NCBI GenBank assembly: GCA_001657395.1
Contig: LYSY01000008.1
Span: 186,001 to 250,000 of the forward strand
From: Rhodospirillales bacterium BBD 1991-14
GTDB taxonomy: Bacteria; Pseudomonadota; Alphaproteobacteria; Kiloniellales; Kiloniellaceae
Length of the DNA stretch: 64,000 nt
Direction of reading: 5' to 3'
Every line of letters begins with the position of its first letter. Within the stretch, counting starts at the first letter, position 1. A program made the translations under genes and the position numbers. Positions 1 through 64,000 of the stretch are shown one piece after another. A model generated the notes under the pieces. It saw only the letters and a program-made list of their open reading frames with translations, did not search any database and was not told the DNA's origin.

Positions 1-1619
1 GGGACGGCTTCACGGCCAAGGCCGACGCGCCCACCGCGGCCGCCCAACGCATGGCCCAGCGCAACCGCCTGGCGGAACTGCGCGGCGAACTGGACGGCGT
101 CGAGCGGGAAACCGCCCGCGCCGGTGCCGATCACGGCAGCCTGGAAACCGCGGTCGAGCAGGCCGCAGCGGCGGAAAAGGCGGCGCGCGAACGCGAAACG
201 GCGGCCTTCGACGGCGTCAATGCGGCCCGGCAGGCGCACACGGAGCTTGCCGGCAAGGCCAGCGCCGTCGCCTCGCGGCTGGCGACCCTCGACGAGAGCA
301 TCGAACGCCTGCAGGCCGACGAAGCGGAGACCGAAAGCGCCCTGACCCAGGCGCGCGGCGAGGAAGCGGGCCTGCCCGACCTCAACCTGGAGCACCAACG
401 GGCGGACGACCTGCGCGAGGCGCTGGCCGCGGCACGCGACGGCCTGGTCGAGCGCCAGGGGCGCCTGGGCCAGTTGCAGCGCGAAGCCGAGGCGCGCGGC
501 CGCCGGCTGCAGGACATCGCCACGGAACGCCAGTCCTGGCAGCGCCGTGCGGAGGAGGCCAAGGCCCATCTGGCCGACCTGGAAGCCCGGCGCGGCGCCA
601 CGGAAACCGAGATCGAGACGCTGGCGGCCATTCCGCTGGCCCTTGCCGAGCGCCGTGAGGCTCTGGCCGCCCTGATCGAAGAGGCCGAGGCGCGCCGCCG
701 CAGCGCCGCCGACGCGCTGGCCGAAGGCGAGAACCGGCTGAGTGCCGCCGACAAGGCCTTGAAGGCGGAAGAAGCGCGGCTGACCAACGCGCGGGAAAAC
801 CGCATCCGCTGCGAGGGGGCGGTCTCCCAGGGCCGTCAAAGCCTGGATACCGTCACCGAGAAAGTGCGCGAGAAGCTGAACTGCGCCCTGGACCAGGCCC
901 TGGCCGTGGCCGAGGTCGATCCGGACAAGGAACTGCCGCCGCGCGAAGAGGTGGAAACCAAGCTGGCCCGGCTGATCCGCGAGCGCGAGAACCTGGGCGC
1001 GGTGAACCTGCGCGCGGAAGCCGAAGCACGGGAACTCGACGAGCAGATCGTCGGCATGCAGTCCGAGCGCAGCGACCTGATCGCCGCCATCAGCCGGCTG
1101 CGCCAGGGTATTGCCAGCCTCAACCGCGAAGGGCGCGAGCGCCTGGTGGCCGCCTTCGAGGCCGTCAACAGCCACTTCTCCGAGCTCTTCGTCCGGCTCT
1201 TCGGCGGCGGCCGGGCGCATCTGAAGCTCACCGAGTCGGAAGACCCGCTTGCCGCCGGCCTGGAAATCATGGCGAGCCCGCCGGGCAAACGCCTGCAGGT
1301 AATGTCGCTGCTGTCCGGCGGCGAGCAGGCGCTCACCGCGCTGGCCCTGCTGTTCGCGGTGTTCCTGACCAACCCGGCCCCGATCTGCGTGCTGGACGAG
1401 GTCGACGCGCCTTTGGACGATGCCAATGTGGACCGCTTCTGCAGCCTGGTGGATGAACTGACCAAGGCGACGGAGACGCGCTTCCTGGTGATCACCCACC
1501 ACCGCATGACCATGGCCCGCGTGGACCGCCTGTTCGGCGTCACCATGGCCGAGCGCGGCATCAGCCAGCTGGTTTCGGTGGATCTGCAGGCCGCCGAGGG
1601 CCTGCGCGAGAGCGCCTGA
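1..1619 (+). CDS. smc: Chromosome segregation ATPase SMC, C-terminal part (5' end outside window)
   Basis: The reading frame is open from the first base, so the gene enters from upstream and only its C-terminal part is present. Most of it is an Ala/Glu/Arg-rich coiled coil, the returning arm of the SMC rod. The last ~200 residues form the C-terminal ATPase half: the signature LLSGGEQALTALALLFAVF (bases ~1305-1365) is followed by the Walker B/D-loop ICVLDEVDAPLDD and the switch histidine in LVITHHRMTM. SMC dimers with ScpA/ScpB organise and segregate the chromosome. The gene ends 16 bp before the convergent response-regulator gene. The visible part has no defect. Confidence 0.95.
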   Translation, partial: DGFTAKADAPTAAAQRMAQRNRLAELRGELDGVERETARAGADHGSLETAVEQAAAAEKAARERETAAFDGVNAARQAHTELAGKASAVASRLATLDESIERLQADEAETESALTQARGEEAGLPDLNLEHQRADDLREALAAARDGLVERQGRLGQLQREAEARGRRLQDIATERQSWQRRAEEAKAHLADLEARRGATETEIETLAAIPLALAERREALAALIEEAEARRRSAADALAEGENRLSAADKALKAEEARLTNARENRIRCEGAVSQGRQSLDTVTEKVREKLNCALDQALAVAEVDPDKELPPREEVETKLARLIRERENLGAVNLRAEAEARELDEQIVGMQSERSDLIAAISRLRQGIASLNREGRERLVAAFEAVNSHFSELFVRLFGGGRAHLKLTESEDPLAAGLEIMASPPGKRLQVMSLLSGGEQALTALALLFAVFLTNPAPICVLDEVDAPLDDANVDRFCSLVDELTKATETRFLVITHHRMTMARVDRLFGVTMAERGISQLVSVDLQAAEGLRESA

Positions 1620-1635
1620 TCTAAACGCGGCTTCT

Positions 1636-2352
1636 TCAGCGCCGACCCTGGGCCACCGTGATCACGGCAATCTCCGTGTTGGCGGCGCACTTGATGGCGA
1701 TCTGGTCGATCAGTTCCACCGTCAGTTCGGTCCCGGCTTCCAGAAGCAGGGTGCCGCCGGCGCTGTAGAAATTCTCGACAACAACCATCCCCGGTTCCAC
1801 CAGGGTGTAGTGAAGCTGCTGGGACGGCCCTTCGACCGCGACGGCATCAGGGGACTCCAGCATCTCCTTCAAACGCCTGGAAGGGTCTTGGTCCGCTTCC
1901 TGCTGATTGCCGCCTGCCCTGGGAACCTTGATCGCGGCATACTCGACAGAAGGTTTGAGCACGAGCTTGCGCTCCATCGCATAGGCCATGCGTTCGCCCA
2001 ACTTTGCCTTGGATACCGGCTTGGAGAGAAAGGCCGAAACATCCAGGGCACTGGCCCGCATCACGAGGTCGGATTCCGCATGGCCGGTGAGCATGAGGAT
2101 CGGAAAGTCCCGCTCCAGCGGCGTTTCGCCGGTGCGCACGGCGTGGAGGATCTCCAGGCCGGTCATCCCGTCCATCTGATGGTCGAGAATGAGGGCGCCG
2201 TTGACGAAGTCGAGCGCCATCAAGGCTTCCTTGCCGTTGCTGGCGGTCTGCGTCGCATAGCCGAGATCGTTGAGCATGCGCACCATAAGGGTGCGCACGA
2301 AGGCCTGATCATCGGCGACCAAAACCGACTTAAGCGCTTTGGCGTTCAGCAT
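1636..2352 (-). CDS. Response regulator: receiver domain with a non-DNA-binding C-terminal domain
   Basis: This 238-residue protein has a CheY-like receiver at residues ~8-130. The acidic pair is in VADDQ, the phosphoacceptor is Asp57 in LILDHQMDG, the Thr is in MLTGHAES and the Lys in FLSKPVS. The C-terminal ~100 residues have no helix-turn-helix, GGDEF or HD-GYP motif. They read VEPGMVVVENFYSAGGTLLL, a small domain seen behind receivers, so output is probably by protein contact. The ATG lies inside the 3' end of the upstream hybrid kinase gene (23-bp overlap), so the two are co-transcribed and probably translationally coupled. The kinase is the likely phosphodonor. The signal is unknown. 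Confidence 0.85.
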   Translation of the reverse strand: MLNAKALKSVLVADDQAFVRTLMVRMLNDLGYATQTASNGKEALMALDFVNGALILDHQMDGMTGLEILHAVRTGETPLERDFPILMLTGHAESDLVMRASALDVSAFLSKPVSKAKLGERMAYAMERKLVLKPSVEYAAIKVPRAGGNQQEADQDPSRRLKEMLESPDAVAVEGPSQQLHYTLVEPGMVVVENFYSAGGTLLLEAGTELTVELIDQIAIKCAANTEIAVITVAQGRR

Positions 2353-5300
2353 GGTTTATCAGTCCTTGGTTCTGCAGATGGGCCTGAAGACGATCGGTCT
2401 CCGCTTCCAGTGTTTCGATGAGGCCGCGCAGGCTGTCCCAGTCCCCGCCTTCGGCCTGCTTTTCCAGGGTCTCGCAGGTTGCCGCCAGCAACGGCGCCAT
2501 GCCGTAGCGGGCGGTGCCCTTGGCGGCATGTGCCGCGGCGCGCAACCGAACGGCATCGCGGCTCGACCAGGGCTCATGCAGCGCAAAGAGCGCGGTCTGC
2601 CAGTTGTCGAAGAAATCGGCGATCAGGGCGTTGATGGTGTCCTCATCATCCTCGCCGATCAGCTCGGCAAGCGCCTGTCGATCGATCGGCGGTTGGCCGG
2701 CCCCATCGCCCTGCGGGGTTTCCGGTGGCTCGACGTCCTCCGTCGGCTCGGCGGCGCCCTCTTTGAGGGACGGATGCCACCATTGTTCGAGCGCGCGGGA
2801 CAGCTCGGCGAGGCCGGCCGGCTTGGACAGGTAGGCGTCCATCCCGGCGTCATAGCAGCGCTGCGCATCGCCGGTAACGGCATTGGCGGTCAGCGCGATG
2901 ATGGCGCTGCGCGGGCGGCCCTCGGCCTCCAGCGCCCGCACCGCGCGGCTCAGTTCGAAGCCGTCCATGACCGGCATCGAGCAGTCCGTGATGATCAGGT
3001 CGTAAGGCCCCCGCTCGAGCATCTCCAGGGCCTCGGCGCCGTGCTCGGCCAGATCGCAGTCGGCGCCGAGGCGCCGCAGTTGGCGGCGCAGCACAAGCTG
3101 GTTCATCGGCTGGTCTTCGACCACCAGGATCTTCGGTGCCTGGCCGGGCGCGAAGACCTGATAACTCTCACCGGCCGGAAACGGGGGTTCATTGCTGCGG
3201 TCGTCAAACCTGTATCTCTCGCCTGAAGCCGCGTGGGAGACGTTTACGGCGCTCAGCGGCTTGTCGAGCAAACTCAGCAAGGGGTGAAACAACGCCTGGC
3301 GCCGGTAGTCCGGGTCGTCGCAGGAGACCGCCGCATAGATTCGCTCGAAGTCCTCACCGTAGCGCGCCAGGACGGCGCCAACGTCCATACCTTCGGCTGA
3401 ATCCCAGTCGATCAGCAGCGTTTGTTTCCCGACAACGTCGCCTGACGATCTTTGGCCGAGGCCCACGGGCGTCGTCACGATCTGCACTTCGGCCCCTGCA
3501 TCCCGAAGGTCTGAAACAAGCGCATTGCCGGGGGCCTCCCCTGGAAAAAGGAAGGTCAGGCTGTACCCCTGCAGTGGCGGAACCTGCGGGCATCCCCAGT
3601 CCGAAACCCTTGCCGGAAGGGAGACAACGAAGCTGCTGCCCCAGCCCGGGCGCGACCTGCAGTCGATGGCACCGCCATGCAGACCGACAAGCCGCTGTGC
3701 AATCGTCAGGCCCAGCCCCGTGCCACCGAAGACTCGGGTTGTCGACCGGCTTTCCTGGCCATAGGGCTTGAACAGGGTCTCGGCCATGTCCGGATCAAAT
3801 CCAATGCCCATGTCATCCACCGAGAAGCGCAGCTGGACCTGATCGCTGCCGATCCGCTGGGCCGACAGGCTCACCTCCACTCTGCCGCGGTCGGTAAACT
3901 TGATGGCATTGCCGACAAGATTCGCCAGGACCTGGTGCAGCCGTTTCTCATCAGCCGTCACCACCCGCGGGACCTGCGGATCAATGGTGGCCGCAATGTG
4001 GAGCCCCTTTTCCAGAGCGGCGGCCGTGAAAATCGACTGTACTTCCCGCACCAAAGCGGCGGGATCGAAGGCAGTCATGTCGAGCACAAGTTCGTCGGCC
4101 TCGATCTTGGAGAAGTCGAGGGTGTTGCCGATGATTCCCAGCAAGGCCTGGCCAGCGCTCGTCGAGGCCTCCACAAGATCGGCCTGCTCGCGCTCGAGTT
4201 GGGTCCCGGCCAGCAGCTCCAGGTTCGCGATGACGCCCGACAGCGGCGTGCGCAGCTCGTGGCTCATGTGGGCGAGAAACTCGGACTTCGACCGCGAAGC
4301 GCGTTCCGCCGCCTGGCGCAGGCGCACGGAGCGATAGTCGGCAACGATCCGGGTGATCGCCTGGACGATCGGGCCCAGTTCGTCGGCAAGGGTCCTGTCG
4401 AACCCGCCGGTCCGGTTGGCCAGGGCCACCTCACCCAGAATCTCGTCTTCCAGGACCAGGGGCAGGATCATCAGGTTGTCCATGGCCAGATGGCCGCAGG
4501 GCACGCCGGACGAAGCCGGATGACGTTTGGGGTTGTTGGCGATCAACACCTTGCCCGTGCGCAACGGCTCGCCGCGCAGGTTATCGATATTGCGGAACTC
4601 CATGCCACCCTTGGCGGCGCTCGCGTACCAGAGGCGGGTTTCCTCGTCCCAGGCGATGTTGGAGATGGCCAGCGTCTTCAGGTAGGGCGTGCCCGCTTCG
4701 TCCTCGAGCTTTTCCGCAATCAGTCCGTAATCGGCACCGCCGAGATCCAGGATCTTCTCGAGCAGTTGCTCGAAGGCGGCCCGGTTGCGGGTCTGGTTGA
4801 GGTAGATCGAGTGGGCGTCGTTGACCGCCGCCAGCACAGCCGCGCGCCGCTTGTCGCGCTCGGCCAGCAGTACCTGCTCCGTAACTTCATTGAGCGAGGA
4901 ACGCACCGCGCCCTTGCCGCCCCAGTCGATGGCCTGCGACGAGATGTCGATGTAGATAAGCCTACCGTCGACGCGCCGCATCGCGAACTGACGCACCGTC
5001 TCCGGCTCGCCGCTTTCCTGCACGTGACGCCAGCCCGTCCGCGCCCGCGTCTGGCTTTCTTCCGGCATGAAGTCGGCAAGCACACGCGCGCGCAGTTCCG
5101 TGCCGTGTTCCAGACCGAGGATCTGGGCCCCGGCATCGTTGGCGAAGAGCACCTGCCCGCGGTCGTGAATGATGACGCCGTCGATGGCTTCTTCGATCAG
5201 GGATCGGAAGCGGCGCTCCAGCCTGATCCCGCGATCCTGGTGCCGGTAGACAATGAGGATGAGGGCCAGCATGGCGAGCAGCGAAAGCAGCAGGGCCAGG

Positions 5301-6154
5301 CCCTTGCCCATGAGATTGGCCTTCCAGTCGGACAGGATGGCGCTCATGTCCATGCTGGCGGCGGCCGTCAGGGACCAGCCGGCCACCGGGGCCGTTGCCG
5401 TCAGAACGTAACGCCCCTGGGTGCCCCGCTCCCAGAAGATGCCGGCCCTGCCCAGATAGGCCTGCTCGAGGACGAGCGGGGTTTCCCCTTCCCCCGCCGC
5501 CTCACCGTCAGGCCGCTTGATGGCGACGAGTTCGCCGTCGTCCGTCAGCACGCGGCGCGCGATGGGAAAGTCGCCCAGAAGAGCGAATTTCTGGGCAAAG
5601 TAGGATGGCTTCACGGACATCATCAGGACGCCGCGAAAGCTGCCGTCGGGCGCGGAAAGGCGGCGCGAAACGATCAGAAGCCATTCGCCGCGCACCCGGC
5701 TGACGATCGGCTCGCTGAGAAAGGAGCCCCTCACCAGGCCGTCGCGCTGCACGACGTAGTAGGAGCGGTCGGAGATATCGAGGCCGCTGACCTTGGTGCC
5801 GCCGCCGGCGGTGACGAGACCGCGGACGATACCGAAGCGGTCGGCCAAAGCGGCGCCCATGACATGGTCGCCAGATTCCGCCGCGCGCCCCAAAGCGGCC
5901 AGGGTGTCCGCGTTCAGTTCCTCGGTCCAACCGGGGTTCTGGCTGACAAGCTCTTGCAGGTGATCGAGCTCTGTGTCGACCAGGCGCATGGCATAGGCGA
6001 TCTGCTCCGCCGTGGCGCGCGCGTCCACCGTCAGGCGCAGGCGCTCCTGCTCCACCGTGCGCTCATAGGACATCACGGCCAGCAGGCCGAAAATGCCGAA
6101 CTGGGCGGCAAACACGAGGCCGAGGGCGAGCGGCTTGGAGAAGGTCCGGAACAT
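2330..6154 (-). CDS. Hybrid sensor histidine kinase (Cache-PAS-GAF-HisKA-HATPase-REC-Hpt)
   Basis: This 1274-residue membrane kinase has a transmembrane segment near residues 8-30, a periplasmic double-Cache-like sensor to about 285, and a second membrane segment around 285-305. A PAS domain follows (SLIEEAIDGVIIHDRGQ onward), then a GAF-like domain. The HisKA box HMSHELRTPLSG contains the phosphoacceptor His632. The ATPase domain shows the N box LVGNAIKF and GTGLGL. A receiver with Asp1057 (IITDCSMPVMDG) and an Hpt domain with His1209 (AAHAAKGTARYG) complete a full His-Asp-His relay in one chain. The next relay step is presumably Asp57 of the overlapping response regulator. The ligand of the periplasmic domain cannot be read from sequence. 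Confidence 0.92.
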   Translation of the reverse strand: MFRTFSKPLALGLVFAAQFGIFGLLAVMSYERTVEQERLRLTVDARATAEQIAYAMRLVDTELDHLQELVSQNPGWTEELNADTLAALGRAAESGDHVMGAALADRFGIVRGLVTAGGGTKVSGLDISDRSYYVVQRDGLVRGSFLSEPIVSRVRGEWLLIVSRRLSAPDGSFRGVLMMSVKPSYFAQKFALLGDFPIARRVLTDDGELVAIKRPDGEAAGEGETPLVLEQAYLGRAGIFWERGTQGRYVLTATAPVAGWSLTAAASMDMSAILSDWKANLMGKGLALLLSLLAMLALILIVYRHQDRGIRLERRFRSLIEEAIDGVIIHDRGQVLFANDAGAQILGLEHGTELRARVLADFMPEESQTRARTGWRHVQESGEPETVRQFAMRRVDGRLIYIDISSQAIDWGGKGAVRSSLNEVTEQVLLAERDKRRAAVLAAVNDAHSIYLNQTRNRAAFEQLLEKILDLGGADYGLIAEKLEDEAGTPYLKTLAISNIAWDEETRLWYASAAKGGMEFRNIDNLRGEPLRTGKVLIANNPKRHPASSGVPCGHLAMDNLMILPLVLEDEILGEVALANRTGGFDRTLADELGPIVQAITRIVADYRSVRLRQAAERASRSKSEFLAHMSHELRTPLSGVIANLELLAGTQLEREQADLVEASTSAGQALLGIIGNTLDFSKIEADELVLDMTAFDPAALVREVQSIFTAAALEKGLHIAATIDPQVPRVVTADEKRLHQVLANLVGNAIKFTDRGRVEVSLSAQRIGSDQVQLRFSVDDMGIGFDPDMAETLFKPYGQESRSTTRVFGGTGLGLTIAQRLVGLHGGAIDCRSRPGWGSSFVVSLPARVSDWGCPQVPPLQGYSLTFLFPGEAPGNALVSDLRDAGAEVQIVTTPVGLGQRSSGDVVGKQTLLIDWDSAEGMDVGAVLARYGEDFERIYAAVSCDDPDYRRQALFHPLLSLLDKPLSAVNVSHAASGERYRFDDRSNEPPFPAGESYQVFAPGQAPKILVVEDQPMNQLVLRRQLRRLGADCDLAEHGAEALEMLERGPYDLIITDCSMPVMDGFELSRAVRALEAEGRPRSAIIALTANAVTGDAQRCYDAGMDAYLSKPAGLAELSRALEQWWHPSLKEGAAEPTEDVEPPETPQGDGAGQPPIDRQALAELIGEDDEDTINALIADFFDNWQTALFALHEPWSSRDAVRLRAAAHAAKGTARYGMAPLLAATCETLEKQAEGGDWDSLRGLIETLEAETDRLQAHLQNQGLINHAERQSA

Positions 6155-6644
6155 GGCGCCTGCGAGAGCTTTCTTTTGACTTATGCTACCCCTACAAGAA
6201 ACTTCCTAAACAATTGATAATTGCTATGTTTATCTCACTTACAACTTTGATTAGGAATACCTTGTCTGCAAGGAAGGCCGCGGGTCTGCGCCGGGTGGCC
6301 GGCCGCAGGGGCTGCACGGCGGGCCCTGCGATAGCCTGACCGCCAACCCGCCCACAGCCGGGGCACAGGCAGCCACAAAGCGCGCAGGCACCACCTGCCG
6401 CTGCCCCCAACACCGGTTCGGCGGCGCAGCCGGGCAGCCGGCGGGGTCGGCCGGGAGCCCCCTTTCAGAGCCCGCCGCAGGCCGTCTTCAACGCGCCGGA
6501 AAGACCGCCGAAGGCCAAGGGAATCGCGGGTTCTCTTCGCCTTGACAGGGGGGAGGAGTCTTCATACTGTGCGCGCGAATTCAGCTCAGACCTCCATCAA
6601 TTCTTGGGGAGAACGGTCACCCGGCGAGTGGGACGATAGCGCGC
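6155..6644. other. Intergenic region, about 490 bp, divergent promoters
   Basis: This gap separates the divergent hybrid kinase gene and the F0 operon. Bases ~6180-6260 are AT-rich against a GC-rich background and probably hold the kinase promoter. Bases 6540-6570 hold a good promoter for the F0 operon. Between them, 6260-6530 is GC-rich with no gene-like coding pattern; the one short open frame on the minus strand there is not convincing. Confidence 0.6.
6542..6570 (+). promoter_or_regulatory. Sigma70-type promoter of the F0 ATP synthase operon
   Basis: TTGACA at 6542-6547 is a perfect -35 box. It is followed after exactly 17 bp by TACTGT at 6565-6570, a fair -10. It lies about 75 bp upstream of atpI and points toward it. 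Confidence 0.6.
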
Positions 6645-7040
6645 ATGCAAGACGACTCTCCCCCGCCATCCCTCGAACAGCTGGACGAAAAACTCCGTGC
6701 GGCGAAAGCCAAGCGGCGCAGCGCAGAGCCGGACCCGCGCGAACGCGGACAGGGACTGGCCTTTGCGATGCGGATCGGGGTGGAGATCGTCGCGGCGCTC
6801 ATCGTCGGCGTTGCGATCGGATACTTCCTCGATCGGTGGCTGGGAACCAAACCCTGGTTTCTGCTGCTGTTTTTCGTGCTCGGCGCCGCCGCGGGATTTG
6901 TGAACGTCTTCAGGGTTGTCGGTGGTCTGGGGGGACAGGTCGGATACCGCCAAAAGAGCGAACCGAGCGAGTCCGAAAATGGGCAAAACCCCGCCGAAGA
7001 GCGGGACCCGAAAAGCGGGACAAGGACGGATAAGGGTTAA
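6645..7040 (+). CDS. atpI: ATP synthase protein I
   Basis: This small membrane protein of 131 residues has two hydrophobic segments (VEIVAALIVGVAIGYFLDR and WFLLLFFVLGAAAGFVNVFR) between charged ends. This is the AtpI arrangement. AtpI assists assembly of the c-ring and is not part of the final enzyme. The ATG is followed by an acidic, Pro-rich start (MQDDSPPPSLEQ). It is the first gene of the F0 operon and ends 3 bp before atpB, which fits its usual place. The C-terminal tail of about 35 residues is highly charged and low in complexity. Confidence 0.9.
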   Translation: MQDDSPPPSLEQLDEKLRAAKAKRRSAEPDPRERGQGLAFAMRIGVEIVAALIVGVAIGYFLDRWLGTKPWFLLLFFVLGAAAGFVNVFRVVGGLGGQVGYRQKSEPSESENGQNPAEERDPKSGTRTDKG

Positions 7041-7043
7041 GTC

Positions 7044-7787
7044 ATGGCGGAAGGCGGCGCGCACAGCCCCCTGGAGCAGTTCGAGATCAAGGGCATTTTC
7101 CCCGCCCGCGACCCCGGCGAAATCGGTACCCTGGACTTCACCAATTCATCGCTGATGATGGTGATCGCGGTCGTGCTGATCTCGGCCTTTCTGATCCTCG
7201 GCATGCGCCGCGGCGCCCTGGTGCCGGGCCGCATGCAGAGCCTGGCCGAGCTCTCCTACGAGTTCATCGCCGGGCTGATATCGGAAACCGTGGGGTCGGA
7301 GGGCCGGCGCTACTTCCCGATCATCTTCACGCTCTTCATGTTCATTCTGGTGGGCAACATGCTGGGCATGGTGCCTTACAGCTTCACCTTCACCAGCCAC
7401 ATCATCGTCACCTTCGCTTTGGCCATCACGGTGTTTACCGGCGTCACCATCCTGGCCATCGCCAAGCACGGGCTGCACTTCTTCTCCTTCTTCGTGCCGC
7501 CGGGCGCGCCGGTGGCGATGTGGCCGCTGCTGATCCCGATCGAGGTGATCTCCTATCTCTCGCGGCCGATCAGTCTCTCGGTCCGGCTGTTCGCCAACAT
7601 GCTGGCCGGCCATACCCTGCTGAAGGTCATCGCCGGCTTCATCGGCGTGATGGGTGTCTTCGGCATCCTGCCCTTCGCCCTGGTCGTGGCGCTGACCGGC
7701 CTGGAGATCCTCATCGCCTTCCTGCAGGCCTACGTCTTCGCCATTCTGACCTGCCTCTACATCAACGACGCGCTGCACCTGCACTGA
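7044..7787 (+). CDS. atpB: F0F1 ATP synthase subunit a
   Basis: This 247-residue polytopic membrane protein forms the proton half-channels next to the c-ring. The diagnostic stretch RPISLSVRLFANMLAGHTLL contains the essential stator arginine. The C-terminal helix is rich in residues of the second half-channel (LEILIAFLQAYVFAILTCLY). Length and order are typical. It follows atpI almost without a gap and precedes atpE by 75 bp. Confidence 0.97.
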   Translation: MAEGGAHSPLEQFEIKGIFPARDPGEIGTLDFTNSSLMMVIAVVLISAFLILGMRRGALVPGRMQSLAELSYEFIAGLISETVGSEGRRYFPIIFTLFMFILVGNMLGMVPYSFTFTSHIIVTFALAITVFTGVTILAIAKHGLHFFSFFVPPGAPVAMWPLLIPIEVISYLSRPISLSVRLFANMLAGHTLLKVIAGFIGVMGVFGILPFALVVALTGLEILIAFLQAYVFAILTCLYINDALHLH

Positions 7788-7862
7788 TCCCGGGGAACAG
7801 CAGACTGCCAGCCGCCCTTATCCACCATCCGTTTTCGGTTTACCTCAAAGGGAGCTTTATCA

Positions 7863-8087
7863 ATGGAACTTGAAGCCGCCAAAATGATCGGCGCCGGCCT
7901 CGCCGTGATCGGCGTCATCGGCGCAGGTGTCGGCATCGGCAGCATCTTCTCCTCCTTCATCGTTGCCGTCGGCCGCAACCCGGCCGCCCGCGGTGAAGTC
8001 TTCACCATGACCATGCTGGGCTTCGCCCTGGTGGAAGCCATCGCGCTCTTCGCCCTGGTCATCGCGCTGCTGATTCTCTTCGGCTAA
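7863..8087 (+). CDS. atpE: F0F1 ATP synthase subunit c
   Basis: This 74-residue two-helix hairpin is the proteolipid of the rotor ring. The first helix carries the Gly-rich packing motif [13 protein letters not shown]. The polar loop has [10 protein letters not shown]. The second helix carries the proton-binding Glu58 in [14 protein letters not shown] strong ribosome binding site (AAAGGGAG) sits 9 bp upstream of the ATG, which suits the high copy number of this subunit. No sodium-binding motif is evident, so it should be proton-coupled. Confidence 0.97.
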
Positions 8088-8173
8088 CAGGCCGACGGCG
8101 GGGCGCTTCCTGGGGGTTTCCCGGGGCGCTTCTCCCGAAGCCCTGCAGAACCGTTTGAGAGAGGACGCGGGCC

Positions 8174-8680
8174 ATGCCCCAACTCGATCCTTCCGTCTGG
8201 CCGACCCAGCTCTTCTGGCTGGTGCTGACCTTCTCCATCCTCTACCTGGTGATCTGGCGGGTCGCCCTGCCGCGCATCGGCGAGGTGCTGGAGGCCCGGC
8301 AACGCAAGCTCGACGACGACCTGAAGAAGGCGACGGCACTCAAGGACGAGGCCGAGGCCATTCTGGCGGAATACGAGAAGATGCGCGCCGACGCCCAGGC
8401 CTCGGCCCATGAGGAGCTGCGGGCCGCCCACGACGCCCTGAAAGAAGAGGCGGAGCGGGAGACCCAGGCGCTGGCCGCCAAGCTCAACAGCCAGACGGAG
8501 GAGGCCGAAGCGCGCATCGCCGCGGCCAAGTCCTCGGCGCTGGCGAGCCTGGAAGGCACGGTCTCCGAGGTGGTGGTCGCCGCCACGGAAAAGCTGATCG
8601 GCGTCAAGGCCGGCGAGCAGGAGGTCACCCGCGTGGTCGGCCAGGTGATGGGAGACCAGACCAAAGGAGGAGGACGCTGA
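8174..8680 (+). CDS. atpG: F0F1 ATP synthase subunit b' (peripheral stalk)
   Basis: This 168-residue protein has one N-terminal membrane helix (QLFWLVLTFSILYLVIWRVA) followed by a long charged helix with Glu/Ala/Lys repeats. It is the b' subunit, which pairs with b to hold the stator in alphaproteobacteria. The ATG is preceded by GAGAGAGGACG. Its stop codon shares one base with the start of the next gene (TGATG), so the two stalk subunits are translationally coupled. The gene is also called atpF2. Confidence 0.93.
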   Translation: MPQLDPSVWPTQLFWLVLTFSILYLVIWRVALPRIGEVLEARQRKLDDDLKKATALKDEAEAILAEYEKMRADAQASAHEELRAAHDALKEEAERETQALAAKLNSQTEEAEARIAAAKSSALASLEGTVSEVVVAATEKLIGVKAGEQEVTRVVGQVMGDQTKGGGR

Positions 8681-9162
8681 TGTTCCAGGATCCTTCGTTC
8701 TGGGTCGCGGTCGCCTTTTTCCTCTTCATGGGGCTGATTGCCTGGAAGGCCGGCAAGCCGATTCTGGCCGGGCTCGATTCCCGCGCCGAGCGCATCAAGG
8801 CCGAGCTGGACGAGGCCCAGCGCCTGCGCGAGGAAGCGCAGAAGGCCCTGGCCGAGTACAAGCGCAAGCAGCGCGACGCCGCCAAGGAGGCCGAGGAGAT
8901 GCTGGCCAACGCCAAGCACGAGGCCGAGCTGCTGCGCAATCAGGCCAGCGAAGAGCTGAAAGCCGTGCTGGCGCGCCGCGAGAAGGCCGCCCTGGACAAG
9001 ATCGCCCAGGCCGAGACCCAGGCCCTGCAGGAGGTGCGCAGCCAGGCGGTCGACATCGCCATGACCGCGACGGCCAAGCTGCTCTCCGAGAACGTCGACC
9101 CCGGCCGCGATCAGGCCATGGTCGACCAGGCCATCAAGGACCTCGGCGCCAAGCTGCACTGA
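8680..9162 (+). CDS. atpF: F0F1 ATP synthase subunit b
   Basis: This 160-residue protein has an N-terminal membrane segment (FWVAVAFFLFMGLIAWKAGK) and a long amphipathic helix (IKAELDEAQRLREEAQKALA) typical of the b subunit that contacts F1 delta. It is the last gene of the operon and is followed by a clear terminator. The F1 genes are not in the window, as is normal in alphaproteobacteria, where F0 and F1 operons are separate. Confidence 0.95.
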   Translation: MFQDPSFWVAVAFFLFMGLIAWKAGKPILAGLDSRAERIKAELDEAQRLREEAQKALAEYKRKQRDAAKEAEEMLANAKHEAELLRNQASEELKAVLARREKAALDKIAQAETQALQEVRSQAVDIAMTATAKLLSENVDPGRDQAMVDQAIKDLGAKLH

Positions 9163-9204
9163 CCGCCAGCACTACAGGCAGCCGCCCGTCCCGAAGAGAC
9201 AAAG

Positions 9205-9240
9205 GCCCGGCCCTCACCACGAGGACCGGGCGTTTTCTTT
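9205..9240 (+). terminator. Rho-independent terminator of the F0 operon
   Basis: GCCCGG at 9205-9210 pairs with CCGGGC at 9226-9231, and CCT with AGG extends the stem inside. A T-rich run (GTTTTCTTT) follows. It lies 43 bp after the atpF stop. Confidence 0.85.
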
Positions 9241-9412
9241 GGGGAGTCCCCTGCTCCAGACTGTCACCCTCGGGTCAAGCCCACGGCCGTCCGGTTTAGC
9301 GTTTTGGTGTTTCGCGCAGAGGCTTGTGCTGTCAGGCGTTTGAGGCAACGGCTTCAGTTCGGGACAGAACATCGAAGGTTCAAGGGCGCAGGGCTTTCTG
9401 TGGAAGGGGTGT

Positions 9413-9694
9413 CACCCCCACCCCGACCCTCCCCCATCGAAGGGGGAGGGGGAAAGTATTGATGCGGCTTAGAAAGTTCCCCTCCCCCCTTGATTGGGGA
9501 AGGTCGGGAGGGGGGTGAGCCACGCCTTCGGTATCCTCTCCCACCAGGAGAGAGGGGTTCCTAGTGTGGCGCGGCGTTCAATGCTGTCACCCTCGGGCTC
9601 GACCCGAGGGTCCACCGGGCCGTTCGCTGGAACCCCTCCCGGTGAAACCCGGAACGCCGCCACCATGGATACTCGGGTCAAGCCCGAGTATGAC
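9413..9694. repeat. Dispersed hairpin-rich repeat, copy A (282 bp)
   Basis: This segment is repeated almost base for base at 11099-11381. It is a chain of small inverted repeats: CTCCCCC/GGGGGAG near 9430, CCTCTC/GAGAGG near 9537, CCCTCGGG/CCCGAGGG near 9590, and ATACTCGGG/CCCGAGTAT at its right end. It has no plausible coding function. The rest of the gap (9241-9412) holds only a fragment of the same material (a CCCTCGGGTCAAGCCC element near 9268). The whole 9241-9722 interval is therefore non-coding repeat DNA. Confidence 0.85.
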
Positions 9695-9722
9695 GAGATT
9701 AGAACGTACCGACGAAGGCGCT

Positions 9723-10205
9723 TTATCCCTTCAGCCTGACGCCCGGGCCGCCGTCCTTGCCGGCGGGGATGAAGACCGTGCCGGCGTCTTCGAGAGCGGC
9801 GCGCAGAGCAGCGAGGTTTTCCGGGTTGGGCACGCGGGCGCCGCGTTCGTAGTCGGCGATGGTGGAGCGGCCGAGGCCGGCGGACTCGGCAAGGTCGTTC
9901 TGGGAGAGGTTCAGCAGGAAGCGCCCGGCGCGGCAAAGTGCCGGGGAGAAGCCGTCACCGCCGCTGCCGCCGCCCCGGCTCCGGAGCCGCACCCCTGCCC
10001 CGCCGCCGTTCGCGTCCAGGAAGCGGACACCGGCGGACTCCAGGGCGCTGCGGATGGCTTGCAGGTTGTTGAACCACAAGACTTTGTTTTGCTGCTCAAA
10101 GTTTGAAACGGTCCCGTCAGAGACGTGCGCCATCTCCCCAAGTTCGTGTTGTGACAGCTTCAGCAATGCTCTGGCAGCGCGGCATTGTGCAGGGTTAATT
10201 GACAT
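9723..10205 (-). CDS. Tandem XRE-family helix-turn-helix regulator
   Basis: This 160-residue protein is made of two copies of one XRE-type unit. The first helix-turn-helix is at ~7-60 (CRAARALLKLSQHELGEMAH, then TVSNFEQQNK). It ends in a short tail GVRFLDANGGGAGVRL. After a Gly/Ser linker, the second unit is at ~90-160 (CRAGRFLLNLSQNDLAESAG, then TIADYERG) and ends GGPGVRLKG. The tail ending GVRL after each unit is typical of this regulator subfamily. The gene is divergent from another single-unit member at 10376, across a 170-bp spacer with two TTGACA motifs. Targets are unknown; autoregulation of the pair is plausible. Confidence 0.8.
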   Translation of the reverse strand: MSINPAQCRAARALLKLSQHELGEMAHVSDGTVSNFEQQNKVLWFNNLQAIRSALESAGVRFLDANGGGAGVRLRSRGGGSGGDGFSPALCRAGRFLLNLSQNDLAESAGLGRSTIADYERGARVPNPENLAALRAALEDAGTVFIPAGKDGGPGVRLKG

Positions 10206-10375
10206 TATCGGACTTGGTTAGAAAAAGTTTGACAGATATTTCGATTACCGGCACTATGCTTCCTACCCATTGCTTGCCGAGCAGCGACAGTCTGCCGGGC
10301 AAGCAAGCGGCGCGAGGGGGTGTTAGCGCACCCGTCCCGCGCCTGACCGCAACCAGACTTACACGGAGTCCGGTC

Positions 10376-10741
10376 ATGGCTGACCATACCCTTATCACGG
10401 ATTCGCCCGGCCCCAGCAATGCAGGCCCCAGCAATGCGGCCCCCGCTCCGCGCGAGGCCGGCAGGCCGCCGGTCCGCGAGCCGGCACCCATCACGGGTCC
10501 GCCCATCACAGGCGAGCAATGCCGGGCTGCCCGCGCCCTGCTGTTCTGGAGCCAGAACGACCTCGCCCGGCGCGCCCGGGTGAGCACGGTCACCATCCGC
10601 ACCTTCGAGCGCCGCCACAACTCCATCAGGCCCGCCACCGCTCAGTCGCTGCGCCTCATCTTCAACGCCGCCGGTGTGGACTTCATCGATGCGGACGAGC
10701 ACGGCGGGGTGGGCGTCTGCTTTGCCAAGCGCGGACGCTAA
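10376..10741 (+). CDS. XRE-family helix-turn-helix regulator
   Basis: This 121-residue protein has a Pro-rich N-terminal arm of about 45 residues and one XRE helix-turn-helix (CRAARALLFWSQNDLARRAR, then TVTIRTFERRHN). The tail GVDFIDADEHGGVGVCF is related to that of the neighbouring tandem regulator. I chose the ATG at 10376 because it has CGGAG just upstream. A longer frame from 10199 would overlap the divergent gene and has no site. A TTGACA at 10229-10234 could serve as its -35. It lies between the two copies of the 282-bp repeat. Confidence 0.72.
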   Translation: MADHTLITDSPGPSNAGPSNAAPAPREAGRPPVREPAPITGPPITGEQCRAARALLFWSQNDLARRARVSTVTIRTFERRHNSIRPATAQSLRLIFNAAGVDFIDADEHGGVGVCFAKRGR

Positions 10742-11098
10742 CGGGTCCCCCTCACCCAGCTTCGGCTAGGCTCACCCTTCGGGTTCGCCAAGCCTGCACA
10801 ACCCTCTCCCACCAGGGGAGAGGGATCTAAATGCAGGGGCGAGGCGCTTCTTGGTTCCCTCTCCCCTGGTGGGAGAGGGAGGAGCCCACCCCCGAAATCA
10901 ATAAAGGGTGGGAGGGTGAGGGGGACACGCACCGCCGACACTCCGCCACAGAGTCACCCTCCGGCTTGACCCGAGGGTCTATAGCACCTCCCGCTGGAAC
11001 CCTTACCGGAGGAACCCGGACCGCCACCACCATGGATACTCGGGTCGAGCCCTGACATGACGAGAGGAAATGTCCTGACGAAGGCGCGTTATCCCTTC
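10742..11098. repeat. Non-coding repeat DNA with a 23-bp inverted repeat
   Basis: This interval has no convincing gene. CCCTCTCCCACCAGGGGAGA (start 10802) is inverted exactly at 10858-10880, giving a long hairpin with a loop of about 33 bases. From about 10950 to 11055 it holds a diverged third copy of the right half of the 282-bp repeat, ending in CATGGATACTCGGGTCGAGC. Confidence 0.7.
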
Positions 11099-11381
11099 AC
11101 CCCCACCCCATCCCTCCCCCATCCAAGGGGGAGGGGGAAGGGATTGGGGCGGCGGCTCAAAAGATCCCCTCCCCCCTTGATGGGGGGAGGCCGGGAGGGG
11201 GGGTGAGCCACGCCTTCGGTGTCCTCTCCCACCAGGAGAGAGGGGTTCCTAGTGTGGCGCGGCGTTCAATGCTGTCACCCTCGGGCTCGACCCGAGGGTC
11301 CACCGGGCCGTTGCTGGGACCCTTGCCGGAAAGACCCGGACCGCCGCCGTCATGGATACTCGGGTCAAGCCCGAGTATGAC
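11099..11381. repeat. Dispersed hairpin-rich repeat, copy B (283 bp)
   Basis: This is the same orientation and order of hairpins as copy A at 9413-9694, with only scattered substitutions and indels. The central stretch from CACGCCTTCGGT to CCACCGGGCCGTT is nearly identical. The following 75 bp up to the GFA gene hold nothing I recognise. Confidence 0.85.
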
Positions 11382-11458
11382 AGATGTGACTTGGAGCCGG
11401 TGGCGGCGCTTTATTGATGCGGGGGTGATGCCGCCTGCCCACCCGATCCCCCACTGGC

Positions 11459-11896
11459 CTACGGCTGCTCGGCCGGCGGGGCGAACATGGCGAAGATCTC
11501 GGGGCCGGTCATGTTTTTCGTCTTGTTGGCGAAGGCGTAGTAGCCGGGCTTTTCGTCGATGAAGACCTGGGTGGTCATGGCGAAGTCGTCCTGGTCGTCG
11601 AACAGGCCGGCATAGAGATAGTGGTCGCCCGCCTCGACAAGGCGGTAGAAAAGGTTGCTGCCGCAGGTCTTGCAGAAGCCCCGCTCCGCCCAGTCGGAGG
11701 AGCGGTAGACGCCCACATTGTTCTCGCCCTCGATGGTGAGCGGGTCCTTGCCCACATAGACGGCGATGCCCGGGCCACCACCCCAGCGCCGGCACATATT
11801 GCAGTGGCAGGCGCCGACTTCCCTGTGGTCTCCGCGCACCGTGATCTTCACCGCGCCGCAGAGGCAGCTTGCGGTCGCTTTGCTGGCTTCGGCCAT
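11459..11896 (-). CDS. GFA/CENP-V family zinc-binding protein
   Basis: This is a 145-residue member of the glutathione-dependent formaldehyde-activating-like fold. The zinc ligands are visible as CLCGAV near residue 10, CHCNMC near 30 and CKTCGSN near 75. The rest is beta-rich. The start at 11896 has GGGAGAA upstream and leaves the first zinc motif ten residues in; the longer open frame upstream is not family-like. Most members have no proven activity, so a role in formaldehyde handling should not be assumed. Confidence 0.85.
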   Translation of the reverse strand: MAEASKATASCLCGAVKITVRGDHREVGACHCNMCRRWGGGPGIAVYVGKDPLTIEGENNVGVYRSSDWAERGFCKTCGSNLFYRLVEAGDHYLYAGLFDDQDDFAMTTQVFIDEKPGYYAFANKTKNMTGPEIFAMFAPPAEQP

Positions 11897-12130
11897 TGCG
11901 TTCTCCCATACCTGACCGTAACGGGGTTTACACGCCGGTGTCGTTCTACCCGACCCGCCGGGCCTTTGTCGAAACCGGCAGGGCCGCCCCGAAGGGCCCG
12001 GCAGTTCAGCCGTGACAATGGCCGGAACCGCGCTATATGTCATTGAGGGCGATCAATGCAGGGCCACCGGCTTTGCCGCCGGACCGACCCGAAGACGTAC
12101 CTGCCACCTTCAGGAAGCCCGCCCGACCCC

Positions 12131-13222
12131 ATGGATTCCCTGACCCAATTCGCGCTGGGCGCCGCTGTCGGCGCCGCCCTTTTGGGGCCGCGCATCGGCC
12201 CGCGCAGGGCCGCCATCGCCGGCGGCCTGCTGGGCACCCTGCCAGACCTGGATGTGCTCTATCCCTTCGACGATCCCATCGATGCCTTCACCCTCCACCG
12301 CGGCGCCACCCACTCGTTCTTCGTCCAGGCCCTGGCGGCCCCGGTCTTCGGAGAAGCGCTGGTGCGGCTGTTCGAGGGCCTGCGCGACCAGCGGCTGCGG
12401 AGCTATCTGGCCGTCTACCTGATCTTCGTCACCCACGCCATCATCGACGCGCTGACCGTCTACGGCACAAGGGTCTTCTGGCCGCTGTTCCCGGACCCGG
12501 TGGGCGCGGGATCGATCTTCATCATCGATCCGCTCTATACCCTGCCGTTGCTTGTGGTGGTGATCTGGGCCCTTTTCAAAGGAAACTGGACGCCGCGCTT
12601 CGGCAAGGCGGCGACCGCCGCGCTCATCGTCTCCACCGCCTATCTCGGCGCCGGATTGGCCGCACAGCAGGCAGTAGAGACAAGGGCGCGCACCTTGCTG
12701 GCGGAGGCCGGCGTCTACCCGGACCGCCTGCTGGCCAACCCGACGCCCTTCAACAGCCTGTTCTGGAAAGTGATCGCCGTGACCGGCGACCGCTACGTCA
12801 ATCTCTATGTTCCCCTCTTCGGGCCGCAGGAGCGGATCACCGCCTACATCCACCCGCGCGGCACCGAGCATCTGGAATGCCTCGGCGAGTCGGAGGCGCT
12901 GGACAAGCTTGCCGCCTTCAGCGACGGCTTCTACGGCGTGGACCTGGAAGACGGGGAGGTCGTGGTCTCCGACCTGCGCATGGGGATGACGCCCAACTAC
13001 GTCTTCCGCTTCGCCATTGCCGAGGAAACCGCCGAGGGCCTGGAAGCCATGGCGCCGGAGCGCCGGCGCAGCCAGCGCCAGGCAGAGGGCGATCTGGACT
13101 GGCTGCTCGCCAACCTCTCCGGCGAAGCCGCCCTGCGCCCGGTGGAGACGCCCTGGGTGGCGGATCTGTCTGGCCCGACCGCCTTCGCAGGATCGGGAAC
13201 TCCGGCAACAACCGGCTGCTGA
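12131..13222 (+). CDS. Membrane-bound metal-dependent hydrolase, YdjM family
   Basis: This 363-residue protein opens with MDSLTQFALGAAVGAALLGP and carries DLDVLYPF and the His motif HRGATHSFF. These are hallmarks of the YdjM/DUF457 inner-membrane family. Several hydrophobic segments follow (LAVYLIFVTHAIIDAL, LPLLVVVIWALF, ALIVSTAYLGAGLAA). The C-terminal third is soluble and predicted outside the membrane core. The ATG at 12131 is chosen because the family starts here; the open frame extends 75 bp further upstream. Substrate unknown. Confidence 0.8.
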   Translation: MDSLTQFALGAAVGAALLGPRIGPRRAAIAGGLLGTLPDLDVLYPFDDPIDAFTLHRGATHSFFVQALAAPVFGEALVRLFEGLRDQRLRSYLAVYLIFVTHAIIDALTVYGTRVFWPLFPDPVGAGSIFIIDPLYTLPLLVVVIWALFKGNWTPRFGKAATAALIVSTAYLGAGLAAQQAVETRARTLLAEAGVYPDRLLANPTPFNSLFWKVIAVTGDRYVNLYVPLFGPQERITAYIHPRGTEHLECLGESEALDKLAAFSDGFYGVDLEDGEVVVSDLRMGMTPNYVFRFAIAEETAEGLEAMAPERRRSQRQAEGDLDWLLANLSGEAALRPVETPWVADLSGPTAFAGSGTPATTGC

Positions 13223-13354
13223 CGCGGCGCCCGCCTTCCCGGCTTGAACCGCTGCGCCGCGGACCGCGACCTACAGTGGACAGGTGACCGCTCGGCCTCC
13301 GAAACGCCCCGGAAAGCCCCGGAAAGCCCGCCAACAGAACGAAGCGAAGAGATC

Positions 13355-13807
13355 ATGAACGGAATGACCCGCCTCTGGGCCGCTCTCCTGCTCGCCGCCG
13401 GTACGGTGGCTGGTGCTGGCGCCGGCGCCGGCCCGGCAGGCGCGCAGGAGCAGGAGTACCTGCTCTACGGCGGCAGGGACCTCAACATCTTCCTGGGCTG
13501 CCTGAACTGTTCGCGCTTTGACGGCGACTCGGTCTGGAACAAGGCGGGCGCCTACGGCTCCGAACACGACCGCTCGACGATCTGGAGCAAGGCCAGCCCT
13601 TACGGCTCCCCCTACAACGACCTGAGCCCCTGGCACCCGCACTCCACCGACGCCCCGGTGGTGCGCGACCGCAGCGGCAGGAGCTACGGCAGGTTTACCC
13701 GCAATGTCTTCGACCGCGAGCGGACCGACGTCGAATCGTTGCTCTGGATCCTGGACAACTACGACAGCATCATCGCCGACCTGGACAGCGTCCGGCAGCG
13801 CTACTGA
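13355..13807 (+). CDS. Small secreted protein with repeated aromatic/YGS motifs
   Basis: This 150-residue protein has a signal peptide (MNGMTRLWAALLLAAGTVAG, cleavage likely after AGAQ). The mature part has a Cys pair in FLGCLNCSRFD. Two similar units follow, SVWNKAGAYGSEHDRS and TIWSKASPYGSPYNDL, then a VVRDRSGRSYGRFT segment. The pattern of IW-N/S-K...YGS units followed by a D..G..YG..T strand occurs in small exported bacterial proteins of unknown role. RBS-like GAAGCGAAGAG precedes the ATG. No enzymatic motif is present. Confidence 0.7.
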   Translation: MNGMTRLWAALLLAAGTVAGAGAGAGPAGAQEQEYLLYGGRDLNIFLGCLNCSRFDGDSVWNKAGAYGSEHDRSTIWSKASPYGSPYNDLSPWHPHSTDAPVVRDRSGRSYGRFTRNVFDRERTDVESLLWILDNYDSIIADLDSVRQRY

Positions 13808-13845
13808 CGCGAAGCGGCCGCGCGCTGGGGAGTGAACGCCGGCGC

Positions 13846-14475
13846 TCACACCTCCGCCTTCCTGGCGACGATAAAGGCGGTGATGCCGTCGGGCGGCAGC
13901 CAGAGGCGCTCGATCTCGAAGCCGGCGGCCGTCACGCTGTCTTCCATCTCTTTGGCTTTGAAGACCTTGACCATCGGCATCAGGCCGAGCATCCGGCCCA
14001 GCGGATTGATGAGCCCGATGTAGCGCATCATGCTCTCGCCCAGGCAGACGGTGCTGCTGACGAAGAGGCCGCCGGGTTTCAGCATCCGGTGAATCCTGGC
14101 CATCGACGCCTCCTTGTCGGTCACAAGGTGCAGCAGGCTGAGCGCCAGCACGGCATCGAGGCTTTCATCGGGTGCGGTAAAGTCATCGATCGCCGCGCAG
14201 GCGAAGGTGATGTTGTCGATCCCGGCGGTCTCGACCTTACCCTTGGCGATCTCCAGCATCCTGGCGGAGATGTCGACGGCGTGGATGTGCTTCACAAAGG
14301 GGGCGTGGACCATGGCGGTCGAGCCGGTGCCGCAGCCGAGTTCCAGCACCTCCATATCAGGACGGAAATACTCCTGTGTGATCTTCAGTTTCTTCTGGTA
14401 GGACGCCTCGTCACTGACCGGCTTCTTCGAATAACGAAGCGCAACGTTGTCCCAAAACCTGGCTGCCTGAGCCAT
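13846..14475 (-). CDS. Class I SAM-dependent methyltransferase
   Basis: This 209-residue protein has the SAM-binding motif VLELGCGTGS, the acidic loop in HIHAVDISARML, and the post-II/III region AVLALSLLHLV and MLKPGGLFV. The start at 14475 follows GGGAGATTCT and gives a protein beginning MAQAARFWDNVALRYSKKP. The C-terminal MAAGFEIE-like segment fits the UbiE/MenG-like small-molecule group, but the substrate cannot be named. The open frame extends upstream without homology. Confidence 0.82.
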   Translation of the reverse strand: MAQAARFWDNVALRYSKKPVSDEASYQKKLKITQEYFRPDMEVLELGCGTGSTAMVHAPFVKHIHAVDISARMLEIAKGKVETAGIDNITFACAAIDDFTAPDESLDAVLALSLLHLVTDKEASMARIHRMLKPGGLFVSSTVCLGESMMRYIGLINPLGRMLGLMPMVKVFKAKEMEDSVTAAGFEIERLWLPPDGITAFIVARKAEV

Positions 14476-14759
14476 AGAATCTCCCACTAACAACAATACC
14501 CAAGAAGGACTCCGGCCCCACCCGCGGCCGGCGCCGCGCAAGGTCCTCCCGCCGACCTCAAAATGCAAAGGCTTTGTTTTAGCCCATCCTGAAAAGGCAG
14601 GACCGGCTTGGCGGCAGCGTCTACCTCCAATGATCTGCCAACGGCTCCGCCGGTGACACCGCAGGGCCACCGCGCGGCTGTCACAGTAGCGGTCTAACCT
14701 GGCAGTCCTGCGGCGCGTCTTGATGGAGTCCGCCTGAGCTTTGCGAGAGGACGGTGCCC
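14476..14759. other. Divergent intergenic region, 284 bp
   Basis: This is the spacer between a methyltransferase and a secreted protein transcribed away from it. It is GC-rich with no repeat or RNA gene that I can see. Promoters for both genes must lie here, but I cannot point to clear boxes. Confidence 0.4.
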
Positions 14760-16019
14760 ATGAACCTCCTTGCGACCTTCCTGCCGGCTTCGGCAGCGCT
14801 GCTGGGGCTACTGCTTGTGGCCTCCCCGGCCGCGGCACTGTCGCCACAGGCCGACGAGATCTCGCCCGTTGCGCCGCCCGCCGGCTGGTCGCTGGAACGG
14901 GACGGCGCGGTACAGGTCTTCCGCAAGACTTTCGGTGGACAGGCCATGACCCTGCGCGTGCTGCCCTGGGCCCCGCTCGGCGGCCAGCCGCTCACCGCTT
15001 GGCTGCGCGAACGCTGGGACGCACCGCTGGGCCCCCTGGCCGTGGCCGCACGCACCGGCGACGGCCCCAAGGCGCTGAGCGGCACGGACGCACGCGGCGG
15101 CTACGCCTTCGCCATCGTCACCCGGCGCCTGGAGCCGCAAGGGGGCGGCAAGGCCTCCTCCATGCTGGCCGCCTGCGCGCGCGAAGGCCGCGCTCTCGTG
15201 GCGAACCTCTACGGCCCGCCGGCCGCCTTCGCCAAGCGGGCGGTGCAGCGCGAAGCGCAAGCCATCACCCAAACCGCCTGCGCCACGCCACCGCAGGCCG
15301 CCGGATCGCCGGACCAACCCGGCTGGGCCGACCCGCGCCCGCAGGAAGCGACAACCCGCCCGCCTCTGGAGCGTCCGACCCTGCAACCCGGCGCACCGCC
15401 GCGAGGCTTCGAGCGCATCTGGTACATCGGCGACTTCGTGCCCGGCATCGCCGGCATGACCGCGCGCCAGAAGGCGGTCATCACCTTCGCCGACAAGACG
15501 GTCTCCGACGATATCGACACCATCTTCGCCGACGGCATCGCCGTCTCGAAGCAGCGCAATCCCAAGGACTGGGGCGTCTGGCGGATCAACGGCAAGGGGG
15601 AACTGGAGATACGCTGGGCCGGCAAAGACACATTCAGCGACTTCTACCTGACGCGCCACACCGATGCCGGCGCCGCCGACAAGCGCCTGGAGGGCTGCTT
15701 CTCCTCCCGCAGCGGTCATTCGATCGGCTTCGGGGCCGGCGCCACCCATTCCTTTTCCGTCAACACCTGGTGCTTCGCCGGGAACGGGCGCTTTTCCAAC
15801 GACAAGGCCGTCTCGCTAGCCTCCGGCGGGTCCGGCGGCCCGGCCTCCGCCGGGCTTGCCAGCAGCGATAGCACCGGCTGGTACCGCATCGACGGCAACG
15901 TCATCCAGCTGGTCTACGACAACGGCCGCCGGCTCACCACGTCCTTTGCGATGATGGACGAGGACGATGCAACGAAACCCACCGATCTGCTGCTCGGCTC
16001 CGGCCACTACGACGAGTGA
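14760..16019 (+). CDS. Secreted protein of unknown function
   Basis: This 419-residue protein starts at the ATG after GCGAGAGG. It has a clean signal peptide (MNLLATFLPASAALLGLLLV, cleavage near AAA). Residues ~35-170 form one globular region with two cysteines. A Pro/Gln-rich linker follows (~185-215). The C-terminal ~200 residues are beta-rich with repeated Gly-Trp/Tyr patterns (IWYIGDFVPGIAGMT; WGVWRINGKGELEIRW; GWYRIDGNVIQLVYDNG), like strands of a barrel or lipocalin-type fold. I recognise no family. It ends 30 bp from the convergent gcvP. Confidence 0.7.
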   Translation: MNLLATFLPASAALLGLLLVASPAAALSPQADEISPVAPPAGWSLERDGAVQVFRKTFGGQAMTLRVLPWAPLGGQPLTAWLRERWDAPLGPLAVAARTGDGPKALSGTDARGGYAFAIVTRRLEPQGGGKASSMLAACAREGRALVANLYGPPAAFAKRAVQREAQAITQTACATPPQAAGSPDQPGWADPRPQEATTRPPLERPTLQPGAPPRGFERIWYIGDFVPGIAGMTARQKAVITFADKTVSDDIDTIFADGIAVSKQRNPKDWGVWRINGKGELEIRWAGKDTFSDFYLTRHTDAGAADKRLEGCFSSRSGHSIGFGAGATHSFSVNTWCFAGNGRFSNDKAVSLASGGSGGPASAGLASSDSTGWYRIDGNVIQLVYDNGRRLTTSFAMMDEDDATKPTDLLLGSGHYDE

Positions 16020-16049
16020 CCGGATGCCGCCTGGGACGGGCCGCGCCGC

Positions 16050-18950
16050 CTACTCCGCCGCCTCCTGGTAGGCCTCCATGGGCGGGCAGGTGCAGACCAG
16101 ATTGCGGTCGCCGGCGACGTTGTCGATGCGGGCGACCGGCGGCCAGTACTTGTCCTCCTGCATGCCGGGCAGCGGGAAGAAGGCGCGCGCCTTGCCGTAG
16201 GGCCGGTCCCAGTCGCCCAGCAGCAGGCTGTGGGTATGGGGGGCGTTGTGCAGCAGGTTGTTCGCGGCATCCGCGGCGCCGTTCTCCACCTCGGCGATCT
16301 CCCGCCGGATGGCGATCATGGCGTCGCAGAAGCGGTCCAGCTCCCGCTTGGACTCGCTTTCCGTCGGCTCGATCATCAGGGTGTCGGCGACGGGGAAGGA
16401 CATGGTGGGGGCGTGGAAGCCGTAATCCACCAGCCGCTTGGCCACGTCCTCGACGGAGATGCCGCAAGCTTCCTTGATAGGCCTGAGATCGATGATGCAC
16501 TCGTGCGCCACCATGCCGTTCTGGCCGGTGTAGAGCACAGGGAAATGGGGCGCCAGGCGGTGCGCCACGTAGTTGGCGCCGAGGATCGCCATCTGGGTCG
16601 CCCGGGTCAGCCCCTCCGCCCCCATCATGGCGATGTAGGCCCAGGAGATCGGCAGGATGCTGGAGGAGCCCCAGGGCGCGGCGGAGATGGTGCCGATGGT
16701 GCCGGCCGGCCCCGCCGCCGGATTGACGCCCGGGACCACCGGATGGTCGGGCAGGAAGGGCGCAAGATGGGCCATCACCCCGATGGGCCCCATGCCGGGG
16801 CCACCACCGCCGTGGGGAATGCAGAAGGTCTTGTGCAGGTTCATGTGGGAAACGTCGGCGCCGATCTCCCCCGGCTTGCAGACGCCCAGCAGCGCGTTCA
16901 GGTTAGCGCCGTCCATGTAAACCTGGCCGCCGTTGTCGTGGATGATGCGGCAGATCTCGCGGATCGCCTCCTCGAAGACGCCGTGGGTCGAGGGGTAGGT
17001 GACCATCAGTGCCGCCAGGTTGTCGCGGTGCTCGGCGGCCTTGGCCCTGAGGTCCTCGACGTCGACGTTGCCCTGGTCGTCGCAGGCGACCACGACGACG
17101 CGCAGTCCGGCCATGGTGGCCGAGGCCGGGTTGGTCCCGTGCGCCGAGGAGGGGATCAGGCAGATGTTGCGATGCCCCTCGCCGCGGCTCTCATGGTACT
17201 TGCAGATGGTCATGAGCCCGGCGTACTCGCCCTGGGAGCCGGCATTGGGCTGCAGGGAGACCGCCTCGAAGCCGGTGACCGCGCAGAGCATGGCCTCCAG
17301 CCGGTCGAAGAGCTGGCGGTAGCCGGCGGCCTGGTCAAGCGGCGCGAAGGGATGCAGGTCGGCGAACTCGGGCCAGGTGACGGCCTCCATCTCCGTCGTC
17401 GCGTTCAGCTTCATGGTGCAGGAGCCGAGCGGGATCATGGCGCGGTCCAGCGCGATGTCCTTGGACTGGAGCCGGCGCAGGTAGCGCAGCATCTCTGTCT
17501 CGGCGTGATAGAGGTTGAAGACCGGATGGGTGAGGAAATCGCTGCGCCGGCGCAGCGCCTCGGGGATTCCCGACCGGGCTTCGTTCTCCAAGGTCTCCAC
17601 CGTCGGCGCGTCGCCCTTCGCGAAGGCCTCCAGCAACAGGTCCAGGTGCTCGCGGGTCGTTACTTCGTCGAGGGCGATGCCCAGGCGGTCGCCGTCGATG
17701 GGGCGCAGGTTGATGCCCGCGGCCCGGGCGGCGGCGACCAGCGCCGCGGCGCGCCCCGGCGCCTTCACCGTCAGGGTGTCGAAGTAGCTGTCGTTCTCCA
17801 CGACATAGCCGAGGCGGGCGAGGCCGCCGGCGAGGATGCCGGTCAGGCGCTGCACGCGCTGGGCGATGGTCCTGAGGCCGTCCGGGCCGTGATAGGTGGC
17901 ATAGAGCCCGGCGATGATGGCGAGCAGAACCTGGGCGGTGCAGATGTTGCTGGTCGCCTTCTCGCGGCGGATGTGCTGTTCGCGGGTCTGCAGGGCCATG
18001 CGCAGGGCCGGCCGTCCCTCGGCATCGACGGAGACGCCGATGAGGCGGCCGGGCACCGAGCGCTTATAGGCTTCGCGTGTCGCGAAATAGGCCGCGTGCG
18101 GGCCGCCATAGCCCATCGGCACGCCGAAGCGCTGGGAGGAGCCGACGACGATGTCGGCGCCCATCTCGCCCGGCGGCGTGATCAGGGTCAGCGCCAGCAG
18201 ATCGGCGGCTACGATGGCCAGCGCCTTCTGGCCATGCAGCGTCTCGACGACCGGCGTCAGATCGCGCACATGACCATAGGTGCCCGGATACTGCAGCAGG
18301 GCGCCGAAGACCTCCTGGCCGGCAAGATCGCTGTCGGGGTCGCCGACGACAAGCTCGATACCCAGGGGCCGCGCCCTGGTCCGCAGAACCGCCAGGGTCT
18401 GAGGATGGCAGTCCTCGGCGACGAAAAAGCGGTCGGACTTGGACTTGGCGACGCGGTGGGCCATGGCCATGGCTTCCGCCGCCGCCGTCGCCTCGTCCAG
18501 CAGCGAGGCGTTGGCCAGTTCCATCCCGGTCAGATCGATGACCATCTGCTGGAAGTTCAGCAGCGCTTCGAGCCGGCCCTGGCTGACCTCGGCCTGGTAG
18601 GGCGTATAGGCCGTGTACCAGCCCGGGTTCTCGAGCACGCGGCGCACGATGACACCGGGCAGGATGGTGTTGGAGTAGCCCATGCCGATCATCGAAACCA
18701 TGACCTGGTTCCTGTCGGCCATGGCGCGCAGGGCCTCGAGGGCGCCGCGTTCGCTGACGACGGGCGGCAGGGGCATGGGCGTCTCGCTGCGGATGGCCGA
18801 CGGCACCGCCTTGTCGATCAGGGCCTCCAGAGAGTCCAAGCCCAGGCTGTCCAGCATCGCGCGGGTCTGCGGTTCGCCGGGGCCGATGTGACGGCGAACG
18901 AAGTCGTCCTTCACTTCCAACTCCGCCAGGCTGCGCACTGCGTCACTCAT
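16050..18950 (-). CDS. gcvP: Glycine dehydrogenase (decarboxylating), P-protein
   Basis: This single-chain P-protein of 966 residues has its two homologous halves fused. It decarboxylates glycine and passes the aminomethyl group to lipoyl-GcvH. The PLP lysine lies in [33 protein letters not shown] near the N-terminus and [15 protein letters not shown] between the halves are family signatures. The ATG at 18950 has GGAGACAAGC upstream and gives the usual start. It is third in the riboswitch-controlled gcvTHP unit, 71 bp after gcvH. Confidence 0.97.
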
Positions 18951-19021
18951 GCTTGTCTCCCTTTTGGTCCTTCTTGGTCCCTGCCACCGACCGGAAACCC
19001 CCAAACCTTTACCCGGGCTTC

Positions 19022-19399
19022 TCAGCCCTGTCCTTCGACGAAGGACCCATAGGCGGCCTCGTCCATCAGATCGGCAAGCTGACCGGCATCGGCAAGCTTC
19101 ATCTTGAAGAACCAGCCGCCGCTTTCGGGCTCGCTGTTCACCTTGCCCGGCTCGTCATTCAGGGCCTCGTTCACCTCGACCACTTCGCCGTCGGCCGGGG
19201 CGTAGATCTCGCTGGCCGCCTTCACCGACTCGACGACCGCCGCCTCGCCGCCCTTCGCCAGGGTCTTGCCGATTTCCGGCAGCTCGACGAAGACGATGTC
19301 ACCGAGCTGTTCCTGGGCGTGATTGCTGATGCCCACAGTGGCGACGTCTCCCTCGACGCTCAGCCACTCGTGGTCTTCCGTGTAACGACGATTGCTCAT
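19022..19399 (-). CDS. gcvH: Glycine cleavage system H protein
   Basis: This 125-residue lipoyl carrier shuttles the aminomethyl group between P, T and L proteins. The lipoylated lysine is Lys60 in [31 protein letters not shown] is the standard N-terminal strand. It sits 17 bp after gcvT. Length is normal. Confidence 0.97.
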
Positions 19400-19416
19400 G
19401 GCAAAGGTTCCCCCTC

Positions 19417-20544
19417 TCAGCCTCTATAATAGTTGTGTTTGACGAAGGGCAGCGCTGCGACGCGGCAGGGCAGCAACTTGCCGCGCACCTCCGCCTGCAC
19501 CTCGGTCCCTTCGGATGCCTGTTCGCTTGTGACGTAACCCATGGCGATGGGGCCGCCGGCGCTGGGCCCGAAGCCGCCCGATGTGACGCGTCCGATGTCC
19601 CGCCCGTCGGCGTCCTTCAAGGGTGCGCCTTCGCGCACCGGCGCGCGGCCCTGGGGCAGCAGCCCGACACGGCGGCGCGGCGGCCCCTCGGCCAGTTGCT
19701 GCTGAACGACCGCGGCCCCGGGAAACCCGCCCTCGCTCCGCCGGCGCTTCTGGATCGCCCAGGCCAGGTCCGCCTCGATCGGTGTGGTGGTGGTGTCGAT
19801 GTCGTGGCCGTAAAGACAGAGGCCCGCCTCCAGGCGCAGCGAATCGCGCGCGCCGAGACCGGCAGGTTCGACCTCCGGCTCCGCCAGCAGGCGGCGGGCA
19901 AGCGTTTCGGCCTGGCCGCCCGGCACGGAAATCTCGTAGCCGTCCTCGCCCGTGTAGCCGGAGCGGCTGGCCCGGCAACCGAGACCGGCGATCTCGACGG
20001 GGACGGCATCCATGAAGCGCAGGGTCTTGACCCCCGGCGCGTGGCGTGCCAGCACCGCAGCGGATGCCGGTCCCTGCAGGGCCAGCAGCGCCCGGTCCTC
20101 CTCGACCACCAGGCGGACATCGCCCTGCAGGTTTGCCTGCAGATGGGCAATGTCGGCATCCTTGCAGGCGGCATTGACCACCAGGGAAAGCCAGTCCCCC
20201 TGGTTGCTGATCATCAGGTCGTCCAGGATGCCCGCATCCCCTGCCGTGAAATAGCTGTAGCGCTGCCGGCCCGGCGCCAGGCCGGCGATGTCGGCAGGCA
20301 CCAGGGCTTCGAGCGCGGCGACCCGGTCCGCGCCCTCGAGGCGGAGCTGGCCCATGTGGGAGACGTCGAAGAGGGCCGCCGTCCGGCGGGCCTGCTGGTG
20401 CTCGGCCATGATGCCGGCGGGATACTGGACCGGGAGGGCATAGCCGGCAAAGTCCACCACCTTGCCGCCCAGTTCCCGATGCAGGTTGTAGAGCGGGGTG
20501 TGCTTCGGTTCCGCCGCAACCGCCGATTCGCCGTTATTGGCCAC
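19417..20544 (-). CDS. gcvT: Aminomethyltransferase, T-protein
   Basis: This protein of about 375 residues transfers the methylene group to tetrahydrofolate. Family motifs include [40 protein letters not shown], and [11 protein letters not shown] near the folate site. Two GTG starts are possible. I prefer 20544 because GGAGG (20553-20557) stands 8 nt upstream; the start at 20583 would add 13 residues and has only a weak site. It is the first gene after a tandem glycine riboswitch. Confidence 0.95.
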
Positions 20545-20604
20545 TCCCAGTTCCTCCGACAAAGGTCGTTGTGCCGTCACCACCTTGTTTCAGTGGTTCC
20601 GGCC

Positions 20605-20815
20605 CCTTCTGTCATGGATACCTGAGAGATTCGCCGCGCCGCCCGTCGCAGGGCCATAGCGCGGTTTACTCCTTCGGTGAGGCGCAAGCGCCCACAGGGC
20701 GGATTGCGACCACTTTCCAGAAGCGCCTCCCCCTTGCGGTCCTTTTGCCTGAGAGTTTCCGGGGCGGTTGCTCCTTCGGCGCCGGTCTGATCAACAGACC
20801 GGTCTCTCCCGCTAG
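20605..20815 (-). promoter_or_regulatory. Tandem glycine riboswitch controlling gcvTHP
   Basis: Read on the minus strand, two glycine aptamers follow one another. The first runs from GGGAGAGACC (about 20810) through GCCGAAGGAGCAA to AAACTCTCAGGCAAAAGGAC (about 20740). The second has CACCGAAGGAGTAAA (about 20670) and ATCTCTCAGGTATCCATGAC (about 20615). These are the conserved cores of the tandem class. No terminator hairpin with a T run lies between the second aptamer and gcvT, so control is probably at translation initiation or through an antisequestor. Glycine binding is expected to switch expression on. Confidence 0.95.
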
Positions 20816-20835
20816 GGATCACTGGCATCGCAGTG

Positions 20836-20858
20836 ACGAAGTGGTGAGACCACTTCGT
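20836..20858 (-). promoter_or_regulatory. Perfect 10-bp palindrome at the start of the gcv transcript
   Basis: ACGAAGTGGT (20836-20845) and ACCACTTCGT (20849-20858) are exact inverted copies around three bases. They lie upstream of the riboswitch and just downstream of a putative promoter, so this could be a protein operator at the transcription start or a 5' stabilising hairpin. Confidence 0.55.
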
Positions 20859-20868
20859 TGCTGACCGG

Positions 20869-20897
20869 AAGCTAGCCCTTCGCTCGCCGGTTTTCAA
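20869..20897 (-). promoter_or_regulatory. Candidate promoter of gcvTHP
   Basis: On the minus strand, TTGAAA (20897-20892) and TAGCTT (20874-20869) are spaced by 17 bp. They are placed so that the transcript would begin beside the palindrome at 20836-20858 and then run into the riboswitch. Confidence 0.45.
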
Positions 20898-20979
20898 CCA
20901 CCGACCGATCAGGCTCTCGTGAGGGGCCGGTCAAAGGCACGCAAGTCCTTGAGCCCAGGGAAGTTCCCGCCGGTCCGGA

Positions 20980-21522
20980 TCAGCGGTTGGCGCGATTGAA
21001 CTGGAGCTCTTCCGGCGTCAGGTCGAAGCCCAGGTAGATCCGGTAGTTGCTGCCGGTTTCCCCCGGTGCGAGGGGGATGATCTGGCCGATCTCCTCCAGC
21101 CCGGAAACCCGGGTGCGGTTGCCCGGAAAGGGGATCGCGATATCAAAGGCCTCGCGGGCCAGCACCGTCTGGTCGGCACGCGCCACGGCGACGAAGTAGT
21201 TTATGTTCGCCAGGCGGTCGCTGTTGGCGGGACCGCGGGAGGCGACCACCCGCACCTGGAGATCGACGTCCAGGACATTCTCGTCATATTCGCAGGCGAC
21301 CAGCGCCGGCTCGATCTCCGCCTCGAAGAGCACGTCCGTCAGGTCACGCCCCTGCCCGTTGAACTTCACCTGCTTGGAGGCATCGGAGAGCAGCACCACG
21401 TCCGGACAGGGCCCCGGCGGTACATCGTCGCCGGCACAGGCGGCCAGGAGCGCAACGGACGCGAAGGCAGCAGCCAAAGGCGACTTGCGGAGAACGGAGG
21501 ACGCGGATCGGATAGCTTTCAT
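20980..21522 (-). CDS. Lipoprotein of unknown function
   Basis: This 180-residue protein has a lipoprotein signal peptide ending in the lipobox LLAAC (Cys29). A Pro-rich stretch (DDVPPGPCPDVVLL) follows. The body is about 140 residues of beta-type sequence (VNFNG-like QVKFNGQGRDL, LDVDLQVRVVASRGP, YRIYLGFDLTPEEL), with no motif I can assign. The pattern resembles small outer-membrane lipoproteins of alphaproteobacteria. It is upstream of, and on the same strand as, the gcv operon, but separated from it by the riboswitch leader. Confidence 0.75.
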   Translation of the reverse strand: MKAIRSASSVLRKSPLAAAFASVALLAACAGDDVPPGPCPDVVLLSDASKQVKFNGQGRDLTDVLFEAEIEPALVACEYDENVLDVDLQVRVVASRGPANSDRLANINYFVAVARADQTVLAREAFDIAIPFPGNRTRVSGLEEIGQIIPLAPGETGSNYRIYLGFDLTPEELQFNRANR

Positions 21523-21576
21523 CGGAACTCACAGACTGGCTGGCTGGCCTCGGCTTCGCTTCGGGCGGCGGCCTTC

Positions 21577-21618
21577 CTAAAGACGGGTACGGCTGCCCTA
21601 AAGACGGGTATGGCTGCC
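21577..21618. repeat. 21-bp tandem duplication at the end of the CDGSH gene
   Basis: CCTAAAGACGGGTACGGCTG is followed directly by the same sequence with one change (T for C). One unit covers the last codons and the stop of the CDGSH gene, and the other lies just beyond it, as after a recent slippage duplication. Confidence 0.7.
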
Positions 21619-21837
21619 GTCGCAGAGCGGCTGCTTGCTGCTGTGCTTGCAGCCGCAGAAAAACACATCCTTGCTGGCGGCGGCTTCGTACATGACCGGC
21701 GTGATCCCCGTGCCGGAGTGCGATCCATCGCAAAAGGGCTGCTTCTTGCTCCGCCCGCAGGCACACCAGAAGTACTTCTTTCCGGCCTCCACCTGCACTT
21801 TGTAAGGCTCTTTTTGCGCGGGAATCGGGTCTGACAT
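21598..21837 (-). CDS. Double CDGSH iron-sulfur protein
   Basis: This 79-residue protein carries two CDGSH-type [2Fe-2S] motifs, CACGRSKKQPFCDGSH and CGCKHSSKQPLCDGSH. Each has the three-Cys one-His ligand set. Two-motif versions are common in bacteria and are thought to transfer electrons or clusters. The ATG at 21837 follows GAAGGAAGG; the open frame continues far upstream without homology. A stop-spanning duplication lies at its 3' end. Confidence 0.9.
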   Translation of the reverse strand: MSDPIPAQKEPYKVQVEAGKKYFWCACGRSKKQPFCDGSHSGTGITPVMYEAAASKDVFFCGCKHSSKQPLCDGSHTRL

Positions 21838-22024
21838 GAAGCCTTCCTTCTGCTGGCCGGCTGGTTTACTGTCCGCGGGCGGGCGCAGGAGTGGGGCTGC
21901 ATCCGACTCGATTGACCGGCTTTCGTTCGACTGCCGGACTTTAGGGAACCGCCGGGCGGGCGACAAGGCCCGCCTTTGTGCACTCCCGGGGGCCCTGCAC
22001 CATTGGCGCAAGCGGGTCCGCGCG

Positions 22025-22060
22025 CCATATTAACGCCGAGAGCCATATTAACGCCGAGAG
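22025..22060. repeat. 18-bp tandem duplication in the ispH leader
   Basis: GCCATATTAACGCCGAGA occurs twice head to tail (22025-22042 and 22043-22060), 60 bp before the ispH start. It is in the probable promoter or leader. The rest of the 280-bp gap between the CDGSH gene and ispH shows nothing else clear. Confidence 0.8.
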
Positions 22061-22119
22061 ATAGTAACCCCGAGGGTGTTTCCCTTCCGACAAGTGCCGA
22101 GAGGTCAGAGATCACCACG

Positions 22120-23079
22120 ATGAGCAAGAGGCCGCTAACCGTCCTTTTGGCCAATCCCCGCGGGTTCTGCGCCGGGGTCGAGCGCGCCATCGAGATCGTC
22201 GAGCGGGCTTTGCAGAAGTATGGCGCCCCGGTCTACGTGCGCCACGAAATCGTCCATAACCGCTTCGTCGTCGAATCCCTGGAGGCCAAGGGCGCCGTCT
22301 TCGTCGAGGAACTGGACGAGGTGCCCGCAGGGGTGCCGGTGATCTTCTCCGCCCATGGCGTGCCCAAGGAGGTGCCGACGGAGGCGGAGCGCCGCGAGCT
22401 GTTCTTTCTCGACGCCACCTGTCCGCTGGTCAGCAAGGTGCATCGGGAAGCGGAGCGCCACGTGCGGGTCGGCCGTCACATCCTGCTCATCGGCCACGCC
22501 GGTCACCCGGAGGTGGTCGGCACCATGGGTCAGGTTCCGGAAAATGCCATCCGTCTGGTCGAGAGCGCCGCCGAGGCCGAGCAGATCACCGTGGAGGACC
22601 CGGAGAACCTGGCCTACATCACCCAGACCACCCTTTCGGTCGACGATACCGCCGAGATCATCGCGGTCCTGCGCCGCCGCTTCCCGCAGATCCACGGGCC
22701 CAAGAAAGAGGACATCTGCTACGCCACCACCAACCGGCAGGAAGCGGTCAAGTCCATTGCCCAGAACTGCGACGCCCTGCTCGTGGTCGGCGCGCCCAAT
22801 TCCTCCAATTCCCAGCGCCTCGTCGAGGTTGCCGAACGGGAAGGCTGCAAGACGGCGCTTCTGGTGCAGCGCGCCGACGACCTGGACTGGTCGCAGCTGG
22901 CCGGGGTGTCGACCTTGGGGCTGACTGCCGGTGCCTCCGCGCCCGAGGTGCTGGTGGAGGAGGTCCTGGAAGCCTGCCGCGCCCATTTCGACGTCACCAT
23001 CCAGGAAGTCAGCGGGGTCGTCGAAGACGTGATCTTCAAACTGCCGAAAGAGCTTTCCGACCGGGCCGCCACGGCCTGA
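22120..23079 (+). CDS. ispH: 4-hydroxy-3-methylbut-2-enyl diphosphate reductase
   Basis: This 319-residue enzyme catalyses the last step of the MEP isoprenoid pathway, forming IPP and DMAPP. Its [4Fe-4S] ligands are visible in [22 protein letters not shown] and [10 protein letters not shown]. The [10 protein letters not shown] and [11 protein letters not shown] motifs bind the diphosphate. ATG at 22120 fits the family. It is followed by thrB and rnhA on the same strand, a gene order often seen next to cytochrome oxidase genes in alphaproteobacteria. Confidence 0.97.
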
Positions 23080-23174
23080 CATCCCGGCGGACCCCGGACC
23101 CCGGACCCTGAACCCCCGGACCTGGGCGCCCCTGGAGCCCTGCCCGCTTCCGCGAACGAACCCCCTTCCCGCCC

Positions 23175-24140
23175 ATGGCTGTCTACACCGAAGTCTCCGC
23201 AGAGGATCTCGCCTGTTTCGTCGCCGACTACGACCTCGGCGAACTGCTCGCCTTCAAGGGCATTGCAGAGGGCGTGGAGAACTCGAACTACCTGCTGCAG
23301 TCGGAAAGCGGCAACTACATCCTGACGCTCTACGAAAAGCGGGTGGCGGCGGCGGACCTGCCCTTCTTCCTCGGCCTGATGGAGCATCTCGCCGACAAGG
23401 ACATCAGCTGCCCAGTCCCCCTTCACGCCAAGGACGGCAAGGCGCTGCGCGAGCTCTGCGGGCGCCCCGCGGCCCTCATCTCCTTCCTCGAAGGCCTTTG
23501 GCCCAGGCGCATCCAGACCTACCACTGCAGTGCCCTGGGGGAGGCGATGGCCCGCATGCACCTGGCCGGCGCCGACTTTGAACTGCAGCGCGCCAACGCG
23601 CTTTCCGTGACCGGCTGGCGGCCGCTGCTGGACTCCTGCGCCGCGCGCGCGGACGAGGTGATGCCCGGTCTCGCCGAAGCCCTGGAGCAGGAATTGACGC
23701 TGCTGGAAAGCCGGTGGCCCGAGAAGATGCCGGCCGGCGTCATCCATGCCGACCTCTTTCCGGACAACGTCTTCTTCCGCCGCGAACGGCTGACCGGCAT
23801 CATCGACTTCTACTTCGCCTGCAACGATTTCTTGGCCTACGACCTGGCGATCTGCCTGAATGCCTGGTGCTTCGAGCACGACAACGCCTTCAACGTGACC
23901 AAGGCGCGCATGCTGCTCCAGGCCTATTCAAAGGTGCGGGCCTTTTCCGACGCAGAGCTTGCGGCGCTGCCCCTGCTGGCCCGCGGCTCGGCCCTGCGCT
24001 TCCTGCTGACGCGCCTCTACGACTGGCTGCATCATCCCGAGGGCGCCTTCGTCCAGCCCAAGGATCCCCTGGAGTACTGGAAGAAGCTGCGCTTTCACCA
24101 ACAGGTGCGCGGACCCGGCGCCTACGGCCTGGACCTCTAG
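23175..24140 (+). CDS. thrB: Homoserine kinase, type II (ThrB)
   Basis: This 321-residue protein belongs to the aminoglycoside-phosphotransferase-like fold rather than the GHMP fold. The catalytic loop is [13 protein letters not shown] and the metal site [11 protein letters not shown]. The N-terminal [21 protein letters not shown] is typical of alphaproteobacterial ThrB. It phosphorylates homoserine for threonine synthesis, and the threonine synthase gene lies elsewhere in this window at 40.5 kb. It ends about 40 bp before rnhA. Confidence 0.93.
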
Positions 24141-24179
24141 CAACACCCGTACCGATCGAAGGAGCTTGGGCACGGCGCC

Positions 24180-24626
24180 ATGGCGGCAGACCCCGACAGC
24201 ATCGAAATCTTCACCGACGGCGCCTGCTCCGGCAATCCGGGGCCCGGCGGCTGGGGCGCCCTGCTGCGCTTCAAGGGCCACGAAAAGGAGCTCTGCGGCG
24301 GCGAGGCCTCAACCACCAACAACCGCATGGAACTGATGGCTGCGATCGTTGCGCTGGAGACCCTGAAGCGCCCGGCGCTGGTGGACCTGCACACCGACAG
24401 CACCTACCTGCGCGACGGCATCACCAAGTGGATCCACGGCTGGAAGCGCAACGGCTGGAAGACCGCCGCCAAGAAGCCGGTGAAGAACGTCGACCTTTGG
24501 CAGCGCCTGGAAGCGGCGCTCGGGCCGCACGAAGTGCGCTGGCACTGGGTGAAGGGCCACGCCGGCCACCCGGAAAACGAGCGCGCCGACGAGCTGGCCC
24601 GCGCCGGCCTGGAGCAGGCCCGCTAA
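24180..24626 (+). CDS. rnhA: Ribonuclease HI
   Basis: This 148-residue RNase H degrades RNA in RNA-DNA hybrids. The four acidic catalytic residues are visible in [37 protein letters not shown] and ENERADELA. The basic handle [16 protein letters not shown] is present, as in the E. coli type. Length is standard. Confidence 0.97.
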
Positions 24627-24757
24627 GGCGCCGCGACGCACCTGGATCCGCCGGCCTACGGCATTTAACCGATCATTCAATCCGGGCGGCTAGTCTTGGC
24701 CCCCGGCAGTCCTTCCCCTTGGGGGGCTGCACGGCGGATTGCAGCGGGTGCCGGACC

Positions 24758-25180
24758 ATGGCCGACAGCTTTTTCGACGAACTCGGCGGCATGGGCTGCC
24801 TGGAGCGGGTTCACCGGATCTTCTATAGCAAGCTTCTCAGCCACCCCTGGCTGAAGGGCTTCTTCGAGGGCGTGCCGCGCCACCATCTCGAATCCCAGCA
24901 GACCGACTTCATGGCCGGCGTGTTCGGCGGCCCCAAGATCTACGGGGGCCGGCCGCCGAAAAGCGCCCATGTGCATCTCTTCATCACCGAGGAGGTCTTC
25001 ATGCTCCGTCATGCGCTGCTCGAGGAATCGCTCGTCGAGGCGGGCGTAAAGCCGGACTTGCGAAAACGCTGGCTGGGTTACGACCTGCGCATGAAGAAGG
25101 TGCTGGTGAAGTCATCGGTCTCGGAGTGCGCCGGTCGCTACAACAACGAACCCGTGGTGGTGGTCGAAAAGCCCTGCTAG
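24758..25180 (+). CDS. Truncated haemoglobin
   Basis: This 140-residue globin begins MADSFFDELGGMGCLERVHR. It shows the truncated-globin pattern with the Gly motif FGGPKIYGG and the proximal-histidine helix AHVHLFITEEVFML. The C-terminal KVLVKSSVSECAGRYNN is an extension beyond the usual fold. It should bind haem and O2 or NO, and the physiological role is open. It is close behind rnhA, but the 131-bp spacer may hold its own promoter. Confidence 0.82.
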   Translation: MADSFFDELGGMGCLERVHRIFYSKLLSHPWLKGFFEGVPRHHLESQQTDFMAGVFGGPKIYGGRPPKSAHVHLFITEEVFMLRHALLEESLVEAGVKPDLRKRWLGYDLRMKKVLVKSSVSECAGRYNNEPVVVVEKPC

Positions 25181-25264
25181 GGGAAGGCGTGCCCACGCTG
25201 CCGGGCAGCGGCTCGCTTTGACTGAACCGCCAGGGACACAGGCGCCCCAGGCCGCTGCGCGAGT

Positions 25265-25726
25265 CTATTCCATGGCCAGCGAGGCTTCGGCCTTCAGGGT
25301 GCTCATGACCAGGTAGGTGGTGAAGGCGACGACGTTGCTGTCGGCGTGGAACAGGCGGTCGGCCAGGGCCGAGTACTCGTCCATGTCGGCCACATGCAGG
25401 ATCACAACACAGCTTATGTTGCCGGTGACCATGTAGCACTGGGACACCGCCGCTTCGGCCTTCACGCGCTTGATGAAGTCGCGGCGAAACTCCGGGCCGT
25501 GCCGCTCCAGCTTCACCGTAGCCACCGCGGAAAGCCGCCGGTCGAGCTGGGCCGGATCGACCAGCGCCACGATGCGCCGGATCACCCCGCCGTCTTTCAG
25601 CCGGGCGACGCGCCGCAGGCAGGCGGAGGGCGACAGGCCCACCTGCTCGGCCAGGCTCGTATTGGGCAGATCGGCATCCCTACGCAGCAGCGTGAGAATC
25701 CGATGGTCGATCTGGTCAAGCTCCAT
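25265..25726 (-). CDS. Lrp/AsnC family transcriptional regulator
   Basis: This 153-residue protein has an N-terminal winged helix-turn-helix (LDQIDHRILTLLRRDADLPN, then LSPSACLRRVARLKDGGVIR) and a RAM ligand-binding domain (VTGNISCVVILHVADMDEYS). It is divergent from a membrane protein gene. A perfect 9-bp inverted repeat in the spacer is the likely operator for both genes. The ligand is probably an amino acid or another small molecule moved by the neighbour. Confidence 0.92.
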   Translation of the reverse strand: MELDQIDHRILTLLRRDADLPNTSLAEQVGLSPSACLRRVARLKDGGVIRRIVALVDPAQLDRRLSAVATVKLERHGPEFRRDFIKRVKAEAAVSQCYMVTGNISCVVILHVADMDEYSALADRLFHADSNVVAFTTYLVMSTLKAEASLAME

Positions 25727-25738
25727 CGCAACACAATT

Positions 25739-25765
25739 ATTGCGTAGAAGCCCAAGCTACGCAAT
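25739..25765. promoter_or_regulatory. Inverted-repeat operator between the Lrp-type regulator and its neighbour
   Basis: ATTGCGTAG (25739-25747) and CTACGCAAT (25757-25765) are exact inverted copies separated by 9 bp, starting 13 bp upstream of the regulator start. Further GCAA/TTGC motifs at about 25790, 25800 and 25815 suggest extra half-sites toward the divergent gene. Confidence 0.65.
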
Positions 25766-25862
25766 CCACGGCGAAGATTCTGCAATCTTTGCCCGCAAAA
25801 TGCGGCAAACCTGAGCAATTCTTCGGCGCTCGTTGACACCCCCGACGGAGGCCGAAGACACC

Positions 25863-26834
25863 ATGACACGCTATCTCACCGATCTCGCCCGCCGCAGCCT
25901 GACCACCTTTGCCGAGCTGCTCCAGATCATGCTGCCGGTCATGATCCTGGTGCGCCTGGGCAACACATTCGGGCTGTCGGAGGCCCTGGCCTGGCTGCTC
26001 GCGCCGGTGATGGGCCTGGCGGGACTGCCGCCGGAGACCGGTATTGTCTGGGCCACGGCCCTTCTGACCGGCGTCTACGGCGGTATCGGCGCCTATCTGG
26101 TGCTGCTGCCGGACCTGGGCATGACGGTGGCGCAGCACAGCATCCTCTGCGCCATGATCCTCTTCGCCCATGCCCTGCCCGTGGAACAGGCGATCGTGCG
26201 CCGGGCCGGCGCCAGCTTTCTGCTGACCAGCCTCTTGCGGGTCGGCGCCGCTCTGACCTATGGCGCGACCGTGGCCTGGATCTGCGCAGCAACGGGCGCC
26301 CTCTCCGAACCGCTGGAACCCATCTTGCTCGGGGGCGGCGCGGCCGATGCCGGGTGGGGCGCCTGGGCCGTGGAGACGGCGGTCTCTCTGGCCTCTATCC
26401 TTGTCATCGTCGCCCTGCTCTTCGCCCTGCTCGACGGGCTGAAGGCGCTCGGCGTGCTGCGCTGGACCACGCGACTTCTGGAGCCGCTGCTGCGCGGCAT
26501 CGGGCTCGATCCGCGCATGGCGCCGATGACCACCATCGGCATGCTGTTGGGCCTCACCTACGGCGGTGCGCTCATCATCCAGGCCACGAAGGATCAGCAG
26601 TTCGATGCCCGCGCGCGCTTCCTCGCCCTCGCCTGCCTGTCGCTGTCCCACGCCCTGATCGAGGACACCGCACTGATGCTGGCGCTGGGCGCCGATGTCT
26701 GGATCGTGCTGGTGGGCCGGCTGGCCTTCACCCTGGCAATCGTCGCCGCCCTCGCCGCCCTGCTCAAGCGCTGGCCGGTCAGCACGGGGCGGTTGCGGAA
26801 AAGGGCCAGGGAGGATTCCCGCGGGCTCCGGTGA
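25863..26834 (+). CDS. Nucleoside-recognition (gate) domain membrane protein
   Basis: This 323-residue integral membrane protein has 8 or more hydrophobic segments. It has two related halves, each with a gate-type segment: ELLQIMLPVMILVRLGNTFG with GIVWATALLTGVYGG in the first, and PMTTIGMLLGLTYGGALIIQ in the second. This matches the SpmA/nucleoside-recognition family seen in transporters and ion-conducting proteins. ATG at 25863 has ACGGAGG upstream. It is divergent from an Lrp-type gene that probably controls it. Substrate unknown. Confidence 0.78.
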   Translation: MTRYLTDLARRSLTTFAELLQIMLPVMILVRLGNTFGLSEALAWLLAPVMGLAGLPPETGIVWATALLTGVYGGIGAYLVLLPDLGMTVAQHSILCAMILFAHALPVEQAIVRRAGASFLLTSLLRVGAALTYGATVAWICAATGALSEPLEPILLGGGAADAGWGAWAVETAVSLASILVIVALLFALLDGLKALGVLRWTTRLLEPLLRGIGLDPRMAPMTTIGMLLGLTYGGALIIQATKDQQFDARARFLALACLSLSHALIEDTALMLALGADVWIVLVGRLAFTLAIVAALAALLKRWPVSTGRLRKRAREDSRGLR

Positions 26835-26855
26835 GCAGCCCTCGAAACGTCACGG

Positions 26856-27449
26856 CTACGGCCTGCCGGATTGATCCAGGACCAGCAAGGCGCTGCGCGC
26901 CGTGTCGCGGACGGGCCCGAGGTCGCCATAGACCCGGTGCAGCACCGCCATGCCGCGGGTGACCCCGAGGAAGAAACGCGCCAGGGCTTGCGTATCCGTG
27001 TCTTCGGGAAGCCTGCCCGCGGCGCGGCCGCGCTCAAGCGTCTCCCTCAGCGCCGCCTCCGTGCGCAGGAAGTTCGCTTTCACGGCCTCCGCAGGCACGG
27101 GGTCGCGGCCGCCGCACTCCATCGCGGTCTGACACATCAGGCAGCCGTCGGGCGTGGAGGCCTCGGCCATGCGCGCCAGGTGGCTCTCGAAGAAGCGCTC
27201 AAGGGCGCGGCGGGGGTCGAGGTCGGCCAGGGCCTCGCGCGCTGCACCGCCATAGCGTTCGCCATAACGCTCGAGGGCGCGCAGCAGCAGGGCCTCCTTG
27301 TCGCCGTAGGCATGATAGAGGCTGCCGCGCTGCACCTTGGCGGCCGCCGCGAGATCGGCCATGGCAGTCTCGCCGTAGCCCTTCGCCCAGAACGTTTCCA
27401 TCACAGCCTGGAGGACCGCGTCCTCGTCAAACTGCCGCACGCCGGCCAT
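26856..27449 (-). CDS. TetR/AcrR family repressor
   Basis: This 197-residue regulator has the N-terminal helix-turn-helix TFWAKGYGETAMADLAAAAK followed by VQRGSLYHAYGDKEALL. The ligand domain contains a Cys pair in GCLMCQTAMECGG, seen in a TetR subgroup near redox or electrophile genes. ATG at 27449 is preferred over the GTG at 27455 because GGAGGA is spaced correctly only for the ATG. It is divergent from a metallo-beta-lactamase-fold gene, with a palindrome in the spacer. Confidence 0.9.
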   Translation of the reverse strand: MAGVRQFDEDAVLQAVMETFWAKGYGETAMADLAAAAKVQRGSLYHAYGDKEALLLRALERYGERYGGAAREALADLDPRRALERFFESHLARMAEASTPDGCLMCQTAMECGGRDPVPAEAVKANFLRTEAALRETLERGRAAGRLPEDTDTQALARFFLGVTRGMAVLHRVYGDLGPVRDTARSALLVLDQSGRP

Positions 27450-27520
27450 GGACACCCTCCTCCACGCGAGAGCCGCGCGCCTTTGCGGCGCGACGGCATC
27501 GGAGCGTCATAAAAACAATG

Positions 27521-27538
27521 TTTGACACTGATGTCAAA
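27521..27538. promoter_or_regulatory. Palindromic operator overlapping a TTGACA box
   Basis: TTTGACA (27521-27527) and TGTCAAA (27532-27538) are exact inverted arms around CTGA. The left arm contains a perfect -35 hexamer for the rightward gene. It is the obvious target of the divergent TetR-type repressor. Confidence 0.7.
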
Positions 27539-27601
27539 TATCCCATCTACCGTCATGACGGGTGCCGATCCCCGGCCCCAGAACCATGAGGAGAAACAGC
27601 C

Positions 27602-28678
27602 ATGTCTGTGGCCAAAGACCGCCCGCGTGCCCCGAGATTCGCGGCCCCGGGCTTCACGGCCCTGCGCCCCGCGGCCCTGCGTCCCTCGGCCTTGCGTCTG
27701 CGCACCGGCGCCTTCTTCAAATCCGTCATCCCGGCCGCTGCCCTGGCCGCGCTCGCCACCCCGGCCCTGTTCGCCACCAGCGCGCCTGTACAGGCCGCAG
27801 CGGCGCCGACCGTGCACAGCTTCGCCGCCCAACCCAAGCTGGTCGACACCACGAACACCCACTGGGTCGAGACCGACGAGGGCGTGATCGTCATCGACAC
27901 CCAGCGCGTCTTCCCCGAGGCCGAACGCGCGCTGCGCCACATCCAGAGAACAGGCAAGCCGGTCCTCGGCATCTTCATCACCCATGCCCATACCGACCAC
28001 TACGGCGGGCTCTCGCTCTTCAAGGCTGCCTTCCCGGATGCCCCGGTCTTCGCCGCCGCGGAGACGACCCGCTCCATGCGCGAAGACAGCCGCGGCTACA
28101 ACGCGGCGCGCAAGGCGCGCCACGGCGACATCTTCCCGAGCCAGGACGTGATCAGCGCCAACCTGCCGGACCGCACGATCGACGACGGCGACGTGGTCGA
28201 GCTGGGCGGCCTCCGCTTCGAAGTGCACAAGATGGGGCCGAGCGAAGCGGAGGTGACCTCCATGCTCTATCTGCGCGACCATGACCTGCTCTTCGCCGGC
28301 GACCTGATCAACGACGGCTTCGTGCCGGCGCCGCTGGAGAGCCTCGACAACTGGCTGGTCCAGCTCGACGAGATCGAGGCGCGCTATGGCGCCGACACCA
28401 CCGTCTACATCGGCCACGGCCCGCACGGCCCCCTCGCGCCGGCACTGGCGGCCCAACGTGCCTACCTGGAAGACCTGGGCGCCGCGGTGACAGCGGCCAT
28501 CGGGGACGGCGTGCTCGATGGCGCGGAGGCGGAGACCATCGCCTTCGATCTGGAAGCCCGCTATCCCTACTGGCACGGCGTCGGCGGCAACGCGCGCATC
28601 GAAGTGCTGAGCGCGGTGGCCGGTTTCGTCGCCGAGCAGCGCGGTGCGGAGGTGCGCAGCGACGCCGCATTCAGGTAA
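27602..28678 (+). CDS. Secreted metallo-beta-lactamase-fold hydrolase
   Basis: This 358-residue protein has a signal-type N-terminus and an MBL domain from about residue 60. The metal site begins THAHTDHYGG (His128, His130, Asp132, His133), followed by YLRDHDLLFAGDLIN and the late His in VYIGHGPHGPL. The set is complete, so a dinuclear zinc hydrolase is expected; the substrate is not clear. The first ~40 residues (MSVAKDRPRAPRF..., LRLRTGAFF) resemble the start of the DoxX-like gene 1.3 kb downstream. So does the leader DNA, which suggests a duplicated 5' segment. The gene is likely controlled by the TetR-type repressor. Confidence 0.82.
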   Translation: MSVAKDRPRAPRFAAPGFTALRPAALRPSALRLRTGAFFKSVIPAAALAALATPALFATSAPVQAAAAPTVHSFAAQPKLVDTTNTHWVETDEGVIVIDTQRVFPEAERALRHIQRTGKPVLGIFITHAHTDHYGGLSLFKAAFPDAPVFAAAETTRSMREDSRGYNAARKARHGDIFPSQDVISANLPDRTIDDGDVVELGGLRFEVHKMGPSEAEVTSMLYLRDHDLLFAGDLINDGFVPAPLESLDNWLVQLDEIEARYGADTTVYIGHGPHGPLAPALAAQRAYLEDLGAAVTAAIGDGVLDGAEAETIAFDLEARYPYWHGVGGNARIEVLSAVAGFVAEQRGAEVRSDAAFR

Positions 28679-28687
28679 GGCAGACCT

Positions 28688-28745
28688 GCGGGGCCGGTTC
28701 TGCGGGGCCGGTTCTGCGGGGCCGGTTCTGCGGGACCGGCCCCGC
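28688..28745 (+). terminator. 14-bp tandem repeat forming a GC hairpin after the MBL gene
   Basis: GCGGGGCCGGTTCT occurs about three times in tandem and is then closed by the inverted CCGGCCCCGC, so the last unit folds into a strong stem. There is no T run. It may attenuate readthrough between the MBL gene and the DoxX-like gene, or be a slippage product only. Confidence 0.45.
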
Positions 28746-28886
28746 CTTCACCCGATGCACTCACCTCTTCGTGATGCGTCTGCTTCGAAGCGTGATGCAA
28801 ACCCTGCTTAACACGGACGTCCGACACCCCACCTGCCGTCAGGAGGGGCGCCGATACCCGGCCCCAAACCGTAAGGAGACCTTGCC

Positions 28887-29321
28887 ATGGCTGTGGCCAA
28901 CGACCGCCCGCTCGCCCTGAGCCTCGCGGCCCTGCGCCTGAGTACCGGCGCCTTCTTCCTGATCTGGGCCGTGGAAAAGATTCTGGCGCCGGAAATCGCC
29001 CGGCGCGTTTTCGAGGTCTTCTACTTTTCCTCACCATCTGACGGGGTCCTGCTGGCCATCGGCGTGCTGCAGGGCCTCGTCATCCTCGCCTTCATGGCCG
29101 GGCTGTTCCGCTTCTGGACCTACGGCGCGCTGCTGGTCATGCACAGCGTTTCGGTCCTCGTGTCTGCGCCGCGCCTGCTGGACCCTTTCACGCCGCCGAA
29201 CCACCTGTTCTGGGCCGCGGTGCCGGTCCTGGCCTTGCTGGCGGTGCTGTTCTTCCTGCGCGAGCGCGACACTTTTCTGGTGCTGAAGCGGCCGGACGCA
29301 GCTTCCGGCTCCGCGCTCTAG
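28887..29321 (+). CDS. DoxX-like membrane protein
   Basis: This 144-residue protein has four hydrophobic stretches (LRLSTGAFFLIWAVEKI; GVLLAIGVLQGLVILAFMAG; YGALLVMHSVSVLVSA; WAAVPVLALLAVLFFL), in the layout of DoxX/DoxD-type proteins. ATG at 28887 follows AAGGAGACCTTGCC. The leader and first codons match those of the MBL gene upstream. It is probably part of the same regulatory unit, although its copy of the palindrome is degraded. Confidence 0.72.
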   Translation: MAVANDRPLALSLAALRLSTGAFFLIWAVEKILAPEIARRVFEVFYFSSPSDGVLLAIGVLQGLVILAFMAGLFRFWTYGALLVMHSVSVLVSAPRLLDPFTPPNHLFWAAVPVLALLAVLFFLRERDTFLVLKRPDAASGSAL

Positions 29322-29362
29322 CCCGCCCATCGGCGGCGGAGGTAGGGGGCGGCCCGGCAGGA

Positions 29363-30295
29363 TCAACTCAGGAATGCCAGCAACCGCTCGGTCACCGCGT
29401 CCGGCGTTTCCTCCGGAATGAAGTGGCCGCAGGGCAGCGGGGCGAAGCCTGCCTCAGGCGCCCAGGCGCGCCAGATCGCCGCCATGTCGAAGTGGCGTCC
29501 GACCACCCCCTCTTCGCCCCAAAACACCAGGGTGGGGCAGGTGATCTGCCGGCCCGCCGCGCGGTCGGCGCGGTCGGCGGCGACGTCGCCGCTCAGCCCG
29601 GCGCGAAAGCACTCGCACATCGCGGCAACCGCCGGCGCGCTGGAGGCGGCGGAGAGATAGCCCTCCAGCGCGCGGTGATCGTAGGGCACGGCCCGGTCGG
29701 CCAAGCCGGTCAGGATCTGGCCCATGAAGGCCCGGGGGTCGGCGGCGATCAGACGCTCGGGCAGGGGTGCCGGCTGGGTCAGGAAGAAGAAGTAAAAGTA
29801 GTCCTGGGCGATGGCGCTGTCCGCCCGCTCGTAGAAATCGAGCGCCGGGATGATGTCCATGACCGCCAGCCGCTCCACCCGGTCCGGATGGTCGAGCGCA
29901 AGCCGGCGGGCCACCCGCGCACCGCGGTCGTGGCCGACGAGAGCAAAGCGCCGGAAGCCGAGGTATTCCATCACCGCCAACTGCTCGGCCGCCATCGTCC
30001 GCTTGTGATAGGCCAGGTGATCGGGGCTGGCCCCCGGCTTGTGGCTTTCGCCGCGCCCGCGCAGGTCGGTCAGGACGACGGTGAAGCGCTCCGCAAGACG
30101 CGGCGCGATGCCATGCCAGCAGAGGTGGGTCTGGGGATCGCCGTGCAGCATCAGCAGCGGCGGCCCCGCACCGCCGACCAGGGCGAGGATCTCCCCCTCC
30201 GGCGCCGCAACCCATCGCCGCTCGAAGCCGGGCAGCAGCGCGGCGTCCAGGTCTGCGGGCGAAGGGATCTCGGCCAAGGGTTTAGAGGGTGTCAT
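29363..30295 (-). CDS. Alpha/beta hydrolase related to haloacetate dehalogenases
   Basis: This 310-residue hydrolase has the Asp nucleophile in LVGHDRGARVARRLALDHP (Asp123), the oxyanion segment HGDPQTHLCWHGIAPRLAER, and the late His291 in LPCGHFIPEE. The DRGAR box, PDHLAYHKR, DIIPALDFYE and LTQPAPLPERLI strongly recall fluoroacetate dehalogenase. The halide-pocket His-Trp pair of that enzyme is replaced here by aromatic residues (DYFYFFFLTQPAP), so true C-F dehalogenase activity is doubtful. An epoxide hydrolase or other dehalogenase role is possible. Its start overlaps the end of the arsR-type gene by 14 bp. Confidence 0.82.
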   Translation of the reverse strand: MTPSKPLAEIPSPADLDAALLPGFERRWVAAPEGEILALVGGAGPPLLMLHGDPQTHLCWHGIAPRLAERFTVVLTDLRGRGESHKPGASPDHLAYHKRTMAAEQLAVMEYLGFRRFALVGHDRGARVARRLALDHPDRVERLAVMDIIPALDFYERADSAIAQDYFYFFFLTQPAPLPERLIAADPRAFMGQILTGLADRAVPYDHRALEGYLSAASSAPAVAAMCECFRAGLSGDVAADRADRAAGRQITCPTLVFWGEEGVVGRHFDMAAIWRAWAPEAGFAPLPCGHFIPEETPDAVTERLLAFLS

Positions 30296-30593
30296 TCAAC
30301 CATCCGCGGTAGTCCGCAAGCCCGCCCTCGCTGCGCGAAAAGTAGGACCAGCGGCCGATGCGGTTCACGGCGACGAAGTCCGCGCGCCGCAACAGCTCAA
30401 GGTGCCGGCTGACGGTCGGCTGACTCATGCCGAGTTTGTCGGCGATCAGCGTCACGCAGACGCCGATCTCCGCCGGGTCGCCGGTCTTCTGATGCGCAAA
30501 GTGCAGACGCGGGTCTTTCAGCCAGTCCAGGATCTGCATCCGCGCATCGCTGGCCAGCGCCTTGCTCTGTTCGATCCGGTCGCTCATCGGCAT
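30282..30593 (-). CDS. ArsR-family transcriptional regulator
   Basis: This 103-residue winged helix-turn-helix protein has ALASDARMQILDWLKDP, the recognition region GMSQPTVSRHLELLRRADFV and the wing VNRIGRWSYFSRSEG. It lacks the CxC metal motif of classic ArsR, so it is not obviously a metal sensor. It overlaps the downstream hydrolase gene by 14 bp and is probably its autoregulated repressor. The AT-rich segment just upstream (30594-30632) should hold the promoter and operator. Confidence 0.85.
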   Translation of the reverse strand: MPMSDRIEQSKALASDARMQILDWLKDPRLHFAHQKTGDPAEIGVCVTLIADKLGMSQPTVSRHLELLRRADFVAVNRIGRWSYFSRSEGGLADYRGWLNDTL

Positions 30594-30757
30594 TCAATTA
30601 ATCTATTTATAGCTAAATGTCGATGAATAAATGAGGTCGTCGGGGCGGCTTTTGGGGGCGCTTGCAGCCCCTGGGCACGATTGCATTTCCCGGCAGATGG
30701 GTCACTCTGTCGGCCTGTCGAGCGTTACGCGAATCTGCCGCGAAAGAGCGGGATAGG

Positions 30758-31708
30758 ATGATCAAGAGAAAGGCCGAGGACGGCCAGACCATCGCCCTGA
30801 TCGGCGCGCCCACCGACGTGGGCGCCGGCCATCGGGGTGGATCGATGGGCCCGGAAGCGCTGCGGGTGGCGGGCCTGGCAGACGCGCTGCGGCTGTTGGG
30901 TTACGCGGTGGAAGACCGCGGCAATCTGGCCGGCCCATCCAACCCCAACACGGCACCGGTCGACGGCTACCGGCATCTGGCTGAGGTCACGGTCTGGTGC
31001 ACGGCGGTGCGCGACGCGATCTACGATGCCCTTCAGGCCGGCGACTTCCCGATGCTTCTGGGCGGCGACCACTGCCTGGCCATCGGTTCCATCGCCGGGC
31101 TGGCGAAACACTGCGCCGAGCAGGACACGCCCCTGACCGTGCTGTGGCTGGATGCCCATGCCGACTTCAACACGCCCGAGACCTCGCCCTCCGGCAACAT
31201 CCACGGCATGCCCGTGGCCGTGGCCGCCGGCTACGGGCCCGAGGCTCTGACCGCCCTGGGCCATACCACGCCGATGATGGACCCGGCGCGCATCATCCAG
31301 CTGGGCATCCGCTCCGTCGACCGCATCGAAAAGCGCATGGTGGTGGACTCCGGTCTGGAAGTGCACGACATGCGCCGCATCGACGAGAACGGCATGCGCA
31401 AGACCATGGACGTCATCCTCGGCCGCATCGCCAGCCTTGGGGGCCACCTGCATGTCAGCTTCGACGTCGACTTCCTGGACCCGGCCATCGCGCCGGGGGT
31501 CGGCACGACGGTGCCCGGCGGCCCGACCTACCGCGAAGCGCAGCTCTGCATGGAGATGATCTACGATTCCGGCCTTATGAGCTCGCTCGACATCATGGAA
31601 TTGAACCCGGCCTACGACGACCACAATCGCACGGCGGCCCTGGTGGTGGAACTCGTCGAAAGCCTCTTCGGCGAACAGATCCTCAGCCGCCACCACTCGA
31701 CGCTCTAG
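30758..31708 (+). CDS. rocF: Arginase
   Basis: This 316-residue enzyme hydrolyses arginine to ornithine and urea. The Mn-binding motifs are [20 protein letters not shown] and SFDVDFLDP, and the substrate region is [11 protein letters not shown] at 30758 has GGATAGG just upstream; the longer frame from 30662 adds no homologous sequence. It is followed 47 bp later by ornithine aminotransferase, giving a two-step arginine catabolic unit. Confidence 0.96.
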
Positions 31709-31755
31709 ACCCTGGACTCCAGGTTCTGGGCCAGCGCGAACAGCAGGAGCAGACC

Positions 31756-32973
31756 ATGGCGCAAGAACAGCTTTCGGCGCAGCAACTGATGGACATCGAG
31801 TCCGAGCTGGGCGCGCACAACTATCACCCGCTTGAGGTCGTGCTGACCCGCGGCGAGGGCATCTGGGTCTGGGACGTGGACGGCAAGCGCTACATGGACT
31901 GCCTCTCGGCCTATTCCGCGGTGAACCAGGGCCACTGCCATCCCAAGATCCTGAACGCCCTGATCGATCAGGCCAGCCGCCTGCCGCTCACCTCCCGCGC
32001 CTTCCACAACGATCAGCTCGCGCTTTTCTATGAGGAGATCTGCGCACTCACCAACTCCCACAAGGTGCTGCCCATGAACAGCGGGGCCGAGGCGGTGGAG
32101 ACGGCGATCAAGGCGGTGCGCAAGTGGGGCTACGAGGTGAAGGGCGTGCCCCACGACAAGGCCGAGGTCATCGTCTGCGAGGAGGCCTTCCACGGCCGCA
32201 CCATCACCATCGTCGGCTTCAGCACCGACCCGAAGGCGCACCGCAATTTCGGCCCCTTCACGCCCGGCTTCAAGATCATCCCCTACGGCGACGCCGAGGC
32301 GCTGGAGCAGGCGATCACGCCCAACACCGTGGCCTTTCTGGTGGAGCCGATCCAGGGCGAGGCCGGCGTCAACATTCCGCCCGCCGGCTATCTGAAGCGC
32401 ATCCGCGAGATCTGCTCGGCCCACACCGTGATGCTGGTGATGGACGAGATCCAGACCGGGCTGGGGCGCACCGGCAAGCTCTTCGCCGAGGAGCACGAGG
32501 GCGTGGAGGCCGACGTCACCCTGGTGGGCAAGGCGCTGTCCGGCGGCTTTTATCCGATGTCGGCGGTGCTCTCCAACACCGAGGTGCTGGGCGTCCTGCA
32601 GCCCGGCCAGCACGGCAGCACCTTCGGCGGCAATCCCCTGGCCTGCGCAGTCGCCCGCGCAGCGCTGAAAGTGCTGACCGAAGAGGGGCTGATCGAAAAC
32701 TCCGCAAAGCAGGGCGCCTATTTCCTGGATGAGCTGCAGAAGCTGCGCAACAACAAGGTGAAGGAGGTGCGCGGCCGCGGCCTGATGCTGGCGATCGAAT
32801 TCCATCCGGAGATCGGCGGCGCGCGCCAGTACAGCGAAGCCCTGCGCGCGGTCGGCATGCTGTGCAAGGAAACCCACGAGGACACGCTGCGCATCTCCCC
32901 GCCCCTGGTCATCACGCGCGACGAGGTGGACTGGGCGCTGGAGCGCATCGACCAGGTTCTGCGCGATACCTGA
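31756..32973 (+). CDS. rocD: Ornithine aminotransferase
   Basis: This 405-residue class III PLP aminotransferase converts ornithine to glutamate semialdehyde. The PLP lysine is in [43 protein letters not shown] and the early [20 protein letters not shown] are typical of OAT rather than acetylornithine aminotransferase. Its place right after arginase supports the call. Confidence 0.94.
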
Positions 32974-32988
32974 AGAGAGGGCCGGCGC

Positions 32989-33879
32989 TTGGAACGGATC
33001 AACATTCAGTTCACGCTGTTCTCGGCCTTCTACTCGCCGCTGATCTCGGCGATGTCCGGCGGCTTCCTGAAGGCCGAAGGGCTGGATCCCGAGTGGTCCG
33101 TCGCAGCCCCCGGCGTTACCGCCATTGCGGCGCTGGAGAACGGCTCGGCCCATGTGGTGCAGTCGGCCCTCAGCCAAGGCCTTACGACCCTGAACAAGGG
33201 CGAGGCACCCACGGCGGTCCACTTCGCCCAGATCAACGAGATGGATGGCTTCTTCCTCACCGCCCGCAGCGCCGACTCGGGCTTCACTTGGGACAAACTG
33301 GAGGGCGCGGAGGTGGTCGCCTTCGGCGGCGGCCAGCCACTGGCGATGTTCAAGTACGCCTGCCACAAAGCTGATATCGACTTTGCGAAGATCAAGCTCA
33401 TCACGCCGGGCGGCGCGGCCGCCATCGACGCGGCCTTCCGCGCCGGCCAGGGCGACTACGTGCAGCAGCAGGGGCCCTTTCCCCAGCAGCTTCAGGCCGA
33501 CGGCCTCGGCCACATCGTGGCGCAGGTGGGCCGGCAGATCGGCCCCTGCGGGTTCTCAAGCCTCGCAGCCAAGGCGGACTGGCTGAAGACCGACATGGCC
33601 CGGGCCTTCATGCGCGCCTACGCCAAGACGCGGCGCTACATGAACGAGACCCCGGCGGCAGAGATCGCCCGCGCCGAGAAGCCCTACTTCCCGGACATCG
33701 ACGAAGCCGTGCTGGCCGACTGCATCGCCACCTATCAGCAGCTCGGCTGCTGGACCCCGCATGCGGAGATCACCCAAAAGGCATTCGAGGCGACGCTGGA
33801 TATCTACGCCTACAACGGCCTGCTGAAGGAGCGCTACCGCTACGACCAGGTCTGCGCCGAGCCGCCGGGCGGGGCCTGA
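32989..33879 (+). CDS. Leaderless substrate-binding-like protein (NMT1/THI5 family)
   Basis: This 296-residue protein has the periplasmic-binding fold of the NMT1/SsuA group (FSAFYSPLISAMSGGFLKAE, AALENGSAHVVQSALSQG, FKYACHKADIDFAKIKLI). It begins directly with MERINIQFTLFSAFYSP and has no signal peptide, so it should be cytoplasmic or be reached by another route. The start is TTG at 32989 with GAGAGGG upstream. It lies 15 bp after rocD, so it is probably in the arginine operon. No permease or ATPase gene is next to it. It may be a sensor-like or enzymatic relative such as a pyrimidine-precursor protein. The ligand is unknown. Confidence 0.75.
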   Translation: MERINIQFTLFSAFYSPLISAMSGGFLKAEGLDPEWSVAAPGVTAIAALENGSAHVVQSALSQGLTTLNKGEAPTAVHFAQINEMDGFFLTARSADSGFTWDKLEGAEVVAFGGGQPLAMFKYACHKADIDFAKIKLITPGGAAAIDAAFRAGQGDYVQQQGPFPQQLQADGLGHIVAQVGRQIGPCGFSSLAAKADWLKTDMARAFMRAYAKTRRYMNETPAAEIARAEKPYFPDIDEAVLADCIATYQQLGCWTPHAEITQKAFEATLDIYAYNGLLKERYRYDQVCAEPPGGA

Positions 33880-34635
33880 TCAGCTCAGGCGCCCGATGGG
33901 GATGAGTTCCGGAGAGTCCTCGGCACAGGGGCCGCCCTGCCAGTCGCCGAGCCAGCGCTCGACCCGCAGCCCGGCGTCCTCCAGCATCGCGGCCAGCGTC
34001 TCGCGTTCCGTAAAGCGCAGCTTAGAGGCCGCGGAGAAGGTCTGGCCGGAGGCGGCGATCCGATAGTAGGTTTTGTAGGTGACGATCCCGGTTGCCGAGT
34101 CCCGCGCCACGTCGTTCCAGGCTTCCACCGCACCCAGGCTCGGATGGTCGAGGCTGCGTCGCGAGCCCTTCGGCGTCCAGTTGTGCCAGGCCCCGGCCGC
34201 CGGATTGCGCGAGTCGAAGATGAAGCGGCCCTCGGGCGTCAGGTGGCGGGCGATGGTGGCGAGCACGGCGCGCTGGTCGTCTTCGGTGAGGAAGACCTGG
34301 AAGGCGTGACCGGTGAGAACGATGAGGTCGAAGCGGCGGCCGAGATCGAGGCCGCGGGCATCGGCCTCCACCCATTCGACCCTGTCACCGCCGGGCCGCT
34401 GCCGCGCCGCCGCCAGCATCGGCGCCGCTGGATCGACCCCGACGACCGACCGGCCTTCAGCGAGGCGCGCCGCCAGTTCGCCGGTGCCACAGCCGAGATC
34501 GAGGACCGATGCGGCCCCCTCCGCCAAATCCAGGCAGGTGTCGAAATCCGCGGCCCAGCCGTTCTCCAGATCGTAGAACTGGGCCAGGTCCGGGTCCTGG
34601 TAGAGCCTGTCGTCATCCGGTTGGAAAGCGGTCAT
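33880..34635 (-). CDS. Class I SAM-dependent methyltransferase
   Basis: This 251-residue protein has motif I VLDLGCGTGELAARLAEG and motif II-like VVGVDPAAPML. The central part FDLIVLTGHAFQVFLTEDDQ and the C-terminal beta region WTPKGSRRSLDHPSLG belong to the group of small-molecule methyltransferases with a C-terminal beta insert. ATG at 34635 gives MTAFQPDDDRLYQDPDLAQF. Substrate unknown. It ends one base after the convergent binding-protein gene. Confidence 0.82.
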   Translation of the reverse strand: MTAFQPDDDRLYQDPDLAQFYDLENGWAADFDTCLDLAEGAASVLDLGCGTGELAARLAEGRSVVGVDPAAPMLAAARQRPGGDRVEWVEADARGLDLGRRFDLIVLTGHAFQVFLTEDDQRAVLATIARHLTPEGRFIFDSRNPAAGAWHNWTPKGSRRSLDHPSLGAVEAWNDVARDSATGIVTYKTYYRIAASGQTFSAASKLRFTERETLAAMLEDAGLRVERWLGDWQGGPCAEDSPELIPIGRLS

Positions 34636-34673
34636 GGCAGGATCATACAAGACCCGGATGCGGTGAACGTCAA

Positions 34674-34717
34674 ACGGCCCGCCTCCCCTTGCCCAAACAG
34701 GGCCGGAGACGGGCCGT
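34674..34717 (-). terminator. Hairpin terminator after the peroxiredoxin gene
   Basis: ACGGCCCG (34674-34681) pairs with CGGGCCGT (34710-34717), with CTCC/GGAG extending the stem. On the minus strand the stem is followed by TTTGACGTT, a weak T run. Confidence 0.5.
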
Positions 34718-34746
34718 CGTTCTGCCGTCCTGGAACCGGATCGGGT

Positions 34747-35229
34747 TTACAGCTTCGCCAGCATGGCCTCGGCGCTGGAGACCTCGAAGGCGCCCGGCTC
34801 TTCCACGTTCAAGGTGGTGACCGTGCCGTCCTCCACGATCATGGCGAAGCGCTGGGCGCGGGTGCCCATGCCGAAGCCGCTGGCGTCGAAGTCCAGCCCC
34901 AGGGCCTTGGCGTAGTCGCCGTTGCCGTCGGCCAGCATCACCACAGCATCGCCGACCGACTGGTCCTTGCCCCAGGCGTCCATGACGAAGGCGTCATTCA
35001 CCGACATGCAGGCGATGGTGTCGACGCCTTTGCCCTTGAGGTCGCCGGCGTGCCGGACGAAGCCCGGCAGGTGCTTGGCCGAGCAGGTGGGCGTGAAGGC
35101 GCCCGGCAGCGAGAACAGCACCACCTTCTTGCCGCCGAAAAGGTCGTCGGTGGAGATCTCTTCCATCCCCTCGCCGGTGATGTGCTTGAAGGAGCCGCTG
35201 GGTGCGCGGTCGCCAACCTTGATCGTCAT
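34747..35229 (-). CDS. Peroxiredoxin, Prx5 type
   Basis: This 160-residue thiol peroxidase has the peroxidatic Cys49 in LPGAFTPTCSAKHLPGF and the family segment RAQRFAMIVEDGTV. ATG at 35229 has AGGGGAAA upstream and gives the usual start MTIKVGDRAPSG. There is no second conserved Cys at the Prx5 resolving position, so it should be of the 1-Cys kind. Peroxiredoxin genes often lie near rnhA/thrB in this group; here it is about 10 kb away. Confidence 0.92.
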   Translation of the reverse strand: MTIKVGDRAPSGSFKHITGEGMEEISTDDLFGGKKVVLFSLPGAFTPTCSAKHLPGFVRHAGDLKGKGVDTIACMSVNDAFVMDAWGKDQSVGDAVVMLADGNGDYAKALGLDFDASGFGMGTRAQRFAMIVEDGTVTTLNVEEPGAFEVSSAEAMLAKL

Positions 35230-35422
35230 GGTGCAGTTTCCCCTGAATTGATGGCCCGGTCCCGGCATGCCCGCATGGGGCGGACCTGCAGGAAGATGTC
35301 CGGGCGTGAAGAGTTCTGTCGTGAGAGGCGCCAGGGCCCCGGCGCGCGAGGCGCTGACCGAAAGATAGGCCGCAATGCGTGGCATTCCAAGGGCAAGGCG
35401 CGGCCTGCGCGGCAGACCGGCT

Positions 35423-37621
35423 TCAGGAACCCCCAGCGCCCGCCTTTGGCACGGCTGTGCCCGCCGTCGCGTTGCCGGCTGCGGCTTCCAGGGCTTCGGT
35501 CACGGCGTCCACGCTCAGCAGTTCCGGCAGCGGCAGGCCGTCCGGCGCGCCGGGCCCGTAGACAGCGTTGAAGGGAATGCCGTAGCGCTGGAACCCGGCG
35601 AGATAGGCGGAGATCTCATCGCTCGGCAGGGTCCAGTCGCCGCGCATCTGCACCACCTCCGGCGCTGCCAGCAGCCCGGTGACCGTCTCGCTATCCAGCA
35701 CCAGCCTCTTGTTGACCTGACAGGTGATGCACCAGTCGGCGGTTACGTCGACGAAGACCACCTGACCGGCATTCACCAGTTCGGCGATGGCCGCCTGGTC
35801 GAGCGGACGCCAGGCCGCCTCTGTGGCGGTCCCGCGCGTCTCGACCGCGGTTTGCGGAAGCCCGCTGGGCAGCGCCAGGACGGCCAAAGCCAGCAGGCTT
35901 GCCGCCGCCGGGGTCGCGAGGCGGTGCTTCTGCATCAGGTTCGGTCCGGCCCAGAGCACCAGACCGAGACCGAGCAGCAGGCCGCCGGCCACCAGGGCCG
36001 CCGCCAGGCCGATCTGCACCGCGAGGACGGAGAGCAGCCAGACCGCGGTGCCGGCCAGCAAGAGCCCGAGGACGCGGCGGAGGGTGATCATCCAGGCGCC
36101 CGGCCGCGGCAGCCAGGACACCAGGCGCGGCGCCGCTGCCACCAGCAGGTAGGGCAGGGCAAGCCCGATGCCGAGGGCGGTGAAGATCAGGTAGATCTCC
36201 GCGGCTCCGCGCGACAGAGCGAAGCCGACGGAGGTGCCGAGGAAGGGCGCCGAGCAGGGCGTCGCCAGAAGGGTCGCCAGCGCCCCGGTGCCGAAGTTTC
36301 CGGCCAGAGAGTTGTTGGCGCCCCCAACCGAGCCGAGGTTGCCGATGAAGGCTGGCAACGGCACCTCGAAGAGCCCCATGAGGTTATAGGCGAAGAGAGC
36401 CATCACCAGCGCCATGGCGCTGAGGAAGAGCGGCTGCTGGAACTGGATGCCCCAGCCGACCGCCATGCCGGTGGCCTTCAGCGCCACGGCGGCGGTGGCC
36501 AGCGCCAGGAAGGAAAACAGGATCCCCGCCGCAGAGGCCAGGAAGCCGGCGCGGATCTGGCGGCGCTCCTTGCCGCCCTGCTCCGCGATCGAGAGCAGCT
36601 TGATGGAGAGCACGGGCAGCACGCAGGGCATGAGGTTCAGAATGAGGCCGCCAAGCATCGCCAGCCCGAGAAGCCCCAGCAGCGCTACGGGGTCGGCAAA
36701 GATGCTCCCGGTGCCGCCGCTTGGCGCCGGGGCCGTCGTGAAGCGCGCGATGCTCGGCTGCTCCAGCCCGCGCAGTCCGTCGGTCACGGTGAGGGTCAAC
36801 TGCTTGCCCTCCAGCACCACCTGCTCCAGGTGGGTGCTGGTCGCAACGCTGAGGGTGGCCAGCCGCCCGTCTTCGGACAGGACCACCTCCGGCTTGGCGA
36901 AGGTGAAGCCCGGCGGCCCCTCCACCAGCAGATCCGGTGCATCGAAGGGCGTTTCGGAACGCGCGGTCACCTTCAGCACCGGCGCCTCCAGGCTGCCGGT
37001 CAGGGCCGCGCTTTCCAGGCTGAGCCCGCGTTCGGCCCCGCGGCCCGGCACCTGACGGTTGAAGCTCTCGATGAAGAAAGCCTCCGGCGCACGCGTTTCC
37101 GGGCCCGCCGGCAGGTCGAGGCTGAGGTTCGCCTGATAGGGAATGCAGATCTCTTCGCAAATCAGGTAGTCGACGCTGGCGGTGAGGAACAGCGGCTGGC
37201 CCGGGTCGGCCGGCACCACGTCCACCGGCAGCACCACGCGGTCGCCGTAACCGAAGGTTTCCAGGCCGAACAGCGAGAAGCGGTGCGGCACCGGCCAGGC
37301 GATCTCGCCGCTCGCCAGATTCTGCGAGCCGCTCCAGTCGATCGACGGCGGAAAGCCGGCATCGCCGGGGCTGCGCCAGTAGATCTTCCAACCCGGCTGG
37401 AGATCGAACTCAAGGCCCAGCAGGGCCTCGGAACCGGACACCGTCTGCCCGGCAGACACCAGGCGCAGCCGCACCTGTTCCTCCGCCGCCCAGTCGCTGG
37501 CAGCGGCAAGCGCATCTCCGGCAGCAGCCGCAAGCCCGGCCAAAGCCATAGCCGCGAAGGCAAAGGCTCTCAGCCCGCTGCTTCTGACCGCTCTGTCCCG
37601 GCTCTGTCCGCTCATTGCCAT
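35423..37621 (-). CDS. Thiol:disulfide interchange protein DsbD/ScsB-like
   Basis: This is a protein of about 732 residues. An N-terminal signal segment (LRAFAFAAMALAGLAAAAGD) is followed by a periplasmic DsbD-alpha-like region with the Cys pair LICEEICIPYQ. A DsbD membrane core of eight or more helices follows, with Cys in NLMPCVLPVL and ATPCSAPFLG. The C-terminal thioredoxin-like domain carries WCITC (Cys631/Cys634). It moves electrons from cytoplasmic thioredoxin to the periplasm. The start is uncertain: ATG at 37621 or 37615, neither with a strong site. The leader upstream carries a 26-bp tandem repeat. Confidence 0.9.
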   Translation of the reverse strand: MAMSGQSRDRAVRSSGLRAFAFAAMALAGLAAAAGDALAAASDWAAEEQVRLRLVSAGQTVSGSEALLGLEFDLQPGWKIYWRSPGDAGFPPSIDWSGSQNLASGEIAWPVPHRFSLFGLETFGYGDRVVLPVDVVPADPGQPLFLTASVDYLICEEICIPYQANLSLDLPAGPETRAPEAFFIESFNRQVPGRGAERGLSLESAALTGSLEAPVLKVTARSETPFDAPDLLVEGPPGFTFAKPEVVLSEDGRLATLSVATSTHLEQVVLEGKQLTLTVTDGLRGLEQPSIARFTTAPAPSGGTGSIFADPVALLGLLGLAMLGGLILNLMPCVLPVLSIKLLSIAEQGGKERRQIRAGFLASAAGILFSFLALATAAVALKATGMAVGWGIQFQQPLFLSAMALVMALFAYNLMGLFEVPLPAFIGNLGSVGGANNSLAGNFGTGALATLLATPCSAPFLGTSVGFALSRGAAEIYLIFTALGIGLALPYLLVAAAPRLVSWLPRPGAWMITLRRVLGLLLAGTAVWLLSVLAVQIGLAAALVAGGLLLGLGLVLWAGPNLMQKHRLATPAAASLLALAVLALPSGLPQTAVETRGTATEAAWRPLDQAAIAELVNAGQVVFVDVTADWCITCQVNKRLVLDSETVTGLLAAPEVVQMRGDWTLPSDEISAYLAGFQRYGIPFNAVYGPGAPDGLPLPELLSVDAVTEALEAAAGNATAGTAVPKAGAGGS

Positions 37622-37651
37622 TCGTATACTGCCAATCCCGCGGCTCTGCCT

Positions 37652-37743
37652 CAGAATGACCGCCCGGGGCCACGCCCCAGAATCACCGCCCGGGGCCACG
37701 CCCCAGAATCACCGCCCGGGGGCTACGCCCCAGAATCACCGCA
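37652..37743. repeat. 26/27-bp tandem repeat upstream of the DsbD gene
   Basis: Units start at 37652, 37678, 37704 and (partial) 37731, each beginning CAGAATCACCGCCCGGGG with few changes. They lie 30-120 bp upstream of the DsbD-like start. The rest of this 370-bp divergent gap is less GC-rich toward yqgE (37800-37930), where its promoter probably lies. Confidence 0.85.
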
Positions 37744-37992
37744 TTGTCGGGCCAGACTGTCTCTGCCTGCAATGATCTGGGCCACAAAAGTCTCTGGGGC
37801 ATATAGCCGGCCCGCCCCATAATATCCAGTGGCCTTGATGCCGCGCTCACAATATCGTGTCACCGGCGCCCGGGTGGGGATTTGGACCCCGGCCGGAATG
37901 AGGTTAAGATAAGGATTGCAAGAGCTTAACGGCGCAGATAGGAGAACAGCGAGCCCCCTGCCACAGCCCTCGGGGCCGGATCGACGAAGCTC

Positions 37993-38556
37993 ATGGACAG
38001 CCAGGAATTCCTAACCGGCCAGTTGCTCATCGCCATGCCCAGCATGCGCGACGCCCGTTTTGCCCGCAGTGTCATCTATGTCTGCGCCCACCACCCCGAC
38101 GGCGCCATGGGGCTGGTGATCAACCGCCTCGTCGGCGCCATCACCTTCACCGACCTCCTGGCACAGCTCGGCATCGAACCGCCACGGCTGAACGAAGAGA
38201 TTCGCGTCCACTTCGGCGGGCCGGTGGAATCGGGGCGCGGCTTCGTCCTGCATTCCGGCGAGTACAACCAGGATTCGACCCTGCAGGTGAACGATGCCAT
38301 CGCGCTGACCGCGACCACCGACATCCTGCGCGACATCGCCGCGGGCGCCGGCCCCAGGCGCCGGCTGCTGGCGCTGGGCTACGCCGGCTGGGGGCCGGGG
38401 CAACTCGATTCCGAGATCCAGGCGAATGGCTGGCTGCATGTGGCGCCCGACGAAGAGCTGGTCTTCGACAGCGACCTGGACAACAAGTGGGAGCGTGCCA
38501 TCGGCAAGCTCGGCGTCGACGTCTCCATGCTCTCCGGCGAGGCCGGGCACGCCTGA
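37993..38556 (+). CDS. YqgE/AlgH family protein
   Basis: This 187-residue protein has the family start FLTGQLLIAMPSMRDARFAR, then SVIYVCAHHPDGAMGLVINR and the GYAGWGPGQLDSEI motif. These are conserved throughout the UPF0301 family. Function is not established. It is divergent from the DsbD-like gene and convergent with a GNAT gene. Confidence 0.94.
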   Translation: MDSQEFLTGQLLIAMPSMRDARFARSVIYVCAHHPDGAMGLVINRLVGAITFTDLLAQLGIEPPRLNEEIRVHFGGPVESGRGFVLHSGEYNQDSTLQVNDAIALTATTDILRDIAAGAGPRRRLLALGYAGWGPGQLDSEIQANGWLHVAPDEELVFDSDLDNKWERAIGKLGVDVSMLSGEAGHA

Positions 38557-38614
38557 TCTCCCGGCCTGATCCCCGGGCCAGCCTCTCAGGCCTGGTCGCA
38601 GATCCCTCAGCCGA

Positions 38615-39202
38615 TCAAAGACGCGGGTCGTCGCGCAGCAGTTCGAACAACAGGTGGTCCTGCCACTTGCCGTTGATGCGCAGGTACTGGCGGGCATAGC
38701 CCTCCTGGCGGAACCCGACCTTAAGCAGCAGGCTGCGGCTGGGGTCGTTGTGCGGCAGGCAGGCCGCTTCGATGCGGTGCAGGCCCAGTTCCTCGAAAGC
38801 GAACTCCACCACCGCCAGCACCGCTTCGGTCATGTAGCCCTGACGGGCGAAGCGTTCGCCGATCCAGTAACCCATGCTCGCCGCCTGGGCGACGCCGCGG
38901 CGCACGTTGGACAGGGTGACACCGCCCATGAGGCCGCTGTCGCTGAGGCGGTAGACCAGAAAACTGAAACCGCTGCCCTGGCGCCATTCCTGGTTATAGG
39001 CCTTCAGGCGCCGGCGAAACGCCTGCCGGGTCAGGGCGTCGTGCGGCCAGGTGGGTTCCCAGGGCACGAGGAACTCACGGCTTTCCTCGCGCAGCAGCGC
39101 CCAGGTCCTCCAGTCCGCCATGCGCGGCGGGCAAAGATAGACCCGCGGCCCTTCGAGACGGACCGAGAGAGGGCCGTCGCCGCGAAAGACCGTGAAGAGC
39201 AC
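38615..39202 (-). CDS. GNAT N-acetyltransferase, RimJ-like
   Basis: This 195-residue acetyltransferase is of the RimJ/RimL type, probably acting on a protein N-terminus. The acetyl-CoA loop is YWIGERFARQGYMTEAV, followed by HRIEAACLPHNDPSRSLLLK. GTG at 39202 is chosen because GGGGA lies just upstream and it is 13 bp after the M16 peptidase stop. It belongs to a thrC - M16 - GNAT unit. Confidence 0.85.
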   Translation of the reverse strand: MLFTVFRGDGPLSVRLEGPRVYLCPPRMADWRTWALLREESREFLVPWEPTWPHDALTRQAFRRRLKAYNQEWRQGSGFSFLVYRLSDSGLMGGVTLSNVRRGVAQAASMGYWIGERFARQGYMTEAVLAVVEFAFEELGLHRIEAACLPHNDPSRSLLLKVGFRQEGYARQYLRINGKWQDHLLFELLRDDPRL

Positions 39203-39215
39203 GACAGGTCCCCGA

Positions 39216-40472
39216 TCACGCGAACCGCGCCGCAAGCCGCTCGGCAGGTTCCAGCTGCGAGAGAGGACCAAGGGCGGTTACGGTGGGGGCGGAGGCGAGC
39301 AGCCCGGCGGCCACGCCCTGCAGATCGGCGGCGGTGACGGCGGCGATCTTCTCGAGCACCTCCGATACCGGAAGCGAGCGCCCGTAGATAAGGAGCTGCT
39401 GCGCCAGCTGTTCGGCCCTGGCGGAAGAGCTTTCGCGGCTCATCAGAAGAGACGACTTCACCTGGGCGCGGGCGCGGTCCAGTTCCTCTTCGTCGATCGC
39501 ACCGGTCAGCTTGGCCAGTTCGTCGCAGACCACCGGGATCAGTTCGGCCACTTCCCGCTCGCCGGTGCCGGCATAAATCCCGAACAGCCCGCCGTCCAGG
39601 AAGGCCGAGTGGAAGGAATAGACGGAATAGACCAGGCCGCGCTTCTCCCGCACTTCCTGAAACAGCCGCGAGGACATGCCGCCGCCGAAGAGCATGGAGA
39701 GCAGGGTCAGTGCGTAGTAGTCGTCGTCGAGATAGCCGGGCGCGTTGAAGCCGAGCAGCAGGTGCACCTGCTCCAGCTCGCGGTTCTCACGCCGGTCGCC
39801 GCCGCGGTACGCAGCCGGATCGGTGGCGCCGTTGGTGCCGAAGGCGGTGTCGCCGAAGGCCTCCGCGACCTGTGTGACGAAGCGCTCGTGTTCGACATCG
39901 CCCGCGGCGGCCAGCACCATCTGGCCGGGACCGTAGTGGCTCTGCATGTAGTCGCAGAGGGCGGCCCGGCTGAGCCCTGCCACCGTTGCGCTCTCACCCA
40001 GAACCGGGCGGCCCAGGGCCTGCGCCGGATAGGCGGTTTCCTGGAAATAATCGAAGACGATGTCGTCGGGGGTGTCGAGGGCCTGACCGATCTCTTGGAG
40101 GACCACCGCCCGCTCGCGCTCCAGTTCCTCTTCCAGAAAGGTCGGGTGCTGCAGGATGTCGGCGACGATGTCCAGCGCCAGCCCGGCATCCTCGGACAGC
40201 ACCTTGGCGTAGAAGGCCGTGTTCTCGCGGCTTGTGTAGGCATTGAGGTGGCCGCCGACAGCCTCGATCTGTTCGGCGATGTCGCGCGCCGAGCGCCGCT
40301 CCGTGCCCTTGAAGGCCATGTGTTCGAGCAGGTGGGCGATGCCGTTCACCTCGGGCGTTTCATGGCGCGTCCCCGCACCGACCCAGGCACCCAGGGACAC
40401 CGTTGCCGTCCCCGGCATGGCGTCGCTGGCGACGGTCAGCCCCGACGGCAGGCGGGTGACCTGCACGCTCAC
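39216..40472 (-). CDS. M16-family zinc peptidase (processing-peptidase-like)
   Basis: This 418-residue peptidase has the inverted zinc motif HLLEH (His47, Glu50, His51) and the distal Glu in the ENTAFYAKVL region. The Gly-rich flap segment LLFGGGMSSRLFQEVREKRGL is present. It is the bacterial relative of mitochondrial processing peptidase beta. Its start overlaps the stop of thrC by 4 bp, so they are coupled. Confidence 0.94.
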   Translation of the reverse strand: MSVQVTRLPSGLTVASDAMPGTATVSLGAWVGAGTRHETPEVNGIAHLLEHMAFKGTERRSARDIAEQIEAVGGHLNAYTSRENTAFYAKVLSEDAGLALDIVADILQHPTFLEEELERERAVVLQEIGQALDTPDDIVFDYFQETAYPAQALGRPVLGESATVAGLSRAALCDYMQSHYGPGQMVLAAAGDVEHERFVTQVAEAFGDTAFGTNGATDPAAYRGGDRRENRELEQVHLLLGFNAPGYLDDDYYALTLLSMLFGGGMSSRLFQEVREKRGLVYSVYSFHSAFLDGGLFGIYAGTGEREVAELIPVVCDELAKLTGAIDEEELDRARAQVKSSLLMSRESSSARAEQLAQQLLIYGRSLPVSEVLEKIAAVTAADLQGVAAGLLASAPTVTALGPLSQLEPAERLAARFA

Positions 40473-41890
40473 GCCGCGCCCCGCGTGTCGGCGTCGGCCG
40501 GCGGGCGGTTGCCGCCGATAAAGCGCTGCAGCGCCGAGAGGTCGTTGGGCAGCACGGTGCAGCGTTCCTCGCGCTCGTAAAGGTCTGCCAGCCGCGGCGG
40601 CAGGTCGGGGTGCACCCCCGCGGCCTTTTTCACGGCATCGGGAAACTTGGCGGGATGCGCACAGGCCAGTGCAACGACCACGCTCACGTCGTCGCGCAGG
40701 GCCGCCGCAGCCGCAGCCGTGCCGATGGCCGAATGCGGATCCAGCAGTTCGCCGCTGGCCTTGTGACGGGCGGCGATCTCCGCCAGGGTCTCGGCATCGT
40801 CCAGACGGTGGCAGTCGAAGAGACGGCGCAGGCGCTGAAGCTGTTCGGGCGCGACCGCGAAGCGCCCGGTCTGGCGAAAGCCCTGCAGAGTCTGCGCGAC
40901 CGCCTCGCCGTCGCGGTCCAGCACGTCGAAGAGCAGGCGTTCGAAGTTCGAGGAAACCTGGATATCCATGGAGGGCGAGAGCGTCGGGCTCACCTCTGCC
41001 ATCTCCATCGTGCCGCTGTTAAAGAAGCGGGTCAGGATGTCGTTGCTGTTGGAGCCGACGATGAGCTGGCTCACCGGCAGGCCCATGCGCCCGGCGGCGT
41101 AGGCGGCGTAGATGTTGCCGAAGTTGCCGGTCGGCACGGAGAAGGCCACCGCGCGGTCCGGCGCCCCCAGCGCCACGGCGGCGACGAAGTAGTAGACGAT
41201 CTGGGCCATGATCCGCGCCCAGTTGATGGAGTTCACCGCCGAGAGGTTCATGGTGTCGCGAAAGGCCATGTCGTTGAACATCGCCTTCACCTGATCCTGG
41301 CAGTCGTCGAAGGTGCCTTCCAGGGCGATGTTGTGGACATTGGGCGACAGGATGGTTGTCATCTGCCGGCGCTGCACCTCCGAGGTGCGGCCCTTGGGAT
41401 GGAGCATGAAGATGTCGACCTGGGCGCGGTCGCGGCAGGCTTCGATGGCCGCCGAGCCGGTGTCGCCGGAGGTCGCGCCGATCACCGTCACCCGCTCGCC
41501 GCGCGCCTTCAGGACATGATCGAACAGGCGGCCGACCAGCTGCAGCGCATAGTCCTTGAAGGCCAGGGTCGGCCCGTGGAAAAGCTCCATCAGCCAGGTC
41601 CGCTCGTCGAGCTGCTTCAAGGGCGCCACCGCCCGGTGCTCGAAGTCGGCATAGGTTTCCTGAAGGATGCGTTTCAGGTCGGCCTCGGCGATGCTGCCGC
41701 CGACAAAAGGCCGGATCACCGCAAAGGCGACCTCGGCATAGGGCTTGCCGGCCAGACTGCGGATCTCTTCCGGCGAGAAGCTCGGCCAGCTCTCCGGCAG
41801 GTAGAGGCCGCCGTCACGCGCCAGGCCGGTCAGCAACACGTCGTCAAAAGAAAGCACGGGCGCGGTGCCGCGTGTCGAGATGTACTTCAT
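40469..41890 (-). CDS. thrC: Threonine synthase
   Basis: This 473-residue PLP enzyme makes threonine from phosphohomoserine. The start MKYISTRGTAPVLSFDDVLL is typical of the long proteobacterial form. The PLP lysine is in GPTLAFKDYALQ, and VIGATSGDTGSAAIEA and VPTGNFGNIYAAY bind the cofactor phosphate. It is the first gene of the thrC - M16 - GNAT unit. Homoserine kinase is at 23.2 kb. Confidence 0.97.
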   Translation of the reverse strand: MKYISTRGTAPVLSFDDVLLTGLARDGGLYLPESWPSFSPEEIRSLAGKPYAEVAFAVIRPFVGGSIAEADLKRILQETYADFEHRAVAPLKQLDERTWLMELFHGPTLAFKDYALQLVGRLFDHVLKARGERVTVIGATSGDTGSAAIEACRDRAQVDIFMLHPKGRTSEVQRRQMTTILSPNVHNIALEGTFDDCQDQVKAMFNDMAFRDTMNLSAVNSINWARIMAQIVYYFVAAVALGAPDRAVAFSVPTGNFGNIYAAYAAGRMGLPVSQLIVGSNSNDILTRFFNSGTMEMAEVSPTLSPSMDIQVSSNFERLLFDVLDRDGEAVAQTLQGFRQTGRFAVAPEQLQRLRRLFDCHRLDDAETLAEIAARHKASGELLDPHSAIGTAAAAAALRDDVSVVVALACAHPAKFPDAVKKAAGVHPDLPPRLADLYEREERCTVLPNDLSALQRFIGGNRPPADADTRGAA

Positions 41891-42041
41891 GGCCAGCGAT
41901 CCGAAAGCCCCAGTCGCACAAACCCCTGGGCAAGCTTAAGCCCCAGCGGCGAAAGGGCTAATCTAGACGCGCTGCGGGGGCGCCGCAAGGCGCGGCTCCC
42001 CCGCAGGTTCCCCGCCGGGTTCCCGGGGCTCGGCGGCATGG

Positions 42042-43895
42042 TTAACCGCCGAAGAGCGCCTTGTTGTTGGCCTCGTCCTGCTCGGCGACCCTGTTGGGGT
42101 CGTCGACCTTCAGGGTGATCTTCCCGGCCTTTTTTAAGGGCGCCTGAAAATCAACCACCACCCAGGCCTTGGCGCCGGCTTCCAGCGCCGGCACAGCGAC
42201 GCTGCGCCGGATCCGCTGGCCGCCGCCCTTGCGGTAGATGGCGCGCAGGTTGGTCGCCGCCGCCGGGCCGGCACCGCGGTTGACCACCAGCACCCGCAGG
42301 CGCGCCTTCCCCTTGCCCTTCACGCTGCGCTGGATGACGAGGTCGGGCAGCAGAGCCAGCACGGCAGTCTTTCGGTCCAGGGGCGCAGCACTGCGGCGCG
42401 CCGCCGGGGAGGCCGACTCCGCCGTCAGGCCGGAGGGGGCGGCCGCACGCGCCCCGCCCTGGGGACGCGGCTCAAGGGTCAGCCCGCGGCCCCCGGCGAC
42501 ATCGGGGCGGATGGCCGGGTTCACACAGGCGAACTCGTAGCCGCGTTTCGGCACCGAGGCGATGATCGCACCGCTCTCGCCGGTCACGTTGAAAGCCAGA
42601 TCGACGGTCTGCTTCTTCAAGCCGCCATCCGAGGGGCCGGTCGCCAGGGTCGCCTGCGGATCGGTCTGCCAGTTCAGCTTGCGCTCGGCGACGACAAAGG
42701 CCACGTCGCCCTGCTGCACGGCATAGGCCTCGGGCTTTGAGAGGTAGCCGTTGCCGACGAAACCGGCATAGCCGGCGGCCGGGCCGCGGCCGACGATCAT
42801 GCCGTAGAGGCGGATGGTGTCGACGCAAAGCTGGCGCCCGACCATGACCTTCTCCAGTGCGACCACCTGCATCTTCACCTCGGGCCGCAGGACGGTCTGG
42901 AAGTCCGTCGCGCCGGGCTCTACGCATTCCATGGTGTATTCCGCCCAGGGTGTCCTGAAATCGTGGCTGACGCCGACGATCCGCACGAAGCCGCTTTCCG
43001 CCCAGTCGATATCGTGCTCGGCATCATAGTTGTTCTTGATCCTGTACTGGTGGCTGAACATCGCCGTCCTGGCATGGTCGGTGGTGACGCTGTGGACTTC
43101 GCTGAGGCGGCCGTCCTGGTTCCTGTAGCGGAAGCGCACCTCCGTATCCGCCCGGTCGGTCTGGATGACGCCGCTGAGGACGATCTTGCAGAGCCCTGAA
43201 GGACCGTACTGCTCGAGCAGCGAGAGGCTTGCGTGCTCGACCTCGGCATCGCCGATGGTGAGGCCGCCGGCGGCCCCCAGGGGCACGGCACCGGGCCATT
43301 TCTGGCAGACCAGAGTCAGCTTCTTGTAGTCGTCCCAGGACGGCTCGCCCTCGCCGGGGATTCCGCTGCCGGCGGCACCGGTCATGTCGTAGGCGAGGTG
43401 GGGCGTAACGGCGAGTTCGATCCTGCGGTCCTCGGCGAAGATCGCCTTGTCGCCCAGGCCGCCGGCGCGCAGGCTCTGCGCAAGGCTGTTGCACTGGCCG
43501 AGGGCGAGGGTCTCCAGGGAAGATCCGGGGACCGTCACGGGGACGGTGCCGCTCCAGGACCGGGGTCGGTCGTTGCCAAAGGATTTGTGATGGCCGTCCT
43601 CGCGGTACTGCGGCCAGTACTGCCGGCCGACACCCTCCAGGCCAAGGCCCAGCCAGGCGGTGAACCACACGACGCGGCCGAACTGGCCGGCGTCGACCTC
43701 GACATGGACATTGGCGATAAGGTTCGAAAGCGGCGCCAGCCTGTGATAGCTGCTGCCGTTGCTTTGGACGACAATCTCGTCGGTCACGAGGGACTGAACA
43801 TATACGCTGCCAATATCGGCATGGGACGGTGACGTCAGCAGGCTGCTGGTGAGGAACACCGTCGTGAATGCCGTGGCGAAGAGGTGGCGGTGCAT
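42042..43895 (-). CDS. Secreted modular protein, N-M-M'-CARDB architecture
   Basis: This 617-residue protein has a signal peptide (LFATAFTTVFLTSSLLTSPS, cleavage near SHA). The N module has a tryptophan-rich strand (AWLGLGLE) and the pair Cys135 (LGQCNSLAQSL) and Cys197 (LTLVCQK). The first M module has Cys236 (PSGLCKIVL) and Cys324 (YTMECVE). The second M module has Cys357 (GRQLCVDTI) and Cys457 (YEFACVN). After a Pro/Ala linker the CARDB-like module (~540-617) starts LPDLVIQRSVKGKGKARLRV and ends VDDPNRVAEQDEANNKALF. It is the largest paralogue of the 48-56 kb cluster and is divergent from the pspA operon. Function unknown; an exported binding or adhesion role is inferred. Confidence 0.75.
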   Translation of the reverse strand: MHRHLFATAFTTVFLTSSLLTSPSHADIGSVYVQSLVTDEIVVQSNGSSYHRLAPLSNLIANVHVEVDAGQFGRVVWFTAWLGLGLEGVGRQYWPQYREDGHHKSFGNDRPRSWSGTVPVTVPGSSLETLALGQCNSLAQSLRAGGLGDKAIFAEDRRIELAVTPHLAYDMTGAAGSGIPGEGEPSWDDYKKLTLVCQKWPGAVPLGAAGGLTIGDAEVEHASLSLLEQYGPSGLCKIVLSGVIQTDRADTEVRFRYRNQDGRLSEVHSVTTDHARTAMFSHQYRIKNNYDAEHDIDWAESGFVRIVGVSHDFRTPWAEYTMECVEPGATDFQTVLRPEVKMQVVALEKVMVGRQLCVDTIRLYGMIVGRGPAAGYAGFVGNGYLSKPEAYAVQQGDVAFVVAERKLNWQTDPQATLATGPSDGGLKKQTVDLAFNVTGESGAIIASVPKRGYEFACVNPAIRPDVAGGRGLTLEPRPQGGARAAAPSGLTAESASPAARRSAAPLDRKTAVLALLPDLVIQRSVKGKGKARLRVLVVNRGAGPAAATNLRAIYRKGGGQRIRRSVAVPALEAGAKAWVVVDFQAPLKKAGKITLKVDDPNRVAEQDEANNKALFGG

Positions 43896-44228
43896 GATCG
43901 CTCTCCTGTTCGGCATGGGTGTCTGAAACCACTGGTGCTGTTCCTGGGTCGCCTGCCGGACACGCAAAGTTCAAAGGCCCCCTCCTGGGCGCGACCTTGA
44001 GCGGTCCGTCAGGCCCGGCTGTGCTCCATGCGAGCGACCGGACTTCGGCGCCGCGGCCAACGCGGCGGCAACCCGAACGGAGGGCGGACGTTCAAAATTC
44101 CTATATTTTTCAATATTTTGATGCGATCCGGCAGGGACCTCATGACACTGTCGTCAAAAGGTCATATATTGTCCCTTGACGAAAGGACAAATCATCCCCT
44201 TATATAACCATGAAGCGTGGAGGAAGCG
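43896..44228. other. Divergent control region between the modular protein and the pspA operon
   Basis: This 333-bp spacer is GC-rich near the minus-strand gene and strikingly AT-rich at 44090-44210. The AT-rich part holds the promoter and an inverted repeat of the pspA operon. I found no GG-N10-GC pair of a sigma54 promoter, which is the usual psp control signal in enterobacteria. Confidence 0.6.
44151..44205 (+). promoter_or_regulatory. Promoter with inverted repeat for the pspA-yqiJ-flotillin operon
   Basis: TCGTCAA (44151-44157) and TTGACGA (44176-44182) are exact inverted arms. The right arm includes a -35-like TTGACG. TTATAT at 44200-44205, 18 bp further, is a good -10. A regulator bound to the repeat would block or steer RNA polymerase. 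Confidence 0.55.
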
Positions 44229-45401
44229 ATGCATTCTACCGAAGCGGTTTTGCACCTGCACCCCTCGGAGGAACAGGGCCAGCAGATGCGCAGCTATGCC
44301 GTGCGCTACGCGGAGGCCGCGAACTGGCTGGCCCAGCTCGTCTTCGACGCAGGCATCACCGATCAGGTCCGTCTGCATCGCCTCTACTACAGCCGCCTGA
44401 GGGAGCGCTTCGACCTGCCGGCCCAGGCCGCCGTGCTGTGCCTGAAGCACATCGCCCGGCTCTGCCGCAAGGCGGTGGTCGTGCCCAAGGTCTCAGCCGA
44501 GGGCCCGGTGCCCTTCGACCGGCACCTCTACTCGATGAAGTCGGTCGACGCGGTCTCCCTCTCCACGCTCTCGGGGCGGGTCGTCGTGCCCTGCACGCTG
44601 TCGACCTATGCCCAGGGGGAGTTTCTGGTTGGCAGCGCCGAGCTCTGCCATCTCGACGGCGAGTGGGTCTTCATCCTGCGCACCGCGCTCAGCGAGGACC
44701 TGCTGCACCGTCACCGCCTAGGAAAGGAGCAGTTCATGCCCGATAGCCTTTTGAACCGCATCACCCGCCTGGTTTCCGGTTTGACCCACAGCGCGATCGA
44801 GCAGGCCGAGCAGGCCGCCTCCGTGCCGATCATGGAACAGGCGATCCGCGACATCGACGATGCCGTCAAGGAGGTGCGCAGCGAGGTCGGCAAGCACGAG
44901 GCGACCAAGCACAACGCGCGCCGCCGCATGGCCGAACTGCAGCAGGAGCACGACTCGCTGAGCGAGAAGATCGCGCTTGCCGTCGAGGAAACCAAGGAGG
45001 ACCTGGCGGAGGCCGGCATCGGCCGCCAGCTCGACATCGAGAACCAGCTCGCGCTGCTGGAGCGCACCCTGGCCGAGGCCGACGAGGAGATCACCAAGCT
45101 GACCGACTCGCTGGCCGCCCTGCAGGCCAGCCGCCGCGAGGCCCAGAGCCGGCTGCGCGACCTCAAGGCCGCCGCCCCGGCCAACGGCAACGGTGCGCCT
45201 GCCGGCGGCAGCAAGGCCCAGAGCCAGGCCGATGCCGCGATGGATGCGGCCCAGCGCCTGGGGGAGAAGTTCACCGGCCTGCCGGCCGAGGACAGCACCA
45301 TCAGCAGCCGCGACCTCGACGACCTGGCGGAACTGCATCGCCAGCACGCGATCCAGGAACGCCTGGCGCGGCACAAGGCCCGCCTCAAGAGCGCCGATTA
45401 G
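44229..45401 (+). CDS. Fusion of a TnpB-like N-terminal domain with PspA/IM30
   Basis: This 390-residue protein has two unrelated parts. Residues ~8-165 match the N-terminal half of IS605-family TnpB: an RxRF-LPAQ-AV segment (RERFDLPAQAAVLCLKHIA), then PFDRHLYSMK, VSLSTLSGRVVVP and WVFILRTAL. The RuvC acidic residues and zinc finger of TnpB are absent. Residues 170-390 are a PspA/YjfJ-type coiled-coil protein (MPDSLLNRITRLVSGLTHSA, then MEQAIRDIDDAVKEVRSEVG). It has an Ala/Gly-rich insert at ~320-335 and a C-terminal helical segment. PspA proteins coat and remodel stressed membranes. ATG at 44229 follows GGAGG. The internal ATG at 44736 also has a strong site, so a plain PspA may be made too. 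First gene of the operon with YqiJ-like and flotillin genes. Confidence 0.85.
   Translation: MHSTEAVLHLHPSEEQGQQMRSYAVRYAEAANWLAQLVFDAGITDQVRLHRLYYSRLRERFDLPAQAAVLCLKHIARLCRKAVVVPKVSAEGPVPFDRHLYSMKSVDAVSLSTLSGRVVVPCTLSTYAQGEFLVGSAELCHLDGEWVFILRTALSEDLLHRHRLGKEQFMPDSLLNRITRLVSGLTHSAIEQAEQAASVPIMEQAIRDIDDAVKEVRSEVGKHEATKHNARRRMAELQQEHDSLSEKIALAVEETKEDLAEAGIGRQLDIENQLALLERTLAEADEEITKLTDSLAALQASRREAQSRLRDLKAAAPANGNGAPAGGSKAQSQADAAMDAAQRLGEKFTGLPAEDSTISSRDLDDLAELHRQHAIQERLARHKARLKSAD
44721..44738 (+). promoter_or_regulatory. Internal ribosome binding site and start for a stand-alone PspA
   Basis: GGAAAGGAG at 44721-44729 stands 6 nt before ATG 44736, which begins the canonical PspA sequence MPDSLLNRIT. 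In the long frame the same bases are read as the linker LGKEQF. Confidence 0.7.
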
Positions 45402-45480
45402 CGGCCCCGGGCTTGGCGGTCACGTCAGAGGAAGCACGCCAAAGGAGGAGTGACAGCATCAACAGAGGGGAGCCTGCGCC

Positions 45481-46173
45481 ATGTCTTCGGTCGGATTCTT
45501 TTTCGCGGATCAGAACAGTCCGTTTCTGGTAACCGCTGTCATCACCCTGGTCATTGCCGGCATCGAGATCCTGAGCGTTCTGCTGGGCCTCGGCCTGTCG
45601 GACCTGATCGACGACGTGATGCCGGACCTGGATATCGAGGGCGACCTCGACGCCGAGATGCCGGACGGCGGCGGCGGCATTCTGGCCGATGCGATGTCCT
45701 GGCTGAATGTCGGCCGGGTGCCCTTTCTGGTTCTGCTGATCGCCTTTCTCACCCTCTTCACCGTCAGCGGCTACGGCCTGCAGCTTCTGGTCGGCGGCGC
45801 ATTGGGCTTTTACCTGCCCGCGCTGCTTGCCGCGCCGGCAGCCCTGGCCGCCGCCCTGCCGGCAACCCGCTGGACCAGCCGCGGCCTCGCCCGCATCGTC
45901 CCGCGTGAAGAGACCTATGCAACCGGCAACGACGACCTCGTCGGGCGCGTTGCCACCGTCACCCTGGGGCCCGTCACCCGACGGGCGGCCGGCAAAGCCA
46001 AGGTCGCCGACCGACACGGCAACCTGCATTTCGTCCGCGTCCGCGCGGCCAGCCGGGGTGAACGCTTTCAGACGGACGCGGAGGTGCTGCTGGTCGGCTA
46101 CAAGCGTTCCCTCTTCGAGGTGATCGCGCCGCCGGGCAGCCTTTCTTCCAATCAAAATCAGGATGGGGAATAA
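45481..46173 (+). CDS. YqiJ-like membrane protein with an OB-fold (NfeD-related)
   Basis: This 230-residue protein has membrane segments FLVTAVITLVIAGIEILSVL, VPFLVLLIAFLTLFTVSGYG and the ALGFYLPALLAAPAALAAAL region. A soluble C-terminal OB-type barrel follows (DDLVGRVATVTLGPVTRRAA, then KVADRHGNLHFVRVRA). This is the YqiJ/DUF1449 pattern. Such proteins partner flotillin-type SPFH proteins in membrane microdomains. It lies 79 bp after the pspA fusion and 3 bp before the flotillin gene. Confidence 0.85.
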   Translation: MSSVGFFFADQNSPFLVTAVITLVIAGIEILSVLLGLGLSDLIDDVMPDLDIEGDLDAEMPDGGGGILADAMSWLNVGRVPFLVLLIAFLTLFTVSGYGLQLLVGGALGFYLPALLAAPAALAAALPATRWTSRGLARIVPREETYATGNDDLVGRVATVTLGPVTRRAAGKAKVADRHGNLHFVRVRAASRGERFQTDAEVLLVGYKRSLFEVIAPPGSLSSNQNQDGE

Positions 46174-46176
46174 ACA

Positions 46177-47946
46177 ATGGAAATCATTTTTCTCGCCGGT
46201 TTCGGCACACTCGGTCTTGTCGTCATTGGATTCATCTTCGCCCGGCTTTACGTGCGGGCGCCCAAGGACCTCGCCTTCGTGAAAACCGGCCTCGGCGGCC
46301 AGAAGGTCGTCCAGGACGGCGGCGCCCTGAAGCTGCCGGTGTTGCATGACATCACCTGGGTCAACCTGCGCACCCTGCGCCTGGAGGTGAACCGCCAGCG
46401 CGAAGCGGCGATGATCACCTTCGACCGCATGCGCGTCGACATCGGCGTGGAGTTCTACGTGCGCGTCAAACCGAACCGGGAAGCCATCGCCCTGGCCGCC
46501 CAGACCCTCGGCGAGCGCACCCTGGAGGGCGAGCAGTTGCGCGAACTGGTGGAAGCCAAGTTCGTCGACGCCCTGCGCGGTGTCGCCGCGCAGATGAACC
46601 TGAACGACCTGCACGAGAAGCGCACCGACTTCGTTCAGAAGGTGCAGAACGCGGTCGCCGGCGATCTGGAACAAAACGGCCTGGAACTGGAGTCGGTCTC
46701 GCTGACCACCCTCGACCAGACCTCGGCCGAGTTCTTCAACCCCAACAACGCCTTTGACGCCGAGGGCCTGACCCGGCTGACGGAAATCACCCAGCAGAAG
46801 GCGAAAGAGCGCAACGAGATCGAGCAGGAGACCCGCGTCGCCATCGAGCAGCGCAACCTGGAGGCCGACCGCCGCGCCTTTGAGATCAGCCAGGAGAAGG
46901 ACTACGCCAGGCTGGAGACCGAGCGCAACGTGGCGAACTACACCGCCGAGACCCGCGCCGAGACGGCGCAGAAAGAGGCCGAGGCCAAGCGGCTTGAAGA
47001 CGAGGCGGCCATCCAGGCCACGCTGGCGGTGGAGCGCAAGCAGATCGAATCAGACCGCGACGTGGAGCTGACCCGTCAGGACAAGGCGATCACGGTCGCC
47101 ACCAAGTCGCAGGAGGAATCGCTGGCGGCGGCCGAGGCCAACAAGGCTCGCGCCAACGCGGTGCGCGAGGAGGAGCAGGTGAAGACCGTCGCCCGCGTCG
47201 CCGAGGCCGAGCGCCAGAAGGCGGTGGCCATCGTCGCCGCCCAGGAAGAGGCCGAGAAGAACGCGGTCGGCGTCACCGTGGCCGCCGAGGCCGAGCGCCA
47301 GGCCTCCGAGGACGAGGCCCAGGCGACCCTGATCACCGCCCGCGCCAGCTCGGAAGCGACGAAGATCGCCGCCGAGGCGGACGCCGCCCGCTACCAGGTG
47401 GAGGCCGAGGGCCAGGAGGCGATCAACGCCGCGCGCAACGTGCTGGACGACCGCATCATCGCCCTGGAGCTGAAGAAGGCCCTGATCGAGGTGATGCCGG
47501 AGGTCATGGCCGCTTCGATGAAGGCGGTGGAGAAGATCAAGGACATCCGCGTCATCGACTTCGGCCAGGGCATGCCCGGCGGCAACGGCCTGATGCCGTC
47601 TCTCGCCGGCCCCAACGGCGGCGGTACGGGCAGCCATGCCGGCGGCGCCCTGCAGGGCGGCGGCAGCCTGCCGGACAACATCGTCCAGTCGCTGCTGAAC
47701 TACCGCATGCAGGCCCCGCTGGTGGACGAGTTGCTCACCGACCTCGGCTTCAAAGCCGGCGAGAACCCGAACACCATGCTGCACCGGCTGTCCCAGGGTA
47801 TCGGAGACGGCCAGTCCCGGGGCAACGGAACCGCCGATGACGGCGATTCGGCTGAAGCCGCCGGCGAGCGGGTTGGCAAGGACGCCCAGCCGCCGGCCCT
47901 GCCGAAGCGGCCCAATCCGGAGAGCGGCGCCGAAGGCACGGCCTGA
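46177..47946 (+). CDS. yqiK: Flotillin (YqiK-type SPFH protein)
   Basis: This 589-residue protein has one N-terminal membrane segment (IIFLAGFGTLGLVVIGFIFA) and an SPFH/band-7 domain at ~30-210 (VYVRAPKDLAFVKTG-like start, RMRVDIGVEFYVRVKPNREA). A very long Ala/Glu-rich coiled coil follows (~210-430) with repeated AEAERQ units. The C-terminal ~130 residues are Gly/Pro-rich, with a short helical patch (LLNYRMQAPLVDELLTDLGF). Flotillins scaffold membrane microdomains. The pairing with a YqiJ-like gene is the E. coli yqiJ-yqiK arrangement; the addition of PspA links it to membrane stress. Confidence 0.92.
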   Translation: MEIIFLAGFGTLGLVVIGFIFARLYVRAPKDLAFVKTGLGGQKVVQDGGALKLPVLHDITWVNLRTLRLEVNRQREAAMITFDRMRVDIGVEFYVRVKPNREAIALAAQTLGERTLEGEQLRELVEAKFVDALRGVAAQMNLNDLHEKRTDFVQKVQNAVAGDLEQNGLELESVSLTTLDQTSAEFFNPNNAFDAEGLTRLTEITQQKAKERNEIEQETRVAIEQRNLEADRRAFEISQEKDYARLETERNVANYTAETRAETAQKEAEAKRLEDEAAIQATLAVERKQIESDRDVELTRQDKAITVATKSQEESLAAAEANKARANAVREEEQVKTVARVAEAERQKAVAIVAAQEEAEKNAVGVTVAAEAERQASEDEAQATLITARASSEATKIAAEADAARYQVEAEGQEAINAARNVLDDRIIALELKKALIEVMPEVMAASMKAVEKIKDIRVIDFGQGMPGGNGLMPSLAGPNGGGTGSHAGGALQGGGSLPDNIVQSLLNYRMQAPLVDELLTDLGFKAGENPNTMLHRLSQGIGDGQSRGNGTADDGDSAEAAGERVGKDAQPPALPKRPNPESGAEGTA

Positions 47947-47997
47947 GCATCCGCTTCGCCTCGGCGGTCCGGCCCCAAGCGGGGTGCGGACATAGAA

Positions 47998-48023
47998 GAA
48001 GGCCCGCCATCAGGCGGGCCTTC
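47998..48023. terminator. Bidirectional terminator between flotillin and the M-module gene
   Basis: GAAGGCCCGCC (47998-48008) pairs perfectly with GGCGGGCCTTC (48013-48023) around ATCA. It serves the convergent ends of the flotillin gene and the minus-strand gene at 48047. An identical hairpin lies at 48931-48956. Confidence 0.75.
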
Positions 48024-48046
48024 GCTGTTAGGGCAGAGCGGTTCGA

Positions 48047-48763
48047 TCAGTCGACGGTCCTGTCACGGCCGCCACCGCGGTCGTTGGAGTCATCGCCGCC
48101 GCGGTCGCGACCGTCACCGTCACGCTGATCGTCCTCGGTGGCACGGATGATCCGGGGGTCGGCCTGCTCTTCGCAGGACACCGTGTGGCTGTCGAAGACC
48201 GAAGCCACTTCGTTCGGCGCGACGACCTGCACCCGGAAGGCAAGGTTGCGCAGACCCTGGGGATCGTCCTGCTCTGCTGCGGAGCCGGTGCCGAAGAGGC
48301 GCTCGAAAAAGTCCGGATCCCGGGTCTCGCGCGGCTCCGCAGGTGGATCGAAGACGGCGACCGAGGCGCCGGCATCCGTCTGCGTGCTCTCGGAGAGGGC
48401 GACCTGATGGCTGGCCTGTGCCGCAAAGCGGCCGTCGTCGGTGATGTTGGCCTGCGCCTTGAAGACCTGCGATTCGCGGCCATCGTTGGTGACGATCTTG
48501 TAGGACAGCGTCCCCGGCGACCGGGCGCCGAGCCGCACGTTGAGCGCATAGGCCATCGGACAGGAGCCGGCCATTTGCAGCGGCACCACGTCGAGGCTCG
48601 CAGTGGTGGCCTGAAAGACGTCACTGCGCGCCGCAAGCTGCGTCGCGGCATCGCCGGTCAGGCTGCCGGACGGCAGGCCGCTCTCGGCCGCGGCAAGGCC
48701 GGATCCCAGCATCAGCGCCGTGGCGGAAACCAGCAGGCTCCTGGTCATTGTATTGACGAGCAT
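48047..48763 (-). CDS. Secreted M-module-only protein, paralogue 1
   Basis: This 238-residue protein has a signal peptide (LLVSATALMLGSGLAAA). Its single M module has exactly two cysteines, Cys68 (MAGSCPMAYALNVRLG) and Cys197 (HTVSCEE), placed like the M-module pair of the long paralogues. PGTLSYKIVTNDGRESQVFK is the conserved centre. A DPDFFERLFGTG segment is unique to this pair. The C-terminal ~30 residues are an Asp/Arg/Gly-rich tail. GGGGAG precedes the ATG. It shares most of its sequence and its terminator with the next gene, at 49001. Confidence 0.75.
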   Translation of the reverse strand: MLVNTMTRSLLVSATALMLGSGLAAAESGLPSGSLTGDAATQLAARSDVFQATTASLDVVPLQMAGSCPMAYALNVRLGARSPGTLSYKIVTNDGRESQVFKAQANITDDGRFAAQASHQVALSESTQTDAGASVAVFDPPAEPRETRDPDFFERLFGTGSAAEQDDPQGLRNLAFRVQVVAPNEVASVFDSHTVSCEEQADPRIIRATEDDQRDGDGRDRGGDDSNDRGGGRDRTVD

Positions 48764-48930
48764 GAGTGTTCTCCCCTTGCCCCGGGTGTTCGCTAGCCAG
48801 TAGGTCGGCGCGGATGCCCGGATGGTTCACAGCCGGCCTGAAGTCGCCGGGGCCGGCGCGGGGATTTCCCAAGACCCAAGGGCTTGCAGCCCGACCGCGG
48901 CTGTCCGGCACAGAGCGCCCGGACACAAGA

Positions 48931-48956
48931 GAAGGCCCGCCATCAGGCGGGCCTTC
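48931..48956. terminator. Terminator identical to that at 47998-48023
   Basis: The 26-bp hairpin GAAGGCCCGCC/GGCGGGCCTTC is base for base the same as the first copy. It lies 45 bp after the stop of the minus-strand gene at 49001, as the first copy does for 48047. Confidence 0.75.
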
Positions 48957-49000
48957 GTTGTCGATTGCATCCGGTTCCGGATGTTGCCGGCGATCGCGTC

Positions 49001-49780
49001 CTACAGGTCGCCGGGACCGCTTGGGCCACCGGAGGGATCGCCGCCACCGCGGCCGTCACGACCGCCGGGATCACGGTCGCCGGGATCACGGTCGCCGGGA
49101 TCACGGTCGCCGGGGTCGCGATCACCAGGATCACGGCCGTCGCGCTGATCTTCGGTGCTGGCCCGGATGATCCGCGGATCGCGATGCTCTTCGCAGGACA
49201 CCGTGTGGCTGTCGAACGTGGAGTCCACCGCGTTCGGGGCGACAACCATCACCTTGAAGGAGAGGTTGCGCAGGCCCTGGGGGTCGTCCTGCTGGGCCGC
49301 GGGGCCGGTGCCGAAGAGGCGCTCGAAGAAGTCCGGCTCGCGGGCCTCCTTCAACTTGGCCGGCGGATCGAAGACGACGATCGAAGCGTCGGCGTCCGTC
49401 TGCGCGCTCTTGGCGAGCGCGATCTGGTGGCTCGCCTGAGCGGCAAAGAGACCGTCCTCGGTCACGCTGGTCCTCGCCTTGAAGACCTGCGACTCACGGC
49501 CGTCGTCGGTCACGATCTTGTAGGACAGCGTGCCAGGCGACTGGGCGCCAAGCCGCACGTTGAAAGCATAGGCCAGGGGGCAGGAGCCCGCCATGTGCAT
49601 CGGCACCACATCCAGGTTGGCCGTGGTGGCCTGGAAAACGTCGCTCCGCGCCGCGAGCTGGGCGGCGGCGTCGCCGATCAGGCTGCCGGAAACCGAGCTG
49701 TCGGCCGCGGCAATACCGGACCCGAGCATCAGCGCGGCGGCGGACACCAGCAGGCCCTTGGTCATCGTATTGGTAAACAT
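49001..49780 (-). CDS. Secreted M-module-only protein, paralogue 2, with a DPGDR repeat tail
   Basis: This 259-residue paralogue of the 48047 gene has the same signal peptide type (LLVSAAALMLGSGIAAA) and a cysteine pair at Cys67 (MAGSCPLAYAF) and about Cys196 (HTVSCEE). It has the same DPDFFERLFGTG-type segment (EPDFFERLFGTGPAAQQDDP). The tail differs: five 15-bp units give DPGDR repeats, then a Gly/Pro-rich end. No enzymatic motif. GGAGAGAACCC precedes the ATG. Confidence 0.75.
   Translation of the reverse strand: MFTNTMTKGLLVSAAALMLGSGIAAADSSVSGSLIGDAAAQLAARSDVFQATTANLDVVPMHMAGSCPLAYAFNVRLGAQSPGTLSYKIVTDDGRESQVFKARTSVTEDGLFAAQASHQIALAKSAQTDADASIVVFDPPAKLKEAREPDFFERLFGTGPAAQQDDPQGLRNLSFKVMVVAPNAVDSTFDSHTVSCEEHRDPRIIRASTEDQRDGRDPGDRDPGDRDPGDRDPGDRDPGGRDGRGGGDPSGGPSGPGDL
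49066..49140. repeat. 15-bp coding tandem repeat (DPGDR units)
   Basis: CGGGATCACGGTCGC recurs at 49066, 49081 and 49096, with two diverged units at 49111 and 49126. It stays in frame within the 49001 gene, so copy number changes would only lengthen or shorten the acidic/basic tail. Confidence 0.9.
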
Positions 49781-50043
49781 GGGTTCTCTCCGTTTGCACC
49801 ATGTGTTCGCTTGTCCTTGTGTCGCGCCGTGCCCGGAGATGGTTCAAATCTGAATCAAATCCCGTATTTCTCCGAAAAAATCATACAAAACAAACACCTA
49901 GAGAGCAGCTCTGGTTAATGACCCCTGCGCCGCCACCCTGGCAGGAGCGGTGTCGGGCGACGGCCGGGCGGTTGCACCCGGCCACCCGAAACCGCAGCTC
50001 CTTCTCCGCGGCCTTGACGGGGGAAGGCTTCTTGAAGGGCAGC

Positions 50044-50751
50044 CTAGAAGTACCTGACGGCCCTGTTGTTCCGGTCGTTGGACTCTTTCACCTGGTTCTG
50101 CCAGTCGACACGCACGTCGACCTTTTTCAGCATCTTCACAGGAACACCGTTGTCGACCGTGATCCAGGCCGAGTCCTTCGGAAGCAGGGCCGCGACCTTG
50201 GCGGTGGTTTTCTTCACCTTGCCGGTCTTCTTCTCGGTAGAGGTCACATCGAGCACCGTCGGCTTGGACGATCCGTCGCCCGCGTTCTCCACCTTGATGC
50301 GGAGTTTGGCGCTGTTCAGCTTGTGGACGCCGATCTGCACGACTTTGAGATCGGGAAGGAGGTACGTGCCGACGGTCATCTCGACCGCTTTGCCCGCCGC
50401 CTTGGACGTGTCCCCGGGCTTGGAACCACCGGCCTGGCCGGGCGGATCGGACTTTGCGCCCGGTTTCAGCACCGGCGCCTTGCTGCCCGGTTTAGGGTTC
50501 TCAGGCAACCCGGCCCCGCCCCCGCCTTTGGCGCCGCCGCTTTGCTGAGGCAACTCCGATTTCGGTCCGGCGTGCGGGGGCTTGCTCTTGCTGCCGGGCT
50601 GGCTGCTGCCCTTGGGCGCCGCCGCAACCAGGACCGGTTCGGCGCGATCGCCCGGGGTCTGTTCAAGGCCCGCAGCCGCCACCGAAACGGCTGGCAGCAG
50701 CAGGCCGGTCAACGCAACGGCAGCAAAGCCGGCAAGGAAGTTCACTTTCAC
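50044..50751 (-). CDS. Secreted protein with only the CARDB-like module
   Basis: This 235-residue protein starts at GTG 50751, chosen because GGAGG stands 7 nt upstream and the result is a normal signal peptide (MKVNFLAGFAAVALTGLLLP). A low-complexity Pro/Lys/Gly linker (~35-130) leads to the CARDB-like module (~135-235): LLPDLKVVQIGVHKLNSAKL, then AWITVDNGVPVKMLKK and the end VKESNDRNNRAVRYF. It has no cysteine at all, unlike the N and M modules. An ATG at 50919 would add a second hydrophobic segment and is less likely. Confidence 0.68.
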   Translation of the reverse strand: MKVNFLAGFAAVALTGLLLPAVSVAAAGLEQTPGDRAEPVLVAAAPKGSSQPGSKSKPPHAGPKSELPQQSGGAKGGGGAGLPENPKPGSKAPVLKPGAKSDPPGQAGGSKPGDTSKAAGKAVEMTVGTYLLPDLKVVQIGVHKLNSAKLRIKVENAGDGSSKPTVLDVTSTEKKTGKVKKTTAKVAALLPKDSAWITVDNGVPVKMLKKVDVRVDWQNQVKESNDRNNRAVRYF

Positions 50752-51043
50752 GGCAGGTCCTCCGAACAAGGTTGACGGTTGTAACGAACGCGGCGGAAGG
50801 CTGGGGCCGCCCTGCTGAAGCTGCGCGGCAGTCGGAGCCGCCCTCCCCGGCACGGGCCCAAGCAGAGTGGCCGCGGGCAGAAGAAGAAGGCAGGCCAAGG
50901 CGGCTCTGCGCACACCCATCAGATCGAAGCGTCTCACTGTCTTTGCTCCTGGAGATTCGAACGATGCATTTGTCACGCGCGTGTTCCGGATCAGCCCCTG
51001 GAGACCTGCGGGCGCAGGCGGAGTCCCCAGCCCGCCACGCGCG
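50752..51043. other. Intergenic region, about 290 bp
   Basis: This is the spacer between two minus-strand members of the modular family. It is GC-rich with an open frame in continuity with the downstream gene (to 51096), but no separate gene. I see no clear terminator hairpin for the 51044 gene. Confidence 0.4.
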
Positions 51044-52492
51044 CTAGGGATGGTAGACGGCCGTGTTGTTGTTCTCTTTCGCCTCCTTAACGGCATTGTT
51101 CGGATCGAGCTGGACGTGGATCGAGTCCGCCTGGGCGACCTGGGTCTTGAAGGTGACCGTTACCCAAGTGGAACCGAGCGTCTTCAACGCCGGAACCTGG
51201 ACCGTGACCTTCTGCTTGTTCGCACCACCCTGCTTGTAGGTGGCCCGAAGCTGGGTCGCCTTGCTTGGAAAAAAGCTGAGGTTCTGCACATGGACCAGCA
51301 GTTCGAAAGGCTTGAACGACTTTTTCGTCTTGGAGACCGCGAGGTCCGGCAGGTAAGGGCCTGCCGACGCGCTGCCGCCATCGGCGGAGGGCTTGGCCCC
51401 CGGTTTGAAACCGCCCGGAGCACCGGCGCCGGGACGGGGCGCCCGGCAGTCGATGATGTAGGTCTGCCAGTTCGACTTGACCTTGGAGCCGCCCAGCATC
51501 TCGACCCGCAGACCCAGCTTGTGCACGGCATCGGGCGTCGGCACGTCGGTGAGGCCGATCGGACCTTGGCCCGGTGTGGTCTTCAGTCCGCCAGGCTGTT
51601 GCCCGTGGCCGTGGGCACCTTGAAGAATCGGCACAAGCAGCTTTTCGGTGGCGACCGCCCGGGCGCCCTGGCCACCGGACTTGACCGTCATCGTCGCCTT
51701 TCGGCTGCCGCCGACGATACGCTTGTCGGAGGTGACGACGCGGTAGTGGACGACCCCCGGCGAGTCGCCTTCGAAGGTCATGACCATCTTTACGTTGACC
51801 GGACAGCTGCCTCTGTAGGTCCTGGGACTGAGGGCGAGCTTGACGTTCTTCACAAGGGGTGCATTGGGTGAGAGGACCGTCTGCGGACTTCCCTCCTGCC
51901 CCTTGCAGACAAGGACGAAGGACTTCTTGCCGGACTGGAAGGTCGGGCTGGTCTCCTGCTGAACCGTATATTCGGCCTCGCCCAGGACTTCGACCTCGAC
52001 ACCGATCTCGTAGTCCTTGCTGAGCGCATTCTGATCCGAGAGAAGGCCGGCTTTCAGCGCATCGGCATTCTTGTTGCAGAGCACGATCGCATACTGGTGG
52101 AAGTTCGCCTTCGGCAGGGTCACGTCAAGCTCTTCGTCGACGACAAAGGGCAAGGCGCCGGCCGGATATGTCTGGAACAGGGAGAAGGGCTTGAGGACGG
52201 TCGTCAAGTCGCCCGTTCCGGCAAGACCCTTGGCCTTGAGCCGAAGCCAGAGCCGCCAGGATTCGATCCTGGTGCTGCCGCCACCCCCGTTCAGATAGAG
52301 GTCGGCCGCCGCGGTCAGCGCCGGCCCCTTGACCGAGGTGTACTTTCCATCCGCGCCGGTGACTTCAATCAACGCCGGCGTGACGGCTGTCAGTTCGAGA
52401 TCCTGTTGGGCGGCGGCAGCCGGCCCTGCCGGCAGCATGAGACCCATCAGGACGCCGGCCACGGCTGCACTTGCCGAAAGGGAACCTTTCAC
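51044..52492 (-). CDS. Secreted modular protein, N-M-CARDB architecture (paralogue a)
   Basis: This 482-residue protein has a signal peptide (VAGVLMGLMLPAGPAAA). The N module carries ALIEVTGADGKYTSVKG, a LWLRLKAKGL strand, and Cys139 (IVLCNKNADALKAGL) with Cys196 (FVLVCKG). The M module has Cys230 (RGSCPVNVKMVMTFEGDSPG) and Cys349 (YIIDCRAP). A Gly/Pro linker precedes the CARDB-like module from ~381 (LPDLAVSKTKKSFKPFELLV), which ends LDPNNAVKEAKENNNTAVYHP-like. Its CARDB module is nearly identical to that of the 52695 gene, a sign of recent duplication or conversion. Function unknown. Confidence 0.77.
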   Translation of the reverse strand: MKGSLSASAAVAGVLMGLMLPAGPAAAAQQDLELTAVTPALIEVTGADGKYTSVKGPALTAAADLYLNGGGGSTRIESWRLWLRLKAKGLAGTGDLTTVLKPFSLFQTYPAGALPFVVDEELDVTLPKANFHQYAIVLCNKNADALKAGLLSDQNALSKDYEIGVEVEVLGEAEYTVQQETSPTFQSGKKSFVLVCKGQEGSPQTVLSPNAPLVKNVKLALSPRTYRGSCPVNVKMVMTFEGDSPGVVHYRVVTSDKRIVGGSRKATMTVKSGGQGARAVATEKLLVPILQGAHGHGQQPGGLKTTPGQGPIGLTDVPTPDAVHKLGLRVEMLGGSKVKSNWQTYIIDCRAPRPGAGAPGGFKPGAKPSADGGSASAGPYLPDLAVSKTKKSFKPFELLVHVQNLSFFPSKATQLRATYKQGGANKQKVTVQVPALKTLGSTWVTVTFKTQVAQADSIHVQLDPNNAVKEAKENNNTAVYHP

Positions 52493-52633
52493 GGTGATGA
52501 CTCCTCGGGAGCGTTGGCGGTTTCCCGGTAAGTCGCGGCCCTGGCGTGAGCGGTTCGGCCTTGCGCGGCGGCCCCGGCAAAGCGGCGCGGCGAAGATGAG
52601 AAGGCGGAAGTGAGAAGACGGAAGTGAGAAGAC

Positions 52634-52670
52634 GGGGCGCCCGCCGCTCTGCCTGAGTGGCGGGCGCCCC
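52634..52670 (-). terminator. Strong hairpin terminator of the 52695 gene
   Basis: GGGGCGCCCGCC (52634-52645) pairs perfectly with GGCGGGCGCCCC (52659-52670). On the minus strand it follows the stop of the 52695 gene by 25 bp and is followed by a pyrimidine-rich CGTCTTCTCACTTCC. The neighbouring GGAAGTGAGAAGAC is repeated twice in tandem (52607-52634). Confidence 0.7.
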
Positions 52671-52694
52671 CAACGCGGGCGCGCAGAAGACCCG

Positions 52695-54185
52695 CTAGGG
52701 CTGGTAGACGGCCGTGTTGTTGGTCTCTTTGGCCTCTTTCACGGTGTTGTTCGGATCGAGCTGGACGTGGATCGAGTCAGCCTCCGCAACCGGGGTCTTG
52801 AAGGTCAGAGAGACCCAGGCGGAGCCGGCGGGCTTGAAGGCCGGAACAGTCGCTGTAACCATCTGCTTGTTCTTGCCACCCTGCTTGTAGGTCGCCCGGA
52901 GCTGGGTCGCCTTGGTCGGGATGAAGCTGTTGTTCAGCACCTGGACCAGCAACTCAAAAGGCTTGAACGACTTCTTCACCTTGACGAGCTCGAGATCGGG
53001 GAGCATCTGGCTCGTCGACAGGGAACCGGGCGCTGTGTTTGGCCGATCCGTCTGCGCCAAACCGCCGGGCCCGCCGGCTACGGCCGGATTTCTGGCCGGT
53101 CCGCAGTCCTGGGTGTACTCAAACGGAACAACGCCATGCTCCTGCATCGGCTCGTAGGCTTGGCTCGGGAACACGACTTCGAAACGATACGTGGTTTTTC
53201 CGGAGGGCTTGCTTGCGGAGGCCGCATAGCCGCCGATCTGACTCTGCGTCTTCTTCAGGGGAAACTGTAGGTTCTGAACGGCTGAGGTGCGAAAACTGCC
53301 GTCCGGCATCGGGGTCATCTTTCCCTTGAAGGGACCGACGTTGGCGATATGAACACCGCCAAGGGTCTCCAGGCCGCCGCCGTGCGAGGCATCGACGTTG
53401 AACACCTTGACGAGATAGCTGAAGGTCCCCGCGCTGGCACCAAAGAAGCTCAGCGATAACTGCGCATTGGCGGGGCAGGCGCCCTTGTGGTTGTTAGGCG
53501 AAACGGAGCCGAGCCAGCGGGTCACCTTTGGCTTCTTGCGGGTCGGGTTTGGCAGGGCATCGGGGTTGAGCACGGTGGTCGCCACGTGCGCCTTGCAGAC
53601 CACCTGGATTTTGCTGAAGGTCTTGAATGTACCATGAAAATCGAAATTTTCCGGACCATCACCGTCGTTCGTCTCTATCGTAAAAACTTCATCGATCGCG
53701 ATCAGCGTGTTCCGGTCCGTGCTGAAGATCTGGTCGTCGCTATACCCCGCCTTGCGCAGGGCGTTGGCATTCCTGTTACACTGGGCGATAACGAAGTCTT
53801 TCCAGGCAACTGTGGGGATCTTGAAACGAAGTGTTTCGACGATTTTGTCGGGCCGCTTGCCGATCGGAAACGTCTCTCCCTGGGCATAGCCTTTCATGTT
53901 GTGCCAGATAATGCTGCTGCCGTGCTGCTCGCCAAGCCTTAGCCAGACAGAGTAGTTCTTTATCCTGACCTTGGATCCCGAATAATGTTTGTAGTCGACG
54001 AAAGCATGGACCCTCGCGGTGAGGAAGGTCAGATCGCTATTGAGCTTTGTGTACTTGGAACCCTGCCCTTCAACCTCAATGAGTTTGGGGGCGTAATCCT
54101 CCAGTGTCGCCACGATGCTGGCTGATGCCGTAGAAGACAGCATCAAACCGGCCAGCGCGGCGGTCGCTGAGATTAAGCGTTTCAT
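52695..54185 (-). CDS. Secreted modular protein, N-M-CARDB architecture (paralogue b)
   Basis: This 496-residue protein has a signal peptide (MKRLISATAALAGLMLSSTA). The N module has PKLIEVEGQGSKYTKLNS, SVWLRLGEQHG, and Cys136 (IAQCNRNANALRKAG) with Cys197 (QVVCKAH). The M module has Cys237 (KGACPANAQLSLSFFGASAG), a GVHIANVGPFKGKM insert shared with the 54306 protein, and Cys361 (TQDCGPARNPAVAGGPGG). The CARDB-like module starts ~396 (LPDLELVKVKKSFKPFELLV) and ends EAKETNNTAVYQP. It combines an N-M part closest to the 54306 protein with a CARDB part closest to the 51044 protein. Confidence 0.77.
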   Translation of the reverse strand: MKRLISATAALAGLMLSSTASASIVATLEDYAPKLIEVEGQGSKYTKLNSDLTFLTARVHAFVDYKHYSGSKVRIKNYSVWLRLGEQHGSSIIWHNMKGYAQGETFPIGKRPDKIVETLRFKIPTVAWKDFVIAQCNRNANALRKAGYSDDQIFSTDRNTLIAIDEVFTIETNDGDGPENFDFHGTFKTFSKIQVVCKAHVATTVLNPDALPNPTRKKPKVTRWLGSVSPNNHKGACPANAQLSLSFFGASAGTFSYLVKVFNVDASHGGGLETLGGVHIANVGPFKGKMTPMPDGSFRTSAVQNLQFPLKKTQSQIGGYAASASKPSGKTTYRFEVVFPSQAYEPMQEHGVVPFEYTQDCGPARNPAVAGGPGGLAQTDRPNTAPGSLSTSQMLPDLELVKVKKSFKPFELLVQVLNNSFIPTKATQLRATYKQGGKNKQMVTATVPAFKPAGSAWVSLTFKTPVAEADSIHVQLDPNNTVKEAKETNNTAVYQP

Positions 54186-54244
54186 CTTTCATACTCCCCA
54201 CAGAGTAAGTTATGGCTTGCATCTGTGCCCCGCCACGGCAAGGA

Positions 54245-54298
54245 CCGGCCGTCCTGGTGAACAACGGACTTCGAACCGCCGGAGCGAAGGACGGCCGG
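54245..54298 (-). terminator. Inverted repeat after the 54306 gene
   Basis: CCGGCCGTCCT (54245-54255) and AGGACGGCCGG (54288-54298) are exact inverted arms around 32 bases, just beyond the stop of the minus-strand 54306 gene. There is no T run, so it may act as an RNA 3' end stabiliser or a weak terminator. Confidence 0.5.
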
Positions 54299-54305
54299 CG
54301 GAGCG

Positions 54306-55802
54306 TCAGGGCTGATAGACGGCCGTGTTGTTGGTCTCTTTGGCCTCTTTGACCTTGTTGGCGGGATCGAGGCGGATTTCTATGGCCTTCGACTGCTTCA
54401 CCGCATCCTTGAAAGTGACGGTCACCCAGGCCGCGGCGCCGGATTTCAGGGCGGGAACCGCCGCGCTGACCGTGTAGAGACCACCGGCCTGCTTCTTGTA
54501 AGTGCCAGACAGGGTTGTGGCCTTGGCCGCGAAGGTGCCGTCGTTCCTCACCCGCACGCGCAGCTTCTTCGCTGCGGCTTTCACCGACGTCATCTTTTCG
54601 ACCCGAAGATCGGGAAACACCGTTGGCACGACATGCACCTGTGCGGGCTTCGACGTCTGCGGCTTGGGCTTTCCATCGGGGTTGAGGCCGGACTGTCCGA
54701 TGGTCATACCGCCGGGACCACCGCCGATTGCAGGGTTCCTGACCGCGCCGCAATCGAGCACGAAGGACTTGGACTTCGATTTCACTTTCTTCGGGCCCAG
54801 GAGTTCGGCCTGAAAGTTGTAGGTCGTCTTCTCCAAAGGCGACACAGGTTTCGCGGTCAGCCCGCCGACCTGGGTCTTCTTGAAAGGCATGTCCAGATGA
54901 TGCGAAGTGGTCGTACGGAAGCTGCCATTGCTCTTCTTGGCGGTCTTGCCCTGAAACGGGCCGACGTTGGCAATGTGAATCTCATCGCCGAATACAACCG
55001 CACCAGGGATCGCCGCATCCTGCTTTTTGAACACTCGTATCAGATACTTGAAATCGCCGGCGCTCTCCCCCTCGAAGTTCACAACCAGGTTGACCTTGGC
55101 CGGGCAGGCGCCCTTGTGGGTATTCGGGAACACATCCAGCTTGGCCTTGGTGACCACCGGCCCCGGCTTCGGAAGGGCATCGGCATTGACCTGCATGACT
55201 GCAGCCTGGGCCCTGCAGATCACCTTGATCTCGCCGATGGCGGCATCGGCGGGGTCGTATTCGTTGGGTCCGGAAACCCCGGAGAACTCCACCTTGATGA
55301 CCGCGCGGACGCGGATCGCGGTAATGCGGTCTTTGCTGAAGATCTGCTCATCGCTTTGGCCGGACTTGCGCAGATCTGCGACCAGATCGTTGCACTGCGC
55401 CACCACAAAGGCCTGCCAGGCCACTGCGGGAACGCTCAGGTGGTTTGTCCACTTGAACAGCTTTGGGCGTTCCTTAACCGGAAAGGTCCGCTTGGCGGCA
55501 TGGTGGGGCATGGCGTGTTCGAACCCCGGCATCGACCCCTTGGTGCTGCCCAGTTCCAGCCAGACCGCATAACTCTTCATGCGGCCGCTGACGCCGGCGT
55601 TCACCTTCGCCCAGGTCTTTGCGGAGATGGCGGAAAGCGGATTCACGCTGCCGTACTGGAAACCTGTGCCCGTCACCTCGATCGACTTGGTATGCAGCTC
55701 TTGCAAAGTCACATATTGCGAATCGGCGAGGGCCGGGGCGGCGGACAGCAATACAGAGGCAAGCGCACCCACAACCGCGCCTGCAGTAGAAAGACGACCC
55801 AT
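54306..55802 (-). CDS. Secreted modular protein, N-M-CARDB architecture (paralogue c)
   Basis: This 498-residue protein has a signal peptide (VVGALASVLLSAAPALA). The N module has KSIEVTGTGFQYGSVN, AVWLELGSTKG, and Cys137 (VAQCNDLVADLRKSGQSDEQ) with Cys196 (KVICRAQ). The M module has Cys233 (KGACPAKVNLVVNFEGESAG), EIHIANVGPFQGK, and Cys351 (FVLDCGAVRNPAIGGGPGG). The CARDB-like module begins ~396 (VFPDLRVEKMTSVKAAAKKL) and ends LDPANKVKEAKETNNTAVYQ. All four cysteines match the paralogues. It is the most upstream member of the minus-strand series 48047-55802. Confidence 0.77.
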   Translation of the reverse strand: MGRLSTAGAVVGALASVLLSAAPALADSQYVTLQELHTKSIEVTGTGFQYGSVNPLSAISAKTWAKVNAGVSGRMKSYAVWLELGSTKGSMPGFEHAMPHHAAKRTFPVKERPKLFKWTNHLSVPAVAWQAFVVAQCNDLVADLRKSGQSDEQIFSKDRITAIRVRAVIKVEFSGVSGPNEYDPADAAIGEIKVICRAQAAVMQVNADALPKPGPVVTKAKLDVFPNTHKGACPAKVNLVVNFEGESAGDFKYLIRVFKKQDAAIPGAVVFGDEIHIANVGPFQGKTAKKSNGSFRTTTSHHLDMPFKKTQVGGLTAKPVSPLEKTTYNFQAELLGPKKVKSKSKSFVLDCGAVRNPAIGGGPGGMTIGQSGLNPDGKPKPQTSKPAQVHVVPTVFPDLRVEKMTSVKAAAKKLRVRVRNDGTFAAKATTLSGTYKKQAGGLYTVSAAVPALKSGAAAWVTVTFKDAVKQSKAIEIRLDPANKVKEAKETNNTAVYQP

Positions 55803-55915
55803 CGCTTCAATGCTCCCCTTGGTCTAGGTTGCATTGGATGTGTCGGGCGAAAAGCCGAGACGGTTCGCGCCCCGAAAGGGCGGTCACATCTTCTTTTGGG
55901 GAGAGGTCGAGAGCG

Positions 55916-56185
55916 CTACTCTCTTGGAGGAGCCGCGGCTTCGCTCGGGCCGGCCTCACGTACCGTGGCCAGGCAGCGCGCCATGAGATCCAGGTAGTAG
56001 TCGCGGTCCTGGGTGGCGGTTTCCTTTTCCGCCTGGGCGATGCGCTCGAAGAGATAGGCCGCCAGGGCCTGGTCGCTGGCGGGATAGACTCCGGAGCCGG
56101 TGAGATCCTGGACGAGGCCGACCGCCGTTTCCGCCGCGCGCGCGCCGACCCGCCCGATACCGCCTCCAAGCCCGCCGATGGCCAT
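55916..56185 (-). CDS. Small hypothetical protein
   Basis: This 89-residue protein has a glycine-rich start (MAIGGLGGGIGRVGARAAET) followed by helical segments (LAAYLFERIAQAEKETATQD, YYLDLMARCLATVREAG). The ATG has AAGGAAGGA upstream. There is no signal peptide and no known domain; it is probably soluble and helical. It follows the M32 carboxypeptidase gene on the same strand, 93 bp away. Confidence 0.55.
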   Translation of the reverse strand: MAIGGLGGGIGRVGARAAETAVGLVQDLTGSGVYPASDQALAAYLFERIAQAEKETATQDRDYYLDLMARCLATVREAGPSEAAAPPRE

Positions 56186-56278
56186 GCCTGTCCTTCCTTC
56201 CTGCCTTTAGTCGCCGCCCCTTCATGTAGAGGCCTGACCGCAGCGGTTCAACCGATACAGGGCCCCCGCTGCAAGCGA

Positions 56279-57769
56279 TCAAGCGAGGTAGCGCGCCTTC
56301 AGGTGCGCCTTGAAGACCTCGGGGTTGAGGGGCGCGCTGGTGGCCTGTTCCAGAATGGCCTCGCCGCTGGCCGAGGAGGCCTGGCCGTGCACATGCGCCT
56401 TCAGCCAGTCCATCAGGGGCGAGAAGTCCCCGCGGCCCAGCGCCTCCGGGATCTCCGGCCGGGCCTGCCTGGCGGCGGCGAAGAGCTGGGCCGCCGTCAT
56501 CGCCCCCAGGGTATAGGTCGGGAAGTAGCCCCAGGCGCCGTCGTACCAGTGGATGTCCTGCAGGCAGCCCAGGCGGTCGTCCGGCGGCGTGATGCCGAGC
56601 AGCTCCTGCATGCCGCGGTTCCATTCCCCGGGCAGCGCCTCCAGCTCCATCTCGCCGGCGATCAGCGCCTTCTCCAGGCGGTAGCGCAGGATGACATGGG
56701 CCGGATAGGTTACCTCGTCGGCGTCCACCCGGATGAAGCCGGGCTCCACTTTGTTGTAGTGGCGCAGCAGGTTCTCCGCCTCCCAGGCCGCACCCTCGCC
56801 GCCGAAGGTCTCCCGCGCGATGGGCGCGAGAAAGGCGACGAACTCGGCCGAGCGGCAGGCCTGCATCTCGACCATCAGCGACTGGCTCTCGTGCATCGCC
56901 ATGCCGCGGGCCTCGCCCACCGGCTGCAGGCGCCAGTCGCGGGGCAGGCCGCGCTCGTACATCGCGTGGCCGGTCTCATGCAGCACGCCCATCAGCGCGG
57001 TCATGAAGTCGTCCTCGTCGTAGCGCGTGGTGATGCGCACGTCGTCCGGAACGCCGCCGCAGAAGGGGTGCAGCGAAACGTCGAGGCGCCCGTGGTCGAA
57101 GTCGAAGCCGACGGCGGCCATCATCCTGCGGCCCAGCGCCTCCTGCTGCTCGCGCGGGAAGGGCCCGGGCAGCGGCACCGGCGCGGGCTTCGCCGCCTGC
57201 TGCGCCATCGCCTGTTCCAGAAAGCCGGGCAGGAAGTCGGCCAGATCGGCAAAGACCGTATCGATGTGCGCCGAGGCGCCGCCCGGTTCGTACTGGTCCA
57301 GCAGCGCGTCGTAGAGGGAGCAGTCCAGGCGATCGGCCTTGGCGGCGGCCTCCTGGCGCGTCAGGTTCAGAACCTCTTTCATTGCCGGCAGGACGGCGGC
57401 AAAGTCGGCTTTCGGCCGTGCCTCCCGCCAGATCATCTCGCAGCGTTTGCAGGCCTTGGACAGCGCCTCGACGAGATCGCTGTCCACCGCCGTGGCATGC
57501 AGCCAGCGCCGGCGCATCTCCGCCAGGTTCGCCTGGACCCAAGGCGACAGTTCTTTCGTCTCGGCGGAGGCCTGATCGAAAAGTTCGTCGAGCGAGGCGT
57601 CGGTCAGGATCTCGTGGCAGACCACGTCCAGCGTCGCCAGCTGCTCGGTGCGCGCCTCCGCCCCGCCCGCAGGCATGACCGTCGACATGTCCCAGGACAG
57701 CAGCCCCGCCGCCTCCTGCAGGGCATGCAGGCGTTTGAACTTTCTGGAAAGCTGGTCGTAAGCGGTCAT
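56279..57769 (-). CDS. M32 carboxypeptidase (Taq type)
   Basis: This 496-residue metallocarboxypeptidase has the zinc motif HETGHAMYERG (His264, Glu265, His268), followed downstream by the third-ligand helix MAMHESQSLMVEMQA. HPFCGGVPDDVRITTRYDE upstream and the C-terminal DIHWYDGAWGYFPTYTLGAM are family markers. Cytosolic, no signal peptide. It trims C-terminal residues from peptides. Length is normal for the family. Confidence 0.96.
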   Translation of the reverse strand: MTAYDQLSRKFKRLHALQEAAGLLSWDMSTVMPAGGAEARTEQLATLDVVCHEILTDASLDELFDQASAETKELSPWVQANLAEMRRRWLHATAVDSDLVEALSKACKRCEMIWREARPKADFAAVLPAMKEVLNLTRQEAAAKADRLDCSLYDALLDQYEPGGASAHIDTVFADLADFLPGFLEQAMAQQAAKPAPVPLPGPFPREQQEALGRRMMAAVGFDFDHGRLDVSLHPFCGGVPDDVRITTRYDEDDFMTALMGVLHETGHAMYERGLPRDWRLQPVGEARGMAMHESQSLMVEMQACRSAEFVAFLAPIARETFGGEGAAWEAENLLRHYNKVEPGFIRVDADEVTYPAHVILRYRLEKALIAGEMELEALPGEWNRGMQELLGITPPDDRLGCLQDIHWYDGAWGYFPTYTLGAMTAAQLFAAARQARPEIPEALGRGDFSPLMDWLKAHVHGQASSASGEAILEQATSAPLNPEVFKAHLKARYLA

Positions 57770-57789
57770 GGAAGGAACTCCGAATTCAT

Positions 57790-57840
57790 TCTACTCTGGA
57801 TTTCAGCCTACTCTGAACTTCGGCCTACCCTGGATTTCGG
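57790..57840. repeat. 17-bp tandem repeat between M32 and the STM3941-like gene
   Basis: Three units, TCTACTCTGGATTTCAG, CCTACTCTGAACTTCGG and CCTACCCTGGATTTCGG, lie head to tail about 20-70 bp upstream of the carboxypeptidase start. Confidence 0.75.
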
Positions 57841-57926
57841 CACAGCCGGAAAGCGGGGCGCCGGGTAGTGGTTGCGCAGACAAGGCCATCACGCTGTCAT
57901 GCGTTATCAATATGGGAAAGTGATCG

Positions 57927-58502
57927 ATGGAGTCATCCCCGGAGTCAGCCGCAGCCGGCGATCAGCCCGAGCAGGCGCCAGGGGCAACGACGTACGGATT
58001 GGACCGCCCCACTGTCTTCCTCATTCTGACCCTCAACGTCGGCTTCGTGGCCCTTGGCCTTTACCTGGTCTTCCTGAATCGGAATGCGGACCTCCACGAG
58101 CAGCTCATCGGACTCTTCTGCGCCGGATTCTTCGGGCTTACCCTCGTGACCTGGGTGGCCGATCTTTTCATACGCGGACCGATCCTGGTGATTGATGCAG
58201 GTGGCCTATGGGACAAGCGGATGTCCCGCCAACCCATTCCCTGGACGCAAATCCGCGACGCCTATATCCGCAAAGTGAAGTACACCCGGTTCATCAACCT
58301 CGACCTGGTCGACCCGAAACCCTACCTGCCATCTCCACTCTCCTTCCGCGGACTTCTCGCACGGCTGAATCCCATGATGGGATACTCGGCGATGACGGTC
58401 GCGACCCTGCCTTTAGCCGGCAGCGCCCAGGAAATCCTTTCGACCATCGAACGCTACCGCGGTCAGGCCGTCTCGTCCGGTCCTTCTTCTTCGCGGCGGT
58501 AG
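57927..58502 (+). CDS. STM3941-like membrane protein
   Basis: This 191-residue protein has two membrane segments (VFLILTLNVGFVALGLYLVF and LIGLFCAGFFGLTLVTWVAD). A soluble PH-like region follows (GPILVIDAGGLWDKRMSRQP, IPWTQIRDAYIRKVKYTRFI, LPLAGSAQEILSTIERY). The pattern of an acidic tail-less protein with W-I strands resembles the STM3941 family of unknown function. Its last 40 bp overlap the convergent surf1 gene. Confidence 0.7.
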   Translation: MESSPESAAAGDQPEQAPGATTYGLDRPTVFLILTLNVGFVALGLYLVFLNRNADLHEQLIGLFCAGFFGLTLVTWVADLFIRGPILVIDAGGLWDKRMSRQPIPWTQIRDAYIRKVKYTRFINLDLVDPKPYLPSPLSFRGLLARLNPMMGYSAMTVATLPLAGSAQEILSTIERYRGQAVSSGPSSSRR

Positions 58503-59251
58503 TGGAAGAGGAAATAGATCACCAGCAGGATGACCGCGAAGGAGTACCAGGTGAGGGCGTATTCCAGGTGGTCGTTCTTCAGGGCGATGCGGGTCTGGCC
58601 GCCGATCGGCAAGCCACCCGGAAGCTCCGCGGCCACGGCATCGGCATAGACCTCGGTGATGATCCCTTGGCTGACGCCCTCCCCCATGACCGGAAGATCG
58701 AGCCAGAAGTAGAAGCGCTCCTCCGGCTTGTTGGGCGGCTTGGCGAAGCTGACGCCCTTCCAGCCGTCGGTGCGCAGCAGGGCCTCGATCTCCAGCGGCC
58801 CGGCGATCTGTCCCTCCGCACGGGTCGCCGGATCGCGTCTCTCCTGCGGCACCCAGCCGCGGTTCACCAGCAGCGTGCGGCCGTCGTCGAGCTGAAAGGG
58901 GGTGACGATGTTCAGGCCCACGCGGCCGTTCTCGGTGCGGGCGCCCAGGTAGAATTCCTGGTCGTGCAGGAAGCTGCCGCTCAAGCCCACGCGGGTGAAC
59001 TCAACGGCGGCGGGGTCGGGAAAGCTTCCCGGCAGGGCGATCGCCGGCCCCTGGGAGCGTTCGACCCGCTTGGCAATCTCGCCTTCCTTCCAATGCAGGC
59101 GCTGAACCTGCCAGGTGCCGAGGGCGATGAGGATGGCAAGGGCCGGCACGGCACAGACCGTCGCCCAGAAGGTCGGGCGGAAGCGGCGGCGCCCGCCCTG
59201 GCGCGCATCCCCCGGCCTTTGATCCCCGTGCCTCTCGGGCGAGTCAGTCAT
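58463..59251 (-). CDS. surf1: SURF1 cytochrome oxidase assembly protein
   Basis: This 262-residue protein has membrane segments near both ends (FWATVCAVPALAILIALGTW and ALTWYSFAVILLVIYFLFHY). The SURF1 motifs are GTWQVQRLHWKEG, LVNRGWVPQERRDP and NDHLEYALTWYSFA. It supports haem a insertion into subunit I. It overlaps the preceding DUF983 gene by 8 bp and ends the oxidase operon. Confidence 0.94.
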   Translation of the reverse strand: MTDSPERHGDQRPGDARQGGRRRFRPTFWATVCAVPALAILIALGTWQVQRLHWKEGEIAKRVERSQGPAIALPGSFPDPAAVEFTRVGLSGSFLHDQEFYLGARTENGRVGLNIVTPFQLDDGRTLLVNRGWVPQERRDPATRAEGQIAGPLEIEALLRTDGWKGVSFAKPPNKPEERFYFWLDLPVMGEGVSQGIITEVYADAVAAELPGGLPIGGQTRIALKNDHLEYALTWYSFAVILLVIYFLFHYRREEEGPDETA

Positions 59252-59657
59252 AATCCACGGTTCCCGTATCGCTGGCCTTGTTGCGGAACTGCAGGGCGAT
59301 CATGACCGCCTTCATCGGCCGCAACAAGCCGAGCGCGCCGCCCAGGATGACCGGTACCCAGATCACCATGTGCAGCCAGATGGGCGGTTCGTAGGTGAAC
59401 TCGACCCAGAACACCAGCGGTACGACGACAGCACCGAGAATGAAAATGATGAAGACCGCCGGCCCGTCGCCGCTGTCCTGCTTGCTGAGATCCAGCCCGC
59501 AGACCGTACAACGCGGCGCCACCGTGAGGAAGCCGGCAAAGAGACGGCCTTGGCCGCACCGCGGGCAGCGGCTCGCCAACCCGGTTCGGAAAGGCGAGAG
59601 CGGCGGATAGCTTTTGGGTGTTTTCTGCGGTCCCGCGGGCTCGCGGGGCGCCGTCAT
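59244..59657 (-). CDS. DUF983 membrane protein with zinc ribbon
   Basis: This 137-residue protein has an N-terminal zinc ribbon (RCPRCGQGRLFAGF and PRCTVCGLDL) and two membrane segments (AVFIIFILGAVVVPLVFWVE and MVIWVPVILGGALGLL). It is the DUF983 family found next to oxidase genes in alphaproteobacteria. Role unknown, presumably in oxidase maturation. It lies between ctaE and surf1. Confidence 0.92.
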   Translation of the reverse strand: MTAPREPAGPQKTPKSYPPLSPFRTGLASRCPRCGQGRLFAGFLTVAPRCTVCGLDLSKQDSGDGPAVFIIFILGAVVVPLVFWVEFTYEPPIWLHMVIWVPVILGGALGLLRPMKAVMIALQFRNKASDTGTVDYD

Positions 59658-59715
59658 GACGGCGCCCCCACGGCCTGCATGGAAGGTGGCGTCGGCCCCC
59701 GGCCGTCGCAGGCGG

Positions 59716-60534
59716 TCAGCCGCCCCACCAATAGACGCAGACGAAGAGGAACAGCCATACCACGTCGACGAAATGCCAGTACCAGGCCGCCGCCTCGAAG
59801 CCGAAGTGGTGGTCCGGCTTGAAGTGACCGAGGTAGGCGCGGAACCAGCAGACGATCAGGAAGATGGTGCCGACCAGCACGTGGAAGCCGTGGAAACCGG
59901 TCGCCATGTAAAAGGTCGAGGAATAGATCCCGTCGGTGAAGCCGAAGGCCGCGTGGCCGTACTCGTAGATCTGCACGGCGGTGAAGAGGGCGCCCAGGAA
60001 GATGGTGACCCCCAGGCCCTGCAGCAAGCCCTGCCGGTCGCCGTGCAGCAGCGCGTGGTGCGCCCAGGTCACCGTGCAGCCGGACAGCAGCAGGATCATG
60101 GTGTTGAGGAACGGCAGGTGGAAGGCCGGGAAGACCTCGACCCCGACCGGCGGCCAGACGCCGCCGGTGTGCTCGACCCGCTCGAACTGCTGGGCCTCGC
60201 CGGCGAAGAGGCTGGCATCGAAGAAGGCCCAGAAGAAGGCGGCGAAGAACATCACCTCCGAGGCGATGAACAGCACCATGCCGTAGCGCAGGCCAAGCTG
60301 GACCACCTTGTTATGGTGGCCCTGATGGGTGGCCTCATTGATCACCTCGCGCCACCAGAAGACCATGGTCGCCGCGACCAGCACAACGCCGAGCGGCAGC
60401 AGCCAGGGGGTGACGTCGTGCATGAACAGCACCATGCCCGTCGCCAGCACGCCGCCGGCAATCGCCCCGAAGAACGGCCAGGGGCTGGGATCCACCAGAT
60501 GATAGGGATGGTTCTGTTCGTGGCCTGCACTCAT
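59716..60534 (-). CDS. ctaE: Cytochrome c oxidase subunit III
   Basis: This 272-residue protein has seven membrane helices. It begins HPYHLVDPSPWPFFGAIAGG and contains GMVLFIASEVMFFAAFFWAF with the conserved Glu, and ends FEAAAWYWHFVDVVWLFLF. These are all subunit III hallmarks. Normal length. Confidence 0.97.
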   Translation of the reverse strand: MSAGHEQNHPYHLVDPSPWPFFGAIAGGVLATGMVLFMHDVTPWLLPLGVVLVAATMVFWWREVINEATHQGHHNKVVQLGLRYGMVLFIASEVMFFAAFFWAFFDASLFAGEAQQFERVEHTGGVWPPVGVEVFPAFHLPFLNTMILLLSGCTVTWAHHALLHGDRQGLLQGLGVTIFLGALFTAVQIYEYGHAAFGFTDGIYSSTFYMATGFHGFHVLVGTIFLIVCWFRAYLGHFKPDHHFGFEAAAWYWHFVDVVWLFLFVCVYWWGG

Positions 60535-60583
60535 GATCTTCCCCGCTTGATTACTTTCGGCAGCTGTTCTGACTGCGCCGCCG

Positions 60584-61225
60584 TCAATTCACTGAGGTCT
60601 CCGGCACCCCCGTTCCCAGATCGGGCGCCGGCTCTGCCTGTGACAGGTCGGCGACCGGCTGCTCGACTACCGCATCGAGGTCGGGGAAGAAGGTGTAGGA
60701 GAGGGTAATGGTTTTCACGTCATCCAGATTGCGGTCTTCCTCGATCGCCGGATCGACGAAGAAGCTGACCGCCATGTCCATGGACTCGCCGGACGCAAGC
60801 TGCTGCTCGGTAAAGCAGAAGCAGGCGACCTTGTTGAAGTACTGCCCGGCCTTCAGCGGCGTGACGTTGAAAGTCGCGGTGCCGGCATTTCTCTGCACCG
60901 CCTGGTTGGTGGCGCGGTAGAAGGCGAGGCCCGCCTCGCCGACACGCACCTGCATCTCACGCTCGATGGGCTGGAAGGCCCAGGGCAGGTCGGGGCTGAT
61001 ATCGGCGTTGAAGCGCACGGTGATCATGCGCTCGCCAACCTGCTCCGGCATGCTTTCGGCAACCTGCGTGGTGCCGCCGAAGCCGGTGACCCGGCAGAAC
61101 AGCTCGTAGAGCGGAACCGAGGCATAGGACAGGCCGATCATCGCGACCACGACGCTCACGCAGATAAAGGCAACGCGTCCGTTGCTGCGCGCCTGCCGCT
61201 CTTCGCCAGTCGATCTGTCGGTCAT
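60584..61225 (-). CDS. ctaG: Cytochrome c oxidase assembly protein CtaG/Cox11
   Basis: This 213-residue copper chaperone has one N-terminal membrane helix (VAFICVSVVVAMIGLSYASV), then YELFCRVTGFGGTTQ and the copper-binding FNKVACFCFTEQQL. It delivers CuB to subunit I. ATG at 61225 overlaps the preceding small gene by 4 bp (ATGA). The longer open frame upstream is not homologous. Confidence 0.96.
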   Translation of the reverse strand: MTDRSTGEERQARSNGRVAFICVSVVVAMIGLSYASVPLYELFCRVTGFGGTTQVAESMPEQVGERMITVRFNADISPDLPWAFQPIEREMQVRVGEAGLAFYRATNQAVQRNAGTATFNVTPLKAGQYFNKVACFCFTEQQLASGESMDMAVSFFVDPAIEEDRNLDDVKTITLSYTFFPDLDAVVEQPVADLSQAEPAPDLGTGVPETSVN

Positions 61226-61365
61226 TCGCCACCTCCGCCCATCCGGATCAGGGAAACAAAGTAAACCACGACCACAAAGGTCACCAGGACCGCCAGCAGC
61301 GCCCAGTTCTTGATCTTCTGCTGGCGCAGTCTTTCTTTTTCGTCCTGATCGTCCATCACGCTCAT
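61222..61365 (-). CDS. CoxF-like small membrane protein
   Basis: This 47-residue protein has charged [20 protein letters not shown], then one membrane helix ([20 protein letters not shown]) and a glycine tail. It overlaps both ctaB (before) and ctaG (after) by ATGA junctions, so it is clearly translated as part of the operon. A similar small protein stands between ctaB and ctaG in other alphaproteobacteria. Confidence 0.85.
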
Positions 61366-62351
61366 CCCGCAAAGCCGGACGACGCCAGCAGCAGACCTGC
61401 CGTATCGGCCAGGAGGTCCGGCGCCAGCATACCCGGAGCCCGATCGACGATAATCAGGCTGAACAGCACGAAAAGATAGAGGATCGAGAAGCCGAAGAGC
61501 TGCTTGGCCGCGCGGTCGCTGTCGTCGCGCAGCACGCGCAGCGCCAGCAGCACGAAGAAGGCGCCCATGGCCGCGGCCACCAGGCCGTAGACCGCCCCTG
61601 CGGTGCCGAGCAGCGCCGGCGCCAGACCGAGTGGCGCCAGCAGCAGGCTGTAGAGCAAAATCTGACGCTTGGTCGCCGCCTTGCCTGCCACCACCGGCAG
61701 CATCGGCACCTTGGCCTTGGCGTAGTCGATCTGGCGATAGAGCGCCAGTGCCCAGAAGTGCGGCGGCGTCCATATGAAGATCAGGGCGAAGAGCGCGATG
61801 GACTGTATGTCCACCCCGCCGGTCACCGCGGCCCAGCCGATCATGGGCGGGAAGGCCCCCGCGGCACCGCCGATGACGATGTTCTGCGGCGTGCGGCGCT
61901 TCAGCCAGATGGTGTAGACGAACACGTAGAAGGCATTGGCCAGAGCCAGCAGCGCCGCCGCGGCCCAGTTGAGGGCCAGGCCCATCAGCATCACGGACAG
62001 GAGGCTGAGAATGACCCCGAAAGCCAAGGCCTCCTGCGGGGCGATGCGCCCGCGCGGCAGCGGGCGGCCGCGGGTGCGGTCCATCACCGCGTCAATGTCG
62101 CGCTCGTACCACATGTTGATGGCACCGGCGGCGCCGGCGCCGACAGCAATGCAGAGCACCGCCACCGCGGCCAGGAAGGGGTGGATCGTCCCCGGCGCGG
62201 CGTAGAGGCCGGCAAAGCCGCTGAACACCACCAGCGTCATCACCCGCGGTTTCAGCAGGGCGAAATAGTCGGAAACCCGGCCGCTGCGTACGGCAGAGGC
62301 CCCCGCCAGGGAGGCCCCGCCCGCCGCGATACCGATCGTCGCGTCACTCAC
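61362..62351 (-). CDS. ctaB: Protohaem IX farnesyltransferase (haem O synthase)
   Basis: This 329-residue UbiA-type prenyltransferase has the first Asp motif [15 protein letters not shown], the region [16 protein letters not shown], and the second Asp/His-rich loop [15 protein letters not shown]. It makes haem O for the oxidase. Nine hydrophobic segments. Normal length for Cox10 relatives. Confidence 0.97.
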
Positions 62352-62413
62352 GCCGCAGCTTTCCTTCTGTCGCCCAAAGCCAGGTCATGGTCTTCGTTCG
62401 CAACCTCCCGGCC

Positions 62414-64000
<1,587 letters not shown>

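What the first reader, a model, noticed from the sequence alone, without database searches (positions are those of the whole stretch)
44229..45401. PspA fused to the N-terminal half of a TnpB-type RNA-guided nuclease
Seen: one open frame with a strong ribosome site encodes ~165 residues with the TnpB N-terminal pattern (RERFDLPAQAAV, PFDRHLYSMK, VSLSTLSGRVVVP) and then a complete PspA. No stop lies between them. The RuvC and zinc-finger parts of TnpB are gone. Known: TnpB-derived proteins have been domesticated several times, including nuclease-dead forms that act as RNA-guided regulators, and PspA is an ESCRT-III-like membrane-repair protein. Inference: a transposon fragment was captured in front of pspA and may add RNA binding or a new oligomer contact. 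I know of no described PspA with such a domain.
Basis: partly seen in the sequence, partly recalled or inferred. Interest (0 to 1): 0.92.

Follow-up and report, generated by a model that had tools for sequence, protein, structure and literature searches.

The report
TnpB DNA-reading lobe fused to PspA
In many alphaproteobacteria the membrane-repair protein PspA carries at its front end the DNA-reading half of a transposon's RNA-guided nuclease, and a palindrome at the gene's own promoter suggests that this borrowed half lets PspA switch its own operon off.

Summary
Window 44229-45401 is one open frame: 168 residues homologous to the WED/REC lobe of TnpB, then a complete PspA. Profile comparison with seven TnpBs: probability 99.3%, E 2.1e-20. 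The predicted fold (pLDDT 92) matches Cas12f, TnpB and Fanzor structures. It is no local transposon fragment: the same fusion heads a PspA-YqiJ-flotillin operon in Rhizobium, Bradyrhizobium, Microvirga, Reyranella and others (83 of 83 loci fetched by the fusion), under purifying selection.

(2) 88 of 94 fused loci carry a 7-N7-7 palindrome with at least 6 of 7 pairs at the promoter; its arms covary, and it occurs once per genome in the genomes where it was found. The window's own copy is degenerate. Unfused relatives lack the AAAG-N13-CTTT form (0 of 15) and carry a different upstream gene.

Best explanation: the lobe that reads the target-adjacent motif in TnpB became a guide-free DNA-binding domain of a self-repressing membrane-stress switch. 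Fusion: shown. DNA binding and repression: inferred.

The parts
44229..44734 (+). TnpB-derived N-domain (residues 1-168; WED/REC lobe, no RuvC, no zinc finger)
44736..45401 (+). complete PspA/IM30 with its own in-frame ATG at 44736
   Evidence: PF04012 1.4e-13, TIGR02977 positions 5-218 of 219
44720..44738 (+). internal ribosome site AGGAAAGGAG (44720-44729), 6 nt, ATG 44736: predicted second start giving free PspA
   Evidence: sequence; conserved in relatives
44182..44202 (+). operator-like site AAAGGAC-aaatcat-CCCCTTA, same place as the family palindrome but only 4 of 7 pairs here
   Evidence: within the one hit in the own genome with up to 3 mismatches
44169..44190 (+). TTGTCC-N10-GGACAA inverted repeat centred on the -35 box, possibly replacing the eroded right arm
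   Evidence: sequence; GTCC...GGAC kept in L003-L007; no statistics done
44176..44206 (+). predicted promoter: TTGACG (44176-44181) and TTATAT/TATATA (44200-44206)
   Evidence: read by eye; not mapped
45481..46173 (+). YqiJ-like membrane/OB-fold protein, second gene of the operon
   Evidence: PF21001 2e-30, PF07290 1.3e-13; present in 83 of 83 loci
46177..47946 (+). flotillin (SPFH), third gene of the operon
   Evidence: PF15975 3e-31, PF01145 9.1e-16; present in 83 of 83 loci

Best explanation
A TnpB WED/REC lobe was domesticated as the DNA-binding domain of a self-regulating PspA. Shown: the lobe is homologous to TnpB, is fused in frame to PspA, is conserved and under purifying selection, and sits in a PspA-YqiJ-flotillin operon. 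Shown: a dyad-symmetric site with covarying arms lies at the promoter of most fused operons and occurs once in each genome where it was found. Inferred: the lobe binds that site without a guide RNA, using the surface that reads the TAM duplex in TnpB; PspA multimerises the lobe so that it fits a dyad; RNA polymerase is blocked. Inferred: when membranes are damaged PspA assembles on them, the lobe leaves the operator, the operon is induced, and the internal start then supplies free PspA for repair alongside YqiJ and flotillin.
For: Homology; fold. Conservation and gene order; dN/dS 0.070/0.729, 0.127/0.634, 0.031/0.166 for three pairs. Operator: at least 6 of 7 pairs in 28 of 33 non-redundant loci against 3.7% of mononucleotide shuffles, 7 of 7 in 21 of 33 against 0.18%; 88 of 94 in all parsed loci. 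Covariation: 22 cells changed on both sides against 5.5 in shuffles, 0 of 500 shuffles as high, and the slid controls fall away. Single site: exactly one in 6 of 8 genomes, 3 of 3 Microvirga genomes with their own half-site, 7 of 7 genomes with up to 2 mismatches, reversed control 0; each lies just upstream of this operon. A site used once implies a dedicated regulator, and the lobe is the only evident nucleic-acid-binding candidate in the operon. Unfused relatives: 0 of 15 have AAAG-N13-CTTT within 200 nt upstream; all 10 unfused operons of an even class sample carry another conserved gene in the lobe's place. In TnpB the TAM duplex lies in the WED/REC cleft, the wRNA scaffold on WED and RuvC (PMC10097598, passages). 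Internal start: SD match of 5 or more nt in 28 of 33 loci, against 2.8% of 142 other in-frame ATGs.
Against: No binding or expression data. The window's own site forms only 4 of 7 pairs in the family register, and 6 of 94 parsed loci fall below 6 of 7. In 2 of 8 genomes the exact pattern was absent; they carry one-arm variants. The SD signal is only modestly above what the amino acids dictate (5.18 against 4.24 with synonymous codons drawn anew). Residue 66 (Arg with CAC half-sites, Gln with others) changes only once on the tree, so it is no independent support. A5 against the ISDra2 TnpB sequence alone is not significant, so mapping of TAM contacts is weak. TAM reading in known TnpBs happens in a guide complex; guide-free binding by the lobe alone is not precedented in what I saw.
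Confidence: 0.6

Rival explanations
1. The palindrome is the operator of a separate repressor encoded elsewhere, and the lobe does something else on PspA, for example a new oligomer or partner contact.
For: PspA assembly is tunable and partners bind it; nothing here shows that the lobe touches DNA.
Against: A regulator encoded elsewhere usually has more than one site; here exactly one site per genome was found, always at this operon, and the AAAG-N13-CTTT form is missing from unfused PspA-YqiJ-flotillin operons (0 of 15).
Confidence: 0.17
2. The lobe binds RNA and the palindrome is an RNA hairpin in the 5' leader: translational self-control.
For: WED contacts wRNA in TnpB (PMC10097598, passages); several one-sided changes are compatible with G-U pairs.
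Against: The site lies between -35- and -10-like hexamers, with the -10-like hexamer 5-7 nt before the start codon in 80 of 88 loci, so it is probably not transcribed. The one-sided C to T change occurs in either arm: 9 loci with a possible U-G, 5 loci with C-A, which does not pair, as expected of a DNA dyad.
Confidence: 0.1
3. An RNA-guided regulator like TldR: the lobe plus a hidden guide RNA targets this promoter.
For: TnpB-derived RNA-guided transcription factors exist (TldR, abstract start seen in listings).
Against: RuvC, which carries much of the guide and heteroduplex contact, is gone; Rfam search of 43900-48200 shows nothing above family cut-offs (no TnpB-specific guide model was built); a guided target needs no palindrome with covarying arms.
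Confidence: 0.05
4. Two overlapping genes: the long frame is incidental and mainly the internal start is used.
For: The internal Shine-Dalgarno is stronger than that of the first start in most loci (25 of 33 first starts have none).
Against: In all 80 loci the frame stays open through the junction, and the lobe evolves under purifying selection. Absence of a Shine-Dalgarno fits a leaderless start. In unfused relatives, by contrast, the upstream gene ends in a stop near the PspA start.
Confidence: 0.08

Closest known systems
TnpB of the IS200/IS605 and IS1341-like group (e.g. ISDra2, ISFba1)
   Same: WED/REC lobe: sequence profile and predicted fold
   Different: RuvC and zinc finger gone, replaced by PspA; no transposon end or guide seen; found only with PspA in the sampled genomes (6 of 6 carriers fused)
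TldR, RNA-guided TnpB-derived repressors
   Same: TnpB-derived, proposed to repress by promoter binding
   Different: As I recall them, TldRs keep an inactive RuvC part and use a guide RNA; here the RuvC part is absent and the target looks like a dyad operator. Only the abstract start was seen
PspA/IM30 (ESCRT-III superfamily)
   Same: complete PspA domain
   Different: Ravi et al. 2024 report that over 98% of PspA homologs hold only that domain, with NlpC/P60 and PspAA fusions among the rest; 'transposase' does not occur in that text (PMC11237479, passages)
PspA-YqiJ-flotillin operons with a first-gene partner (e.g. bacA-bacD of Pseudomonas aeruginosa)
   Same: a PspA-first stress operon; in P. 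aeruginosa the gene before PspA, BacA, is proposed to control the operon negatively (PMC10948618, passages)
   Different: there the partner is a separate DUF2170 protein; here it is a TnpB lobe fused to PspA

Membership tests
TnpB / RNA-guided nuclease | WED/REC N-terminal lobe | tested here: met
   hhalign 99.3%, E 2.1e-20; complete TnpB found by the profile at 2.3e-16; Foldseek ranks 1-9 are Cas12f, TnpB, Fanzor, TranC and Cas12 entries, one of them at E below 0.001
TnpB / RNA-guided nuclease | RuvC nuclease domain and zinc finger | tested here: not met
   homology ends before the first RuvC motif; the rest is PspA
TnpB / RNA-guided nuclease | guide (omega) RNA | tested here: inconclusive
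   Rfam search of 43900-48200 only; no dedicated guide search
TldR RNA-guided repressor | TnpB-like chain with catalytically dead RuvC | tested here: not met
   no RuvC part at all; definition recalled
TldR RNA-guided repressor | guide RNA matching the repressed promoter | not tested
   -
PspA/IM30 | full-length PspA_IM30 domain | tested here: met
   PF04012 profile 2-216 of 220; TIGR02977 5-218 of 219, though below that model's equivalog cut-off
PspA/IM30 | ESCRT-III-like assembly and membrane binding | not testable with these tools
   -
Autorepressor with operator | dyad-symmetric site overlapping the promoter | tested here: met
   88 of 94 parsed fused loci, covariation; the window's own site is degenerate (4 of 7)
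Autorepressor with operator | protein binds the site | not testable with these tools
   -

The most novel reading that the evidence does not exclude
The TAM-reading lobe of an RNA-guided nuclease has been freed from its guide and nuclease and turned into a sequence-specific, operator-binding domain whose half-site specificity has diversified between lineages (AAAGCAC, AAAACAC, AAGTGAC, AAAGGAC, AAAGTAT, AATGAC), riding on an ESCRT-III-like protein that couples membrane damage directly to transcription and makes two products from one gene.
Probability: 0.5. Interest if true: 0.93.

Novelty: new variant of a known kind. Interest (0 to 1): 0.85.

Why it matters
If true, TnpB's TAM-reading lobe can work as a stand-alone DNA-binding domain, a second route of domestication beside RNA-guided repressors, and a natural system in which specificity of TAM-type reading can be followed through many lineages. 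It would also be a Psp system in which the membrane sensor and the transcription regulator are one molecule, which makes the question of how PspA passes membrane damage to the promoter directly testable. Even without the regulatory reading, the conserved fusion and its dual start appear undescribed in the library searched.

Tried and rejected
Recent capture of a transposon piece: rejected. Sequencing artefact: rejected. Convergent look-alike: rejected by profile and fold. Guide RNA near the operon: Rfam gave only sX14 at 20.9 bits against a gathering score of 80. PHROGs gave nothing for the N-domain; PADLOC gave nothing for it and only coiled-coil-type matches for the PspA part. PDB sequence searches with the N-domain alone and with A5 found no TnpB; Pfam on all 35 members of A5 found nothing above noise and TIGR01765 matched 7 of 35.

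The gene in front of unfused PspA looks by eye like a ribbon-helix-helix protein, but Pfam, NCBIfam, PDB sequences and an AlphaFold model of pLDDT 78 with its fold search did not confirm that. It is therefore called only another conserved gene. Mapping of TAM contacts: an alignment with A7 places residue 66 near F77 of ISDra2 TnpB, at 10% probability, and A5 gave no significant match; not relied on. Arg/Gln at 66 against half-site type: 76 of 77 Arg loci have CAC/GTG in at least one arm and 0 of 20 Gln loci do (one locus unread, L032; the exception L058 comes from a start called too far downstream, its site is AAAGCAC; for L137 the motif was matched at another place, but reads Arg there too); one change on the tree, so a lead only.

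Rows dropped: one search parsed 94 of 98 loci (L001, L004, L047, L049 failed) and one search failed on L047 and L049; one search read 12 of 15 unfused loci, with one start misplaced, and was replaced (15 of 15); there 6 of 15 have some 7-N7-7 site with 6 pairs in a 200-nt stretch, none of AAAG...CTTT form. The tree lost 5 of 12 unfused rows, uses SH-aLRT only and warns of long branches. One search crashed after printing its SD counts, and its score for the internal start takes the best of neighbouring start codons, a slight favour; the PspA part was out of frame and is discarded. In one search's search (answer) just 1 of 240 matches has E below 0.001.

Full report
What is there. The frame 44229-45401 encodes 390 residues. 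Residues 174-384 are PspA (PF04012, 1.4e-13). Residues 1-168 have no Pfam family and a sub-threshold TIGR01765 hit, but are unmistakably the N-terminal lobe of TnpB: tblastn finds an annotated TnpB at 3e-10 and, in the same search, PspA/IM30 proteins of Rhizobium and Agrobacterium plasmids. A profile of 35 such domains (A5) scores a complete TnpB at 2.3e-16; against an alignment of seven TnpBs hhalign gives 99.3% and E 2.1e-20 over 146 columns. The alignment stops just before the first RuvC motif. The AlphaFold model, built without any TnpB in its alignment, has pLDDT 92.1 and shows a strand, three helices and a beta-rich part; Foldseek ranks 1-9 in the PDB are dCas12f (two), Fanzor2, ISFba1 TnpB, ISDra2 TnpB, TranC (two), Cas12-2 and Cas12f1, although only the first has E below 0.001 and TM-scores are about 0.3-0.5.

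How widespread. Among 98 relatives of the window's genome, 7 (its own included) gave matches running through both parts (rows L001, L003-L008). In an even sample of 386 genomes of the class, 6 carry the lobe, all fused to PspA; the same sample has 16 genomes with this PspA type at E up to 1e-15, the same 6 fused and 10 unfused. In 398 genomes of the phylum A5 hit 12: nine fusions, one complete TnpB, one 219-aa frame that looks like a TnpB N-terminal fragment, and one chance match. A scan of species genomes with the full fusion kept the best 80 of 355 relatives, from Rhizobium, Bradyrhizobium, Microvirga, Reyranella, Vineibacter, Enterovirga, Ensifer and others. All 80 have an open frame through the match, and with three plasmid loci all 83 have lobe, PspA, YqiJ-like gene and flotillin in that order. 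dN/dS of the lobe is 0.10, 0.20 and 0.19 in three pairs. On a PspA-only tree, fused and unfused PspAs fall on two sides of one branch (32 and 7 rows), so one fusion event suffices.

Two starts. PspA keeps its own ATG in frame inside the fusion, with a Shine-Dalgarno 6 nt upstream in the window and in relatives. In 33 non-redundant loci, 28 have 5 or more matching bases and the other 5 have 4, against 2.8% with 5 or more among 142 other in-frame ATGs; synonymous recoding of the same residues gives a mean of 4.24 against 5.18 observed, so part of the signal comes with the amino acids. The fusion's first start lacks any Shine-Dalgarno in 25 of 33 loci, and a -10-like hexamer ends 5-7 nt before it in 80 of 88 loci, which predicts leaderless messages. 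The window and its nearest relatives are exceptions with a short leader and a ribosome site. So the gene probably makes fused and free PspA.

The operator. Upstream of the start most fused loci carry a palindrome with 7-bp arms and a 7-bp spacer, between a TTG-type -35 (77 of 88) and the -10-like hexamer. At least 6 of 7 pairs form in 28 of 33 non-redundant loci (3.7% in mononucleotide shuffles), all 7 in 21 (0.18%). Half-sites differ between lineages and both arms change together: AAAGCAC in Rhizobium and Bradyrhizobium, AAGTGAC in Microvirga, AAAGGAT or AAAGGAC in others, AAAGTAT in Reyranella and Vineibacter. On 33 distinct sites 22 cells have changes on both sides against 5.5 in shuffles (0 of 500), 93.9% of cells pair, and sliding one arm destroys this. 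The exact AAAGCAC site occurs once in 6 of 8 genomes and is absent from 2 that carry one-arm variants; with flanks and up to 2 mismatches exactly one site lies in each of 7 genomes, reversed controls zero; the AAGTGAC site occurs once in each of 3 Microvirga genomes. From the contig coordinates each site sits just upstream of this operon. In the window the site is AAAGGAC-aaatcat-CCCCTTA, only 4 of 7 pairs, with a second inverted copy TTGTCC...GGACAA upstream; its pattern with up to 3 mismatches has one hit in the genome, this promoter. Unfused relatives have no AAAG-N13-CTTT within 200 nt upstream of their first gene (0 of 15).

The exchange of partners. In the 10 unfused operons of the class sample the gene before PspA encodes 160-200 residues with a shared N-terminal motif; the lobe takes its place in the fused ones. 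In Pseudomonas aeruginosa the corresponding first gene is a DUF2170 protein, BacA, and proteomics suggested negative control of the operon by it (PMC10948618, passages). I read this as a slot for an operon-specific regulator. That the partner is a ribbon-helix-helix protein is an impression that four kinds of test did not confirm.

Mechanism. In ISDra2 TnpB the TAM duplex lies in the cleft between WED and REC, while the guide scaffold rests on WED and RuvC (PMC10097598, passages). The fusion keeps the first and lacks RuvC. The simplest account of a dyad site used once per genome is a dedicated regulator encoded beside it, and the lobe is the best candidate. PspA would supply multimerisation and the membrane signal. 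This is an inference; no binding has been measured. An RNA hairpin reading is less likely, since the site lies between promoter elements and one-sided changes occur in both arms (9 and 5 loci), including C-A, which does not pair in RNA.

Novelty. Ravi et al. 2024 describe PspA fusions with NlpC/P60 and PspAA and do not mention a transposase (passages); Popp et al. 2022 do not mention TnpB or transposase (term counts). Searches for TnpB with PspA, for PspA with transposase, flotillin and related words, and for related combinations showed no report of it; subscription papers are mostly not held, and two TnpB papers I wanted were not held. I file the system as a new variant of a Psp operon; if guide-free operator binding by a TnpB lobe is shown, it would be a new kind of regulator.

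Noticed in passing
window 42045-43967, 50047-51096, 51047-52492, 52698-54185 (all minus strand): Four open frames with a CARDB domain lie on the minus strand on both sides of the operon, one of them divergent from the fusion gene.
   Followed up: no
L146-L153, L155, L156 (unfused operons), upstream of PspA: A conserved family of about 160-200 residues with N-terminal motif SVR...TPSEK, without Pfam or NCBIfam family above cut-off, takes the lobe's place in unfused PspA-YqiJ-flotillin operons.
   Followed up: partly
L013 and L155, about 85 nt upstream of the SVR motif: TTGTA-type palindrome (TTGTAAT...ACTACAA and TTGTATT...ACTACAA), perhaps the operator of the unfused type.
   Followed up: no
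L032, L033, L034: The fused operon also sits on large Rhizobium and Agrobacterium plasmids, in L032 next to repA/repB.
   Followed up: no
L139:1453-2112 of the reverse strand: A 219-residue frame that looks like a TnpB N-terminal lobe without RuvC and without PspA, in another genome of the phylum; possibly a decayed TnpB or another free lobe.
   Followed up: no
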